From: Schizochytrium sp. TIO01
Taxonomy: Eukaryota > Sar > Bigyra > Thraustochytrida > Thraustochytriidae
DNA: 64,000 nt
Direction: 5' to 3'
NCBI GenBank assembly: GCA_004764695.1
Contig: SMSO01000005.1
Coordinates: forward strand, 1,383,501 to 1,447,500
The notes under the pieces are model-generated. The model saw only the letters and a list, made by a program, of their open reading frames with translations, was not told the DNA's origin and did not search any database. Position numbers and translations under genes: made by a program. Shown here piece by piece: positions 1-64,000 of this stretch. The stretch's first letter is position 1; the number at the start of each line of letters is the position of its first letter.

Positions 1-1
1 C

Positions 2-283
2 GTCGCAGCGGTCCTGGTCTCCTCGATCGGCAGGTTGACACACCATGCTCGCCATTCCCACGGAAACGTCGCCGGCGTTGACGAGGCCGCCACCCGGCTG
101 TACCGCCGCGAGCTGATGCAGTGGTCGCCCAGGGTCGAGTCCTCGCTCACCCACGCTCGCGACGTCCTGGCGCTCGGCGCCGTCGGCTTTGCCTACGGCT
201 ACTCCATCGGCCAGACGGAGATCCCGTACGAGCCGCGCTGGCGCTTCACCGCGGAGGAGCGCGCTTACTACGCATCTCTGTAA
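2..283 (+). CDS. 3' end of an unidentified gene (5' truncated)
   Basis: An open frame enters from the left edge and ends at a TAA at 281-283, giving about 93 residues with no in-window ATG needed. Its codons strongly prefer G or C in the third position, more than most genes here, which supports coding. The C-terminal part has a short Ala/Gly/Tyr-rich hydrophobic stretch (LALGAVGFAYGYSIG) followed by a polar tail ending EERAYYASL. I do not recognise the family. It could be the tail of a small membrane or mitochondrial protein, but that is a guess. The upstream sequence is needed to name it. Confidence 0.5.
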   Translation, partial: VAAVLVSSIGRLTHHARHSHGNVAGVDEAATRLYRRELMQWSPRVESSLTHARDVLALGAVGFAYGYSIGQTEIPYEPRWRFTAEERAYYASL

Positions 284-1097
284 GCTCAAGCCTGAACCAA
301 GCTCTCGCCGAGGAATCACTTCGTTCTACTTCCTCGTTCGGTATGTATCCAAGCATCCTGGACATCCCGGAGATCTCTTGAGCCCAAGATGTCTTTGACG
401 AATACCTGGTAGACGGAGCTGGTGCCGCGACCCGAGGTCCCGGGTTCTTGCACCCGGTGCTTGGCGTCGTCTGCGCACGAAGCTTCTTGCCTTGCCCGGT
501 CTGCGAGCTCTCTCGAACGAGAAAGCTCGCTCGCACCGGCGCCTGTTTTTAGTTCCCATTCACTTCACGATCTCAACAACGTAGCGACTGCTTTGCGGCT
601 CCGCCATCTTGATATCTCTGGAGCCGCCGCTATGGTCTAAGATAAGACGTACCTCCACCAACACCATATTTATAGACCCCTTTGTGTACCAAATATAACG
701 ATCTTATCCTGTCATGTCCATGTCTCATCAGTTCCTGTCCTTTTGGGAGTTGGAGTTAGTGAGTTCTTTCTGCATTGTTTGTGAATTGTTTAATTAGAAA
801 AAAACAAAAAGAAAGAAAGAAAGAAAGAAAGGAAAAAAGCAGCGACCAAAACTTTGGGGGTTCAAGCTCCTCCACGCAGGTTAGAACTACTGCGGCAGAA
901 AAGGCACCTTGTACTGATGGGGGTGCGTTGCCTCTTGCGCGGTTGCGAGGAGACGCCGACTTTTGATGTTTTGAGTGCTGGCCCTACGGTTTTCTTCGAG
1001 GCATGCACAAAGCCTAGAGTTCGGTGAGAGGCGAGAATGAACGCAACTGCGCCGTAGGAACCGTGGAGCACTGAAGGTGACCTGATTAAGCAAGACA

Positions 1098-1183
1098 TAT
1101 CCGCAACGAAGGCCTTTGCCAACGAAGGGGTCAGTCAGTCTATCCGCAACGAAGGCCTTTGCCAACGAAGGGGTCAGTCAGTC
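1098..1183. repeat. perfect 43-bp tandem duplication
   Basis: The 43 bases at 1098-1140 are repeated without change at 1141-1183. Each unit ends in a GTCA/GTC microsatellite. Perfect identity suggests a recent slippage or replication event. Confidence 0.95.
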
Positions 1184-1805
1184 AGCAGCTTAACCCAACT
1201 TGAAGGAGGCTCAGCAGTTCGGAAGCGGCAAATAAGTTGCTGCAAGTATGAGACAACCTGAAGTGGTGAGTTAGTACCTGCGGTGATGCGAAGGCCATCG
1301 TGAGCTTCTAAATGTCTAGCGTGGTTCTACTCTTTAAAATTAGCCTATCTTCTGTTGATACGCGATATTTGAAGTACTTTCCATAAACCTTTCGTACGTC
1401 TCATTGAGCTGGCCTTCTCGTGATGATGGTTATTGTTGGTTTGTCTTTATGCCTCCAAAGTCAGCTCGAAAAGTCAGTGTATGTTTTGGTCTCTCTGGAG
1501 ACCTGGAGCTCCTTCTGAGCGTTTTATGACAAACTCTGGACGTTCCTGATAGGATAGGCGCTGCAGCTCCTATCAATCCCTTGGCGTGTGCAGAAAGCTA
1601 GCCACCACGGCCTCTAGGCTAGGTTTCTCGTACAGGAAGAAAGAAGATGTAATTCTCAGTTTGTCTAAGCTGACTTCTGAGTCTATTGGGTTGGTTGCTG
1701 TTCTGGCTATTTCCGCCAAGGAGAGCTTCGTCGAGGCCGCGGAATTATAACTCTGCGCAGGCCCACGCCATCACCGCATTTTATGGTCTCTACGCTGTTC
1801 TGCAA

Positions 1806-1988
1806 TAACTAAACTAAACTAAACTAAACTAAACTAAACTAAACTAAACTAAACTAAACTAAACTAAACTAAACTAAACTAAACTAAACTAAACTAAACT
1901 AAACTAAACTAAACTAAACTAAACGAAACTAAACTAAACTAAACTAAACTAAACTAAACTAAACTAAACTAAACGAAACTAAACTAAA
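1806..1988. repeat. (CTAAA)n pentanucleotide array
   Basis: About 36 copies of the 5-bp unit CTAAA (TTTAG on the other strand) run without a break. Two units carry the same change to CGAAA, near 1924 and 1974, exactly 50 bp apart, which suggests block-wise expansion of ten units. The sequence resembles but does not match known telomere repeats. Confidence 0.95.
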
Positions 1989-3038
1989 CATTGAATAAAA
2001 ACAAAATTGTATATAAAATATAAAACATAAAGAGCGCCAGGGCAATAATAACAGATGAATGAACATGGTACTTAGGTCCCTCGGAATGGGAAGGAATGCT
2101 CGGCTCTGCGCAGGCATTCTCCGAGAGCTTTCATCGAGGCAGCCCCGGAACACCAAGCAAGGCTCAGCACCATAGCCTCGCACGCTCCCGCGCAGCCTTG
2201 AATTGTGTCTCACGGGGGGCTGCTTATTTGGTTCTTCTGACGACTTCTTCCACTCTGCAATGGAGGTTAGCACCTTTGTATCATGTTAACGAGGTCGCCA
2301 ACGAACCCCAAAGGAGGCCCATTGTCAATGAAGAAGTTCGAGAGCAGCTCAAGAGAGACCATTCTGCTGCTTCTCTCTCGAAATGCACCACCGTTCTTCG
2401 TCGCTCTGCGCGAGACTGGCTGGCGGCTGCAAGCAATTGGCCAGGGCGTACGTAGGCTGGCGCGTTGATTCGTTTGCGAGCAAGAGACTATTTTACATTC
2501 TCACGGTTCTTCGCAGAGCACGGTTCCTGAGCCTGGGCATGAATGCATGCACTCGCGCAGATAGCTAGCTAGCTAGCTCTTCGCGGGGCTCGCAGGATCC
2601 TCGCGGGGACCGAGAATACCCGGAACTCACCCCCTTGCGCACGAGCTCGAGGGAGGGCGAGCGCGAGCAGGAAAGGAAACAGCGAAACGAAATGGCAGAC
2701 TTTGACATTGATTGATTGGCGCCAAGAGGTTCCCAAGAGCCTGAGGGCACACCCCAACTGCCCAGATGCTGGCTGGCTGGCTGGCCTGAACCAATCTCGA
2801 GCGGGGGCCTGAGAGAAGCAAGCTTGGACCAGTTCAGCAGATACCTCCAGACGCGAACCTCGCGCAGCAAGCGCCTCCGAACGGCTGCTGCGAGCACGGC
2901 GAAGAAGAAGCCAAGTTGGCGTGGGAGAATTGGCGAATTAATGTGCTCAGACTGACTTCTGGAGCATTGGAGATTGTCCGGTGCTAGTGTTTTTACTAGG
3001 TAGAGTGATAGGGCCTGTACAGATTTGAGGAAGCGAGG

Positions 3039-3072
3039 CAATGTAATGTAATGTAATGCAATGCAATGCAAT
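3039..3072. repeat. (AATGT/AATGC)n short array
   Basis: Seven pentanucleotide units, first AATGT then AATGC, lie about 190 bp upstream of the monodehydroascorbate reductase start. Confidence 0.85.
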
Positions 3073-3264
3073 GGAGGCCAATGTGTATAGGTAGATATGC
3101 ATGTATTAGGTAGAGGAGGCTCAGAAAGATATGCTTCTTGGTTGTGACCAGATGGCAGCAAATCTGAAATAGACGAAGATCGTGGGTTGATACTTGCAGC
3201 GTAGCACACGAAGTGGAGAGCGAGGTTGTGGAAAGTTGAGGCAGAAGATATACGGATACACAAC

Positions 3265-4608
3265 ATGGGCGGTAGCGAAGATCATTATGATTTGGTGTGC
3301 GTTGGAGGAGGTAACTCGGCGGGGTACTTGGCCAAGAACCTCGTAGAGATGGGCTACACGGATGATAAGCGTGTGGCGATCATCAGTGCGGAGCCAGTGG
3401 CGCCTTATGAGCGACCTGCTCTTTCCAAGGCTTTTCTGCATCCTCCTGGAGCCAAGGTGCGTGCGCGCCTCCCAGGGTTTCACACCAGTGTTGGCGGAGG
3501 TGGCGACCGCCAGCTTCCCGAGTGGTATGAGAAACATAACATCAACCTGATGACCAACACCAAGGCAGTTGCCTTGAATGCTGACAAGGGTGAAATCACG
3601 CTTGGAAACTCGAAAAAAGTTTCCTACGATAAGCTCGTGCTTGCTACTGGTGCGAAAGCCCTCACGCCTGCAGATATTGGCATGAATAACCCGGACCTTG
3701 GCAACGTATTCACTATTCGTGAGGAGGAGAGTGCGCTTGAGATGGTCAATTCGCTCGAGGCAAAGCAGGACTCCATTAAAAGTCTTGTTATTGTTGGAGG
3801 AGGCTACATCGGTATGGAGACTGCTGCTGCGTTTAGTGGCTGGGGATTTGAGGTGACCATCGTGTTGCCGGGCGAGCATCTCATGCACCGCCTCTTCCCA
3901 GAAGCAGTATCAGAGGTGTTTGAGAACTACTTCAAGGCCAAGGGCATCAATGTACAAACAGGGAGTGCCGTGACGGGCCTTGTCCCTAGCAACAAGGATA
4001 GCAAACTGGTTGGTGGTGTCAAACTTGAGTCTGGTGATGTCATTGAGGCCGAGGCTGTTATTTTCGGTGTTGGTGCACGTGTGGACACATCTCTGGCTGA
4101 AGATGCTATTGAGAAAGGCGAAGGTCGTACTGGTGGCTATGCTGTCAATGGATCTTTTCGAACCTCTCGAAGCAACATCTTTGCTATTGGCGACATTGCT
4201 GCTGTGAATGGCACACAAAGATTTGAGCATGTCGATTTTTGCCGTAAGAGCGCCGCCCAAGCCGCAAAAGCGATTGTGGAGGACGCTGATGTGCCAGACA
4301 TGGACTACCTTCCCTACTTTTACTCTCGTCTATTCGAGTATACTGAGACGCCCCTCATTTTTCAGTTTTATGGTGATTCTGATACTAGTTCTGACAGGAT
4401 CTCGGTCGAGATCTTTGGAGACCTCAAGGGAGCGCTCAAGACAACCGCCAATGAGAAGGTGCCCATGTTTGGAGCCGCCTGGGTCGACACCTCAGCAGAC
4501 AACGCTGTGCGTGGCATGATGTGCTGTAACGGCTCCTCCGACCAGTATGACGCAGCTAAGCAGGCCGTTCTTGAAGGCGCCACATTTTCGCCTGACATTC
4601 TTGGTTAG
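3265..4608 (+). CDS. monodehydroascorbate reductase (FAD/NAD(P)H)
   Basis: A 447-residue flavoprotein that should reduce the monodehydroascorbate radical back to ascorbate with NAD(P)H, part of the ascorbate antioxidant cycle. The FAD-binding GGGNSAG lies at about residues 14-20. It is followed by PYERPALSKAFL and by a RLPGFHTSVGGG segment with PEWY, which are hallmarks of plant-type MDHAR rather than of ferredoxin reductases. The second Rossmann motif GGGYIG is at 178-183, and the FAD-contacting GD of FAIGDIAAV is at about 309-310. Length fits the family. The frame is open from an ATG at 3226, but the ATG at 3265 sits directly before the conserved FAD domain and is preferred. No targeting signal is evident, so a cytosolic location is likely. 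It is a single exon. Confidence 0.88.
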   Translation: MGGSEDHYDLVCVGGGNSAGYLAKNLVEMGYTDDKRVAIISAEPVAPYERPALSKAFLHPPGAKVRARLPGFHTSVGGGGDRQLPEWYEKHNINLMTNTKAVALNADKGEITLGNSKKVSYDKLVLATGAKALTPADIGMNNPDLGNVFTIREEESALEMVNSLEAKQDSIKSLVIVGGGYIGMETAAAFSGWGFEVTIVLPGEHLMHRLFPEAVSEVFENYFKAKGINVQTGSAVTGLVPSNKDSKLVGGVKLESGDVIEAEAVIFGVGARVDTSLAEDAIEKGEGRTGGYAVNGSFRTSRSNIFAIGDIAAVNGTQRFEHVDFCRKSAAQAAKAIVEDADVPDMDYLPYFYSRLFEYTETPLIFQFYGDSDTSSDRISVEIFGDLKGALKTTANEKVPMFGAAWVDTSADNAVRGMMCCNGSSDQYDAAKQAVLEGATFSPDILG

Positions 4609-5992
4609 ACGACCACAGTTTATAGCTATAATTGTATCACACCATTTTCATTTCTTCATGTTGAGTCCTACAATTGTGTAGGAGGCCCACGACCCCGAGC
4701 TAAACTTCTGTTGGTATCCCATAACTCTTGTGTCTCTTAAAAAACAAGCATCTCTGCCACTGTCGTGCTCCATATCACGATGTTTCATCGTCTCATTGTT
4801 GGGGATCCTAATTTTAGTTAGAGGTGTCCGCTATCGAGCTTTCATAGGCCAATCAGACTGGGCGCGGGCGAAGTACCCTGAGACCTTGAGGAAGCACGCG
4901 GGCATTCGTTCGTCCCGCTCGCATTTGGCAATGCCACCCTCTCAAAACGCCATATAGCGACAAAAACGATAATTTTAAAAATTAAAGGTTAAAATCAAAT
5001 CTTAAAGTGTTTTATTTATTTATTTATTTATTTGTTTATATTTTATTTACTTACTACTGGGCCTACTACTAATATATTTTATTAAAAGAAAAAGACGTTT
5101 ATTTAATTTAATTTAATTCAATTCAATTTAATTTAATTTTTTATTTAAGAGAAAAGAACAGCAGTTAAAGTTTGGTCGCAGATTTCACGCCTAGACAGCA
5201 ACTCTCTCGAGTACGCTTAAACCGCACTCAAAGCGGCGCACCGTGACGCTCTGAGGTTCTAGTTGAGTTGGTTTTTATCGGTACTGCAACGGAGTCAATC
5301 ATAATAAATGAAATGTCATCAGAGACGACGGGTGAATTTGTCCTGTTCCCCCCCAAAACTCATGGCTTCTTCGCCATATACCCCAGAATAAACCAAAAAA
5401 AAAGAGAAAAAAAAGTGACCATCTTAAGAGTTAGATGAAAGACGCCATGATGTGGTTTCGATCTATGAAACAATCGGCCAATGCACGTGATAAGATGACA
5501 GGGCGTGGTGTCAAAGCCAGGATTCTTAAGGCCCCACCTTCTTGGGCACAAGAACTGATGCCACTTCATTAATCTTGGAGCTCCAGTATCGAAGAACGCA
5601 AGGAAAAGAACACTAAAACACTCTATACCTACATAAGTATGCACAATTGTAGTCGCTTAGATGAGTGTTCTTCTTCTTTCGTATTAAATATACTCTGTAC
5701 CTCTCATGACGATCAAATGAACGCACAAATCGCTATGATACTGCTTCTTCTTTGATTTTTCCAGCTGACCTCGCAGAATATGAACATGAGAAGCTGCCCA
5801 GTCCATGTTGTGCTCGTGGATTCCTGCCATGAAAAGCCTTCTCCAGATCAGTTTCTTACGCTCGCCTTTCCACCATGCGCAAGCTTTTATGCCTGTCCTC
5901 CATTCACAAACGGTGTAAGAGGCCATAGCCATGCAATCATTCCGAGCACTCATTCGTTATCTCATCTCATCTCATCGCCATAATCACCATAG

Positions 5993-6233
5993 CAAACAAA
6001 CAAACAAACAAACAAACAAACAAACAAACAAACAAACAAACAAACAAACAAACAAACAAACAAACAAACAAACAAACAAACAAACAAACAAACAAACAAA
6101 CAAACAAACAAACAAACAAACAAACAAACAAACAAACAAACAAACAAACAAACAAACCAACAAACAAACAAACAAACAAACAAACAAACAAACAAACAAA
6201 CAAACAAACAAACAAACAAACAAACAAACAAAA
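5993..6233. repeat. (CAAA)n tetranucleotide array
   Basis: About 60 copies of CAAA with one variant unit near 6157 (an extra C in place of A). It is the longest simple repeat in the window. A second array of the same unit lies at 62475-62585 and a short one at 61879-61902. Confidence 0.97.
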
Positions 6234-6759
6234 ATATTAGACAATGTCAGGCCAGGCGCTAGCAGTCAAATACCACTCAGTAGGCTCACGGTCGATGAGA
6301 AATGAAGGAGAAAGAAACAACGGTGGGGCGACGATGGTGGCGAGAACTCGGCTTCTGAAGGCCTGCCTGCCTGCCTGGGATACGGTAAGGTGGAGGCGAG
6401 GCTAAAAGACACAATCGCGCGGCAAAGCCTCTGTCCTGTCTGTCTGTCGGGCGGCTAGCTAGCTAGCTCCCAGCCATGCCGAAGAGAGGCGCTGACTGAT
6501 GGCCTGCTGGGAACGGTGAGTTGGCGGGAAAAGGGAAAAGGTAATGCGATGGCCTTCGAAGAAGAATACAGATGGAACGTTCTTTTATTGATTGATTGAT
6601 TTGTTTATTGATATTATACATCAATGAACAAATTGCTCTTATAAAACAGCAATGTAGGCAGCACATAAACGCTAGGTATGCTATATAGTACTACTTATTT
6701 TAATCATTTTTTTATCGTAAAAGTATTGAATATATATATATATATATGCAGGCTGAGGG

Positions 6760-6776
6760 ATTGATTGATTGATTGA

Positions 6777-6815
<39 letters not shown>
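6760..6815. repeat. (ATTG)n tetranucleotide array
   Basis: About 14 ATTG units with one interruption (GATTATTG near 6777). A related short array is at 6587-6602. Confidence 0.95.
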
Positions 6816-6816
<1 letters not shown>

Positions 6817-7794
6817 GGAAAATAGTACAGAGAGTAAGGTAAAAGAAAAGTCAACCAGAAGAGAGCCCTGTTCTTGCAATGATGGTGCCTGTCCGCCAAC
6901 TCTCGCCCAGAAAGACGCAGTACCAATAAGCCATGCATAAGTATTAGCTGGAGACGGAGCTCTTTAACATTGAATGCAATGCATGCTAAAGCATGGATTA
7001 CCTGCATGTTGTTGTTCTTGCACAACAAAAAACGAACTCTTGCTTTGATTAATTAGTTAATTAATTTTTTTTTTTAAACAACAAAAACCAGCATTGAATA
7101 AAATAGAAAGACAATTCCTAAAAGCTCCCATCGTTTAAAGAACAAAAAGAACACCATACCCGTCTACTATGCTATCATTAACTAATATTCTAATGGGGGT
7201 CTTAGGCCCTGCTCGCTACCACTACTTCTACTCTTACCCATAACTGTCCCTCACCAATAGCGTCTACAAATCTTTAGTGAGGCTCTAATGTACCTATCAT
7301 TTTGCTTTAATTTCAAATTTTCAAAAAGGAAAGAGAAAAAGTTTAGTGCCGCTATTCTTATGATGCAGAATATTAAAAAAGACTTTTAAAAGCTAATATG
7401 TTCCTATTGCCAAATCAGGCAGCTCCTTAGTCGCAAGGAGTTTAAACGAAAAGAAAAAGAAAAAAGAAGAAGAAAAAAAGAACACAAGGAGACAATAGCA
7501 AAGGCCTTTCGGCGCTGTCTCGCTTGAGGGAGAAGCAGCAGACGTTGGGCCTCGCCAAGGTCGGCGCCGCTCTCTCTGTGCCCAGCACGAGCTCACAGGG
7601 AAGGAGAGACATTCGCCGAACCTTTTACGTGACTCCACAGCCAGTCTTGTGCCTCGGTCTCGACCGGTGCTCTCAATTTTGAGAGACTTGGATCTTCATC
7701 GAGCGACGGAGACTTAAATCCAACTCCTTTCTTTAGTCCACAACTTCGTCTGCTTCGTCTACGTTGCGCAAGAAGGTCACTACAGCCCGCAAAA

Positions 7795-9273
7795 ATGGCA
7801 GAGCAGAAAGCCCAAGAAGAACAGGTCGCGGTGGACCCTGCCAAAGTGAAACGCGCTGATGAACTGAAAGCGGAGGCGAACCAATACTTTGGCCGGGCCC
7901 AATACGCCCAAGCCATTGCTGTCTACTCCGAAGCTATTGAGGTGCTTCCGAGTGCTGTGCTGTACTCAAACCGTGCTTTTGCGAATTTGAGGATCGAGGC
8001 ATTTGGTTTGGCCATCGAAGATGCCCGCAAAGCAATGGCTTTGGACCCGAGATTTGTAAAGGCCTATTATCGCCTTGGATCTGCGTACGTGGCGCTTGGT
8101 AAGTACAAGCATGCGTTTAAAGTTTTTAAGCAGTGCGCAAAGCTTGCTCCCAAGGACCCCGATGTGCGCAAGAAACTTTCTTTGTGTGAGAAGGAGGTGA
8201 AGCGCCAGGCATTTGAGTCTGCGATCGCTATGGAGGACCCCAAGGCACTCGCTGAGACCATTGATCTTGGCGCAATGGTTATTCCGGATTCCTACGAGGG
8301 CCCGAAACTGGGTGAGAACGATGAGGTTACTGAGGAGTTTGTCAATGGTATGCTAGACTGGATGCGCGACGAAAAGCTCATCCCGAAGCGCATTGTCGCC
8401 AGTGTTCTGATCCAGCTGCGCAACCTGCTGGTAAAGCTCCCATCGTTGATCGACGTCGAAATTCCTGACGAGGAGGGCGTGTACATGAGTGTCTTGGGAG
8501 ACACCCATGGACAGTTCTACGATCTTCTCAACATCTTCAAGATTAACGATAAACCTTCTCCTAAGCGGCCGTACCTGTGGAACGGCGACCTCTGCGATCG
8601 TGGTTCTTGGAGCTTTGAGACTACCTTCACCGCTTTTGCATACAAGGTTCTGTACCCGAATAGCGTCTTTATCAACCGTGGTAACCATGAAACCGTGAAC
8701 ATGAACAAGATGTATGGCTTTGAGGGCGAAGTCACCAAAAAGTACGACAACAACATCATGCAGCTCTTCACCGAGTGCTTCCGAGCCTTGCCGTATGCTC
8801 ACTGCATTGAGAAGAAGGTTCTCGTTGTGCATGGCGGTCTCTTCAAGGACGACGGTGTCAAGCTCGATGAGATTCGCAAGATCCCGCGTGGTTGTGAACC
8901 CCCTGAAACTGGTATTGCCTCTGATATTCTCTGGAGTGACCCACAGCCTTTCAACGGTCGTGGACCATCCAAGCGTGGCGTGGGTCTCTCCTTTGGACCG
9001 GATGTCACGGAGCGCTTTCTTAAGGATAACAACCTCGACCTCATTATTCGCTCCCACGAAGTCCGCGAGGAGGGCTTTCTCATGGAGCATAATGGAAAGC
9101 TCATTACGGTGTTCTCGGCGCCGAACTATTGCGACCAAATGGGCAACAAGGGCGCCCTGATCCGCTTCCGTAAAAACAACATGAAACCCGACCCCATCAC
9201 TTTCGAGGCCGTACCCCATCCTGACTTGAAGCCGATGGCGTACGCAAGTAACTTGGGCATGTTCGGACTTTAA
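7795..9273 (+). CDS. PPP5C-like: serine/threonine protein phosphatase 5 (TPR-PP5)
   Basis: A 492-residue phosphatase, nearly the human PP5 length. The N-terminal ~125 residues form three TPR units (for example AEANQYFGRAQYAQAI and AYYRLGSAYVALGKY), which in PP5 bind Hsp90 and inhibit the enzyme. The catalytic domain follows with all metallophosphatase motifs: GDTHGQ (D236, H238), GDLCDRG (D265, D268, R269), RGNHE (N297, H298), HGG (H346) and RSHEV (H421), then SAPNYCDQMGNKGA. These residues line up closely with the human active-site positions. The start ATG at 7795 is the first in frame and gives a complete TPR domain. Single exon. The protein should act in the cytosol and nucleus on Hsp90 clients. 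Confidence 0.95.
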   Translation: MAEQKAQEEQVAVDPAKVKRADELKAEANQYFGRAQYAQAIAVYSEAIEVLPSAVLYSNRAFANLRIEAFGLAIEDARKAMALDPRFVKAYYRLGSAYVALGKYKHAFKVFKQCAKLAPKDPDVRKKLSLCEKEVKRQAFESAIAMEDPKALAETIDLGAMVIPDSYEGPKLGENDEVTEEFVNGMLDWMRDEKLIPKRIVASVLIQLRNLLVKLPSLIDVEIPDEEGVYMSVLGDTHGQFYDLLNIFKINDKPSPKRPYLWNGDLCDRGSWSFETTFTAFAYKVLYPNSVFINRGNHETVNMNKMYGFEGEVTKKYDNNIMQLFTECFRALPYAHCIEKKVLVVHGGLFKDDGVKLDEIRKIPRGCEPPETGIASDILWSDPQPFNGRGPSKRGVGLSFGPDVTERFLKDNNLDLIIRSHEVREEGFLMEHNGKLITVFSAPNYCDQMGNKGALIRFRKNNMKPDPITFEAVPHPDLKPMAYASNLGMFGL

Positions 9274-10129
9274 TTTTGGGCCCATTCACACTTTTGGCAA
9301 AGACATACGTTTTCCTGCTGAGACATAACAAGGAAATGCAGTTTTTACATCAAGCTCCATCAAGAACGGGCAAAACAATAACGACGAGTTTCCCTCGATG
9401 GCAGTAAAGGACCTTTCCTCTTTTGGTTCCGTTCCTCAAGCAACAAACGCAACAGCAACAGCAACTCACTCCATACCCGCATTTCTTCTCGACCAATCCC
9501 AGATACTAGCAAATATAATATCAACACGCTCACTCATGCTTAGCGAGCTAGCAATCTTAAACGTTTATTTGCCTCTGGTTACGAAAGAAAATATTTTCCC
9601 TTTTTAGACGTGTTTCGAGACAGCTTTGTTTGGTGTTTTTCATGCAGCAGCAATAGAGAAGAATAGATAAATAATGGTGCTCAAATCGTTAATCTCATAA
9701 TATGTTTGCAGCTTTTATACTATTGGTATTTATTTTCCAAACCACACTTCAGAATTTTAATTTATTAGCACACATCGGCTGGTGACATGAGACTCCGACA
9801 ACTACACAAATATCTTTTAATTTGTTTTATTTTTATTCTTTTAAAGGTTTAGTGTAGAGATTTGTTGTGTTAGTTTTGCAGCTCCAAATCAAGATATAGC
9901 CATGTGCTGCAATGCAAAGCGCTTGATGCTTGGAGCTGCATCTATTGTATCGTGGTGCAGACTTTTTAATGATATTATGCAAAACAGCTGCCGCACAGGC
10001 AAAGGATTGATGTATAAAAAAACCGCATGCCCCCAGTGCTTTGCTCCTAGCATAGTTTGTTTTGTATAATTGCGACGAGGCAAACATATGCCCTGTACTA
10101 GCATTTCTTGTTTGTTTTAAATGCCAAAC
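9274..10129. other. spacer between two convergent genes
   Basis: About 850 bp between the 3' ends of the PP5 gene (+) and the E2 gene (-). It is AT-rich and must hold both polyadenylation signals. No gene is evident. Confidence 0.6.
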
Positions 10130-11610
<1,481 letters not shown>

Positions 11611-13188
11611 TTAGGACTCCAAGGTTTCTCTGGAAGGGCTGCTAACATGAGGACCGCCCTCGATTTCACCGTTCTCATGGTAACGTTTGTGCAGGGTATC
11701 TGCGATTTCCTCGCGAGCTTTGTCCATATTCACAAGGTAAGTAGCAACAAAACCAATACCGAGAAATGGTAGAATCGCATAAAGACAAAACTTCTTGTTC
11801 TCGTCGGAAGCAGTTTCGTTAATGAGAGTGTACAACAAAGGTGGCAGGAAAGCAAAGCATTTAGATGCAAATGTGCGAAGTCCAAAAAATGCAGTCTCCT
11901 GAGAACCCGGCACCATCTCAGCAAACCAAGCTACATTAACAGGGTAGATAGAACCAATGCCGAGGCCCCAGAACATGGCAAATACATACTGCATGATTGT
12001 TCCTAGTGCTGTTGGCTTACGAGCATACACCTCACCATCTTCACAGTATTCACTGGAGTCATCTGGATCGGGGTCATCTTCACCAGTGATCAGGAAGGGC
12101 ACCAAAATGATGATAATAATCCAGTAAGCCGTAATAAACAAGTTGGTCCGACGTAGATCTCCAAACATCTTTGATAAGCGTGTAGTCAACAAAGCTCCAG
12201 GGATGGTCATGACAAGTGTAATTCCGGTGATGACCTGCACATTGAACGCTGATGTACCAACGATGCTTAGAAGATATGTAGAGGCCAAACTCACAATCGT
12301 AGAAGCGCCAGTCACACCAGTTGCATATTGAATCATGTATAAGCCAATTTGATTGTACTTATAGAAACACTGGATAATCATGCGAACAACACGAGGAATG
12401 CCAAGAAAACCTGCAGGCACGATATCCTCAGGAAGCTTGGGACGCGGCTTCATAAAGGCCATGCCAGGAAAAGCAAAGAGAGCCCAAATGATAATGGCCA
12501 CCACAACACCGATTTGCGGAGCTGTGATCTTATTGTTCGAAACGCCCAGAGCAAGGCCAAGACCAACGGCGATCAATGCGTAAGAAAGCTGACCCATGTT
12601 GAGCAAAACATACATTTTCGTGGTATACAAGGTGCGCTCCTCCTCAGTGTGCCCAATTTCAGGCAGATAACTGTTATGAACGATCTGGAAAGCGTCATAG
12701 AGCAGAGACACAGACACCAGGAGTACAGCAAACACGACCAAACCCCACAGATGACCATCGAAGAAAAGTACCACACCGCTAAGCGCCACAGCCACAGCAA
12801 GTAGGCACAAGGCAACCTTAAAAATAGTTGTACGCCAAGAGCCTGCATCAGTCAATGCACCAAAGAGAGGAGAGACACACGCGTTAACAAGGCCTTCAAT
12901 AGTCACTACGGTACTGACTACGCTGGAAACAAGAATACTAGCATTGCCAAAGTTTACTCGATATGTACTGCAGTCTTGTACGCTTTCTGCCATGCCAGTG
13001 AGCGCAAGCACGCTAAAAACAGCAATGTACCCAATCATGGGACCTCGACTAGCTCCTGTGAGCGTGTAGCCGGTAATCTCACGGTTCTCAGGATAGCGGA
13101 CATAACGCCAGTTCCACCATAGTGGCCAGGTACGCCAGCCGGTTTCCTCTGCCGGCCCGGCAGCGGAATTTGAGATAGCAGCTGACAT
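11611..13188 (-). CDS. Atg22/UMF1-like major facilitator transporter
   Basis: A 525-residue polytopic membrane protein with roughly 12 hydrophobic segments. The first begins near residue 52, after a Trp-rich cytosolic N-terminus. The A-type loop GALTDAGSWRT (about 110-120) and the HNSYLPEI segment (171-178) resemble the Atg22-like branch of the MFS, whose yeast member exports amino acids from the vacuole. A central loop near residue 390 is very acidic (DDPDPDDSSEYCEDG). The C-terminal tail is hydrophilic and Ser/Glu-rich. The substrate cannot be read from sequence. The start ATG at 13188 is the first suitable one; the frame carries no intron. A generic sugar or drug MFS family is the main alternative. 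Confidence 0.72.
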   Translation of the reverse strand: MSAAISNSAAGPAEETGWRTWPLWWNWRYVRYPENREITGYTLTGASRGPMIGYIAVFSVLALTGMAESVQDCSTYRVNFGNASILVSSVVSTVVTIEGLVNACVSPLFGALTDAGSWRTTIFKVALCLLAVAVALSGVVLFFDGHLWGLVVFAVLLVSVSLLYDAFQIVHNSYLPEIGHTEEERTLYTTKMYVLLNMGQLSYALIAVGLGLALGVSNNKITAPQIGVVVAIIIWALFAFPGMAFMKPRPKLPEDIVPAGFLGIPRVVRMIIQCFYKYNQIGLYMIQYATGVTGASTIVSLASTYLLSIVGTSAFNVQVITGITLVMTIPGALLTTRLSKMFGDLRRTNLFITAYWIIIIILVPFLITGEDDPDPDDSSEYCEDGEVYARKPTALGTIMQYVFAMFWGLGIGSIYPVNVAWFAEMVPGSQETAFFGLRTFASKCFAFLPPLLYTLINETASDENKKFCLYAILPFLGIGFVATYLVNMDKAREEIADTLHKRYHENGEIEGGPHVSSPSRETLES

Positions 13189-14094
13189 CGTCCGTGTCGA
13201 TACCTTTTACCAGATAAGGCCAATAGACGAGTACCTGGTACGTGGTCCCTGGAAGGTAATTTAAGCTTTCCGTTCTCGAAGCTGGTGCTTGGACTAAATG
13301 ATCTGCAGGCAGTTTCGGATTTGGAGTTTGTCAAGCACGAGCTTTGGCTTTTGATCAATCTCCTGTGTGCTTTCCACACTTGCAGAGCGGGCTTTTGATA
13401 TTCATAATCGAAAGGTGTATTAACTTGGGTATCCCGCCAAGCCAGCTTTCGAATAGGAAGGAGATGGTTACATACTGCACCTGTTTCCCCATAAGCGATA
13501 ATTAATCTCGCTAAGGCGCATCGTACTTCACCACTTCTCCGGACCCGTGTCCCTGAAGCATGGTTGGTCTGATCAGCCACTTCAAGGAAGAACCCGACTT
13601 ACTTCACTTCGCGCCAGCGTCCAAGGAAGCAGAAAACAAAGCCATGAAACAGCACTAAAATACTACACAGCAAGCACGTAAACGAAGCACCCACTACACT
13701 TCGTAGGCCCCGGTCGTCAGCCTTTTCCCTGCGCCCACGCACAAACCCAGGAGCATTTGTCCATAGCTCTTCAGCCATCGCAGACTCTTCACTCCGTACG
13801 TTCTCTCAATTCGAAAGTTCTCTTGCCATCGCCTCAAAGTAATGCTGCTTCTTCGCACCATCCTAAACTTACACACTACGCCCCTTTAAGCCCGCACCCC
13901 CCATAACTGACCCCCAATGCGCACGCATCGCGAGGGCTATAAAGGAGCTCTACGGCCAGAACCAAGACACCGGGACACATAAAGAGAGTACCTCCCAAGA
14001 CTGAAGAAGATGCGGAATTTGGAAGAAGGAAGGAAGTGAGAACTTGGAGCAGACTGAGATATGATGACAACTGAAGAGCTCAAATTGAGGTGAA

Positions 14095-14175
14095 ATGGAA
14101 TGGAATGGAATGGAATGGAATAAAGTGGAATGGAAAAAAGTGGAATGGAATCAAGTGGAATGGAATGGAATGAGG
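14095..14175. repeat. (TGGAA)n imperfect pentanucleotide array
   Basis: About 16 units of TGGAA, several altered to AAAGTGGAA or TCAAGTGGAA. It resembles the GGAAT type of satellite unit in composition only. Confidence 0.9.
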
Positions 14176-14372
14176 TATAACTACTTTGATCTGATGCGGT
14201 CTGATTCAATGCCGTCGATCGATGGTGGCGAAGAAGCGTGAGGTCTGTGGCACAAGGTCGGCTGTAAACTTGGGTTTAACTGACTGTTGAAGATCTTGAG
14301 GTCGATAGGCTGAGGAGGAGATGCAAGAATGCATGCAAGTACAGTTGAATCTGCTTGGGAAAGGAAAGGAGC

Positions 14373-14373
<1 letters not shown>

Positions 14374-14413
<40 letters not shown>

Positions 14414-14422
14414 AGAAGAAGA
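14374..14422. repeat. (CAG)12 followed by (AAG)4
   Basis: Twelve perfect CAG triplets join directly to a short AAG run. It lies outside any supported gene. Confidence 0.95.
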
Positions 14423-14841
14423 TGTGGAGACGGGATCTGGGCCAATGGACAGACAGACGTTGGTGCCTAAGGCCAGAACTGCAGAGCTTGAAGAGCTCAA
14501 GGCGAAACTTCAGGCTTGAGGGAATAAATAACTCCAACGCCACCTTCACATACGATTGTAGGCGTCAATGATATTCTGCAGGCGTGCACTAGGTAGGTAC
14601 TTGGAGCCCATCGTCACGTTGGGGTTCCAGTATACGTCTGCATGGCGTCGTTTATGGCGAGGTATGAAAGGTTGCGGTGGCGGCCACGAAAAGATCAAAC
14701 GCCACCATCAGGCCTCCTTGCGACCTCTCGGTGCTTGCTCTGATCGTGCCAGACCTGTCAACTAGATTCGAAGGTCCATCGGGCAGCGGAAAGGGCGCAT
14801 AGGTCGATATTGCACTGCACGTTGGACCTGAGGACCAGGAA

Positions 14842-14879
14842 TGTATATACATATATGTATATGTATATGTATATGTATA
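14842..14879. repeat. (TATATG)n array
   Basis: A purine-pyrimidine alternating run of TATATG/TATATA units, able to adopt unusual helical forms. Confidence 0.85.
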
Positions 14880-15460
14880 ATCTGGCACGTGCACGGCCCA
14901 CAAGGGATTTCAAGGTGTGCGAGATCTACACGCAGTGGGTGAATGGGTGCTTCTTGTTGTTCTTTCTCTGCTTGCTTGGCAATGTACCTAACGATAGATT
15001 GCAACGTAGTTTATCAATTTAAATCTTGGGGTTGAGATGGGGATTGATTGAGCCAAAAGCCGAAAAGGGGAAACTTGATTGCAGGCGGCTTTGGTGTAGT
15101 ATTTGGTGAGAAATCGATAACTGGTTATGCATTTCTATCGCCAGTTATCGATTTCTATCGGGTTATCTCTGCAACGCGATCGGTGCCTAGTGGCATTTCT
15201 ATCTGCTGAAAGACTGAGTTGGGAAAGTGATGGGTGGGGGCGCGCAGATTGATAGCCAAGAATACAAGTTTCAAGTTCATGTGGACTAGTGTTAGACTTT
15301 ACTTGAGTGAGCTTTCGCGCAGATAGCTAAAGGTAAAGACAAGATAATAATAGTAAAAGGTAGCTTTAGGAAACAAACAGACAAAACTAGATATAGGGGA
15401 GAGAACTAGGTATATAAGCCGTATGCGATTTCGAGCGATTTGGACATTCTCGTTCTGAGA

Positions 15461-16495
15461 TTAGAGAAGCTCGTTGTCCGGGGGAGAGGACTCTACGCCA
15501 TTTAGAATAGCAAAGCGGCCCTTCGTACGCGGAAAAACCATGTCACTACGCTCCCAAGGCCATCCACCAAAATGTGTGCGCTGATAGTCCTCAAATGTCT
15601 GCATGATTTCTTCCCGGGAGTTCATGACAAACGGACCGTGCTGCACGACAGGCTCTGGGATGGGTACGCCCTGAAGAACAAGAAATTCGCAAGTGGAAGA
15701 CTGGCAGTCAATGGTGATGTTTGCAGTGGCATCCGTCTCGATGAAAGTTGCGTGAACTCCACGCTTCACCTTTGTACCTCCAACATTGCATTCAGATCCC
15801 TCAACCATGTATAGGCTACGTTTTCCCTCTGCCGGGTCGAGCTCCAAGGTGCCACCCTCCTCAATTTTGAGATGAAAGACACCGACCTTGCTCTCGGGTT
15901 TGCTGGCATACGAACCATCAGGGGGCGAGGTTGTAGCAGCAACGCCCTTGAATTCACCACACCAGATTGTGGCATGGGAAAGGGCATCTTCGCTGTCCCA
16001 TTTTGCAATTTCATTGGCCCAAAGCATCTTAAAAACGGGCGGAACCATTTTGTTAGCACGAGGTGAGTTGAGCCAGATCTGGAAAAGCCGCAACTTGTTG
16101 GGTTTATCGGTATGGATAAGAGGAAACATCTCACTGTGCTGGATACCTGCGCCTGCGGTCATCCACTGAACATCGCCCTTGCCGTAGCGTCCACAGTTCT
16201 TAAGACTGTCAGCATGGTCCACGACGCCATCGAGGGTGCCAGTGATGGTTTCAAAACCTCTGTGCGGGTGCGATGGAAATCCTGGCACTCGGGATCCGTG
16301 GTACATGCGGAACTTTGCGTTTTGGTCAAAGTCCATACCGTTTCCGACTTTAGAAGGGTGCTCCATTCTTTCGTTTCCCGCTGGATATTCATCCTTGTGG
16401 TACACAACGAAGAGAAACGGCGAAGCGGTCTCCATGGGACCACCATTCATGGCCCGCACCGAGCGGATCGGGCTCTTCTTACGAAGCAAATTCAT
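15461..16495 (-). CDS. pirin family protein
   Basis: A 344-residue bicupin of the pirin family, iron-binding proteins with quercetinase or transcription cofactor roles in other organisms. The N-terminal cupin has SHPHRGFETITG and later GDVQWMTAGAGIQHSEMFP. The metal ligands of human pirin correspond to H76, H78, H120 and E122 here, so metal binding should be intact. The C-terminal cupin is degenerate, as usual, and ends in a region matching pirin C-termini (FGGWPWERSD). The first ATG in frame is at 16495 and gives a full pirin core. The frame stays open to 16603 and encodes a hydrophobic, signal-like stretch, but without an ATG, so a missed upstream exon or non-AUG start is possible. Confidence 0.88.
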   Translation of the reverse strand: MNLLRKKSPIRSVRAMNGGPMETASPFLFVVYHKDEYPAGNERMEHPSKVGNGMDFDQNAKFRMYHGSRVPGFPSHPHRGFETITGTLDGVVDHADSLKNCGRYGKGDVQWMTAGAGIQHSEMFPLIHTDKPNKLRLFQIWLNSPRANKMVPPVFKMLWANEIAKWDSEDALSHATIWCGEFKGVAATTSPPDGSYASKPESKVGVFHLKIEEGGTLELDPAEGKRSLYMVEGSECNVGGTKVKRGVHATFIETDATANITIDCQSSTCEFLVLQGVPIPEPVVQHGPFVMNSREEIMQTFEDYQRTHFGGWPWERSDMVFPRTKGRFAILNGVESSPPDNELL

Positions 16496-17635
16496 GTCTG
16501 CTGCACACGCGGTTTCTTCAAGAGATTCCTGCACAAGAGCTTTACTTTGCGTCAAGGTTAGCGACGCAGCCAAAAGCACCAAAAGAGCCTGGAATAGCGG
16601 CACCAGAGTCTTAATCTTGCCTCCTCTCCAGAAACCAAGTAGCTCTCAAGTTTCTGTTTGCAGAGTATGCACTAGCAGCTCTCTGAACAGAGATGCCTTG
16701 ACTCTCCACGCGGCGTCGACTCGACTGCGTTAGGGATTTGCTGCAGTTTGCGTGGGTTTGTTTTCATCTGCACTAGACTACATCGTTTCTCTGTTTGGTT
16801 AATTGCCAGCTTCCGAGTGCGGGACTAGGACTCACTACTTAAAACATTAGGGTCATGACCTCATTGTCGGAAATTGAGTGCCCGGATTCCGAAGCAGCTT
16901 TCTGCCTACCAGCACCAATGTTCTTGATACATTGAGTCCCTGCTGCCTAGCTAGCTAGATACATAGAGGGAGTGTCAGAGAATAAAGACATCCGAGTTGT
17001 AGATGACCAGCGTCGGAGATGAAGCTGGAATTTCCGTCAGAGTTCGCTTGAGTAGTGGAACCTTCGAGACAACTTTGGATGGGAGGCGTGGGCGGTGAGG
17101 AAGGAAGGTACTTAGTATGTAGCAGCACGCCAGGAAGCTGTTCATATATTAGTTTCAATTATTGTGGACGGTGATGGTGATGAAGAGACCATAGTGGTGT
17201 GAGGTGGCCAAGAACTTGTGAAAATAGGTAATGCCCACTTCTATGACCTACTTTAGATCTTAAGTATGTGAGATGAATAAAGCAAGATGAGTTCAGAAGC
17301 AGGTTTCCGAACTATAAATAAAAGTAACTAGTTTATCGACTCATCAATGGGTTGCATAGGGGTTCGTGAGAGTGCAGAGTTTGCATTACCAATCTGCAAT
17401 CTCTCAATCTCTGACAAAGTAACGAATTCGATAATCTTGCCGTTAAGGAGTAGTTTGGAGAAGAACAGTACATTTTCACTGCATCGTGCACGACTTGAAG
17501 GCCGTACGGCTGTAGTGGTTAGTATTGCAGCATAAGAGAATCATGCTATTAAGTTAGTTCGAAATCAAAGCTCACGGCGGGTGCTTAAACAAAAGTGAGG
17601 AGAGGAAAAATTAAGATGTATTATGATTCAATTGT
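16496..17635. other. spacer
   Basis: Between the pirin start and the 3' end of the CofD-like gene, about 1.1 kb. The 108 bp next to pirin (16496-16603) are open in the pirin frame and encode a hydrophobic run. The rest shows no gene and no long repeat. Confidence 0.5.
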
Positions 17636-18937
17636 TCAATCTTCACCAGCTCCCAAATGTACAAGTAACTCGCAAAGCGCAGGATTATCAAAGAGAACAC
17701 TATGATCATCTTCATGGCCAGACTTTCCTGGTCGTGTAACAGATTTACAAGCAGATACCTCAATTCCGAGGGCTTCAAGCTCTTCAACATCCACATGGAC
17801 TTTTGACCCCTCTGCATAAACAACGCGTGTGATGTAAGCTGAGGGTGGAAGGTCTAGCTCACTGACATGGCGCAGCCTTGACCCTTTGCGATTGAGCGCT
17901 TTGGTGATGGCTTTGACAAAGCCAGACGCAGGAAGGTCTCCACTTTCCCGGTCCGGGGTTGAGTTTAAGAGTAGAATTTTGGGGGTATCTACTGCTGCAA
18001 TAGCTTCACCCATACCTGGCAGCACGAGGCAAGGAGCAATACTGGTATACAGTGATCCCATACCATAAACAATAGCTCGCGATTCACCAATAGCTTGGAG
18101 CACGGCTGGGTTTGGTTGAGGAGCAGTTTCGTGATCTCCGTCAGATGAGAGATAGAAAATTCTCGACACGGGGCTTGACATCGGTGCACTATCCTCCTTG
18201 GAGACAGTATTACTACCTGTAGACGGATGACTGATCTCATTTTGCCCAAGAATCTCTTCCCCAGACTCCAACTCGGCAGCGATAGTGATGCGACGCTCAC
18301 TGACGATTACAGGCAGTACATCCGATCTCGTTGCAACGCCCGAAACACGGTGATACATGAAAATGGCAGCCTCCATACTATTGAAAAAAGTGCGAGCACC
18401 AGCAAAAAAGAAATTGCCAATAGATCCATTCGTGTATGTGAACTTGCCAGCTTCGCGGCTTCCTAGAACTCCTGCCTGGAAATGTACCAAAAATGCGCGA
18501 ATGGTGTGTTTGTATGGATCACCAACATTTGCCCATAAGGTATGCGAGCCCTCCACAATGCGGAGCCATTCGTGGCGAGCGACGTCTTCATTTTCAGGAT
18601 CTAGACGGTGTGCCAGAAGGTTCCGAACTGCTGTTCCTTCGGGCGTGCGATCGTTACTGAGTCTCAGACATCTTGAGCGGATATCACCTACAGCGGGCCC
18701 GCCAAGAACGTCAATAATAACGCGAGTTGACCCTCCATCGTCCGAGACCGGAAGCACATAAGCCACCCGTGAAGTGTACTTTTTCAAGATACTCGCGGTT
18801 GAATTGAAGGCTGTTCCGCCCGAGAAAACCACAAGAGAGCCCTCGAGCCTTGCATCTGCGTCGACGTCGGAATCCTCACCGCTCACAGAGCTCCAGTTGC
18901 TCAGGGCACGGTGTTGCCGGCTATTATCAAGCTCCAT
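17636..18937 (-). CDS. CofD/YvcK-like (UPF0052) nucleotide- or phospholactate-transferase fold protein
   Basis: A 433-residue protein of the CofD/YvcK superfamily. The N-terminal GGTAFNS (40-46), PVSDDGGSTR (63-72) and GDIRSR (84-89) form the nucleotide-sugar-like binding site of this fold, and NVGDPYKHTIRAF and GSIGNFFFAGAR follow. Archaeal CofD makes the F420 precursor, while bacterial YvcK proteins bind UDP-sugars and affect cell wall and carbon use. Fungal and plant members exist with no settled role, so no reaction is assigned. The segment YGMGSLYTSIAPCLVLPGMGEAI near 300 is a typical family motif. The frame runs upstream to a TTG at 19042, but the first ATG is at 18937 and keeps the whole domain. 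Confidence 0.85.
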   Translation of the reverse strand: MELDNSRQHRALSNWSSVSGEDSDVDADARLEGSLVVFSGGTAFNSTASILKKYTSRVAYVLPVSDDGGSTRVIIDVLGGPAVGDIRSRCLRLSNDRTPEGTAVRNLLAHRLDPENEDVARHEWLRIVEGSHTLWANVGDPYKHTIRAFLVHFQAGVLGSREAGKFTYTNGSIGNFFFAGARTFFNSMEAAIFMYHRVSGVATRSDVLPVIVSERRITIAAELESGEEILGQNEISHPSTGSNTVSKEDSAPMSSPVSRIFYLSSDGDHETAPQPNPAVLQAIGESRAIVYGMGSLYTSIAPCLVLPGMGEAIAAVDTPKILLLNSTPDRESGDLPASGFVKAITKALNRKGSRLRHVSELDLPPSAYITRVVYAEGSKVHVDVEELEALGIEVSACKSVTRPGKSGHEDDHSVLFDNPALCELLVHLGAGED

Positions 18938-21620
18938 CGCCTGTAGTGTCGCTCCTGTGTTCGCAGCAGACCCGAACGTAGGCGCTGCAGAGTGGCGAGG
19001 TATCTCCTGGGCGTTGAGGGTTTGACGTTCGAGCGTCAGCAACTATAAAGAATCGCAAAGAAAGACTTCGAAGTTCTTTCTTCTTTCTTTTCTTTCTTGA
19101 GAACCAAAAGAAGAACTGAAATGCATGATAGATCCTAACAGACGATTATGTTCGATCACACTAGTAGACTTTAAACGTTCATAAGTAGAGTATACAAATT
19201 TGGCAACAGCATTTAGAATAATAATTAACGTGTAGGTAATAGTAGAAGTCGAATAAGAGCGACGCAATAGCAGCGTGAGAGAACGATTTGCAGAGCAAGA
19301 GAGGCAAGATCATGATAGCTATGGGTTGGTGACCAGAATATCATCGTATGTACATACGAAGCAAAATGAAGAGGCTGCAGTTGCTAAGATAGCCAGTAAA
19401 TTAGAAATAACCTACTACAGCAGTCCGTGCAGGAAGACCAACACTTGAAATATAACAACACACCCAAGGGCCCATTCACTTCGCTGCGTGGGGTGGAATC
19501 TGGAAACATGGTAATGAACATGATAAAAAAATTGGTATGTTTTTCATGTTTTTCCAAATTGTAACCAGGAAAACTAGGATCAGGACTTGGGGGACTGACT
19601 GTTATAAAGCTCATGACGATTGAGTTGTGCTGCTAGATTAAATGACCCAACGAGTTAGAGCCTGATAACTACAATTCGAAAAATGCTATTTCATAGTTGC
19701 CCACCTAAATGGGCTAGGTACGTAGCTCACAGTACCAATGCTTTATATGCAGAGCCTCAGAGCACGAGGATATACAACTAAAAATTGTGGCATCTCTTCT
19801 GTGAGTACAACAGGCGTACCATAGCCGTCGTCTAGAAAACGAAAAAACCGCAGGAACTTAGTGGGGCCAAAGAACATATCTAAAGTAGAAATAATAACCG
19901 TGGACAGAGTTCTCCTTGGCACAGCTCCAGTTGGTTGATATACACATTGCTTTCAAAATTCGAGGGTAGATTGAGTGAGCAACTTAGGTACTGACAAGAT
20001 AAGTTCAAGTGGGGGGGACAAGATCCAGTATGGTAATGTGACTGACATCATTCGAAAAGATGTTTTGGATAGTGTGCCTACAAAAGGCTCGCAGCTTGCT
20101 TTGGATGCAAGCAACTCGTTTTGAATATTGCAGGGTGAAAACGCCCACACCATGTAAAAAGCACGGAGTAGGTAGTATAACCTGCCTTATGTTGCGCGCA
20201 TGAATGGTCTAACGCCCCATATTTCCTCGTGAGAGGGAGCGAAGATATCGTGCAGCACGCCCGTCGATGAAAGCTATTCGTTCATCTCCCCCACCCACCA
20301 CGGCTTTTACTTGCCTATCGTCCATTAACCCACCCATTGCCAGGGTTGGTCTGCAAAAGCCTCAAATACATACAACTTGATTCAACGAAGCCAATATTTA
20401 TTCTTGTCAAAGATAGAAAACTGATCAATAATCTACATCATTCTATTGTACAAATATACATGCCTGACGCCGTCAGGCTTTATCACCATGCGCACCAGCG
20501 CGACATGGTCATGCGTCTCCAGAGAGTGGGGCTCTCTGGTACTCCACACAAAAGGGAATTGAATGGTGGCAAGCCTGACCAATTAGCTCCCACTACAACC
20601 AATCCTTCACTGCGTCCAAAACCCACTTTGTCCTCACAAAACTTCATATTTTAAACATATTTGTTTCTTTCAAATGATAAGAGAAAGTGTATGCTCCACT
20701 GACGATAGTTGAGAGGGAAAATATAAAATGAATAGCAGTGTGTTTTGGAGGTAGTTAATTCTTCCACGGTTGGTTTCCAAGTCGTGATGTAACAACCACC
20801 AAATCTGGGCAAAAAACCTGGCCACAGCCGCACAAACGCGACCTTCAGTATCACAAACTACCAAAACACCCTTCAAGCTTTGAGTAGCCCTAGAAATAGG
20901 TTGGTTTACACAATTCCAAACAATCTAATCACGCCATTGTTTGCATCAAATAGCACCACCACTTACTTAATTAAGCCTTCTAGTAGAGTCTCACGCACAG
21001 TAGGCAAGTCCTACTTAAGTTATAGCACTTTCGTAGGCGCAGCTAGGCATCCCATCGTTTCTTTATGGCTAAGTTGGCGTACTTCGGTGTCACTCGGCGT
21101 CACATTTGCGTATCCTCGTCGCCTGAATATAGTAAGGAGGGAGCCGCTCATTGTGGGTGGCGATACTCGCCTTGAGCTGCTGTTTAGGCCTTTTGGATTG
21201 CAGATGTGAAGCTCGAGCCGGGCGAGGAATGCTAAGTGCCGGTTTTTTCCCACTGCCTATAGTCCCCATAGTTCGTAGAGAAAGGGAGTGTTTCACTATG
21301 GATGGACTAAATACAGGGAATTAAACGCATTCGAAGTAGAGCATTTGAAACTTACTATAGGTTATAGGGTGTACATTACAGAAGGCTATTGGGCTATAGG
21401 TTACTTGGGGGGTTTTGGAGTGAACGAGAGCGCATGCTTTCATGATCGAGTTTCAACGAAGCAATAACTTCGCAACGATAGCTCACCCGCTGCTGAGCGT
21501 TAGCGTGAGGAGCTCGCGAGAACCTGAAAACGCGAGCGGCATCAGAGGCCTTCGGCTGGGCTCTATCCTGGCCTGCTCTGCGGTTTTGTGGAGAAGGGTT
21601 GTAAAGATTGTTGGGATATC
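18938..21620. other. spacer between divergent genes
   Basis: About 2.7 kb between the CofD-like gene (-) and the RAP1-like gene (+), so it should contain both promoters. A TTTCTT-rich tract lies near 19075-19100. No repeat array or gene is evident. A further 5' exon of the RAP1-like gene cannot be excluded. Confidence 0.55.
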
Positions 21621-23123
21621 ATGGACGGCCAACTCGAAGGCTTGACAGGAGCCAGGGGAGGCTACCCTGTAGAAGACGAAGCTCCAGACTCTATGGGGAT
21701 CTTTAAGGAGTGGCTATTCACGCTACCAACCGACTGCCCAAATCGCCGCGAAATCAAACGCGATATTCTTGAGAGCGGCGCAAAGATTGTAAAGAATGAA
21801 CCTGATGTCTTCAACAAGTACCAAACAACGATTCACCTCCGCCCGCGAACTTTTACTCGCGAAGAGGCCCTGGCGCAAGGAATGAACTGTAAGTCTTACA
21901 GGAGTATCGCACAGCGGAGCAAAGTGAAACTGTCGAACTTATTGAAAAGTAATTCGGTGAGAATGATCAACGTGGATCTTGGAATATCGTAAGGATGGAA
22001 TGAATATCTTGACTAACAAAAATTGCCTCCTCTGGTGATTGATGATGACCAATGTTGTGTGCTTTAATCTGATTCTACATTGGCAGTGAAGCTTGTTGTG
22101 GCCCTCGAGTATATTCGCGATTCTGTTCTTCATGAGGTCGCTCTAGATCTTGAACGTTACCGCCTATTCGGCGAAGAAGAGAACCCCCTTACACAGGCTC
22201 CTCATGAGTCTCAGATGAATGACGATGACGATGATCGCGTTGTACTCGGTAACCCAACCCAGCCTGATCCCCAAACTGATGCTACCAAGCAGGTGATGGA
22301 CACAGTGGAAGTCCCCCCTCGTCCTATGGAAGTAGACCACCAGGGTCATGTGACAGGCCATCATGATGACGTTCACGCAATGCAAGTTCCTACAACACCA
22401 ACTCGTGATGATACCACTGCAAGTCGTATGTCTAGCTCACGAAGGGGGGCTGTTCGAGGCAGCAAATTGAAAATGTGGACTACGGATGAGGTGCAAACAC
22501 TTGTGGAGTATATTCAGAAGCAAATCCTCGACGATGATGTACTTAGTGGCATGAAGATTTGGAAACAAGCAGAAGCACAGAATGTTCTTCCTGGTCGTAC
22601 AGCCCAGTCTATGCGGGAGTGCTATCGGCGGCGCGAGCTTGGCAAGGTGGCACGAGAGGCACTTAAGAATGGTGACACTTCGAGCGTTACTGCTTCTAGA
22701 ACCGCAGATATGAATCCTGATGCTGTAATGGAGCGCGGTGTAGTCTCCGGTATTCCAAACCTTGCCGAGATTATCGACCACCTCATTGAAAGCACAAACC
22801 GCAATTCACAAGATGTATTCTGGGCAATATACCAAACATCTGGGGACTTTAAGAAAGCTCGTTCTTTGCTTCTTGGGAGTTCGCCCGACTTTGCGCCATG
22901 GTCACCTGACGAGGACCAGCTGATCGAGCGTCTAGCACAAGGATTCCGTGCAGCTCTTTTGCAACACTGTAACTCAGATGGTGAACGTCTCAATGCCATT
23001 GTAAATTCTGTTGATGGAGGCATTGTCAATATGCAAGATCGGCATGACCTAGAGAAGTTGCTTTATTCGCGTACCCTTGACGAGTGCGCACAACGGGCTG
23101 TTTTCCTTCGACAAGAAAATTAA
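21621..23123 (+). CDS. RAP1-like (TERF2IP-type) telomere protein, two exons
   Basis: Join of 21621-21888 and 22087-23123, giving 434 residues. Three regions match the RAP1 plan in order. A BRCT fold spans about 26-117, beginning GIFKEWLFTLP, with ESGAKIV and closing ALEYIRDSVLHEVALDLERYR, which resembles the human BRCT end. A Myb/SANT domain lies at about 218-273 (KMWTTDEVQTLVEYI, GMKIWKQAE, PGRTAQSMRECYRRRE), of the RAP1 type. A C-terminal RCT-like region at 313-434 has LAEIIDHLIE, YQTSGDFKKARSLLLGS, WSPDEDQLI and LDECAQRAVFLR, close to the human order. The linker is acidic and Asp/His-rich. RAP1 binds shelterin/telomere partners and regulates telomere length and silencing. The BRCT is completed only by the splice. 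Alternative: another BRCT-Myb protein. Confidence 0.8.
21889..22086 (+). other. predicted spliceosomal intron in the RAP1-like gene
   Basis: A 198-bp interval starts with the consensus donor GTAAGT and ends with TTGGCAG after a mixed-pyrimidine stretch. It splits a codon after its first base (T at 21888, TG at 22087-22088). Removal keeps the frame and joins the two halves of the BRCT domain. Read-through would stop at TAA near 21990. It is the only intron I can support in the window. Confidence 0.8.
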
Positions 23124-23440
23124 GGGAAGGACAGAGTTATGCAGCCAAATACTTAATTCCATCATGTGAAACATCTACATCTTAAATTAGTCAGAAATAC
23201 ACCATTCAAATTCATTTTAGTTTTTAATGCAAATTCAAAAGAATGTCCACTACTGCAGTTGTGCTACAAGAGGTTCTCAATACACCTGCTGCTGCCTTAA
23301 CAGTTTAAAATATCTCACTTTGCCTGAAATGAGATTTAGCTGAGAATTGGATTAGTTTATTTTTCTACCACAAACATATTAAGTAAAACTCTTAAAAAAG
23401 AAATTAAGGATTATGCACAACACTCGGAACAGGCAATCCC
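23124..23440. other. spacer between convergent genes
   Basis: About 317 bp of AT-rich DNA between the 3' ends of the RAP1-like gene (+) and the TPR-NudC gene (-). It must serve both terminators. Confidence 0.6.
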
Positions 23441-24655
23441 CTAACGCATATCAATCGGCACATCAGGAAATTTTTCACGAAGCAAGTCGTACATGGCACG
23501 CTTTCCCGGGTTCTTCATCGCCTTTTCTCGAGCCTTATCATCTGCCTGCTTTTTCTCGATACTTTCCGAAATCTCACGACGTTGTTTATCAGGAAGATTT
23601 GCTAAGCTCTCACCAACGTTACATTCAGTGACGTCAATTTCGGGTTCTCCGACAAATGCGCTTGGCCACCATTCATATCCAGGGCTCTCCTCCCGTGATG
23701 CATTATCCTTTACTAAAGAAACCACTAGACATCCAGGAGATTCTCGATCCCAAAAACTGTCATCAACCTTGACCGGAAACCGTACATCCTTATCAAGAAC
23801 CACACTATCTAGAGCCATCACACGGACATGCTTACGTGTTATTTCGCATTTAAGATCGCCACTTGCGATTGTAGGATCCACCTGTACTGCAATAGTCGTT
23901 TCAGACACAGTTTGTCCCCATGCGTAAGAATCAAGCACAGCACCATTCTGCGTGTGTCCATGAGCGTTAACCCAGGAAACAAAATCCTCTCGTTCCTGCG
24001 CATTGGCTTTCTCTAGCTGCAGCTGCCTACCTCTTTCAGTCTCGGCCTTAAAAGCTTCTGCCTGCAACAGCTTTTCACGTTCAGATTTTACACGTTTATA
24101 CTCCTCACGTAGTTCGCGAGACTTGGGCGCCGCTCGAATAGCCAGTTCTAGGTCGGCTATTGCTTTATCAAGGTCCTTATTAAGAAGATACGCCTTCGCA
24201 CGTCTATAAAGGGCTTTGGCGTTGTGAGGTTGTGCTTCAAGAACAGCATTGCAACAGTTTAATGCCGAATCCGCAGAATCGAGTGCAAGGCCAGATGCTG
24301 CAAGATTGAGTAGAATTGAGATCCGCAAATCGATAAACACCTTTGCAGTTTCCGTATCATCTTCTACCTGTGCCACGATATCTTCTAGGGCGGCGAGGGC
24401 CTCAGCATACTTTGCACAGGCTTCCATCATGGAGTTCTTGCCGAGGGTGTGCTTCTCGAACATCTTGCCGCGCTTGAAGAGGTCATTGCCTTCTTTCTTT
24501 AGTGCCTCAGCTTTTGCCAACACGTCTTGAGGGATAGTGGACTCTTCTGTAGTATCGGAGGCCTTTAAACTGCCTTCCACTTCTTGTAGAGTTTCAGCAT
24601 GGTTAATATCGCTGTTCACGTCGCTTGAGTTGTTTTGGCTGTTGTCCTGCTCCAT
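23441..24655 (-). CDS. TPR-CS/NudC domain fusion protein (probable Hsp90 co-chaperone)
   Basis: A 404-residue protein. The N-terminal ~45 residues are polar and Asn/Asp-rich. A TPR block spans about 46-190 (AEALKKEGNDLFKRGK, ISILLNLAAS, AKALYRRAKAYL, LDKAIADLELAIRAAP), the type that binds the Hsp90/Hsp70 EEVD tail. A charged coil (190-225) leads to a CS domain at about 243-335, beginning SYAWGQTVSETTIAVQV and with LKCEITRKHVRVM, closest to NudC-type CS domains. The C-terminal PGKRAMYDLLREKFPDVPID resembles the NudC C-terminal helix. This is not SGT1, which ends in an SGS domain. The order TPR then NudC is unusual among well-known proteins. The ATG at 24655 was chosen over a GTG four codons upstream. 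Confidence 0.82.
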   Translation of the reverse strand: MEQDNSQNNSSDVNSDINHAETLQEVEGSLKASDTTEESTIPQDVLAKAEALKKEGNDLFKRGKMFEKHTLGKNSMMEACAKYAEALAALEDIVAQVEDDTETAKVFIDLRISILLNLAASGLALDSADSALNCCNAVLEAQPHNAKALYRRAKAYLLNKDLDKAIADLELAIRAAPKSRELREEYKRVKSEREKLLQAEAFKAETERGRQLQLEKANAQEREDFVSWVNAHGHTQNGAVLDSYAWGQTVSETTIAVQVDPTIASGDLKCEITRKHVRVMALDSVVLDKDVRFPVKVDDSFWDRESPGCLVVSLVKDNASREESPGYEWWPSAFVGEPEIDVTECNVGESLANLPDKQRREISESIEKKQADDKAREKAMKNPGKRAMYDLLREKFPDVPIDMR

Positions 24656-25131
24656 TGTCTTACCCACTCCTTCTCAGGTACCACGCAAGAAAAAGACAAC
24701 CAAAGAAAAAAAGTCAACGAATCAAAGTGCAAATAAAATGATCTGGAGACCAACAATCTGCTGAGCAGACCGCTTCTGCGCAGGATCTCCGGCTTTGGAG
24801 CAGTTGGTGTTTTTCTCCGAACGGCTTTGCTGACCCATCTTGCATAGATGGAAGTCCCGGAATTCCGGGGTCTTGGATTTGTGTTTGTGCTTTCAAAGCA
24901 TTGAGCAAAAGTCATTCCCTCAAAGTTAATTTGTTAGAACTCTTTAGCTCTGGTAAAAAATCAAACTAAAACAATTACTCAGCTCTAAAAAGAAATAGTT
25001 GGTACCGTTATTTGGCTTTTTGATTCGCATGTGTACGGAGAAAAAATGTGTACATCAAGACTTGCAAACAGATATATATATATATTGCGTTTATATGGAA
25101 TAAGATTAAGTTTTGTTTTTGTGCGTGCAGT
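24656..25131. other. spacer
   Basis: About 475 bp between the 3' end of the 682-residue gene and the TPR-NudC start, both minus strand. It contains a short TA run near 25072-25086. No gene seen. Confidence 0.5.
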
Positions 25132-27180
25132 TTATGCTTCTTCAGTGTCGCTAGTTTGCTCGAGCTTAGATTCAGGAGGGTCAAGCTTTTTGTGGTAAGA
25201 TGTTTGCATGAACTCTTGCAACTTTCGGGCTTCATCAGTGGCCTTATAAACAAGCTTGAAGCACGAATGGTCTGGCAGAGTTTGGATAAGCCGCTGGCAT
25301 GCAGCATGTACGAAGCGAGGTGGAATGTCGATATCAGTTTCAAGATTCAATATTGAGCCGATGACCCGCTCTGTAGACTTGACCATTGTTTCATCAGCAC
25401 CGTCACGCTCACGCATATTTGTAATCATCCGGTGGGCTACAGAAAGTAAATCTGTTCGTGCTTGGCCACTCAGCAAAAGAGGGAAGATTGTGGTCTCACC
25501 AAGGACTGCGGCTTGGGCAATCGCCACGGAATCAAGGCAAACACCAACGTACCCATATCCCCCTTGAGCCAATCCAGTATCCCGTGATGCAACATTGGAA
25601 AGAACAGAAACAATACAGCAGGCACGGACGAGTTCGAGCTGTTTATCCAGAGTCCATTCCCCTTCTGGAACGTAGCAATTGGTGTGCCAGCGCTCTGCTC
25701 CCAAGTGCCATGGCCACTTTCGCCAGACATAAGGCTGCCAGCCGGTCATGGACCCCACATCCTGGTACCATTCAGTCGCAACCTCGCCTTGTAATGCAGG
25801 GCCTCGAATGACAACAGGAACACCTGCATGACTCATAGGAACAACGATGTCCTTCCCATTGACCCCTGTTAAACCAGTGCGCATGGGGACGGCGAGTGGG
25901 ATGTGGTAGAGCTCTTCGTCAGTGTCACGGACACAAAATGCAATCCCAAAAGAGGTCAGCAGTGACCGAATACCAATTTCAACTTCATGCTCGGGATCCT
26001 TGGCAAGCGCTTCTAAAAGGTCGTATGGAGAGTCGAAACGTTGGAGTTTGCCGCCCAGCTCGATTTCTACAAAAAATTTCTCATGGTTCATTCGAGGTTT
26101 TGGTTTTTCTGTCTTCTTATCGCGAGAAGGGATTTCATCCTCGTCAGACTCAATGTCATCATTCTTGTCATCTTCATCAATAGAGCTGTGTTTAACGGGT
26201 CCCCCATGGTCTACCTTTTCTCGCTCCGGGTTCTTCTCTCTGAATGCATACTCGTCATAGTCGCCTTCTGAGTATGGCACGAGGTTGCTTGTAAGGCGGT
26301 TGAAGACTGCCGTAAGAACCCTGGAGGCAGCGCGCTCCATCTCTGACTCCCGAATTGGAATACCAGGTGCACCTTGGTACAAACCAGGAAGGAATTCATC
26401 ATTGATATTTTTGAGTTCATCGTAGCTTGCATCATCCTTTACAATCTCGCCCGTAGAAATACGAGCAGCGAGTCTGTTCAGATCGCGCTGGATGTTGAAG
26501 GGATTAGGTAATTCGCCAAGCGGATCACGGAACTTTTCTGCGATACCAACATGGAGTTCCTCCACAGGATCCTTGACGTCTAGTACAAGCGCTTGTGCTG
26601 TTTTGTGCATTGTGACGCTAATGGCGCTCAGGGTGACTGGCGAAATGAGATTCTGGAGTAGGGTCTGTATAACTCTCATGGAAAAATCATCGATGGTGGC
26701 GCGGTCCTCCTGAGAAACCTTGGGCATGTGGCCTAGAAATGGCAGTACAAAACCCATGTGCAAGTTGCTAAACAGTGTAACAGCAATCTTACGGAAATCC
26801 ACGCCTCCTGGCACGTGGAGACTCCGTAGATAGCTCCTGAGGCTCACCATTTTCACCCCTTCGGATTCGTATTCTTTCCAGTTGGGCTGCAACGCGAGGT
26901 AATCGGACCACATTCGAGCGGTTCCATCGCTGCTGGAGTACACTGAGTTCTTCAGTTCTGTGTATACCGTGGAGTTTCCGTCTTGGCGAGCGTCTGCATC
27001 ACGGATATTGCGTAGTGCGACCTGACGTACATTGTCTCTTTGCACGCGGATACGGTCTTCCTCAACGATTTTCTTGGCCTCATGACGAAGATAAACGTGC
27101 GTAGCAGCTGCTGCTAAGGCTACGCCCGAAGCTGCAGCAATCGACCACGAGACCGCGCTGCGACCCATGAAGGCTACCAT
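25132..27180 (-). CDS. large N-terminally anchored protein of unknown function
   Basis: A complete 682-residue single-exon gene starting at ATG 27180. A hydrophobic segment at about 10-28 (WSIAAASGVALAAAATHVYL) is followed by a basic, charged helix, so the N-terminus looks like a signal anchor, for example on mitochondria, ER or peroxisomes. Residues about 60-310 are mostly helical and mixed. A very acidic linker follows at about 325-362 (DEDDKNDDIESDEDEIPS). The C-terminal part has conserved-looking motifs: GVPVVIRGPALQGEVATEW, GERW-like GAERWHTNCY, and GGYGYVGVCLDSVAIAQAAVL with ETTIFPLL. I do not recognise the family. PEX3 shares the N-terminal topology but not the rest. It may be lineage-specific. 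Confidence 0.8.
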   Translation of the reverse strand: MVAFMGRSAVSWSIAAASGVALAAAATHVYLRHEAKKIVEEDRIRVQRDNVRQVALRNIRDADARQDGNSTVYTELKNSVYSSSDGTARMWSDYLALQPNWKEYESEGVKMVSLRSYLRSLHVPGGVDFRKIAVTLFSNLHMGFVLPFLGHMPKVSQEDRATIDDFSMRVIQTLLQNLISPVTLSAISVTMHKTAQALVLDVKDPVEELHVGIAEKFRDPLGELPNPFNIQRDLNRLAARISTGEIVKDDASYDELKNINDEFLPGLYQGAPGIPIRESEMERAASRVLTAVFNRLTSNLVPYSEGDYDEYAFREKNPEREKVDHGGPVKHSSIDEDDKNDDIESDEDEIPSRDKKTEKPKPRMNHEKFFVEIELGGKLQRFDSPYDLLEALAKDPEHEVEIGIRSLLTSFGIAFCVRDTDEELYHIPLAVPMRTGLTGVNGKDIVVPMSHAGVPVVIRGPALQGEVATEWYQDVGSMTGWQPYVWRKWPWHLGAERWHTNCYVPEGEWTLDKQLELVRACCIVSVLSNVASRDTGLAQGGYGYVGVCLDSVAIAQAAVLGETTIFPLLLSGQARTDLLSVAHRMITNMRERDGADETMVKSTERVIGSILNLETDIDIPPRFVHAACQRLIQTLPDHSCFKLVYKATDEARKLQEFMQTSYHKKLDPPESKLEQTSDTEEA

Positions 27181-30100
27181 GTTTCCCTCAACAACAAGCT
27201 GTTGCTGTCTTGAGTTCGAGGTATTACAGTTTTACGACATAAAAGGAAAAACCCTTTTCAGGTCTAGCACCTACTACTATCCTCTACTTAACATCAATAA
27301 TAGAACACCCTCTTAGGGTCTCAACTGACCAAAACAGAAAAGTATTAAATACAGAACCTATGACGATAGGATAGTTCTCAACAACAGCAATAACAGCGTT
27401 GCGTGTCGTGCAATGTGCCATAGCTTTGAATAACATCAGCAAATCAGAGCTCGTTACAGGTTTATAAATGAGCTAAAATCATATTCATTGAGGTTGTTTC
27501 TTGGCTACCTGTCACCAGCCTGAGCTTCACAGAGCTCAGCATAGGCCTAACAAAGAAAGGTACTGCAAGGGAATCAAGGAAGGAGTCAATTATAGTGTAG
27601 TGGTCTTCAAGAAGACATGGGCACTCACTTCTACAAGCTCACCACCTTCTTAGGGCCTTTTAAGATAACCCTTGTTATGCGTGTGATAAAGAAAAAAGGC
27701 ATATACTACATCGGTACTCAGAAGCATTGAGGCAAGAAAAATTGGGAGTATATTCCTAAAGCATTACGCGTTTTGGGGGAGAACCTCGCCAAGTTGACAA
27801 GAAGATATCATCTGATGTGATGGACATTCTTATTTTTCAGGCCAATTCTTAGACCACCAAGGATGTCGATCTCACCGAGCTTGGAGTAAATCGATGTAGT
27901 TGAGATGAAAAACAACTGGTACCAGAAGCATATGAAATGTCAGTACAAAGTTGTTCTTACGGTCACTAGACTGAGACATCGCGTTGTCCGAAGGACTAGA
28001 CCTGCGTACTATCTTCGTGCGGTCCGTTGTGCAGAGATCCAAACTACAATTTGTATGTGCTGGCCAAAAGCAGAAAATCCCTAGTGCTCTGCTCAGCTCT
28101 AAAGAAGGAGCTTTCCAGGATACAGGAGGCATGTCGAATTTCTCCAAATCTTCGACACTTTCCTTAACGCCGCAACGATTATGTGTCGGGCGGACGGGCT
28201 CACATCAAGACGTTGACAAAAAGATTCTTGTTCATTGGCTTTCATGGGATTTTGGTCGACCGAAACTATCTGCTGTCTCTTTCTTGTATTTATGGTCGGT
28301 GATCAGTAACCATTACAACAACAACAAGATGAACCTTACCAAGGTGAAACGCTATTGAGCAAAAATTTCTCAACAAACCGAGTCGTTCGAAAGAATTCAG
28401 GTCAAGATAGAGGAGGTCCTGCAAAAAGTCCGTCTTCCCCATTTGAAAAAAGAAAATACAAAGATTACTATTACAAAATTCAATAAAGAAGCGAGGCTTG
28501 AGAAATGCCTCTCCAGAAATAGATGAAGACAATGCTAGGGTAGCCTTAGAAGAGCGCCATTGTATTTTGATGAAACCAGAATAGCCATTTCTCAACCTCT
28601 ACCTACATCGCAGCTCCCACTTTCATTTCCAACTTGAACTTTCTCTTCTCCTAACCTCTGAAAACAACTAGACATTTATGACCTGTCGTTCTCAGGAGGT
28701 GCACACCACATGCGACTAGGTCTGCACGTAGTGCCTACCTAGCTAGGTACCATCGTAGTTGATGGGTTTCCCACTTTTTAGCAAGCATTGTTTTGGTTGT
28801 AATTGAGAGATCTCAGGACGATCGTCGATTTCGAGCCCAAAGAAGACGGAGCATGTCTGCACTCGGTTGGCCCACCGTCGTTTGATTTTTACTTGGAGAA
28901 GGCCTCGCGCAAAGATTACTCAGGTCTCGATCCGCGAGCTAGCTCTGGGATGGCTTTGTGCATGAATTGGTGGTGGAGGCTGCTGCTCTATCGGCACAGC
29001 ACCACCTCAATTCGTCCGCTGCATTATTCTACTCTAGCTTAGGATTGCTAAATAGAATTGTTTTGTCTATCGTTTATTCCACGTTGGAGATGATATGTGA
29101 ATAAAGGCATGAAGAAGGAAATAATGAAAGAAATGAATAAAGAAATTGGTTGTTTGATTGTGATTGTGTGATTGTTCGTTTGTTTGTTTATTGGTTTGTG
29201 ATTTGTTGTGATAACGCCAACTTCATAGGCCGCTTAGATGGTTCTCTACCCCCCCTTAGGAACACACAACCGTGGACAACAATAAGAATAACCATAGCAG
29301 GTACGTGTCAACTTATAAAAAAACAAAAGAAAAGAAAAGTAAAAGAAACTGATAAGCATTTTCGACTTGGGAGAAAACTCTCAAACAGATCCTGCTCCAC
29401 GCCCTCCCTGGAGAGGCGTGCTGAGGCCCTGGCTTGCTAGGATTCTGGACACCAGGTGCGTTGAAGAGTGTAAGCTTTTGCCAGTTTATGCAGCTTTTAC
29501 AGCAACATCAGCAGGCCACGTTTGGTGGAGCTCAAGACATGCATAAAACTTGCATGGCGTATTCAATTCAATTTGATCTTCCTCTTCCAAATAGTAGATC
29601 TGTATGTAGATAACTGCGGCTCGTATCAACTAGAGGGTATATAACTTAGAGTAAATGCTTTTTTACATAAAAGACTAATTTACAAAAACAATAAAAAGCC
29701 TCGAGAGAAGAAGAGTCGAATTGAAAAGCAAAACAATCAGAACAAGATTGATGTTGTGAGTGAGAAAAAGCTCAGGAAAGAAACACGCAAATTTTTAATA
29801 GACCAAAAAGGCATTTATTTTCTTTTTCTTTTTGATCAAAGTTTTATAAGTTGCATGGCATTGACCGTTCTTTTGCAAATAGCTACTCCTAGGCATGGCT
29901 GTTGGCACGCAGATTTTAGTTCTCCAGGCTTCATCAAGTCTCTTGCCTGCTTCCGCAATCCCTTCACCAACCGTGTGTGGATTCCCACTCAACCTGAAGC
30001 CGTCTAGTACCAGTTTTAATCAACCTGAAGTAATCAATTTTTTTCACTTAGGTTGCTTTCTGGGGGGCACGGTGCGTGGATCCGGCGTTTCCCTTCCCAC

Positions 30101-30420
30101 TTCCTTCATACCTTGGATTACACAAAAGCCTGAAACACTCCCAAGGTAGCCCCCAATCTTGCATATGCTAGAGATTTCCCTAGCCGCCCTGATCGATGGT
30201 GCGGAGATGAGGTGCGTTTAGCCTACTATAGAGTGCCTGTATTCTGTACTTGTTTTCCTGAGTAGAAGTGAAGTAAAGACCTTTTGTACATTATGGTATA
30301 GAATATAGCGTATAGTAAGTTGCCTCAAAAGTAGACTAAACCACCTCGGTTATTCGCCTCGATCAAATCTGCAATCAAAAGCTTCGCAGTCCGTCCGTGC
30401 GAGCACCACTTGCTTGAAGA
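27181..30420. other. spacer with no convincing gene
   Basis: About 3.2 kb. Between about 27600 and 28600 several frames read as broken, coding-like peptides, which may be a decayed transposon or pseudogene (see findings). A GTTT-rich tract is at about 29150-29205 and AAGAA-rich DNA at about 29320-29350. The last 150 bp probably hold the promoter and leader of the first dehydratase gene. Confidence 0.5.
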
Positions 30421-32205
30421 ATGAGCTCCGTCGGCCGGCGCAGCGCCGCTGCGTTGACCCCTCTCGCGCCTCGCGTGACTGCCGCCTATGCTGGCGCCCG
30501 CGGCTTCGCTGCCGCTGCCGCTGATGCTGATGGCTTGAACAAGTACAGCCGCGTTATTACGCAGCCCAAGAGCCAAGGCGCTTCTCAGGCCATGTTGTAC
30601 GCCACTGGCATGAACGAGGCTGACATGAACAAGCCCCAGATTGGAATCTGCTCCGTCGCCTACGAAGGCAACCCCTGTAACATGGGTCTCTATGAGCTCT
30701 CCGAGAAGGTCAAGCAGAGTGTTGTTGATGCTGGTCTTGTTGGATTTCGTTTCCACACCATTGGTGTCAGTGATGGTATCTCCATGGGAACTGACGGTAT
30801 GCGTTACAGTCTTCAGAGCCGTGACATCATCGCCGACTCTATTGAGACTGTCATGAGCGCTCAGTGGTACGACGGTAACATTACCCTCCCCGGCTGTGAC
30901 AAGAACATGCCGGGTGCTCTTATTGCTATGGGCCGCTTCAACCGCCCGTCCCTCATGGTCTACGGAGGTACCATCAAGGCTGGCTGCTCCAGCAAGGGTG
31001 ACAAGCTTGATATTGTTTCCGCTTTCCAGAGTTACGGTCAGATGATCACCGGTCAGATCTCTGAAGAGGAGCGTCAGGATATTGTCCGCCATGCTTGCCC
31101 TGGACCTGGTGCTTGCGGTGGTATGTACACTGCCAACACCATGGCAAGTGCCATTGAGGCTATGGGTATGGCCCTCCCGTACAGCTCCTGTGCCCCTGCT
31201 GAGTCCAAGGAGAAGCGTGAGGAGTGTGCTCGCGCCGGTGAGGCCATCAAGAAGCTCATTGAGCTCGACCTCAAGCCGCGTGACATCATGACCCGCGCCG
31301 CTTTTGAGAACGCAATGACCCTCATCATGGCTCTTGGTGGCTCCACCAACGCCGTTCTTCACTTGATCGCCATGGCCCGCGCTGTCGATGTCCCTCTTGA
31401 CATCAACGACTTCAACAAGATCAGCGACCGTGTGCCTTTCATTGCTGACATGAAGCCCTCCGGCAAGTACGTCATGGAGGACCTCCACGAGGTTGGTGGC
31501 ACCCCGGCTGTGCTCAAGTACCTCCTCGAGAAGGGCATGATCGACGGATCCTGCATGACCGTCACCGGCAAGACCCTCGCTGAGAACCTTGCTGAGCTCC
31601 CTGGCCTCAAGGAGGGCCAGGACATCATCCACACCGTTGAGAACCCCATCAAGGAGACTGGTCACTTGAACATTCTCTACGGTTCCCTCAGCCCGGACTC
31701 TGCTGTTGCCAAGATCACCGGCAAGGAGGGTATGGAGTTCGAGGGCCCTGCCATCTGCTTCGACCGCGAGGAGGACATGGTCGCCGCCATCGAGGAGAAC
31801 CGCATCAAGAAGGGTCACGTCATCATCATCCGCTACCAGGGCCCCAAGGGTGGCCCCGGTCTCCCTGAGGGTCTCAAGGCCACCAGTCTTGTGATTGGTG
31901 CCGGTCTTGGCCCGTACTGTGCTCTTATCACTGACGGTCGCTTCTCTGGTGGCTCCACCGGCTTTGTGATTGGCCACGTGTGTCCTGAGGCTCAGGAGGG
32001 TGGTCCCATCGCTCTTGTCAAGGACGGTGACAAGATCAAGATTGACATCCGCACCCGCAAGATGGACCTTCTTGTCGATGATGCCGAGCTCGAGCAGCGC
32101 CGCAAGGCCTGGGTTGCCCCCCCTCTCAAGTACACCAAGGGTGTTCTTTACAAGTACATCAAGAACGTGCGCCCTGCCTCTGAGGGCTGTGTCACTGATG
32201 CCTAA
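30421..32205 (+). CDS. ILV3/ilvD: dihydroxy-acid dehydratase, copy 1
   Basis: A 594-residue Fe-S dehydratase that makes 2-keto acids from 2,3-dihydroxy acids in valine, leucine and isoleucine synthesis, normally in mitochondria or plastids. The first ~40 residues are rich in Arg, Ala and Ser with no acid until later and fit a mitochondrial targeting peptide. The three cluster cysteines sit in [19 protein letters not shown] and [18 protein letters not shown]. The Lys/Arg-rich Mg site and the C-terminal [14 protein letters not shown] are intact. Length is normal. The ATG at 30421 is the clear start. Its neighbour downstream is a close paralogue, which shares a perfectly identical block. Confidence 0.95.
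31495..31982. repeat. 488-bp block identical to 34769-35256
   Basis: Base-by-base comparison of the two dehydratase genes shows no difference across this whole block (offset 3274). The nearest mismatches are at 31494 and 31983. Synonymous sites would normally differ, so recent gene conversion is likely. Confidence 0.92.
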
Positions 32206-33697
32206 GTACATCCCTGATCGTCCCTCTCATGCCATGTTGCGTGCATGTTCTTGAGAAACGACACACATATCATCCTATACTCGACCATGTCACGTAAGTA
32301 AATGTAGATTCTACATTCGTTTTTTTAATACGTTTTAATCAGCTTCTGTTGATGATTCCCGCCTTCTGCATTCCGTTTGTTTAAGGTTTTGCTGTTGATT
32401 TCACATTCCTCCTTTTGGTTTAGTTGCTCCAAATTTATATTAGTGCTAGGGTTTGAGCTTTTATTTAAGGAAAGAGTTTGGTAAGAGCGAGTATGTAGGT
32501 AGTCTTAGTACTCAAGTTTCATGACCAAAAAGCATGAATTGTTATTTACCTCCTCATGACTAGGATTAGACAACTTTCTTATCTTACTTATTATACTATC
32601 TTGAAGCTAAAGGGTCGCACATCAGTTCAACAGTCATGACCCGACTTGATCCTTTGGCTTTTGAGTTCAAAATGTATCTTGCGTATTAAAACAGTATCAG
32701 ACTAGTACAATCTACATGGCTAGTGGAAATTAAACCCTATCTCAGCCTAACAAAAGCATTTTCTGCACCGTCTTGGAACAACACAGTATTGATTTTTACG
32801 TTCGCCATAGCCAACACTTATGTCTCAGAAAGTAGGGTAGTCGCATCATGAGATTGATCGATTAAAATTAACTGAATCAAAGTTGAGGAACATTGCGGGA
32901 AGCGCGTTTGCAAATGCGCTTAATCTCTTTCGAAGATGACGACAAATCATCGGTTGATTTACTGGATCAATTGGAAACAGTGAACACGCAGGCATTGCCA
33001 AAACATAGTTCAGGTCAATGTCTCAACAGAACCTGAATGAATCCTGCCTGCATAGTTTTCTAAATGTATTATCGCCTGCTAATGCGTACAATAACATACA
33101 AATTAAAATAAAAGGTGGTCCTCCCTGAGTTCATCCTTGGCTTCGTTTCAGAGCAGTAGGCACAAGATATCTAGGAGCTGCTGCCGTATTGAGTATGAAG
33201 AATTGCAAGTTAGCTGTCAAACCATCGATTTGCACATCGCTTCAGAAGTTGGCAATTAGGTACCTACCTACCTTACCAACCAACTCAAAACATTTCTAGT
33301 CAGGACCATAGGGGCATAGTGTGACAAAGTTATCTAGCTCAATATAAAGCGCATATTGTAGCATATGTAAATATCATCTCAAAACACCCATACTACACCC
33401 TTTATTTCAATTAGAAGAAAAGGTCGAATTGAGGGTAGAGGGACCCTTATAGTCTGTCTCAATCAAAAGCCAGGATTCAGGACTACCTGTGCGGAATCCA
33501 AATCAGAGACACGAGAACTCGATGCAACCAACTCCTTGTAAGGAGAAGGGATGTTGCCAGTGCAGATTTTGAGTAGCAAAACCGATTGGAGAGAGATCTC
33601 CGACGCGACTGATTGAATTGCAGCTCGACAGGCTTAGGTTTGATTGAAGAAGTTATTTTTATTAGTCGTAGTCCCGTTTGTATTGCAAAGAAGAGAA
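32206..33697. other. spacer between the two dehydratase genes
   Basis: About 1.5 kb, unrelated to the sequence upstream of copy 1 as far as I can see. It should hold the copy 2 promoter. No gene or long repeat seen. The start of copy 2 was placed at 33698, the first ATG near the conserved region. Confidence 0.55.
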
Positions 33698-35479
33698 ATG
33701 TCTGGAGTCACAAAACGAAGCGCCGTGTTTTTGACACCACGCGTCTCTGCCGCTTACGGCGGAGCTCGTGGACTGGCATCTGCTGTTGATGGCGGAGATG
33801 TTGGTGTGAGAAATAAATACAGTCGCGTGATTACTCAGCCCAAGAGCCAAGGTGCCTCCCAGGCCATGTTGTACGCCACTGGCATGAACGAGGATGATAT
33901 GAATAAGCCCCAGGTTGGAATTTGCTCCGTCGCCTATGAGGGTAACCCATGTAACATGGGTCTCTACGAGTTCTCTGAGAAGGTCAAACAAAGCGTCGTT
34001 GATGCAGGGCTCGTAGGATTCCGTTTTCACACTGCTGGCGTAAGCGATGGTATCTCCATGGGAACGACCGGTATGCGCTACAGTCTCCAAAGTCGTGACA
34101 TCATCGCCGACTCTATTGAGACTGTCATGAGCGCTCAGTGGTACGACGGTAACATTACCCTCCCCGGCTGTGACAAGAACATGCCAGGTGCTCTTATTGC
34201 TATGGGTCGCTTCAACCGCCCGTCCCTCATGGTCTACGGAGGAACAATTCGTGCTGGGTGTTCTAGCAAGGGTGAGAAGCTTGATCTTGTGTCTGCTTTT
34301 CAGAGTTATGGTCAGATGATCACCGGCCAGATCACGGATGAAGAACGCCAGGATATTGTCCGCCATGCTTGTCCTGGACCTGGTGCTTGCGGTGGTATGT
34401 ACACTGCCAACACCATGGCAAGTGCCATTGAGGCTATGGGTATGTCCCTTCCTTATAGCTCCAGTGCTCCTGCAACCGCACCGGAAAAGATTGAAGAGTG
34501 TGCTCGCGCCGGTGAGGCCATCAAGAAGCTCATTGAGCTTGACCTCAAGCCGCGTGACATCATGACCCGCGCCGCTTTTGAGAACGCAATGGTTCTTACG
34601 ATGGCCCTTGGTGGCTCCACCAACGCCGTTCTTCACTTGATCGCCATGGCCCGAGCTGTCGATGTCCCTCTTGATATCAACGACTTCAATCGTGTTTGTG
34701 ACAAGACCCCTCTTTTGGCTGACATGAAGCCCTCCGGCAAGTACGTCATGGAGGACCTCCATGAGATCGGTGGCACCCCGGCTGTGCTCAAGTACCTCCT
34801 CGAGAAGGGCATGATCGACGGATCCTGCATGACCGTCACCGGCAAGACCCTCGCTGAGAACCTTGCTGAGCTCCCTGGCCTCAAGGAGGGCCAGGACATC
34901 ATCCACACCGTTGAGAACCCCATCAAGGAGACTGGTCACTTGAACATTCTCTACGGTTCCCTCAGCCCGGACTCTGCTGTTGCCAAGATCACCGGCAAGG
35001 AGGGTATGGAGTTCGAGGGCCCTGCCATCTGCTTCGACCGCGAGGAGGACATGGTCGCCGCCATCGAGGAGAACCGCATCAAGAAGGGTCACGTCATCAT
35101 CATCCGCTACCAGGGCCCCAAGGGTGGCCCCGGTCTCCCTGAGGGTCTCAAGGCCACCAGTCTTGTGATTGGTGCCGGTCTTGGCCCGTACTGTGCTCTT
35201 ATCACTGACGGTCGCTTCTCTGGTGGCTCCACCGGCTTTGTGATTGGCCACGTGTGCCCTGAGGCTCAGGAGGGCGGTCCCATCGCTCTAGTCAAGGACG
35301 GTGACACCATTAAGATTGATGTGCGTTCTCGTAAGATGGACCTTCTTGTCGATGACGCCGAGCTCGAGCAGCGCCGCAAGGCCTGGGTTGCCCCCCCTCT
35401 CAAGTACACCAAGGGTGTTCTTTACAAGTACATCAAGAACGTGCGCCCTGCCTCTGAGGGCTGTGTCACTGACGAGTAA
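33698..35479 (+). CDS. ILV3/ilvD: dihydroxy-acid dehydratase, copy 2
   Basis: A 593-residue paralogue of copy 1 with the same Fe-S cysteines ([27 protein letters not shown]) and the same C-terminus. The N-terminal ~43 residues are different in sequence but again Arg/Ala/Ser-rich and acid-free at first ([20 protein letters not shown]), so another organelle presequence is likely. The coding DNA is a mosaic: some stretches are identical to copy 1 (for example 34769-35256 and parts near 34098-34185 and 34354-34440), others differ at many synonymous sites. The frame opens upstream from a TTG at 33644, but the ATG at 33698 is better. Catalytic residues appear intact. Confidence 0.93.
34769..35256. 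repeat. 488-bp block identical to 31495-31982
   Basis: Partner of the identical block in copy 1; see that entry. It lies inside the copy 2 coding region, with mismatches at 34768 and 35257 marking its edges. Confidence 0.92.
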
Positions 35480-36302
35480 ACTTAATTATGCTTACAGGTT
35501 TTCCTGTTAGATATCCTCATGACCTATCATATTTTGATATTCACTACAACCACATTAAAGCCCGAATCACCCATACTTTACTTTCCGTCTGGTCCATTCC
35601 AAAATTTCTTTTCTCTATGAATGTCCTTCATTGACAAAGAAAGGCACGCGTCTGTTCAGTGCTTTGCTCGCATGAATTTCTGCATCATGCGTTTCATTCC
35701 CGGTTAAACCCAAGTAGGTAAATGCTGCAAATCTCATTGTTGTTTTGACTCTTGAATACGACGATGTATTGACCTGATATCTTACATAAGGACGTTTCAC
35801 CTTTGGGGTATATGCAATCTTCAACGCTTCGTTAGGTCCCTTCCTTTTCAATCTTTGTAGTCTTGGTCTTACGCGAAATCACGAAATATGGAGTCTAAAA
35901 TTGCATATATCGGAGTTATATGTACTCCCCAGGCTGTGCCTTCGTTCGTTATGAGGGTCCAACTATTCCGTCTCGCTTCAGCCACGATATCTCCAGTAAA
36001 GTCTAAAAGTCAGGACACTCTCAAATTCTAGTATGCTACTCTTCATCAGGAGGAATGCCTTCCACAGAGAACGAGCAAGGTTCGTTATAGCTATCATAAC
36101 AAGTAGGTTATAGGATCACTCAAGTGACTTATAAGGCTAAAGAAGTGAAACAAACTTTTAAAACAACTACATAGTAGTACCTAAAGAACCTGAATCAATC
36201 AATCACTCGATCCACTCAAAACAAAAGCAAATACCATTGTCATTGAAATCGCTCTCAACGAGGTTCCGTGCTCGTTGTACAAGAACGACAACTGCGGCAC
36301 TA
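35480..36302. other. spacer
   Basis: About 820 bp, AT-rich, between copy 2 and the Rpp29-like gene. A minus-strand open frame near 35615-35851 lacks recognisable content. No repeat array seen. Confidence 0.5.
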
Positions 36303-37199
36303 ATGGTGGAGCGAAGAAGACGCAACGGTGCACATGGAGTTGCAGATTTTATCTCTCGCCAGCTTGCCCCGCGCGAAGACTGTCAGTATGTAGACGATCA
36401 GACGGCATCGCGTGCATCGGTGGTCACCGCAGCTGCCCTTCGCGATGTGCGACAGAAATCACTCGTGCTTGACTCCTCACGCCGCGAGCGCAGCCGCGAG
36501 GTCGTTAGAGCCCTAGCGAAGCAGCGTGTCCTCTCTGATGTGGCCAGCCGCCGTGTGTCTCACGCTAAGCGTCGTGCAGCTCTCCGCCAGGCGCTTTCTG
36601 CATGCGAGTACGCCGATTTCGAGCCAACCCGGCAGGCGTGGCTTCGCCGTTTCGATGCCCTCAGCGCTGACCGTGCAAAGTCAGGTCTCAAAAACATCAA
36701 CAGTTTCTCTTCTGGTGCATCTGCGGGGTCTCCTGATGCCTCCGCGGTCTCATCACCTGTACTTGAGCTTTCACTGTCCTCAACTTCAAATTTACAAACC
36801 TCTGATTCGGCGCCATCTTCGAAACCGACGACGTCTTCTGCGACTTCAACTTCTGTGGGCACATCCAGGAAGGCTGTACGCGATCACAAGGCATCGTGGG
36901 AATCTCTGGGCAAGTGCCAAGAAATCCGTACGGATGTGCTGAGATCAGTAGGTCTTCTTGGCGCAGAGGTACAGGTGCTCGTAAAGAATGGCAAGCCATT
37001 AGCAAAGCCTTTCTGCGGCACAGTTGTCCACATGGGTTCTGGTGCTTTCCATATCGTAAAGAAAGGCCCTAGATCGTGTAAATCTGTGCAGTGTGTTGCT
37101 TTTCGCCGATCCCAGCTCAAATTCGTGTCCCCACTAGACGGTCTCGGCACCTTCTGGGCAGATGGGCTCGCTGTACCACCTAGGTCTTTGGAGGAGTAG
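36303..37199 (+). CDS. possible RNase P/MRP subunit, Rpp29/Pop4-like
   Basis: A 298-residue basic protein from the ATG at 36303 (the frame opens 22 codons earlier, only from a TTG). The N-terminal half is Arg/Lys/Ala-rich and helical, with a Ser/Thr-rich linker at about 130-185. The C-terminal ~80 residues (LLGAEVQVLV, then CGTVVHMGSGAFHIVKKG and CVAFRRSQLKFV) have the spacing of an Sm-like beta barrel and resemble the Rpp29/Pop4 core, where the RNA-binding fold processes tRNA 5' ends in RNase P. The match is by pattern only. Alternatives are another small RNA-binding or ribosome-assembly protein. Its placement beside DCP1 adds nothing decisive. Confidence 0.5.
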   Translation: MVERRRRNGAHGVADFISRQLAPREDCQYVDDQTASRASVVTAAALRDVRQKSLVLDSSRRERSREVVRALAKQRVLSDVASRRVSHAKRRAALRQALSACEYADFEPTRQAWLRRFDALSADRAKSGLKNINSFSSGASAGSPDASAVSSPVLELSLSSTSNLQTSDSAPSSKPTTSSATSTSVGTSRKAVRDHKASWESLGKCQEIRTDVLRSVGLLGAEVQVLVKNGKPLAKPFCGTVVHMGSGAFHIVKKGPRSCKSVQCVAFRRSQLKFVSPLDGLGTFWADGLAVPPRSLEE

Positions 37200-38229
37200 T
37201 CTGTTCAAACTTCTTTTCGCTCTTGTTATTTGGAAAAGGGTATATAGAAAGTGTATCGTTTATAAAACCCCAAAGCACCCCTTGAAGAAGCGCTACGAAT
37301 ATGGAGATTCAGAATACACAAGTGACTATGAGTGGTCTATAGTGTAGAGGAGTACAAGTCATAGTGGAAAAGGGTATGCACATTGAAAAAAACGGCGAGA
37401 ACGTGAAGAACAGCAGCGCGTGATATAGAAAGCTTCGGAGCTTTTGAAGATAGAGATCAAGATGCGAATCTGCGATGGAAAATGTATATTTATAAGGTAC
37501 GAAAAGGCCTTCTGCAGTGTATCTAAGAATGGAGATAAATACTAGTAGCGGGAAAAAGTAGAGCCACAGTGAAATGATAAATAAAATAGCAACCGAAATA
37601 GCAACCGAGTTATAAATCAAGCGAAGATTACTCAATTAGTGATTCAATTGAATTTACCTGTTCCTGGTTCACTTCTTCTTCATCATTTCAGGAATCCTGT
37701 GTTTTGTTTAACTTTAGTTTTCACCAAAATAAAAGATCTTTTGCTGGTCATGTATCTTCTGAAGGGTGGCGCTCCTCCACACAAGATTTAATTTGACTAT
37801 GCAAATATTTATTGACTGCAGTGGGACGTTATTCTTTTATTCATATGTTTCTGAAGCACATAATTTGTTGGTCGTTGTTTGATCGATAAATCAACTCTGA
37901 TCGTCGATCTATCAATCAATGTTGATTTCATTTCCTAAACGTAAAAAATCTGAAAGACATGTTCGAAAACCAAATGGAACACCCATAAGAAGTCTTACTA
38001 ACTACTAATCTCTGTTCACTTGTTTATTAATAAAGCAAGGAAAAGGTAATAAAGCGTTAACAAGTGTTTTTTTTATTTTAAAAGGTAAAAAAGGAAGCCC
38101 AAGAAGAATAAGAACAACAACAACAACAACAACAACAATGAGATTGAAATGAAGAAAGTAGAGCTGTGACAACAACGACGGCAACAACGACAACGAAGGC
38201 CCAGAGGAGGAGGACGCGAGAAGAGGAGG
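37200..38229. other. spacer with CAA run
   Basis: About 1 kb of AT-rich DNA. A CAA run of about eight units lies at about 38114-38138 and must be in the leader of the DCP1 gene or just upstream. No gene seen. Confidence 0.55.
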
Positions 38230-39282
38230 ATGTCGGACTCACTGCAGAGACGCAAGCTGAGGCAGGTAAAGAGGTTTGACCCTGAGGCGAAGGAGATCCT
38301 TGCCTCGGCTCTCTTCGTGGCAGTGTATGTGTATGATGAGGATGGCCAGGAGTGGGAGCGCGAAGATATTGAGGGCCCGCTGTTCCTGGTGGGACGCGAG
38401 GGAGAGCCGAAGCACGCACTCGTGGTCGTGAACAGGTCCTCGTCGAAGAACCTCGTTCAGCCTGTATCAGACGATACCGAGTTTGACTTCTCAGAGTCCT
38501 ACGTCATGTTCAGGTGTGATACTGGAGTTTACAGCCTTTGGTTTAACAGTAAGGATGAACACGAGCAAGTCAAGGAGGCCCTTGAGAATATTACAAAAGG
38601 AGATCAACAGCAAGAGCATCATCAGCAAGAAGCCATGCCAGAGCTTCTCAAAGATATGTTCCAACAGGCAGCTGCAGAGACTAAAACCACGGAGGAAACC
38701 TCCAACGGCGATGCGTCTTCCACCCCACAAAAAGTCCCGGCATCGTTCTCCGGAGCGAATGCCGCAGGCGACTTTGAGCTTAGCAAGGAGCAGATGAAGG
38801 ATGTCCTTCTAAGGCTCGTACAAACTGACAAGTTTATCGATATTCTGCACAACCAGTATCTGCGGACTCGCGCTGCTGCGTCTGGAGGCCAGCCTTCTGC
38901 TGGCAGTTCTATTGCTAATCGAGCCTCTCCACAACACGCACCGCAACACCCGCCGAGCTTCTTGCAGCATCCCCACCAACACCAGCAACATGGGGACCGA
39001 GGTGTCCATCATGGTCATGGACACCCAGGCCAAATGGCACCTCTGGCTCCTTCCCCGCTGCGGCAGCCAGGATATGGCATGCAGCCCATGTACGGACAGC
39101 CGATGATGTACCCTCATCACCCTCAGCAGCATGCGCCACACTTTTCTATGGGTCATTCACCGCCGCCCAACCCCAACATGCCACACCCTGGCATGAATCA
39201 GGTCGGCGCAAGGATGACTCCTCCACCTCACCCTCAACAGCAGCAGCAGCAGCAACAACAACAACATCCGCATCAACAGTAG
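38230..39282 (+). CDS. DCP1: mRNA decapping enzyme subunit 1 (DCP1)
   Basis: A 350-residue protein with an EVH1/DCP1 domain at about 10-122: LRQVKRFDPEAKEILASALFVAVYVY, WEREDIEGPLFLVGREGEPKHALVVVNRSS, then a VYSLWF segment, which are typical of DCP1. DCP1 binds and activates the DCP2 decapping enzyme in processing bodies, committing mRNA to 5'-3' decay. The rest is low complexity, with His, Gln and Pro runs (for example HQHQQHGDRG and a CAG/CAA-coded Gln run near the end), consistent with P-body condensation. No trimerisation motif was confirmed, though a helix near 185-215 could serve. Start at ATG 38230 is the first in frame. Confidence 0.88.
   Translation: MSDSLQRRKLRQVKRFDPEAKEILASALFVAVYVYDEDGQEWEREDIEGPLFLVGREGEPKHALVVVNRSSSKNLVQPVSDDTEFDFSESYVMFRCDTGVYSLWFNSKDEHEQVKEALENITKGDQQQEHHQQEAMPELLKDMFQQAAAETKTTEETSNGDASSTPQKVPASFSGANAAGDFELSKEQMKDVLLRLVQTDKFIDILHNQYLRTRAAASGGQPSAGSSIANRASPQHAPQHPPSFLQHPHQHQQHGDRGVHHGHGHPGQMAPLAPSPLRQPGYGMQPMYGQPMMYPHHPQQHAPHFSMGHSPPPNPNMPHPGMNQVGARMTPPPHPQQQQQQQQQQHPHQQ
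39236..39262 (+). repeat. CAG/CAA run coding polyglutamine
   Basis: About nine Gln codons, CAG then CAA, at the end of the DCP1 frame. The mix of codons argues against very recent slippage. Confidence 0.85.
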
Positions 39283-40710
39283 TAGTAATAGCAGCAATAT
39301 GATGCATGCCCATTAAGCAGACTTGACAATTGTGATGCTTGTATGTGAATCTTTCAACTTAATCAAACCGATTGTTTGGTATAGCCTCAAGACAGAACAT
39401 CAGGTATTCATTCCCATATGTAATTGCTCAGGACGCTCGTCAGTGAAAAAAGAAGCACAACATCACATGAAGCCAGGTTACTCACGCACTTGGCATCAGC
39501 CCCAATCCTTCATGTCCCACAAAGCAACACAAACCTACTGCCATCTCTCCTCCATTCCACTATCGCAAAACCAAAGCAAAAAGAAAAAAAAAGAAAAAAA
39601 AAGCCTGAAGATCTCCGTATCTGTTCGTCTGCACAGCACTGGGGGAGTCACTATTTGCCCTTCCACTTAACACTTCATCAAGTCTAGATACTGAATAAAA
39701 AAGAGACCAAACTGAAAATGTAGTGGTGTAATTAGAATCAGCTTTCTAAACAATCAAATTAAGAAGCAACTGAAAGGTAATGTTCATATCGGTTTTGAAA
39801 GCAGAACACCCAGTTCTGATTCGAATAATCAATTCTACTTGCCTCTGCAGAATTTTGTCAAGCAAAAGACGATTTCAAAGGTAGAGGAGATAATCAGATT
39901 TGGACAAATCTTGATCGCAAGTCATACTAAATGCTGATGTTCGACTGTCTATGTTGCTTGCATTAGTCGTATCGTATAAGGTAGTTTCCAGCAGTCTATT
40001 TTATTCCCAACACCCCTCCTCATATTATTATGTAATTAAATTCACGAGCGTTCTTTTTTAAGAGTTTTGAAAATATATCCTATTCGAATTATCATTTCGA
40101 AGATCCACAATATGTGTGAAGCGTTTAGAAGTATTTACGAAAAATTGAAGAATTAAATGAATCTAGGGCGGGCATTGACTTTCTACGTCGGGATTCCACT
40201 CTTCACCACAGTAAGGTACAATACCCCCATTGCATTGAAAGTGCACATGGTCCAATAGGCATCTATTTGGGGAGGGATAACAGTGGAATAGCTGGTTTTG
40301 TTTTCTCGATATCTAACAAAGAACTTATACTACTTCAGAGTGGTGTTCTCTACCTGAAGTACCGGAAGCATATGATATTACACGTTCTTTAAAGAACAAA
40401 AGGCTGCAGAGTAGCACCAAACGAGCATTTTTTGCTACTTGTTCCAAAGATTGGAAATTCAACACGATAGATGAAGGAAAGAAATGCACAGATGTACCAT
40501 TGCATATACAGGGTAAATCAATGCATTTCGAAAGATAGCAAAGAGAAAACCGAAAAGACGAATGGGAAGAAAACCCCGAAACTTGACAAAGGTCCTGTCT
40601 TTCAACAAACAAGAATTAAGAAGAGCCTGAGAGGAGCCTTGCACGCAAAATCCTTCTGGTCGAGTAAGGAATTGATTTGAGGTGTCTCGCTGAATAGTAC
40701 CCACAAATAT
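39283..40710. other. spacer between convergent genes
   Basis: About 1.4 kb between the DCP1 and MRS2-type 3' ends. An A-rich tract lies near 39578-39602. No gene is evident. Confidence 0.55.
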
Positions 40711-42279
40711 TTAGGTGATTAGGAGCCCAGCTCGGTAGATGCCAAAGAACATGAGAGCAACAATAACAGGCATTGCGCCGACAACCGCACCAAACCAACC
40801 CCAAAACCATCCACCAGCCTCGGTGACACCTGAGTCAAGGTTCATTCCAAAAAGAGCAGCAATTAAAGCACCCAAAGCAGCTGCAGCGGTGACACTGGTC
40901 ACAAGAAGGTCAATTCCGAGGAGCTTATTACGCGCCGAGTCAAGTCGCAAAGAGATTGAACTAATTGCAGAATCGATCTCTGCGCGCAGGGCCTCAACTT
41001 GAGAGTAGGTACCATCAATGGCTTGAGCATAGTTCTCAATCAAAAGCTCAATGTCCTCATGGTCGACACACCAGACATCCTCGCGGTCGTCACTGTAGTA
41101 GGTAGGGAAATTATGAACCTTGTCAAGGTTCATGAGAGCCATATCACGGTCATTTTCAAGTAGCTCATCGAAGGCATCTTGAACACCGACCAATCGCGAT
41201 GAAATCTTTGAAACGCGCGATTTCGCTTGCCGCAAACGTTCGATGGTAACACCTGACGAAGTCCGAATGATTTCCTCTACAGTTTCGTGAACCTCCGGTG
41301 CTAATTTTGTCACTTGCTCGTGAAGAAGCTGACAGACTGTTACAAAAATACACTCTAGCGAGCGCATAGAAAACGGGACATTGTTGTGCTCCTCGCCCGC
41401 ATCACGAAGCCTTTGCATGAGCGTTGAAAGAATGGAATCCGCACCATCAGGGATAAAGACAAGGGTTTTGTTGTAGAACAAAAGTGCACGGATCGGCTGC
41501 AGGTTGACCAGAATGGAGTGTCGACGTACCAAAATACCTGGGTCTCTCGACTGTGCAAATGATGGGTCCAGTACACGAATGTCACGATGTTGCAGCGTAC
41601 CTTTGTAGCGCCTACGCACAATAGAAGGGTCCTCATAAGCCGCGGCGGCAATATCACGCTCCTCTTGCGTACGCATAGGCAGGATTCGCGGCTCGGGCAC
41701 CATTCGACGCGCCTCTTGCATGATATCATCGCGACGCATTTCCACAAAGTCAGTGGACCCATTATCTCTGAACTCCAACACCAGCATGGGCTGTTGTTTG
41801 TGCACAAAACGTCTCTTGGTAGACTTTGTGCGAAAGATTGGCTGGTCTGCATTCAGACCCAAGCTTGAGAGACGATCTCGAACGAGTTGAACTTTGGGTG
41901 AAAGGCGTGAGACAGCTGTGCCAGGTCTCTCCTGTGCTGCTGGATCCATTGCAAGAAGGCTACTCCAAGGCCCATCCTCAATTTGAACATCAATAGGCAC
42001 AGATGCATTTTCGTCTTCATCTTCAAGGCCATCGTTGTCGCGACTAGTATAATCGTCGTCAACATCTGGCGACGTATTTCTGTCCTTGCTTCCGCCTCCG
42101 CTGCTCACACGTTTATCAAGAGATCGGGCATTTGATGATGGAGATCGCCAAGGGAGCCGTCGTCTAGACGAGGACTCTGAAGGCCTCGTTTCGTCCATGG
42201 ACTGCGATTCCCACGCCTCATACTCAGACGCTGGGCTATCATTTGACCCGCCGTCTGTGTCTTGGTCGTACCTGCTCAT
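40711..42279 (-). CDS. CorA-superfamily magnesium channel, MRS2-type
   Basis: A 522-residue cation channel that should move Mg2+ across a membrane (mitochondrial inner membrane, vacuole or plasma membrane, not resolved here). The long cytosolic N-terminus has acidic and Ser-rich segments. A helical region with IELLIENYAQAIDGTYSQVEAL matches the stalk of plant and yeast MRS2 proteins. Two membrane segments close the protein: one at about 455-477 ending in the selectivity motif FGMNLD (GMN at 478-480), and one at about 495-518. The short acidic/Gly-rich loop between them fits the family. The start at ATG 42279 is the only suitable one. No N-terminal presequence is obvious. Confidence 0.9.
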   Translation of the reverse strand: MSRYDQDTDGGSNDSPASEYEAWESQSMDETRPSESSSRRRLPWRSPSSNARSLDKRVSSGGGSKDRNTSPDVDDDYTSRDNDGLEDEDENASVPIDVQIEDGPWSSLLAMDPAAQERPGTAVSRLSPKVQLVRDRLSSLGLNADQPIFRTKSTKRRFVHKQQPMLVLEFRDNGSTDFVEMRRDDIMQEARRMVPEPRILPMRTQEERDIAAAAYEDPSIVRRRYKGTLQHRDIRVLDPSFAQSRDPGILVRRHSILVNLQPIRALLFYNKTLVFIPDGADSILSTLMQRLRDAGEEHNNVPFSMRSLECIFVTVCQLLHEQVTKLAPEVHETVEEIIRTSSGVTIERLRQAKSRVSKISSRLVGVQDAFDELLENDRDMALMNLDKVHNFPTYYSDDREDVWCVDHEDIELLIENYAQAIDGTYSQVEALRAEIDSAISSISLRLDSARNKLLGIDLLVTSVTAAAALGALIAALFGMNLDSGVTEAGGWFWGWFGAVVGAMPVIVALMFFGIYRAGLLIT

Positions 42280-44796
42280 GATTCCTCAAATTCACGATGT
42301 TCACCTTCAAGAGAACCAAAGCTGCAGCAACTTCTACGTGAATCTTAAAAGTGAAGAGCTGTGCTCTTACAGAAGTTTGGCTAGGTTGTCCAATTCTTGA
42401 GAGCGTCAACGTGGTACAGCGCAAAATGTACCTAATCAAGGGTAGAGACTTCGCTTGATATCAAAACCGTCAACAGAAGAATCCCACTCAGTTATTGCTC
42501 AACCTGAGTTTATCTTGCTTTCGAGCGCCACTCGGGCCAGCGTCGTCTACGTCGCCCACACAGAGCAGATTGCTTCAAACTTTGTTTCTAGTCACGCCCA
42601 GGTCCAATGCTTTAGTAGTTTATATAGACGTCGTGTTCATGCAGGCGGGAACGCCCGAATTGAGGCGTCACGGGTCGATGCGGCACAGTTTTGGCAGGAG
42701 GGATAAGCAAACGCCACGGCACGCGATAGCGTGCGTTGGTGAAGCCGTTGGGGGATCTCTTATTGAGTCTTCGCGCCAATTGGCGGCTGCCTTTGAAGCT
42801 GTGTGCGAAGACAGCTTCGCGGAAGCTGGTGTACTGGAGCTGAGCGCCAGAAAAGGAAATGGAAAAGAAATAGAAGGAAAGTACAGGGAGCGGTAGAATC
42901 GTCATTTCGTTGGAGAAAATCCAACGAATATGACCCTTCGTTCTTTCTTGTGTCTGAGGAATCCAAGTGCGAGCGGCCTAAGATGGTCTCGCTCACTGTT
43001 ATAGAGAGAGCTGCGCATGCGTCGTTATTCCAAACCACGCAGGAATGAAAGAATCAAACACAAATGAGACAGAATGGCTACGCGGAAGGTAATTCATACG
43101 AATGTAGCGGCTTGCAATTGAGACAGAATGGCTACGCGGAAGGTAATTCATACGAATGTAGCGGCTTGCAAAATTGCCGCGACACCTAGAAGGATAGAGG
43201 TAATGTAATATTGAACATGCTGACCAGAATTTAGAAGTCAAACCTTCAGATTGTTTGTTTAGAAAACACCAGCTGTATATATGGTGAGGTTTGAGTTTAA
43301 GCGGTTTACTTTTACATAATGGGAGATTGGAATGTCAAGAGCTGAGAGCACATATGCGCTCACAATTTATCTCGAGTGGGAGACTTGGCATCACCGTCGT
43401 ATTGTTTGAGTGTTATTGTTATGTGGAAACAATCACTGTTGCGTTTCTATAATAGATCTACTTTTGACTCAGAGTTCAAGCTAAGATCTCATGGAATAAG
43501 GACTATTTATAAATCCTTTTGTGTTACTGTTCCACTTTGTGTTTGACGGTTATGTGTATTGGAAAGAAGATAGTCCCTGCTTAATTGTCAGTGACAAGTT
43601 CAATGGCTTCACTGAGTCCAAGAGCAACCTCATAGTTGGTGGGTATGCTGGTTGCGAAGATGTTCATAGTACATCTCAGCCTAAGAAACTAGACGTGAGT
43701 TCTTGAAGATGTAGAGACCAACAGAAACGATATATTACACCATGAATCAGTCTCTACCCTAAATTTGTCGTCCATTTTGCGCAATCATACTGTAGGAGTT
43801 CCTGTAGATGTAGGCCGGACGAATGAACTGTCCGTTTCGAGATTTAAATGTTAAATTCATCCAGGTAAAAACGCAGATAGTAATGATGTTAGCGATTTGT
43901 TGTGCATATTAGCTACAAACTTCCCATAGAAGACCAAAACTTGGACAATTTCACGAGTATGATACGTACAGAACATGAGAAGAACTGAACGAGTTGCTAA
44001 AACCAAGAAATCCGGAACCTGACGTGAGAGCAAATCTAGTAGGTATTGAACGAAACACCAGTTTAAAACCGTGAGACAGATCAATGCATAGTTCCTTGTG
44101 GCAAATTTGTGCAAAGGTGCTTCAGTCGTCGCCAATGTTTGTAAAAGCGGAAGCGACAGGATTGTTCAGAAGCGCAAGTTGGATGGGAGAAATTCTCGAC
44201 TATAATATTTATTACTGTGCTTTTGTGGTTCGGAGAGGGTATCTTACAAGTCGATTGACAAAGGCGGAGGTGAAGTGACGGTGGGTCTGCACAGTATTTA
44301 TGCTTGAGCGTCAGCCTTGGAATTTGTGGTGAGTTTGTTTATGCAGTGGTTTGAAAAGAAGGAAAGGAAAACATCTGCAAGAGTTCGGCGTTTTCCCGGC
44401 TGAGGGAAAGAAGAATGTGAGAGTTTGAGGGTCCTAGTCGAACAATCTTCAGCGATATGAGCTATGATTTCATTTACATTCATATGTGCGTGCCACCAAA
44501 CGTACCACGTCTTCTCTTAAGGGGAGATCTGTGCGAAATTCGTTGAAAAGGTCTTCAAACAACGAACACTACAATTTGTGTGAACAATTACAGGCTTTGA
44601 TTGAAATCATGGTTTCCTGTGCGAAGGGTTTTTCCTGGAGAAAACGTTGCTGACGGAAGACTTCGTCAGCGAAGGGCTGGCGATGAATTGCAAATTAAAG
44701 AAATGTCGAAGTCCACCAGCCTCAGCAAACATTCTAATAGTCAACTAAGCTTAGCTAACTTGAACTCACTTGGTGGCTCATCTGCCATGCTGACGT
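42280..44796. other. spacer with one tandem duplication
   Basis: About 2.5 kb, no supported gene. A 54-bp tandem duplication lies at 43065-43172. It ends at the left boundary proposed for the transposon-like element. Confidence 0.55.
43065..43172. repeat. 54-bp tandem duplication
   Basis: Two head-to-tail copies (43065-43118 and 43119-43172) differ at a single terminal base. Recent origin likely. Confidence 0.93.
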
Positions 44797-47700
44797 GAGC
44801 TCAAAAAAAAAACTCGCGGGGGGGGGAGAGAACATAGGAGAGAACAGGCGAAAATCTGGGGGGAAATTCTACTTTTCCTCACAAAATCATTGTGTTGGCG
44901 AGTTTTTTGATATGCATTTTATAAGATATATGGCTTTAACTGTGGGACGCGGCATGACATTTAGCTTTTAATTTAAAACTCTTTATGAATTTTGTTACTG
45001 GTTTTAGCAAGAACACTCAGTGATAATCTTCCTCTAATTCCACTGAAAATAATTAAGTGTATCACCACTGGGTCTCCTCACAAGGATGTTACATATTTCT
45101 GGTAAACTGGCACATCCACCTCAACGAATACTACGCCGACGTTTCACTGATGCAATTTAATACTGGACTTTGATGGTGGTTAAGCTCGTATTCCTTGGGC
45201 TCGAATACATGTGCAAAGAGACTTGGAAATATTCACTGGATGATCAGGGCATATTAAATGATACTTTGAGGTAGCGAAACTCAACAACGAGGTAAACATC
45301 AAACACGAAAATGATGCAATTTTCATCACGTTGCAAGCTTCGCCAGGCGACAGCCACTCCCGGGGACAATGATCAGGAATCCTTGAGTCATGAGGATATC
45401 AGAAAGGATCTGGAAGGCTTAAATGAAAGCGCTAATGTAGATGAGGAGAAGCGCGAGACTACGATCACCTTAATCCAACAAAAATTTATCGACAGCTGCA
45501 AAGACACACTTGATAAAATGGATATCAAAACATGCCAGTCCCTGTACGACATTGTTCCTGATGGGACAATCACTTGGCTCCAGAAACCCAAACTGCCGAA
45601 AGTAAAAAGAGGTCAACAAATTGCACCAGAGTACTTTCACCAGCGCAGCGTTGGGTTATGGCATCCAGCAAAAATGTATGCGTCGATGAACAATCGCATG
45701 CCATGTCCATACTGCAACCAAAAAGCGCATTTGGGTGAACCTCTTGTCAGCGTCTCTGGTGACGATGGCTTCTGGGCACCAAATTACCGAGAGATTGCTG
45801 GTGCGACTGCAAATTGGTTTCTCGTGGCTCGAAAGTATAAATGTAAAAAGTGCAATAAAGAGTTTCGCAATACAAGTGAGGATGTTCTTCGTTTGTGCCC
45901 TGCTGACGTACGGATACGCTTTGGCCTGACCTTAACCCCACGCCACGGGATTGAAACAGAGGTTAGCCAACGTCTCAGCCAATTGTGGTTGAAAAGTCCC
46001 GCGTGGGCTGCAGATGCTTTCAATGAGGCTCAGGTACGGAACCATAATCGTCTAGAGTACTTTTACTATGCATCAAGCTTAGGAGAACACACTCGGCGCT
46101 TCGATGAAGCTGGCCCCAATACAATCCCAAGTTTTTTTCAAAAGCAAGCAGTGAACTCGACAAATACGCTCAAATCTAAGATTCAATTCCAGCCCGAAAA
46201 ATGTTCTGCTGAGGTTTTGAGAAAGGAGACGGCTGCTCGTGAATTACTGGAATTTGATTTAAAGCAAATCAAGAGTTTGGGAGAAAAAAAGATTAAAATC
46301 CTAAAGTCTGCTCTCAATATCTCTACAGTTGTTGATGTCTTCCATGAGCTTAAGAACATCCTAGATACAAAAAACGGCGAGAAAATCAAGCAACTCAGCA
46401 CTGCTCGACGTGAGAGGGACCGAACGAGGGTTATAGAGGGTTGGAAAGAACTTTTGGAGACTACAATCAACCAGATACTCCGAGAAAAGGACTTACTGAG
46501 CGTGGAGTATGCTCGAATGGTTATCCAGCAGCGCAACGAGCGACTTGCCCGAGACAAGATCAATAAAGAATCTGCCGAGCAAGCAGCTGAGCAAGCGAGC
46601 AAACAGGTCGACCAGACAAATCAATCAGCATCGTGCTCAAATGAAGAAGAAACGCAAGAGAAATCAATCACGGCTCCTGAAAATTTTGGCAACTTCGACA
46701 TGGAGTACAACGGATATCGATTAAGCTCCAAATTTCTCGACGAATTATGTATTGACCAGTTTAAAGGAGAGGCAAGACCTTTGCTTCGCGAAATTGCGTC
46801 ATACAGCGCCAGGTATATCGCTATCGATTGCACGTTCCGGTTTCCCGAGCGCTGTAAACTTCGATTCCAAGACCAAGACAAATCCTTTAGGATATACCAG
46901 CCATATCAAGCCCTACTCACAATCAGTAACGAACACAACCAGATTATATTCTATTGTGGGTTGGCGAACAGTGAGAACGAGAGGGAAATAAGAGAAGCTT
47001 TAGGACGATTCGTCAAGCTACGCCAGGAAATGCATGGTCGGGATTACCGGCCTGAATGTATTTGGACAGATACATGTTGTGGAAAATTAAATAAATGCCT
47101 ATCACAAATTTTCAAGGGAGTCCCCATCAAGCTCGATTTGTTTCACTGGCTCAAGCGTTGGGAGCAAATAATGGTGAAAAGCAGCAACGAAAGCCGAGCA
47201 CCTCGTACTGCATTCATGACTGCATTAGCAAACGCTGTTCTTCAGCGCGACCACAAGCGAGTGAAGCAGGTTCAACAGGAACATAAGAGTAAGAGCAACT
47301 TCACAAAAGATCGGCTTATCAATCAAGCTGTTGAAACCCGAATCCCACAACCAGAGGTTCTATATAAGCGCATCATGGAAGTTTTTAAGACTCACTATAT
47401 TATGAACTCGAAGATGGATCTCAGTGCTGACCTGCTTCATCGCGTACGAGAGCGTTGCAAACCAAGATCTGGTAACGCTTGTGTAGAACATTTCGGACCC
47501 TATCCAAATGGGTTTCGGCATGGATTATTTTTATCTAAGACCGCCACAGGGGTTGGCCTAGACAAGTATATTGCAGGCCTTTTTGAACATGTTCATAAGG
47601 GCTGCTTGAGCGACCCTCCAGGTCTCGTTCTACAGACTAAAATCAATGGCAAAAATCATCTTGTGGGAAATAGAGGTACTAATGCAAATGAGGTGTTCCA

Positions 47701-50700
47701 TCGTATGTTGAACCAGGCTGTTGCAAGTGCTACCATTGGTATTGTTCGTGCTGACGCGCTACTCACCAAAGTGGTTGCTAAATACAATCGTTCCAGAATG
47801 ATTGAGATAAAAGGTTTACCTTCGTATTTAATTCACCAACCATTCAGCCACCACCTCACGATAAACTCCCTCGTCAATGATGCGTTCAATGGTAAAATCG
47901 AGCATAATGAGCTCCCTTATCCAGATGCACGACTGCCTTTGTGCGTTTCTCATGACTTACATATGGGATTCAGCATGATGCCAAGTGTTGGTTCTGTTTT
48001 GGAGTCTAATCATATAATGAGGACGCGAGCCACTGTGGTGCCGATTTTCTTCGACAGCACGGAGAACTCAACACTGGCGCATGCCGTAGAGCAAGCCATT
48101 GCTGTGATATTTGCCTTTGCAAAAGCTCTCGCACGACCAGAACATAAAAGAAAAGCCATAAGTTACCTCCAGAAAGTTCTTCGAAAACTAACGGGAGGAG
48201 GGGTACCCACCGAAACAGATCGATCAGTCCTCGACGAGGCTGGCATCGATAAAAAATTGAAAGACCACATCAGCTTGCGCCTGATAGCAATGAATATACT
48301 AGTAAACGGCAGCCTTTTCACTAAAGGAGAGAACGGTGACAAGCCTGAACCTCAAGGTGATATTGGTGTTCAGAGAGTCCTTTCAACTTGTGTAGAAATT
48401 CTTGAAGATTGTATAAGTACAGACTCTGATTCTGAGGAATTTAAAGAAAGGATCAAAATATCGTGCGTACAGTTAGAACCGCCTGAACACGAGGATGACC
48501 CAATATCAGAATTAGTGGTTGGTAGCTCAAACGCTGATATTCATCTGCACATTGGATGTTCTGTTCGAAAAAATATTACAAATCTTCCAAAAGCGCAGCT
48601 TGCTTCTGCGCCAAGGGTAAAAAAAGGCTTGTTCCCTGCCGAAGAGGCAAGGCCTGACCGTACCCGTTGGATTGCATTCTGTGAAGATCCTTTGCCAAAT
48701 CGATCTGGAACCTCTCTGACTGATGACGTCTCGTGGGAGAGAGTTCTCAGCGAAAATAGTGGGGATGATGCCGAGCAAACGGTGGAATGTAGGAAGAAGC
48801 AGCAGCAAGTACTGTCGGCATCTTATACAACTTGCGGCATAAAAGGCTCTGGTTGGGCCAGACCTCGCCCCAAGGACCTCATAGGAGCTAGCACGCCTTG
48901 CCCATTCAAAATGAAAGGTAAGCCCGAACAGCAGGACAAAGTGGAGCAAGACTTTTATTTATATCTTCTTAAAACCAAAAACTTCAATCGAAAAGCTGCG
49001 CCCATTCTGTCTAACAGCTTCGAAAGCTTTGCACAGTTGTGGAATCGATACGCTTGTCCTGCAGGGGATCTTGACGGTCTTTTCCTTCCGAAGCTTGATT
49101 CCGTGCAGATCTCTCATCCGGGCGACTTGAGGGAATATCTGAAACCAAAGACGGCGTTCCTACTCAGGCAATATGCAGATTTTCTGAATCAGAGAGATAG
49201 CATTTCTGCCAAAAATCGAAAACTAATGCTAGCGTCCAAGTTAGAGCACATGACTGAGCCATTGGTCGACGTACCTGTTACTGCAGATGGTGCTTTGGTG
49301 CATCCCTTGCATCTATTGGAAAGTATCAGAGAGCTGGACTATTCAACACGTTGCAATCTGGAAGCGAACATCATAAACGAAGAACTCCTCTCTCGGCATC
49401 CCTCTCTGGAACGATTTGACACAGCAGAGTTGAGGTCAATTATGACGAAGAACTTCCCCCTTGCACCTCAACAAACCTTTTTCCAATTCAAGCATTTGAA
49501 AAGTAAACGAAAGAGCATCTGGCGAGCTCCTGAAAATCTGAGCAAGTGCAAGTACTGTCAGTCTTGCTATGCACCAAGAGAAGGGCACCCCACGCCATTT
49601 GGCGCTGAGTGCAAACTTCAGACCTGCGAAGCAACAATTTCTGCCCTGGACAGTTTACCACCCACAGACTTTTTCGGGTCTGAAAAAAGAAGGGCTCAAG
49701 CGATAGCCCCTAAAGAACATACTGTAGATGTCCCCAAGGTTGGAAATGTACGCGGTGTCAAAATGCAACCAAGACAAGGAGGACCTGTGCGAACGTTTAA
49801 CTCAAAATGCACAGCGTTCTGGAAAGCTTCAGCAAAGGTGTTCAGTCTTCTGAAGAGCTCCATTTCTCCCAAGCACTCTGTTTTTACAAGTGGAAAACAC
49901 TTTGTTCATTCAAACAACATCACTATGAATCATACGTTTCTAGAGTTTGGCATGTGTCAAAGGCTGTTCTTAGACTCTCATGGGAACTTGCCATGCTCCG
50001 AATCAACTAACCCCGAATCTTTCGGGGAACCTTTATCATGGATGCAAGGGGATGCAATGGATGCATGGTGTGCTACCTGCTGCGAAGAAAATCGCGTTAT
50101 GAAGCCTGCAGAAAGAAAGAAGTGTCACGGAACCGCATTTGTACCTAGCACCGCACTTCAATTCCTCACAAGTTCGGTAGATGACCGACACGATTTGTTT
50201 ATATCGTCTGTATGCAATGCGATTGCAAATGCCACACCAAGAGGCCATTTTCAAAAGGACAGCTCCTCAACGAGGTCAATCTATATTCCAGATGTCATTG
50301 AATATGTTATGCTACCGTTTTGTACAGGAAGTCATTGGCAGCTTCTTTATTTTAACCAAAGGCAAGCGCGTGTTGTCTTTTACGACCCATTAAGTACCTT
50401 GCATGAACCGAGCCACGTGATGAAAGTATTTGGCGATGCCATCCGTCTTTTTGGAGCTGAAGACTGGGAGATCGAGATTAGGCGAGGCAACCAAAAAAAC
50501 GGTGTGGATTGCGGATATCACGTATCTACTCTAATGTATACTTTATGGCGTGGAGATGTAGCTGAAGAAGTTGCTCACCAGGAAATTCAAGATGAACATA
50601 TGAATGAAGTTTATCGTAGGGCATTTGCGATGGACATTGTTCGTGGAATCTGGAGGGTTTACAATATTTCATATTTACAGGTCTATTGGGCAGCCAGATC

Positions 50701-50971
50701 TGACGCAAGGGGGTCTACGCATTTAAATTTAATCTTAGCTGCGATCAAAAATCCCAACCAAGCAATGTCAAGTCAAAGTCAAGCTCAAGCGCCTCAGATT
50801 TCAGCGACTGAGTTTTCAAGTCAAGTCGCCGTTACTGTTAGCTAGACTCATATAATATATAAGAACTAAGAACAGAACACCGTTCCAGAACACCCTTGAG
50901 AACACTGTTCTAGAACACCAATGAGTCTCCCATATTAATTCATAGGCGTTCTAAGCGCGAGTTTTTTGCTC
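44797..50971. mobile_element. candidate DNA transposon with transposase-Ulp1 gene
   Basis: A proposed 6.2-kb unit around the 1844-codon gene. At 44797-44818 there is GAGCTC, A10, then CTCGCG. At 50955-50971 the other strand reads GAGC, A6, CTCGCG, so a short imperfect inverted repeat brackets the gene. Inside each end are copies of AGAACA (44829, 44841; 50869, 50887, 50899, 50912), which could be transposase-binding sites. No clear target-site duplication was found, and a further CGAGTTTTTTGA at 44899-44910 complicates the left end. Boundaries are therefore tentative. Confidence 0.45.
45311..50845 (+). CDS. transposase-like protein with C-terminal Ulp1 cysteine protease
   Basis: One uninterrupted frame of 1844 residues. 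An N-terminal zinc ribbon has C132-x2-C135 and C178-x2-C181. A DDE-like core follows with IAIDCTF (D506), IWTDTC (D587), a KLDLFHWLKRW segment (D609) and GTNANEVFHRMLN (E794), the order and context seen in RNase H-fold transposases. More cysteine clusters lie near 1413 (CKYCQSC) and about 1580-1600. The last ~200 residues form a Ulp1/C48 protease: GSHW (H1675), YDPLS (D1692), an oxyanion Q1728 and NGVDCGYH (C1734), so the triad looks complete. Such proteases deSUMOylate. MULE/Kaonashi and KDZ elements carry similar fusions; the exact superfamily is not settled. No break suggests recent activity or domestication. Confidence 0.82.
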   Translation: MMQFSSRCKLRQATATPGDNDQESLSHEDIRKDLEGLNESANVDEEKRETTITLIQQKFIDSCKDTLDKMDIKTCQSLYDIVPDGTITWLQKPKLPKVKRGQQIAPEYFHQRSVGLWHPAKMYASMNNRMPCPYCNQKAHLGEPLVSVSGDDGFWAPNYREIAGATANWFLVARKYKCKKCNKEFRNTSEDVLRLCPADVRIRFGLTLTPRHGIETEVSQRLSQLWLKSPAWAADAFNEAQVRNHNRLEYFYYASSLGEHTRRFDEAGPNTIPSFFQKQAVNSTNTLKSKIQFQPEKCSAEVLRKETAARELLEFDLKQIKSLGEKKIKILKSALNISTVVDVFHELKNILDTKNGEKIKQLSTARRERDRTRVIEGWKELLETTINQILREKDLLSVEYARMVIQQRNERLARDKINKESAEQAAEQASKQVDQTNQSASCSNEEETQEKSITAPENFGNFDMEYNGYRLSSKFLDELCIDQFKGEARPLLREIASYSARYIAIDCTFRFPERCKLRFQDQDKSFRIYQPYQALLTISNEHNQIIFYCGLANSENEREIREALGRFVKLRQEMHGRDYRPECIWTDTCCGKLNKCLSQIFKGVPIKLDLFHWLKRWEQIMVKSSNESRAPRTAFMTALANAVLQRDHKRVKQVQQEHKSKSNFTKDRLINQAVETRIPQPEVLYKRIMEVFKTHYIMNSKMDLSADLLHRVRERCKPRSGNACVEHFGPYPNGFRHGLFLSKTATGVGLDKYIAGLFEHVHKGCLSDPPGLVLQTKINGKNHLVGNRGTNANEVFHRMLNQAVASATIGIVRADALLTKVVAKYNRSRMIEIKGLPSYLIHQPFSHHLTINSLVNDAFNGKIEHNELPYPDARLPLCVSHDLHMGFSMMPSVGSVLESNHIMRTRATVVPIFFDSTENSTLAHAVEQAIAVIFAFAKALARPEHKRKAISYLQKVLRKLTGGGVPTETDRSVLDEAGIDKKLKDHISLRLIAMNILVNGSLFTKGENGDKPEPQGDIGVQRVLSTCVEILEDCISTDSDSEEFKERIKISCVQLEPPEHEDDPISELVVGSSNADIHLHIGCSVRKNITNLPKAQLASAPRVKKGLFPAEEARPDRTRWIAFCEDPLPNRSGTSLTDDVSWERVLSENSGDDAEQTVECRKKQQQVLSASYTTCGIKGSGWARPRPKDLIGASTPCPFKMKGKPEQQDKVEQDFYLYLLKTKNFNRKAAPILSNSFESFAQLWNRYACPAGDLDGLFLPKLDSVQISHPGDLREYLKPKTAFLLRQYADFLNQRDSISAKNRKLMLASKLEHMTEPLVDVPVTADGALVHPLHLLESIRELDYSTRCNLEANIINEELLSRHPSLERFDTAELRSIMTKNFPLAPQQTFFQFKHLKSKRKSIWRAPENLSKCKYCQSCYAPREGHPTPFGAECKLQTCEATISALDSLPPTDFFGSEKRRAQAIAPKEHTVDVPKVGNVRGVKMQPRQGGPVRTFNSKCTAFWKASAKVFSLLKSSISPKHSVFTSGKHFVHSNNITMNHTFLEFGMCQRLFLDSHGNLPCSESTNPESFGEPLSWMQGDAMDAWCATCCEENRVMKPAERKKCHGTAFVPSTALQFLTSSVDDRHDLFISSVCNAIANATPRGHFQKDSSSTRSIYIPDVIEYVMLPFCTGSHWQLLYFNQRQARVVFYDPLSTLHEPSHVMKVFGDAIRLFGAEDWEIEIRRGNQKNGVDCGYHVSTLMYTLWRGDVAEEVAHQEIQDEHMNEVYRRAFAMDIVRGIWRVYNISYLQVYWAARSDARGSTHLNLILAAIKNPNQAMSSQSQAQAPQISATEFSSQVAVTVS

Positions 50972-53878
50972 TTTTGGAAGAGAGACTTTTGTCAGCATGG
51001 CAGACGAGCCCACTTGGTATATTTGTCTCTTTCCATATTTTAACTTTTTCCTTTTACCGAGTAGGTCAGTACACAATTTACGAAGGCTTAAGCGCCTAAT
51101 CTGGCGGAGAAAGACGGGGAGGATGCCCATGTTTCAAAAGAATTGAGCTTTGAAAGGAACTGAGATATCAATTGGTTGGACCAATAACCCGAATGATTGT
51201 TCTTAAGGTTCGGTTTCATATATTGAAACGAAGTTTTTAAAGGAGACACTACTTTTGCACTATCTTTCAGTCTTTTTATTCGATTTAAAAAATAAAATCC
51301 CTGTATTTTCAAAGAAACCTTAGTTCTTTGCTAATTTTGAAATAAATATATAAGATTAACAATTTAATAATAATCATAATAATAGTAATAATCATAATAA
51401 TCATAATACTAGAAACAAATTAATAATTAAGGGGTTAATAGATGTAGCAGTTCTCTTATTATTTTCCTTTATTCCTCGCAACTATACTGATTGCCCGCCA
51501 TGATTATATCAATCAAAAGCACGTTGGTTTATTTATTCTAAGTCCTTCCCTCTTGAAACCTATCATCATCCCAAATGCATTTTCCAAGTCCATGCGAATT
51601 TTCTAATCTTCAAAAAGAGAAAAATAACAAAATGGTGAGTTACGGAAGCCCTGGCCACAATATCGGTTATGAGTGTTATCAGTTTGGCACAACATGTTTC
51701 ATGATTAATATGTGCTATAACTCCATATTGTCAGCCTGTCCCAATATAATGGTCCAAGATTCTTATTGTGCACTTTAAAGTGTACTTCGGAGCAAGTCTT
51801 TGCAAAAAGCCCGTATCACCTGAAACGTGTTTATGCCAAAAGCGTCCACCACCAGTTAAAACCTCTGATAAAATAATTTGAGCAGGTACAACTAGCTGAC
51901 ATATGATAAAGCTTTCATCTATGAAACGAGAGAGAAGGCCTAAGCAGGCTTTGTTTTGCTTTGTTTTTTTCAATCAAAGGGGTCACTCAGGTGGCAAATG
52001 TTAAGTACGCCCGCGATCGGCATCCCAATATGTTGGCCTTCATAGAAAGGCTGGAGATGAAAACAGCAATGGTGATGATGCATTTTGGGCTTGAGCGAGG
52101 ATATCACCATAAGTATTTCTAGTAAGCTGCGGTTAACTAATGCCACATTCGGTTTGGCTTTGGGCTATATATTTGGGTAAATGGTTGGTTGGATTTGGCT
52201 TTCAATTAAAATATACAACATCTAAGGCTGGAAAAAGCTGCCGGAAGCTGCCGGAAGCTGTCGAAAGCTGTTTCATCATGAGGACCATATTCTCTGCGCT
52301 CGTGAGGATTCCAACCAAAATAGACCATCATCGTAAAAGCTTTGGTAGCATCAGTCTCGCCGTGATCATATTAGTATCAATTGATTGCTAGGGCCAATCT
52401 GGAGGTGAGTTACAAATCAGAGAAAGTAGTAGTGATAGGTTCCTGAGAGATTGATTGTACTTCGTAGATCAAACTATCAGTAACATAACATATCCATTTC
52501 TTTGATCCTTGCGCTCAATAGTTTGCCGAGCTATCATAAATGAGTGAGCGACATATGGTTAATAAACTAAAGCAATGTGAAAGGCTAGTGCTGTTTTTTG
52601 GGGGGCTTGGCTGAGCCTGTAACTCCATTTTTCTTGGTTTAGTTTGAACGGTTGTTATTAAATTTTTAATCAAAAATCACTATCTACCTTGCTGACTTAT
52701 TTTATGATCATTCATTCCAACTTCCTTATTTACATTTACATAATTTTTTATTTATTTATTTTTTAAGTTTAAACATAGCTAATGATAAATAAATAAAGAA
52801 GCTAAAACGTTTTTTGTTTTTTTTTAAATAAAGGAAAAAGGAAAGAATGAAATATTTTATTTTAAGTTTTTCCTTTTTTCCCCCTTTCTTTTTTCAATAT
52901 CTAAATATATATTTTAAAGAAATACATAGCAATAATAAGAGCGTTTTCAGCTCCCTTCGATTCTGTGAAATGGTTTTATCGATTGTCTGATCTTGATAGT
53001 CATTGATTGATTGTCTATGGAGACGCAATCGACCAGATCGTTGGGTGTCGTCGAGAGAGCACAGGGGCCGGTCCAGACGTCCCAGCCACTGGAGATCACA
53101 GCAGCAAGAGCAGATAGCCGCGATCTTTTCGTCTCAAAAACACGCAAAGTAAAGTAAAGTATAATTGTGAAAGGAAAGATGAACCAGGCATAATTACTTT
53201 GTGACTTGATTTCCAATGCGCATCTTCGTCATCGATCGCAACATACGCGGAGTCCAGAAGAACTTGGCACGGGAAGCGGACCTCGTTAATTCATTCCTGC
53301 CAGTGCAGGTCAACTTTTGTGTGGTGTGACAAAAACTGCACCCCGATCAACTCGGATACGATACACATGCAGGTCCGCAACTGGTAGATTGCAACGATCG
53401 AACTTACTTGCATCGCCAGCGAGTGCCTGCCTGTTTGTTTGCCTGCCTCAAGTCGAACTTCAAGTTGAATACCGAGTGGCTAAGTTAGCAATGACGACTG
53501 CCTGGGCAACGCATTCTACCAGTTGGTCCCATGGAGTTATGGGCTCGCCTGAGCTCAAGACCAAAAAGCCTTGCTCGGAGCTCAAGACCAAAGCCATGCT
53601 TGCCTAGCCGCTCAAGCAGCTGCCTGCTTTCTCACGGGCTAGGCGCCAGCTTGCGTTCACGCTTGTGCATATGCCTACGGCCAGGAAGATAGATCGATAG
53701 CTACGCTGATCCTCGCAGTGCGGTGCCTCCTCCCGCTTTGCCTCGACCCGGTTCAACCGCTGCTTTGCCCATATGAGGAGTTCTGCGTCAGCTCGAGCTG
53801 CATGCTCTTTGGCAAGCAAGGAGCACAGACGGCAGGCACAGCAGCACCCGACAGTCACTCTGACAGTCACTCTGACCC

Positions 53879-53906
53879 TCAGTCAGTCAGTCAGTCAGTC
53901 AGTCAG
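53879..53906. repeat. (CAGT)n array
   Basis: Seven perfect CAGT units just after related CAGTCACTCTGA repeats. Confidence 0.93.
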
Positions 53907-54045
53907 ACGCCAGGACTCTGAAACGAGAACCGACTGACAGCGCAGCGGCCTCGACGACGATGAGGCCTCCCTGCAGGACCTGCGTGCATCGAGTCGAGAG
54001 CAGGTTGGTCCCGACTCCAGTGCGACAACCGTGCATGCCATCGAC

Positions 54046-54107
54046 CAATCGTCAATCGTCAATCGTCCATCAATCGTCAATCGTCGATCGATCGTCAATC
54101 GATCGAG
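54046..54107. repeat. (ATCGTCA)n imperfect array
   Basis: Several seven-base ATCGTCA units, some changed to ATCGTCC or ATCGATCG. Confidence 0.9.
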
Positions 54108-54754
54108 GAAGGATGGAAGGGTGGCAGGATGGCAGGAAGGCAAGAAGCGCGACCTCGCGAAAGTCAGCCATGCAGCGCATGTATGCGTGGGGCTCGCAAG
54201 TGGGTTATAGCGAGCGCCTACAGTGCAAAGTTTACCACCGCAAGTGCGTTATAGGAGGCGCGCAAGTAGAGAATGCCGGATTCTAATGGCACTAGGGTCT
54301 CCAGCAGCCTTCACAGACAGACTTGGACTCGAGGCCACATGGCCTCCTCCAGCCAGCGACGCCTGGCAAGGGCAGGGACGGGCGGAGGCCAGCTCGCTCA
54401 GCTGAGGCCAGCTCGACCAATGCAGGAGCTCGCGGGGACCTGGCAGGACCGCTCGTAGCGCAACGGCTGAGTCGCGAGGGCTTGTTTGCGCAGCGAGGCG
54501 TGGAGGTCCGTCATCAGCGGAGGACCTGTAAGTGGAAAAAGGCAACAGAACGAAGCAGGCAGGCTGGTTCCACAACTTGGAGAACGAGGATCAAGGGCCA
54601 TACAGGAGTTTGGCACGAGCTCAGTTCGGGTCCAACAACAAACAGCACGCGAGTTACTGCTTGCGTTGACTTTGACTTTGACTTTGGCTTGTTTGTTTGT
54701 TTTATTTATATTTTTATTTATATTTTTATTTATTTTATAATTAAATTTTTATTT

Positions 54755-54774
54755 AAAAAAAAAAAAAAAAAAAA
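54755..54774. repeat. A20 homopolymer after T-rich tract
   Basis: Twenty consecutive As follow a TTTTTATTTA-type tract and a TTGACT/TTTGAC direct repeat (54664-54690). It may be a poly(A) tail of a retrotransposed segment, but no coding remnant was seen. Confidence 0.85.
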
Positions 54775-56190
54775 CTCTTCTTAACTCTCACATAATTGGG
54801 GCTCCGTAGGAAATAATCAATGATATGGTCTTCTACTCTTCGGTTGATCATACCCCTTCTTTAACGTCGCCTCACTCCAGAGGAGGGAGCGCCGCCGCTT
54901 TCCAGGGAGTAAGTACCTCAGACCTCGATGGGATGTGGAAAACCTGAGTGGCTGAAGCTGACTGATAAAAGAGGACCAAGCCAACCAAGCCTCTGCTTTT
55001 CCGTGGTCATTGAGAATAAATAGTTCGTGCTACATGCTAGCTTATTTTAATTGCTATTTTATGCTATTTTACTATTATATTTTAAATATTATTATTGTTA
55101 ATATTATATATATATTTATTACTTTTATTATTATTGTTATCTACTTTTTAATTTAAAATCGATATCAGGCTCTCCAAGAAAGATAAAAGCTGAGACCGAT
55201 AAGCGGTCAGCCACATCTAGGATGCCGTGCAAAGCACATCGTTCACGATGTCTCTGAATTCTGTGTTACTCGGCACCACCTATCCTGAGGCCCTTTGGCT
55301 GTGAGTGATATTTATTTTGCCTACTATTTGCCTTTGGCTGTTGTCGTTGGATTCGTTGCTTTTATTTGCTTGCGTTGGCCCAAGTTTGTGTTTCCCAAGG
55401 CCTGAAGATTCAACACCTGCGAGTATCAGTTTGCTGGACATAAAGTATATCCTTCAGGCACAAGCTCGAGCGCATGCACATGCCCTCAAGACAATCAATC
55501 ATTCCGCGATCGATGGCAGTTCACAGATCGCCTGCCATTGAATGGAGCAGTGGTAACTGTAGTCTCATTGGCCAATGCGTTTGTATTCTTGGAGAGAGAG
55601 AAACATGAAAATTAATAAGCGACCTTTAAGATAAATCATAGTAAAATAGTGAGAGGAAGAAAGGAGAAATAGGACTAAGATGAGAAAGGTGAGAGTACGG
55701 AGAAAAGGAAAATAAAATCAAAGGTTCTGGTATCTTTAAAGTTATTATTATTATTATTTATGATTCTTTGATTCTTTTATTCTTTTTTAAAACTATTGGT
55801 TAAATAAGGTGGTATTGCTTTCAAGTTAGTGTTTTGCATATTTTTAACTTTGTTCAAAGCTAATAGAAAAGAAAGAAATCATAAAAAGAAAAGAGAAAAC
55901 AAAGAACGAAGTGGCGAAGTTGAGAAAGCAAACCCGAAAGGCGCGATCGGCGTGGCGGCGATTGCTCGACGTCGCGAGGTGACGGCTGCACCCACTCACG
56001 TGAGGACACATCTGGAAAACTTGGCTGGTGCAGGCGGCCCTTCCCTGCTATCCCTCGCTCCGCTCGCCAGCGGGACCTGGAGAGAGTCGAGGCGCGTTGC
56101 TCGTCTCTCGCTAGAACTGACTGATCAAGGAGCTCTATATCCATAGAAAGCCTACTTATCAATACATATATATATACATACCAGTCGAAG

Positions 56191-57651
56191 ATGACTTCCA
56201 ACGGCAACCACTCGTATGGCAGCATGGGTAAGAGCAACGGGTCCACGCTCTCTGAGAACTCTGCGCTGCTTGCGGACAAGAGACGCAACAGCTCTATGGA
56301 CGCACCCTCATTGAAGAATTTTGTTGGGTATGTAGAGCATGGCAAGAGCTTGGACACTGAGCCCGGCAAGGTGGAGTCGCCAGAGTCCAAAAAGGCTCGC
56401 AACAAACTCCTCCGTGCCACCATGATCTGCTTCTCGTTCATGCTCCTTGAGATTGCCGGTGGATACATTGCTGGCAGTCTTGCAATCATGACTGACGCAG
56501 CCCACTTGCTCTCAGATGTAGCTGGTTTCCTCATCTCGCTCTTTGCCCTATACCTCGGTAACCGCAAGGCTACACCAATTCTCAGCTTTGGGTTTAAGCG
56601 TGCAGAGATTGTCGGCGCAATCCTTAGCGTTATGCTCATCTGGTTCCTGACCGGCGTGTTGCTCTGGGAAGCTGTACTCCGCACGAAGTCCATCCTCAAC
56701 CATACTCGCGAAGAATTTGTCGACGGCAAAATCATGACTATTATTGCCATCGTTGGTCTCTTTGCCAACATGACCCTGCTATTCGTGCTCGGGCATGACC
56801 ACGGACACAGCCACTTCGGCGGAGGACATGGGCATGCCCATGATGGCCACGATGATGACCACCACGACGACCATGGACACGCTCATGACCATGGACACTC
56901 GCACGGTAGTGCTCCTAAGCCCAAGAAGCAAGTTGAGGATCACGGACACTCACACGACCATGGGCATGCTCACAGCCATGGACACGATGACCACGATGAC
57001 GATCACCACAGCCACGATGACGATCACCACAGCCACGACGAGGTTAGGTTGCCGATTACTGGTACGAAGGGTGCCAACGCCCCGAAGGCACACAACATCA
57101 ATGTCACTGCCGCCTATGTGCATGCCATTGGTGACCTGATTCAGAGTGCTGGTGTTTGTATTGCTGGTATCCTCATCTGGATCTTCCCTGGTGAAACCCA
57201 CCCAACTGTCCAGCTCGCTGATCCTATTGTTACCTTCCTGTTTTCTATCATGGTGCTCATGTCTACGTACAACATTCTCAAGACTTCTTTGAACGTCCTG
57301 ATGGAAGGTGTGCCTGATGGCTATGACCCGCTCCGCATTGCCCGCGAGCTTGTTGCTATTGAAGGTGTCATTGATGTGCACCACTTGCACATTTGGAGCC
57401 TTACTGTTGGCGAACCTTCCCTTTCTGTGCACATTGTTGTTGATAATAACACGGATATGGAACAGGCCCTTTGGCACGCTCAGCATGTACTCCGGGAGAA
57501 CAAGATTTCTCACAGCACTGTCCAGACTGAGCGCCGTGTTGGCGACGCCATCTGTGAAACGGAGGACGGATGCGACTTGTCGTGTGACCGTTATGCGCTC
57601 AACTGTGCAAAGAACGGCGCGTGCTACGACAATGCTGGTTTGCTCAACTAA
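56191..57651 (+). CDS. zinc transporter, cation diffusion facilitator (ZnT/SLC30-like)
   Basis: A 486-residue CDF antiporter that should move Zn2+ out of the cytosol into vesicles or out of the cell, exchanging protons. Six hydrophobic segments are predicted. The intramembrane zinc site is complete: TM2 has DAAHLLSDV (H105, D109) and TM5 has HAIGD (H311, D315). The cytosolic loop between TM4 and TM5 is an extreme His/Asp/Gly segment (about 202-284) of repeated HGHAHD and HDDDHH units, longer than in most ZnT proteins and likely a metal buffer or sensor. The C-terminal domain with VHHLHIWSLT fits the ZnT2/4/8 subgroup. The tail contains several cysteines. Start at ATG 56191. Confidence 0.93.
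   Translation: MTSNGNHSYGSMGKSNGSTLSENSALLADKRRNSSMDAPSLKNFVGYVEHGKSLDTEPGKVESPESKKARNKLLRATMICFSFMLLEIAGGYIAGSLAIMTDAAHLLSDVAGFLISLFALYLGNRKATPILSFGFKRAEIVGAILSVMLIWFLTGVLLWEAVLRTKSILNHTREEFVDGKIMTIIAIVGLFANMTLLFVLGHDHGHSHFGGGHGHAHDGHDDDHHDDHGHAHDHGHSHGSAPKPKKQVEDHGHSHDHGHAHSHGHDDHDDDHHSHDDDHHSHDEVRLPITGTKGANAPKAHNINVTAAYVHAIGDLIQSAGVCIAGILIWIFPGETHPTVQLADPIVTFLFSIMVLMSTYNILKTSLNVLMEGVPDGYDPLRIARELVAIEGVIDVHHLHIWSLTVGEPSLSVHIVVDNNTDMEQALWHAQHVLRENKISHSTVQTERRVGDAICETEDGCDLSCDRYALNCAKNGACYDNAGLLN
56791..57045 (+). repeat. His/Asp-coding repeat region of the zinc transporter
   Basis: Short, imperfect repeats such as CATGACCACGGACA code the His-rich loop. Other frames read as Met/Thr repeats, which is chance. 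Confidence 0.8.
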
Positions 57652-59035
57652 GGAAAAGAACAACAAGATGCAGGAAGAAATCATTGCTATGGTTTCGTTT
57701 TCATTAACAACATCTTACATGTACTAGGCGCTTTGTAGGCTTTTTTAAACCTCTACACTGCTTTGAAGAAGGAAATTATTAACAAATAGTGTCTATCGTA
57801 CCCCAAAGGAGGGAGAGATTATTCGTGTACTAACTCAAATTCCCAGCAGGAGAGTTTCTAACGAGAAGTTCCATTCCATCGTTTTTTGTGTTTCTCTCTC
57901 AGGTACGATTTTTGTTCAATAACGTGTCTTATCGGAGCATTTAATGCAGGGTGGCATTCTCGCGTAGGATATTTGCCATGTTGTAAAATTAAATGATTTT
58001 GTTCTTGGGTATCGTTTTTGAAGTAGGTGTTGCTCTTTTCTTTTCTTATCATTTTTTTTTTCTCCAAGTATTCACAATTTAAAAAATAATGCAGACTCTT
58101 CAATTTTCAGTGTATGGGTAATCAGCAATCATAATTGCATGCGTGCACTATTAAAGTGGTGCAGAAGATTGCCCTTCAATACTCTTGATGAACAATTGCT
58201 CGTTTGAATCTGACCCAGAGGTAGTCAGGCTCACATGCTAACTAACTATTCAGTGAACATATGCTGATAAACTTGATGACAAGATCCAGTTCCATGATCA
58301 AAGATTTTCTGCCAACGTTAGTGAGCTGCAATTGCTTCACAACTTAAAATATTTTTCATAACAAAATACTGGTGCTAAAAACATATCCATTCAATATGTT
58401 TGGAGGGATCAATGCAATGTTTGCAGCTAAAGAAGAATTATACCGAATTATATCTCTTTTGAGTTGTTCAGCGTGGTGTGATTTTGAAGGTACCTAAACT
58501 GGTTTGTGCACTCTGCATGTGCTATCTTTGTAGGTACAACTAAACTTCGCGCGTAGTGCATGTGTATCTTAATAAACAAGCATGGATGGAACTCTGAGAA
58601 ACTCAATTAGGACAGCGTCTAAAATTTATAACTAGTTTGATGCCTGCACAATGCTTCTTGACAGACCCTAATTTAACTAGATGCATGGATGCAATCTTTA
58701 CGAATCACAGACAGTAACGTCTGATACAGTGGAGAATATTGCGCAAGGCCTAAAAAGGTACAAGATGTTTTTAAAAAATGAAAAGAGAAGATAAATCTAA
58801 TTATAAATCATTCCAACAAAGAAAGCTGAAGCTTCGAAAGAAACAACTGTTGAATGCAGAGCACAAACGTCCTGGAAAGTTAATTGCAACAAATAAGACG
58901 GATACACAGGTGCTCACAAACGCACAAAGGCATATGGATTGATTTGTATTAACACAGAGAGAGGATGAAGAGAAAGGAAACAACATGAAGACAAAGTTGT
59001 AAGCGAGAAAAATAGCATCACACATATGCACGACT
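57652..59035. other. spacer between convergent genes
   Basis: About 1.4 kb of AT-rich DNA between the zinc transporter (+) and the SLC49-like gene (-). No gene or array seen. Confidence 0.6.
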
Positions 59036-60598
59036 TTAAACGGCCAGGTTCTCGCTTGTACCCTGAGCCTTGCTTTGTTCGTAGGCAAGACGCTGGTACT
59101 TTGTCTTTTGCTTAATCAGGAGTACTGGAAGACACCCAATGACCATAATCACTGCACCAATGATGAAGGTAAGCTTTGCGCTGCCAACAACCTCAGGAGC
59201 AAGAGAACTGACGAACACCAGGTTTGAGCAATTTATGACAGCACGATCCCACCCAGTGATCATACCTTCCAGGAAAACTTCTGGGGAAAAGACATATTCT
59301 AACTTGGTTTCGTAGACGGCAGTCTGCCAAGCGATAAAAACACACAGAGCAAAGATGACCATCGTGAAGAATCCCCAGTGAGATTCGGTGGTGTCGACAA
59401 GGTAGCAAATCATAGCAATAATCCAGAAGAATGTACCAGTTGTGTAGCCGCCAGCAGTAAAGGTATAGTAGCGGCTGTATCTGTCCAGCAAAAAGGCCAC
59501 CACGATGGCAGTCGGAATTGCAAGAACCACACCAATTGCAGCAGCAATAAAGCTGTAACCAGAAATATCAGCAGGGAAAACGCGGCTGATCGAAGAGTAC
59601 AACACAAGAGGAGGGCCGGAAACAATGAAATCACTAATGGCAAGCTTGAGGAAGCGTTCATTGCCAAAGAGGATTTTGGTGCCCTGCACAAAAGTGGTAT
59701 GGTCCTTCTTCAAAGCAGCCGTAGAGGGTGGTGTAGGCGGGCTGTTACGAACAAAAATGCAAACGAGAAAAAAGGTGAAAGTAGGAATGATTGCCATCAT
59801 GAGGTTGTAAGTTGGGATATCAGTAGGCTGATAGCAGCAAAAGGCATCTTTGGCATCGGCATAAGCGTCATCACAAACCACATTAGTTCCGTTCGATGTT
59901 GCAGCAATAACAGTCGCCAACTGAGTGGCAGAAAGCGTAGATGTATCGCACGACTTGAGAGTAATATCTACAATCTCGTAGTCAGTAGTGTAGAAAGGTG
60001 AGGCAGAGAGAAGTGCTGCACCGGAGCCAAGGAGTGAGAACAAACTAATGATCGCTGTGGCGATAGCACGCTCATTTTCTGGGAACCAACGGTTAGAGGT
60101 GGCAAGGACACATGAAGATACGGTCGGTCCAAGCACAGAGGCAATGGAGCGACCAATGAGCACACCAGTGTAGTTATGACCGGACGCGTACCAAATCCAG
60201 GAGGAGAGCGCAATGGCAAAAGCACCAATCATTGACATCTTCATACCATAGCGATCAATCACATAGGATGCAGGGAAATAAGAAAATAAAAGGATCAAAG
60301 AGTCAAGCACGGACATGAAATCAACACCAACACCATCACTACTGAATGACTCATTCGGGATATCGAACCATTTCGCGTACGTTGGAGCAATAATCACCTG
60401 GCGGGAGGTGTGCATATTCCATGATGCATACGAAAGGGCAATAGAGAGCATCACAAACCATCTCCGAGCGTAAGTCTTGGGCTTGCCAGATTCTGTCATG
60501 ACTACTTCTGCTGGATGCCGCAGCTCGGACTCTACCGAGCCATCGGCATTCACGACCCTACGGTCCATGATTTTGCTCTTGATTGACTCGAACACCAT
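59036..60598 (-). CDS. SLC49/FLVCR-like major facilitator transporter
   Basis: A 520-residue membrane protein with about 12 hydrophobic segments. The first starts near residue 48 after a polar N-terminus with ESELRHPAEVVMTES. The start of the core (YARRWFVMLSIALSYASWNMH), FSYFPASYVIDRYGMKMSMIG, and SNRWFPENERAIATAI resemble FLVCR/SLC49 transporters, which carry heme, choline or ethanolamine in animals. Substrate here is unknown. A large Cys-containing extracytosolic loop of about 60 residues (DVVC-type, ending AFCCYQPTD) lies between TM6 and TM7 and is not typical. The frame continues to a TTG at 60658, but ATG 60598 is preferred. A generic MFS assignment is the fallback. Confidence 0.7.
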   Translation of the reverse strand: MVFESIKSKIMDRRVVNADGSVESELRHPAEVVMTESGKPKTYARRWFVMLSIALSYASWNMHTSRQVIIAPTYAKWFDIPNESFSSDGVGVDFMSVLDSLILLFSYFPASYVIDRYGMKMSMIGAFAIALSSWIWYASGHNYTGVLIGRSIASVLGPTVSSCVLATSNRWFPENERAIATAIISLFSLLGSGAALLSASPFYTTDYEIVDITLKSCDTSTLSATQLATVIAATSNGTNVVCDDAYADAKDAFCCYQPTDIPTYNLMMAIIPTFTFFLVCIFVRNSPPTPPSTAALKKDHTTFVQGTKILFGNERFLKLAISDFIVSGPPLVLYSSISRVFPADISGYSFIAAAIGVVLAIPTAIVVAFLLDRYSRYYTFTAGGYTTGTFFWIIAMICYLVDTTESHWGFFTMVIFALCVFIAWQTAVYETKLEYVFSPEVFLEGMITGWDRAVINCSNLVFVSSLAPEVVGSAKLTFIIGAVIMVIGCLPVLLIKQKTKYQRLAYEQSKAQGTSENLAV

Positions 60599-61107
60599 CT
60601 TTCCCAAGAACAGCAACAACGACAACGCCGATGATGACAAAGGCAACGACAACGACAATGCAACTTTATTGCTTCCCAGAGGTCTCGCTCCTTGACTGGC
60701 TCAATCTGCGCCAGCGATATTTGATTTGTGCACAACAAGGTACAATGTCAAGGACCACCTCGAGGTTGCTTATCAATCCGGGTTCTAACTTAGCACCCCA
60801 CGAATTACAGCTCGGAGATGCTGTTGTTTAGCTAGCCACCAGTAGCGGGGATTACAATGCGGCAGGCCAGACGGCGTGAGCCTGAGCTGGTCCGTTGCAG
60901 TTGTGGTTTTGCTTGGCCGGCTCAGGCAGCCAGAGTTCACGGTTTGCTCCGTGCGACTTTTGCTAAGAAGGAAGTACCTCGGCTGCTGCACAAACACAAG
61001 AATTACTACAGCGACGAGAGTGGCACCAGGAATTGCTGGAAGGCCGGAGCAGGAGATTCAGGAGTTTGTAAGTTCCGGCAATGCAAGTATGATGTTTGCT
61101 TTAACTT

Positions 61108-61142
61108 GCTTGCGTGTTTGCTTGCTTGCTTGCTTGCTTGCT
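61108..61142. repeat. (TTGC)n array
   Basis: About eight TTGC units with a GTGT interruption near the start. Confidence 0.9.
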
Positions 61143-62474
61143 TCGGTGACTCCCTGTGGGCCTGACACGAGGCACGAGGCGTTCTTAGAGTTAACCTACT
61201 AGTGCTGCTCCAAGTTTACAATTTTTACTTTTGTTTCCCTAAAGAAAGTCTTTTCGTTTTGTTTTCAAGGTGCTTGTTTGTTTCTTTGTTGAAGCTAGCC
61301 AATTATGCCATGGGAGGAAGAAGATCGGGGTCTCCGGGTCCGCTGGAGGTGCCACGATAGGTGGCACGAAGAAGAAGCCCTAGCCTGAAAAGACCGAATC
61401 TCGGCCGCAGGTTTGGCGAAGGTGGCGATTGCAGATCTTGTCTTGAGTTGGAAAGAATGTAATACACGTCCTTTTCTATTATCATACGATAGTCGGTATT
61501 TTCACTTCTTAATATTTCCTTTCCTTTTCTCAGAGTAATCATTTTGATACCTGGCTGATTGATCTTAAAACTAGGTTGGACACTAAATAACATCGCTTTT
61601 CACCGCTATCTCAAGCACAGACACATCCAGCACTAAGCGAGGCCTTTCTGCTGGCCCGGATCAGCCGCTGCAGCAGAGCTCTGACCTTTAGGCGCAACGC
61701 TGAGGGAAAGTTTACAAGCATATGCCTATTTCATTCTTTTTTATTTCCAAAGCTCTATGTTGCAATTTGTGAGAATGAAGAGCACTTGTGAATTGACCGT
61801 CTATTTTATTGATAAAACAATTCACACATTCTTCGATTCTTCTGTGTATATCGTGTAATATGCACATGCATACATAATAAACAAACAAACAAACAAACAA
61901 ACGTCCAAGGTCAAGAAACTGCCAGCCGATTTGCAGCCAGGAGCTGCTGCCACTTCTGTGCTGGTAGGAAGAGAGATGAGTCGAGGAATGGGTCGCTTCT
62001 CTCGAGTTCGACTGAGATCTCGTCGCACAGGAGGCACGTTTTGATTCTATTTAGCGTAGCAGTGATCCATCGCTCCATGGAAACTAACTTTTAAAAGAAA
62101 CATTCAAAGTGCCGCGCCCGTTAGCGCAAACTCTAATAGTTCTGTGCTCGACTAGTTCTTTCTTGAAAGTTTTTCTTCCTCTCACTCACTCACTCACTCA
62201 CTCACTCCACTTTTTTCTTTTTTTTTAAAGGCAAAACTATAAAGTGGAATGAAAGGGGGGTGTGCGCAATGTGCAGGAAGACCTGCTTCTATATCGCACA
62301 AAAGGCGGCAGGTCCTAAGTATCCCGCCATCATTATGAGTGGCACTCGAGGAAGACTCCAGTGCCCAGTGGCTGCGCAGCACCTAAGCGCTGAGGTTTAT
62401 AATACGTGCAGGATTTCAAGAACCCTGCTCAGTTCCCAGACTACAGCATCTAGCAAACTAAAAGATTAACTGTT

Positions 62475-62585
62475 TCAAACAAACAAACACACAAACAAAC
62501 AAACAAACAAACAAACAAACAAACAAACAAACAAACAAACAAACAAACAAACAAACAAACAAACAAACAAACAAACAAACAAACA
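62475..62585. repeat. (AAAC)n array
   Basis: About 27 AAAC units with one CACAC variant at the left side; same unit as the long array at 5993-6233. Confidence 0.95.
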
Positions 62586-62999
62586 ATGACTGCTATAGTT
62601 AATCATATGTGTAGTTAGGTACCTCCCTCCTTATACCTTAAGAAAGAAGAAAGAAATGGATCTTGGGATTTCTATGTTTCATGTGTCACTTTTCTCATGG
62701 AAAAGGTGGGAAAATCAGGTGAAACCCGAAAGGCGAGGAAGGAAACCGCGCCAGCAAGCTCTTGCTCCACTCCTGGTCAGTCTTGCCAGCGAGACACCCG
62801 GCGTGCCACGAAATAAAAGTACAGCGACGTGTGCAGGTTTAAGCTACAGGTCGGAGCCACCTGCAAGACCGTGGCAGACCTTTGATGAGCAGGATTCGTC
62901 AATTGCGCTGCGCCAGATTCTTTGCCACAATCGGAGCTTGCCTGCTTCTGCAAATGCCCTGTTAAACACCCTCGGTCCAAAGTCAAGATATCATCGCCC

Positions 63000-63036
63000 A
63001 CTACTATTACTACTACTATAATAGTAATAATAATAA

Positions 63037-63067
<31 letters not shown>

Positions 63068-63078
63068 AAGAAGAAGAA
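63000..63078. repeat. (TAC)/(AAT)/(AAG)n compound microsatellite
   Basis: A TAC run, then AAT units and about 13 AAG units, ending in TAATA/TACTAC repeats. Confidence 0.9.
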
Positions 63079-64000
63079 TAGTAATAATACTACTACTTGA
63101 TAAAGCGTAAGAAGTACTACTGTTTATTTTTTAGTTCAATATTTCCACTTATCGAAAATGGAAAAGAGAATTTAAAAAGTGAAAACCCGCTCCGAAGGGT
63201 AGGAGTTATCTAAGTGTAAATAGGATCTGCCATCTGAAAGAAGATCTCACGTGCCCTACAGTAAGGGAGCTGTGGGGGAAAGACAGCCAGCAAAGAAGTT
63301 CAAAGATTCTCAGAAAGCGCAATTGTACCAAAGTACCTCCAAAGATCATCACAACGAGCGCCTTCAAATCAGCGCGGATAATTCACATCATGATAATAAT
63401 CAGAAAAATACCTGCATGCGCCAATGCCGACCAAGCTAGGTCCCCGAAATCAAAATGCTGTTAGGGACTCCACTTTCTGAGGCTTTCTTCTAGTTTATTT
63501 TACCTTATTCTCTATTATTATCTCTTGAAAAATTAATTTCTTAAATTATAAAAATAGCAGTATAAAAAAGTGCGCGAGGTTGATGGATGACGAGAGATTT
63601 ATGAAAATTGGTTGACCAAGGAAGGTTAATTGATTGAAGAGGTTTTAGATCGCGGTCTAAGGCGCCATCTTCGAGCCCGCCTGCACATGGCCCAGTGAGT
63701 ACGTTGAGTACGTTGCTACATCCCTTTTCTTTTGGCAGCACAGCACGAACGAAGACCGTGCCTGAAAGGTGGCGCAAAGAAAGACACCTCGAGCCAAAGT
63801 GCACTTTACTTATTAGTTAGCCATAATCGATCCATTTACATTTATTTACTCACGCCACAGTGGGCCTAGAAGGTGGCATCGTCGTCGAGTCAAGAAACCC
63901 AAGTCAAGGTGTCAAATGGATGTGTAGGTTGGCTCAAGCGGGACTTCAACTGGGTTGTAATGAGATCGATGTGAGTGCAGTGGCCGAAGAAGCAAGTAAA

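What the first reader, a model, noticed from the sequence alone, without database searches (positions are those of the whole stretch)
21621..23123. A RAP1 (TERF2IP-type) telomere protein with full BRCT-Myb-RCT plan in a protist
Seen: spliced 434-residue protein with a BRCT fold, a RAP1-type Myb (GMKIWKQAE, PGRTAQSMRECYRRRE) and a C-terminal region with SGDFKKARSLLLGS, WSPDEDQLI and LDECAQRAVFLR in the same order as human RAP1. Known: RAP1 family members in animals, yeasts and trypanosomes. Inference: a shelterin-like telomere complex in this lineage, with the human-like RCT hinting at a TRF2-like partner.
Basis: partly seen in the sequence, partly recalled or inferred. Interest (0 to 1): 0.85.

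Follow-up and report, generated by a model that had tools for sequence, protein, structure and literature searches.

The report
RAP1-type telomere protein in a protist
A protist, probably a single-celled marine one, appears to carry a version of the animal and yeast chromosome-end protein RAP1, beside other telomere genes and a five-letter telomere repeat, which suggests that this protective machinery is old.

Summary
The gene is real and the reading is mostly right. Two exons (21621-21888, 22087-23123, +) encode 434 residues; the GT-AG intron falls inside the BRCT domain. Pfam finds BRCT_2 (E 6e-5) and, as best Myb family, Myb_Rap1 (E 1.7e-5), both slightly under their curated cut-offs. The C-terminal piece, scanned alone, reaches Rap1_C at E 0.057 over profile 4-84/84; its first half resembles human RAP1 (p 8.6e-5), its second half does not (p 0.78). 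The order is that of RAP1. One copy was found in a 64-Mb genome that also encodes TERT, POT1 and a 757-residue protein ending in a TRF-like telobox Myb; 7 of 40 contig ends read carry (TTAGG)n, 12 being all N. A TRF2-like partnership is plausible but untested: no TRFH domain was detected, by weak tests. The organism is probably a thraustochytrid (inference). Verdict: a divergent RAP1 orthologue, a new member of a known family.

The parts
21621..21888 (+). Exon 1 of the RAP1-like gene (residues 1-89 and first base of codon 90)
   Evidence: ATG at 21621 is the first Met of the open frame
21889..22086 (+). Intron, 198 bases, GTAAGT...TTGGCAG, phase 1
   Evidence: the exon 1 frame closes at 21992 and the exon 2 frame opens at 22068
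22087..23123 (+). Exon 2 (rest of codon 90 to stop; residues 91-434)
21699..22163 (+). BRCT domain, residues 27-115, interrupted by the intron
   Evidence: PF16589 BRCT_2 E 6e-5, 23.7 bits (cut-off 27.3), profile 2-86/86; human RAP1 BRCT p 2.5e-4, 0 of 2000 shuffles
22164..22478 (+). Acidic linker, about residues 116-220 (residues 119-215: net charge -11); probably disordered
   Evidence: charge; disorder is inference from composition
22479..22634 (+). Rap1-type Myb domain, residues 221-272; basic third-helix region (net +5 over 22 residues)
   Evidence: PF08914 Myb_Rap1 E 1.7e-5, 25.6 bits (cut-off 27.1); charge; human Myb p 1.2e-3, 2 of 2000 shuffles reached the score
22752..23120 (+). Putative RAP1 C-terminal (RCT) domain, residues 312-434; human-like first half (about 313-366), then, by eye, an insert of about 30 residues relative to human
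   Evidence: PF11626 Rap1_C E 0.057, 13.9 bits (cut-off 24.2), profile 4-84/84, residues 325-431; first half p 8.6e-5, second half p 0.78 against human RCT

Best explanation
It is a divergent, single-copy orthologue of the telomere protein RAP1. Most likely it sits on the organism's (TTAGG)n telomeres and restrains recombination and end-joining there, held mainly by its C-terminal RCT domain binding a duplex-telomere protein; the best candidate found is the 757-residue telobox Myb protein at L070:2216-4489 (G000:C32:2755216-2757489). The BRCT and Myb would serve as further interaction surfaces; with its basic third helix the Myb may also touch DNA. Shown here: gene model, domain matches and their order, telomere repeat, presence of POT1, TERT and a telobox protein. 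Inferred: telomere residence, the RCT partner, and the function. The confidence given is for RAP1 orthology; recruitment through the RCT by a TRF-like protein I put at about 0.55, and the first two rivals are alternatives within RAP1 orthology.
For: Myb_Rap1 1.7e-5 and BRCT_2 6e-5 in RAP1 order. Rap1_C 0.057 library-wide for the C-terminal piece (about 2e-6 for that one pre-named family among 24,736), profile 4-84/84; human RAP1 as control returns the same three families. Pairwise to human: RCT p 4.6e-4, BRCT 2.5e-4, Myb 1.2e-3. Of 816 window frames of 40 codons or more, this one has the highest score for human RCT and for human BRCT; 0 of 846 overlapping fragments of 20 other long frames reach its RCT score. 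Only one copy found. POT1 E 2.5e-13, TERT, telobox Myb matching TRF1 (1iv6_A) at E 1.1e-6 and TRF2 at 1.7e-5. A review states that all known RAP1 homologues have BRCT, Myb and RCT, and that human and S. pombe RAP1 reach telomeres only through TRF2 and Taz1 (PMC10813129, passages).
Against: No domain reaches its Pfam curated cut-off. Rap1_C appears only when the C-terminal piece is scanned alone, and Phage_Gp84 (0.034) ranks just above it there; Rap1_C gives no match in the genome-wide scan. The second half of the RCT shows no pairwise similarity. Two other frames score higher with the human Myb. AlphaFold without relatives was poor (pLDDT 43; 68.8 for a 66-residue core) and the core found no RAP1 structure. 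No relative was found in two collections that do not aim to hold eukaryotes. The pairwise tests were chosen after the likeness to human RAP1 had been seen.
Confidence: 0.83

Rival explanations
1. RAP1 by descent but a direct duplex-DNA binder, as in budding yeast, with its Myb reading TTAGG and no need of a TRF partner.
For: The third-helix region is more basic than in human RAP1 (net +5 against +2 over 22 residues); no TRFH match in the genome, though that test had no working control.
Against: One Myb only, whereas the DNA-binding C. albicans and T. brucei RAP1s have a Myb and a Myb-like domain (PMC10813129, passages). The whole Myb carries about the charge of the human one (net +2 against +3). 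A telobox TRF-like protein is present.
Confidence: 0.2
2. A RAP1-derived protein that has left the telomere and works mainly as a transcription or signalling regulator.
For: Divergence of the RCT second half. Mammalian RAP1 has roles apart from telomeres (PMC8657031, start of abstract in the listing).
Against: POT1, TERT, a telobox protein and telomere repeats are present, and only one RAP1 copy was found.
Confidence: 0.12
3. Not RAP1: an unrelated protein that combines a BRCT domain and a Myb-like domain, with a UBA-like helical C-terminus.
For: No hit reaches a curated cut-off; residues 315-362 match 1wj7_A weakly, E 0.19 (that this chain is UBA-like is recalled); Phage_Gp84 ranks above Rap1_C for the C-terminal piece.
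Against: On exon 2 the Rap1-specific Myb model scores 26.1 bits against 20.4 for PF00249 (summed over two stretches) and 13.6 for Myb_DNA-bind_6, and three RAP1 families appear in RAP1 order.
Confidence: 0.07

Closest known systems
Human RAP1 / TERF2IP (8rd4_D, 3k6g_A, 7oz0_A, 1fex_A)
   Same: BRCT, one Myb and RCT in this order; similar length (434 and 399 residues); similar first half of the RCT
   Different: Myb to RCT spacing about 40 residues instead of about 115; by eye an insert of about 30 residues in the RCT; no pairwise similarity in the RCT second half; more basic Myb third-helix region
Trypanosoma brucei RAP1
   Same: A protist RAP1 with BRCT, Myb and RCT that interacts with a TRF homologue (PMC10813129, passages)
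   Different: TbRAP1 also has a Myb-like domain, for which there is no room here; its sequence was not compared
Fungal Rap1 (S. cerevisiae, S. pombe)
   Same: BRCT, Myb, RCT; S. pombe Rap1 is recruited by the telobox protein Taz1 (PMC10813129, passages)
   Different: S. cerevisiae Rap1 binds duplex telomeric DNA itself (same passages); fungal sequences were not compared with this protein except through the Pfam profiles

Membership tests
RAP1 | N-terminal BRCT domain | tested here: met
   BRCT_2 E 6e-5, profile 2-86/86, residues 27-115; 23.7 bits, under the cut-off of 27.3
RAP1 | Central Myb of the Rap1 type | tested here: met
   Myb_Rap1 is the best Myb family, E 1.7e-5; 25.6 bits, under the cut-off of 27.1; two other window frames score higher with the human Myb by raw pairwise score
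RAP1 | C-terminal RCT domain | tested here: inconclusive
   Rap1_C E 0.057, 13.9 bits against cut-off 24.2, profile 4-84/84 on the C-terminal piece; not listed for the whole protein. First half p 8.6e-5, second half p 0.78 against human. Fold searches uninformative
RAP1 | Located at telomeres, through a TRF/Taz1-type protein or DNA | not testable with these tools
   needs localisation or pull-down
Shelterin-like complex | Duplex telomere binder with a telobox Myb at the C-terminus | tested here: met
   sequence only: L070:2216-4489, Myb at residues 690-738, best PDB match TRF1 (1iv6_A) E 1.1e-6; DNA binding not tested
Shelterin-like complex | TRFH dimerisation domain in that protein | tested here: inconclusive
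   PF08558: 0 matches, but no control genome rang; not among the families; pairwise to recalled human TRF2 TRFH p 0.018 and 0.022 for the N-terminus, 0.38 for residues 241-360
Shelterin-like complex | POT1 | tested here: met
   PF02765 E 2.5e-13 in the genome, 4.4e-14 in the frame, both over the cut-off
Shelterin-like complex | TPP1 | tested here: inconclusive
   PF10341: 0 matches, no control rang
Shelterin-like complex | TIN2 | not tested
   no search made

The most novel reading that the evidence does not exclude
A TRF-RAP1-POT1 set, kept in a lineage far from animals, fungi and trypanosomes and re-tuned to a five-base (TTAGG) telomere, would mean that the TRF-RAP1 module was already present in the last common ancestor of eukaryotes.
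Probability: 0.5. Interest if true: 0.75.

Novelty: new member of a known kind. Interest (0 to 1): 0.58.

Why it matters
RAP1 is described in animals, fungi and kinetoplastids; whether the TRF-RAP1 module is ancestral to eukaryotes depends on finding it in other supergroups. A RAP1 together with POT1, TERT and a telobox protein in one probable stramenopile genome makes that testable. [quoted passage not shown] The (TTAGG)n repeat adds a natural test of how telobox proteins adapt to a shortened repeat.

Tried and rejected

Relatives were sought in genome contigs and viral contigs; none was found. These collections do not aim to hold eukaryotes.

PF11626 against the six-frame genome gave 0 matches at E 0.001, and no control genome rang, so that search says little.

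A second Myb at residues 360-373, the best stretch of PF00249, was considered and rejected: only 14 residues match, at the WSPDED motif of the RCT. A UBA-like domain (1wj7_A, E 0.19) covers the same helices and is too weak to decide.

Of the 34 telobox-search matches 15 became loci; my script read 11 of these properly (the 4 others, L057, L062, L063 and L067, gave stray frames), and 19 were not looked at. Another telobox protein may have been missed.

Subtelomeric rDNA as a mark of Aurantiochytrium was not confirmed: no Rfam family within 3 kb of the 7 telomeric ends, and the genome-wide SSU search did not complete twice. The two Aurantiochytrium papers seen in a reference list (Collier 2023, Chung 2025) are not held, so whether its telomere repeat is already reported was not settled.

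Full report
Gene. Exon 1 (21621-21888) and exon 2 (22087-23123) on the + strand are separated by a 198-base intron with a GTAAGT donor and a TTGGCAG acceptor; the joined frame gives 434 residues and a stop. Of 35 GT-AG pairs that keep the frame open in the interval scanned, two use the GTAAGT donor; the other one would remove 20 residues of the BRCT. Exon 2 lies in an open frame of 351 codons. The gene was found once in the 64.06-Mb, 37-contig genome, in which the window is C4:1383501-1447500.

Domains. Scanned whole against Pfam, the protein matches Myb_Rap1 (PF08914, E 1.7e-5, residues 221-272) and BRCT_2 (PF16589, E 6e-5, residues 27-115), each slightly below its curated cut-off; generic Myb models score lower (PF00249 E 0.0014 over two stretches, best at residues 360-373). 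Residues 301-434 alone match Rap1_C (PF11626) at E 0.057, from profile position 4 to 84 of 84; Phage_Gp84 is slightly ahead at 0.034 over 31 residues, and Rap1_C is not listed when the whole protein or all of exon 2 is scanned. Human RAP1 returns the same three families with strong scores.

Pairwise tests. Fisher's method gives 3.9e-8, an optimistic number because the comparison was suggested by the same likeness. Split in two, the RCT gives p 8.6e-5 and p 0.78. Controls: 0 of 846 overlapping fragments of 20 other long window frames reach the RCT score; among 816 frames of 40 codons or more, exon 2 ranks first for RCT and BRCT but third for the Myb, by raw score, which favours long frames.

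Structure. Predictions without relatives were weak (pLDDT 43; 68.8 for a 66-residue core), and searches with the core listed no RAP1. The fold is open.

Telomere setting. I read 3 kb at 40 of the 74 contig ends: 7 end in (CCTAA)n or (TTAGG)n in the orientation of telomeres, 12 are all N, and 21 have no array at the end. Six tandem CCTAA copies are found at 493 and 530 overlapping places on the two strands, against 1 and 2 for the reversed control; the listed places include one inside C4. Four tandem TTAGGG copies were found nowhere in the readable genome. The genome also encodes TERT (Telomerase_RBD E 2.8e-9; with RVT_1), POT1 (E 2.5e-13) and a weak STN1 candidate (E 0.0053, 20.4 bits against a cut-off of 21.5). 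TPP1 gave no match, with no control that rang.

A TRF-like candidate. A search with the human TRF2 Myb gave 34 matches; of 15 fetched I read 11, and the two best carry telobox-like motifs (the telobox is recalled). The first is at the C-terminus of a 757-residue frame (L070:2216-4489), whose best PDB matches are TRF1 (E 1.1e-6) and TRF2 (E 1.7e-5). This is the TRF/Taz1 layout, but no TRFH was detected (pairwise p about 0.02). The second (L071:3368-5212) has its Myb in the middle and a ubiquitin-like match at E 0.092.

Organism. Not named by any tool.

Mechanism. Human and fission-yeast RAP1 reach telomeres only through TRF2 or Taz1, while S. cerevisiae Rap1 binds duplex telomeric DNA (PMC10813129, passages). 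The single Myb here fits the first mode, so I take recruitment through the RCT by a TRF-like protein as most likely (about 0.55). The more basic third-helix region keeps direct DNA contact open.

Novelty. Searches of the paper library for RAP1 or shelterin with protists, algae, stramenopiles, oomycetes or the eukaryotic ancestor listed no title or abstract reporting RAP1 in this group; listings showed 5 of 5, 2 of 2, 15 of 857, 10 of 141 and 9 of 9 papers, and I read passages only. For TTAGG with thraustochytrids, stramenopiles, oomycetes or diatoms, searches listed 20 of 66 and 12 of 26 papers; passages in PMC9498494, PMC10767889, PMC12133305 and PMC7658794 did not assign TTAGG to stramenopiles, but several listed stramenopile papers that hold the letters TTAGG were not opened, the TeloBase database itself was not consulted, and subscription papers are not held. 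RAP1 in a protist is not new as such, since kinetoplastids have it. I file this as a new member of the RAP1 family, with the RCT still short of proof.

Noticed in passing
L005, L008, L012, L023, L025, L033, L042 (contig ends of G000): Terminal arrays of the pentamer (TTAGG)n, the repeat known from arthropods, in a probable stramenopile; four tandem TTAGGG copies were not found in the genome.
   Followed up: partly
L070:2216-4489 (G000:C32:2755216-2757489): 757-residue frame with a C-terminal TRF-like telobox Myb; candidate duplex-telomere protein.
   Followed up: partly
L071:3368-5212 (G000:C31:8230368-8232212): 614-residue frame with a telobox-like Myb (VDIKDKWRT) and a weak ubiquitin-like match, reminiscent of plant TRF-like proteins as I recall them.
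   Followed up: no
window 30418-32205 and 33644-35479: Two neighbouring dihydroxy-acid dehydratase genes, very similar by eye (identity not computed), each with a long open frame on the opposite strand.
   Followed up: no
window 45296-50845: 1849-codon frame with a Ulp1-type protease domain and DUF6729; perhaps the protein of a large DNA transposon (my inference).
   Followed up: no
G000:C4:589107-590444 and C30:1474872-1476209: Two PfaD-type PUFA-synthase matches of nearly equal score on different contigs.
   Followed up: no
window 17636-19042: CofD-like (2-phospho-L-lactate transferase) gene, E 3e-43, in a eukaryote.
   Followed up: no
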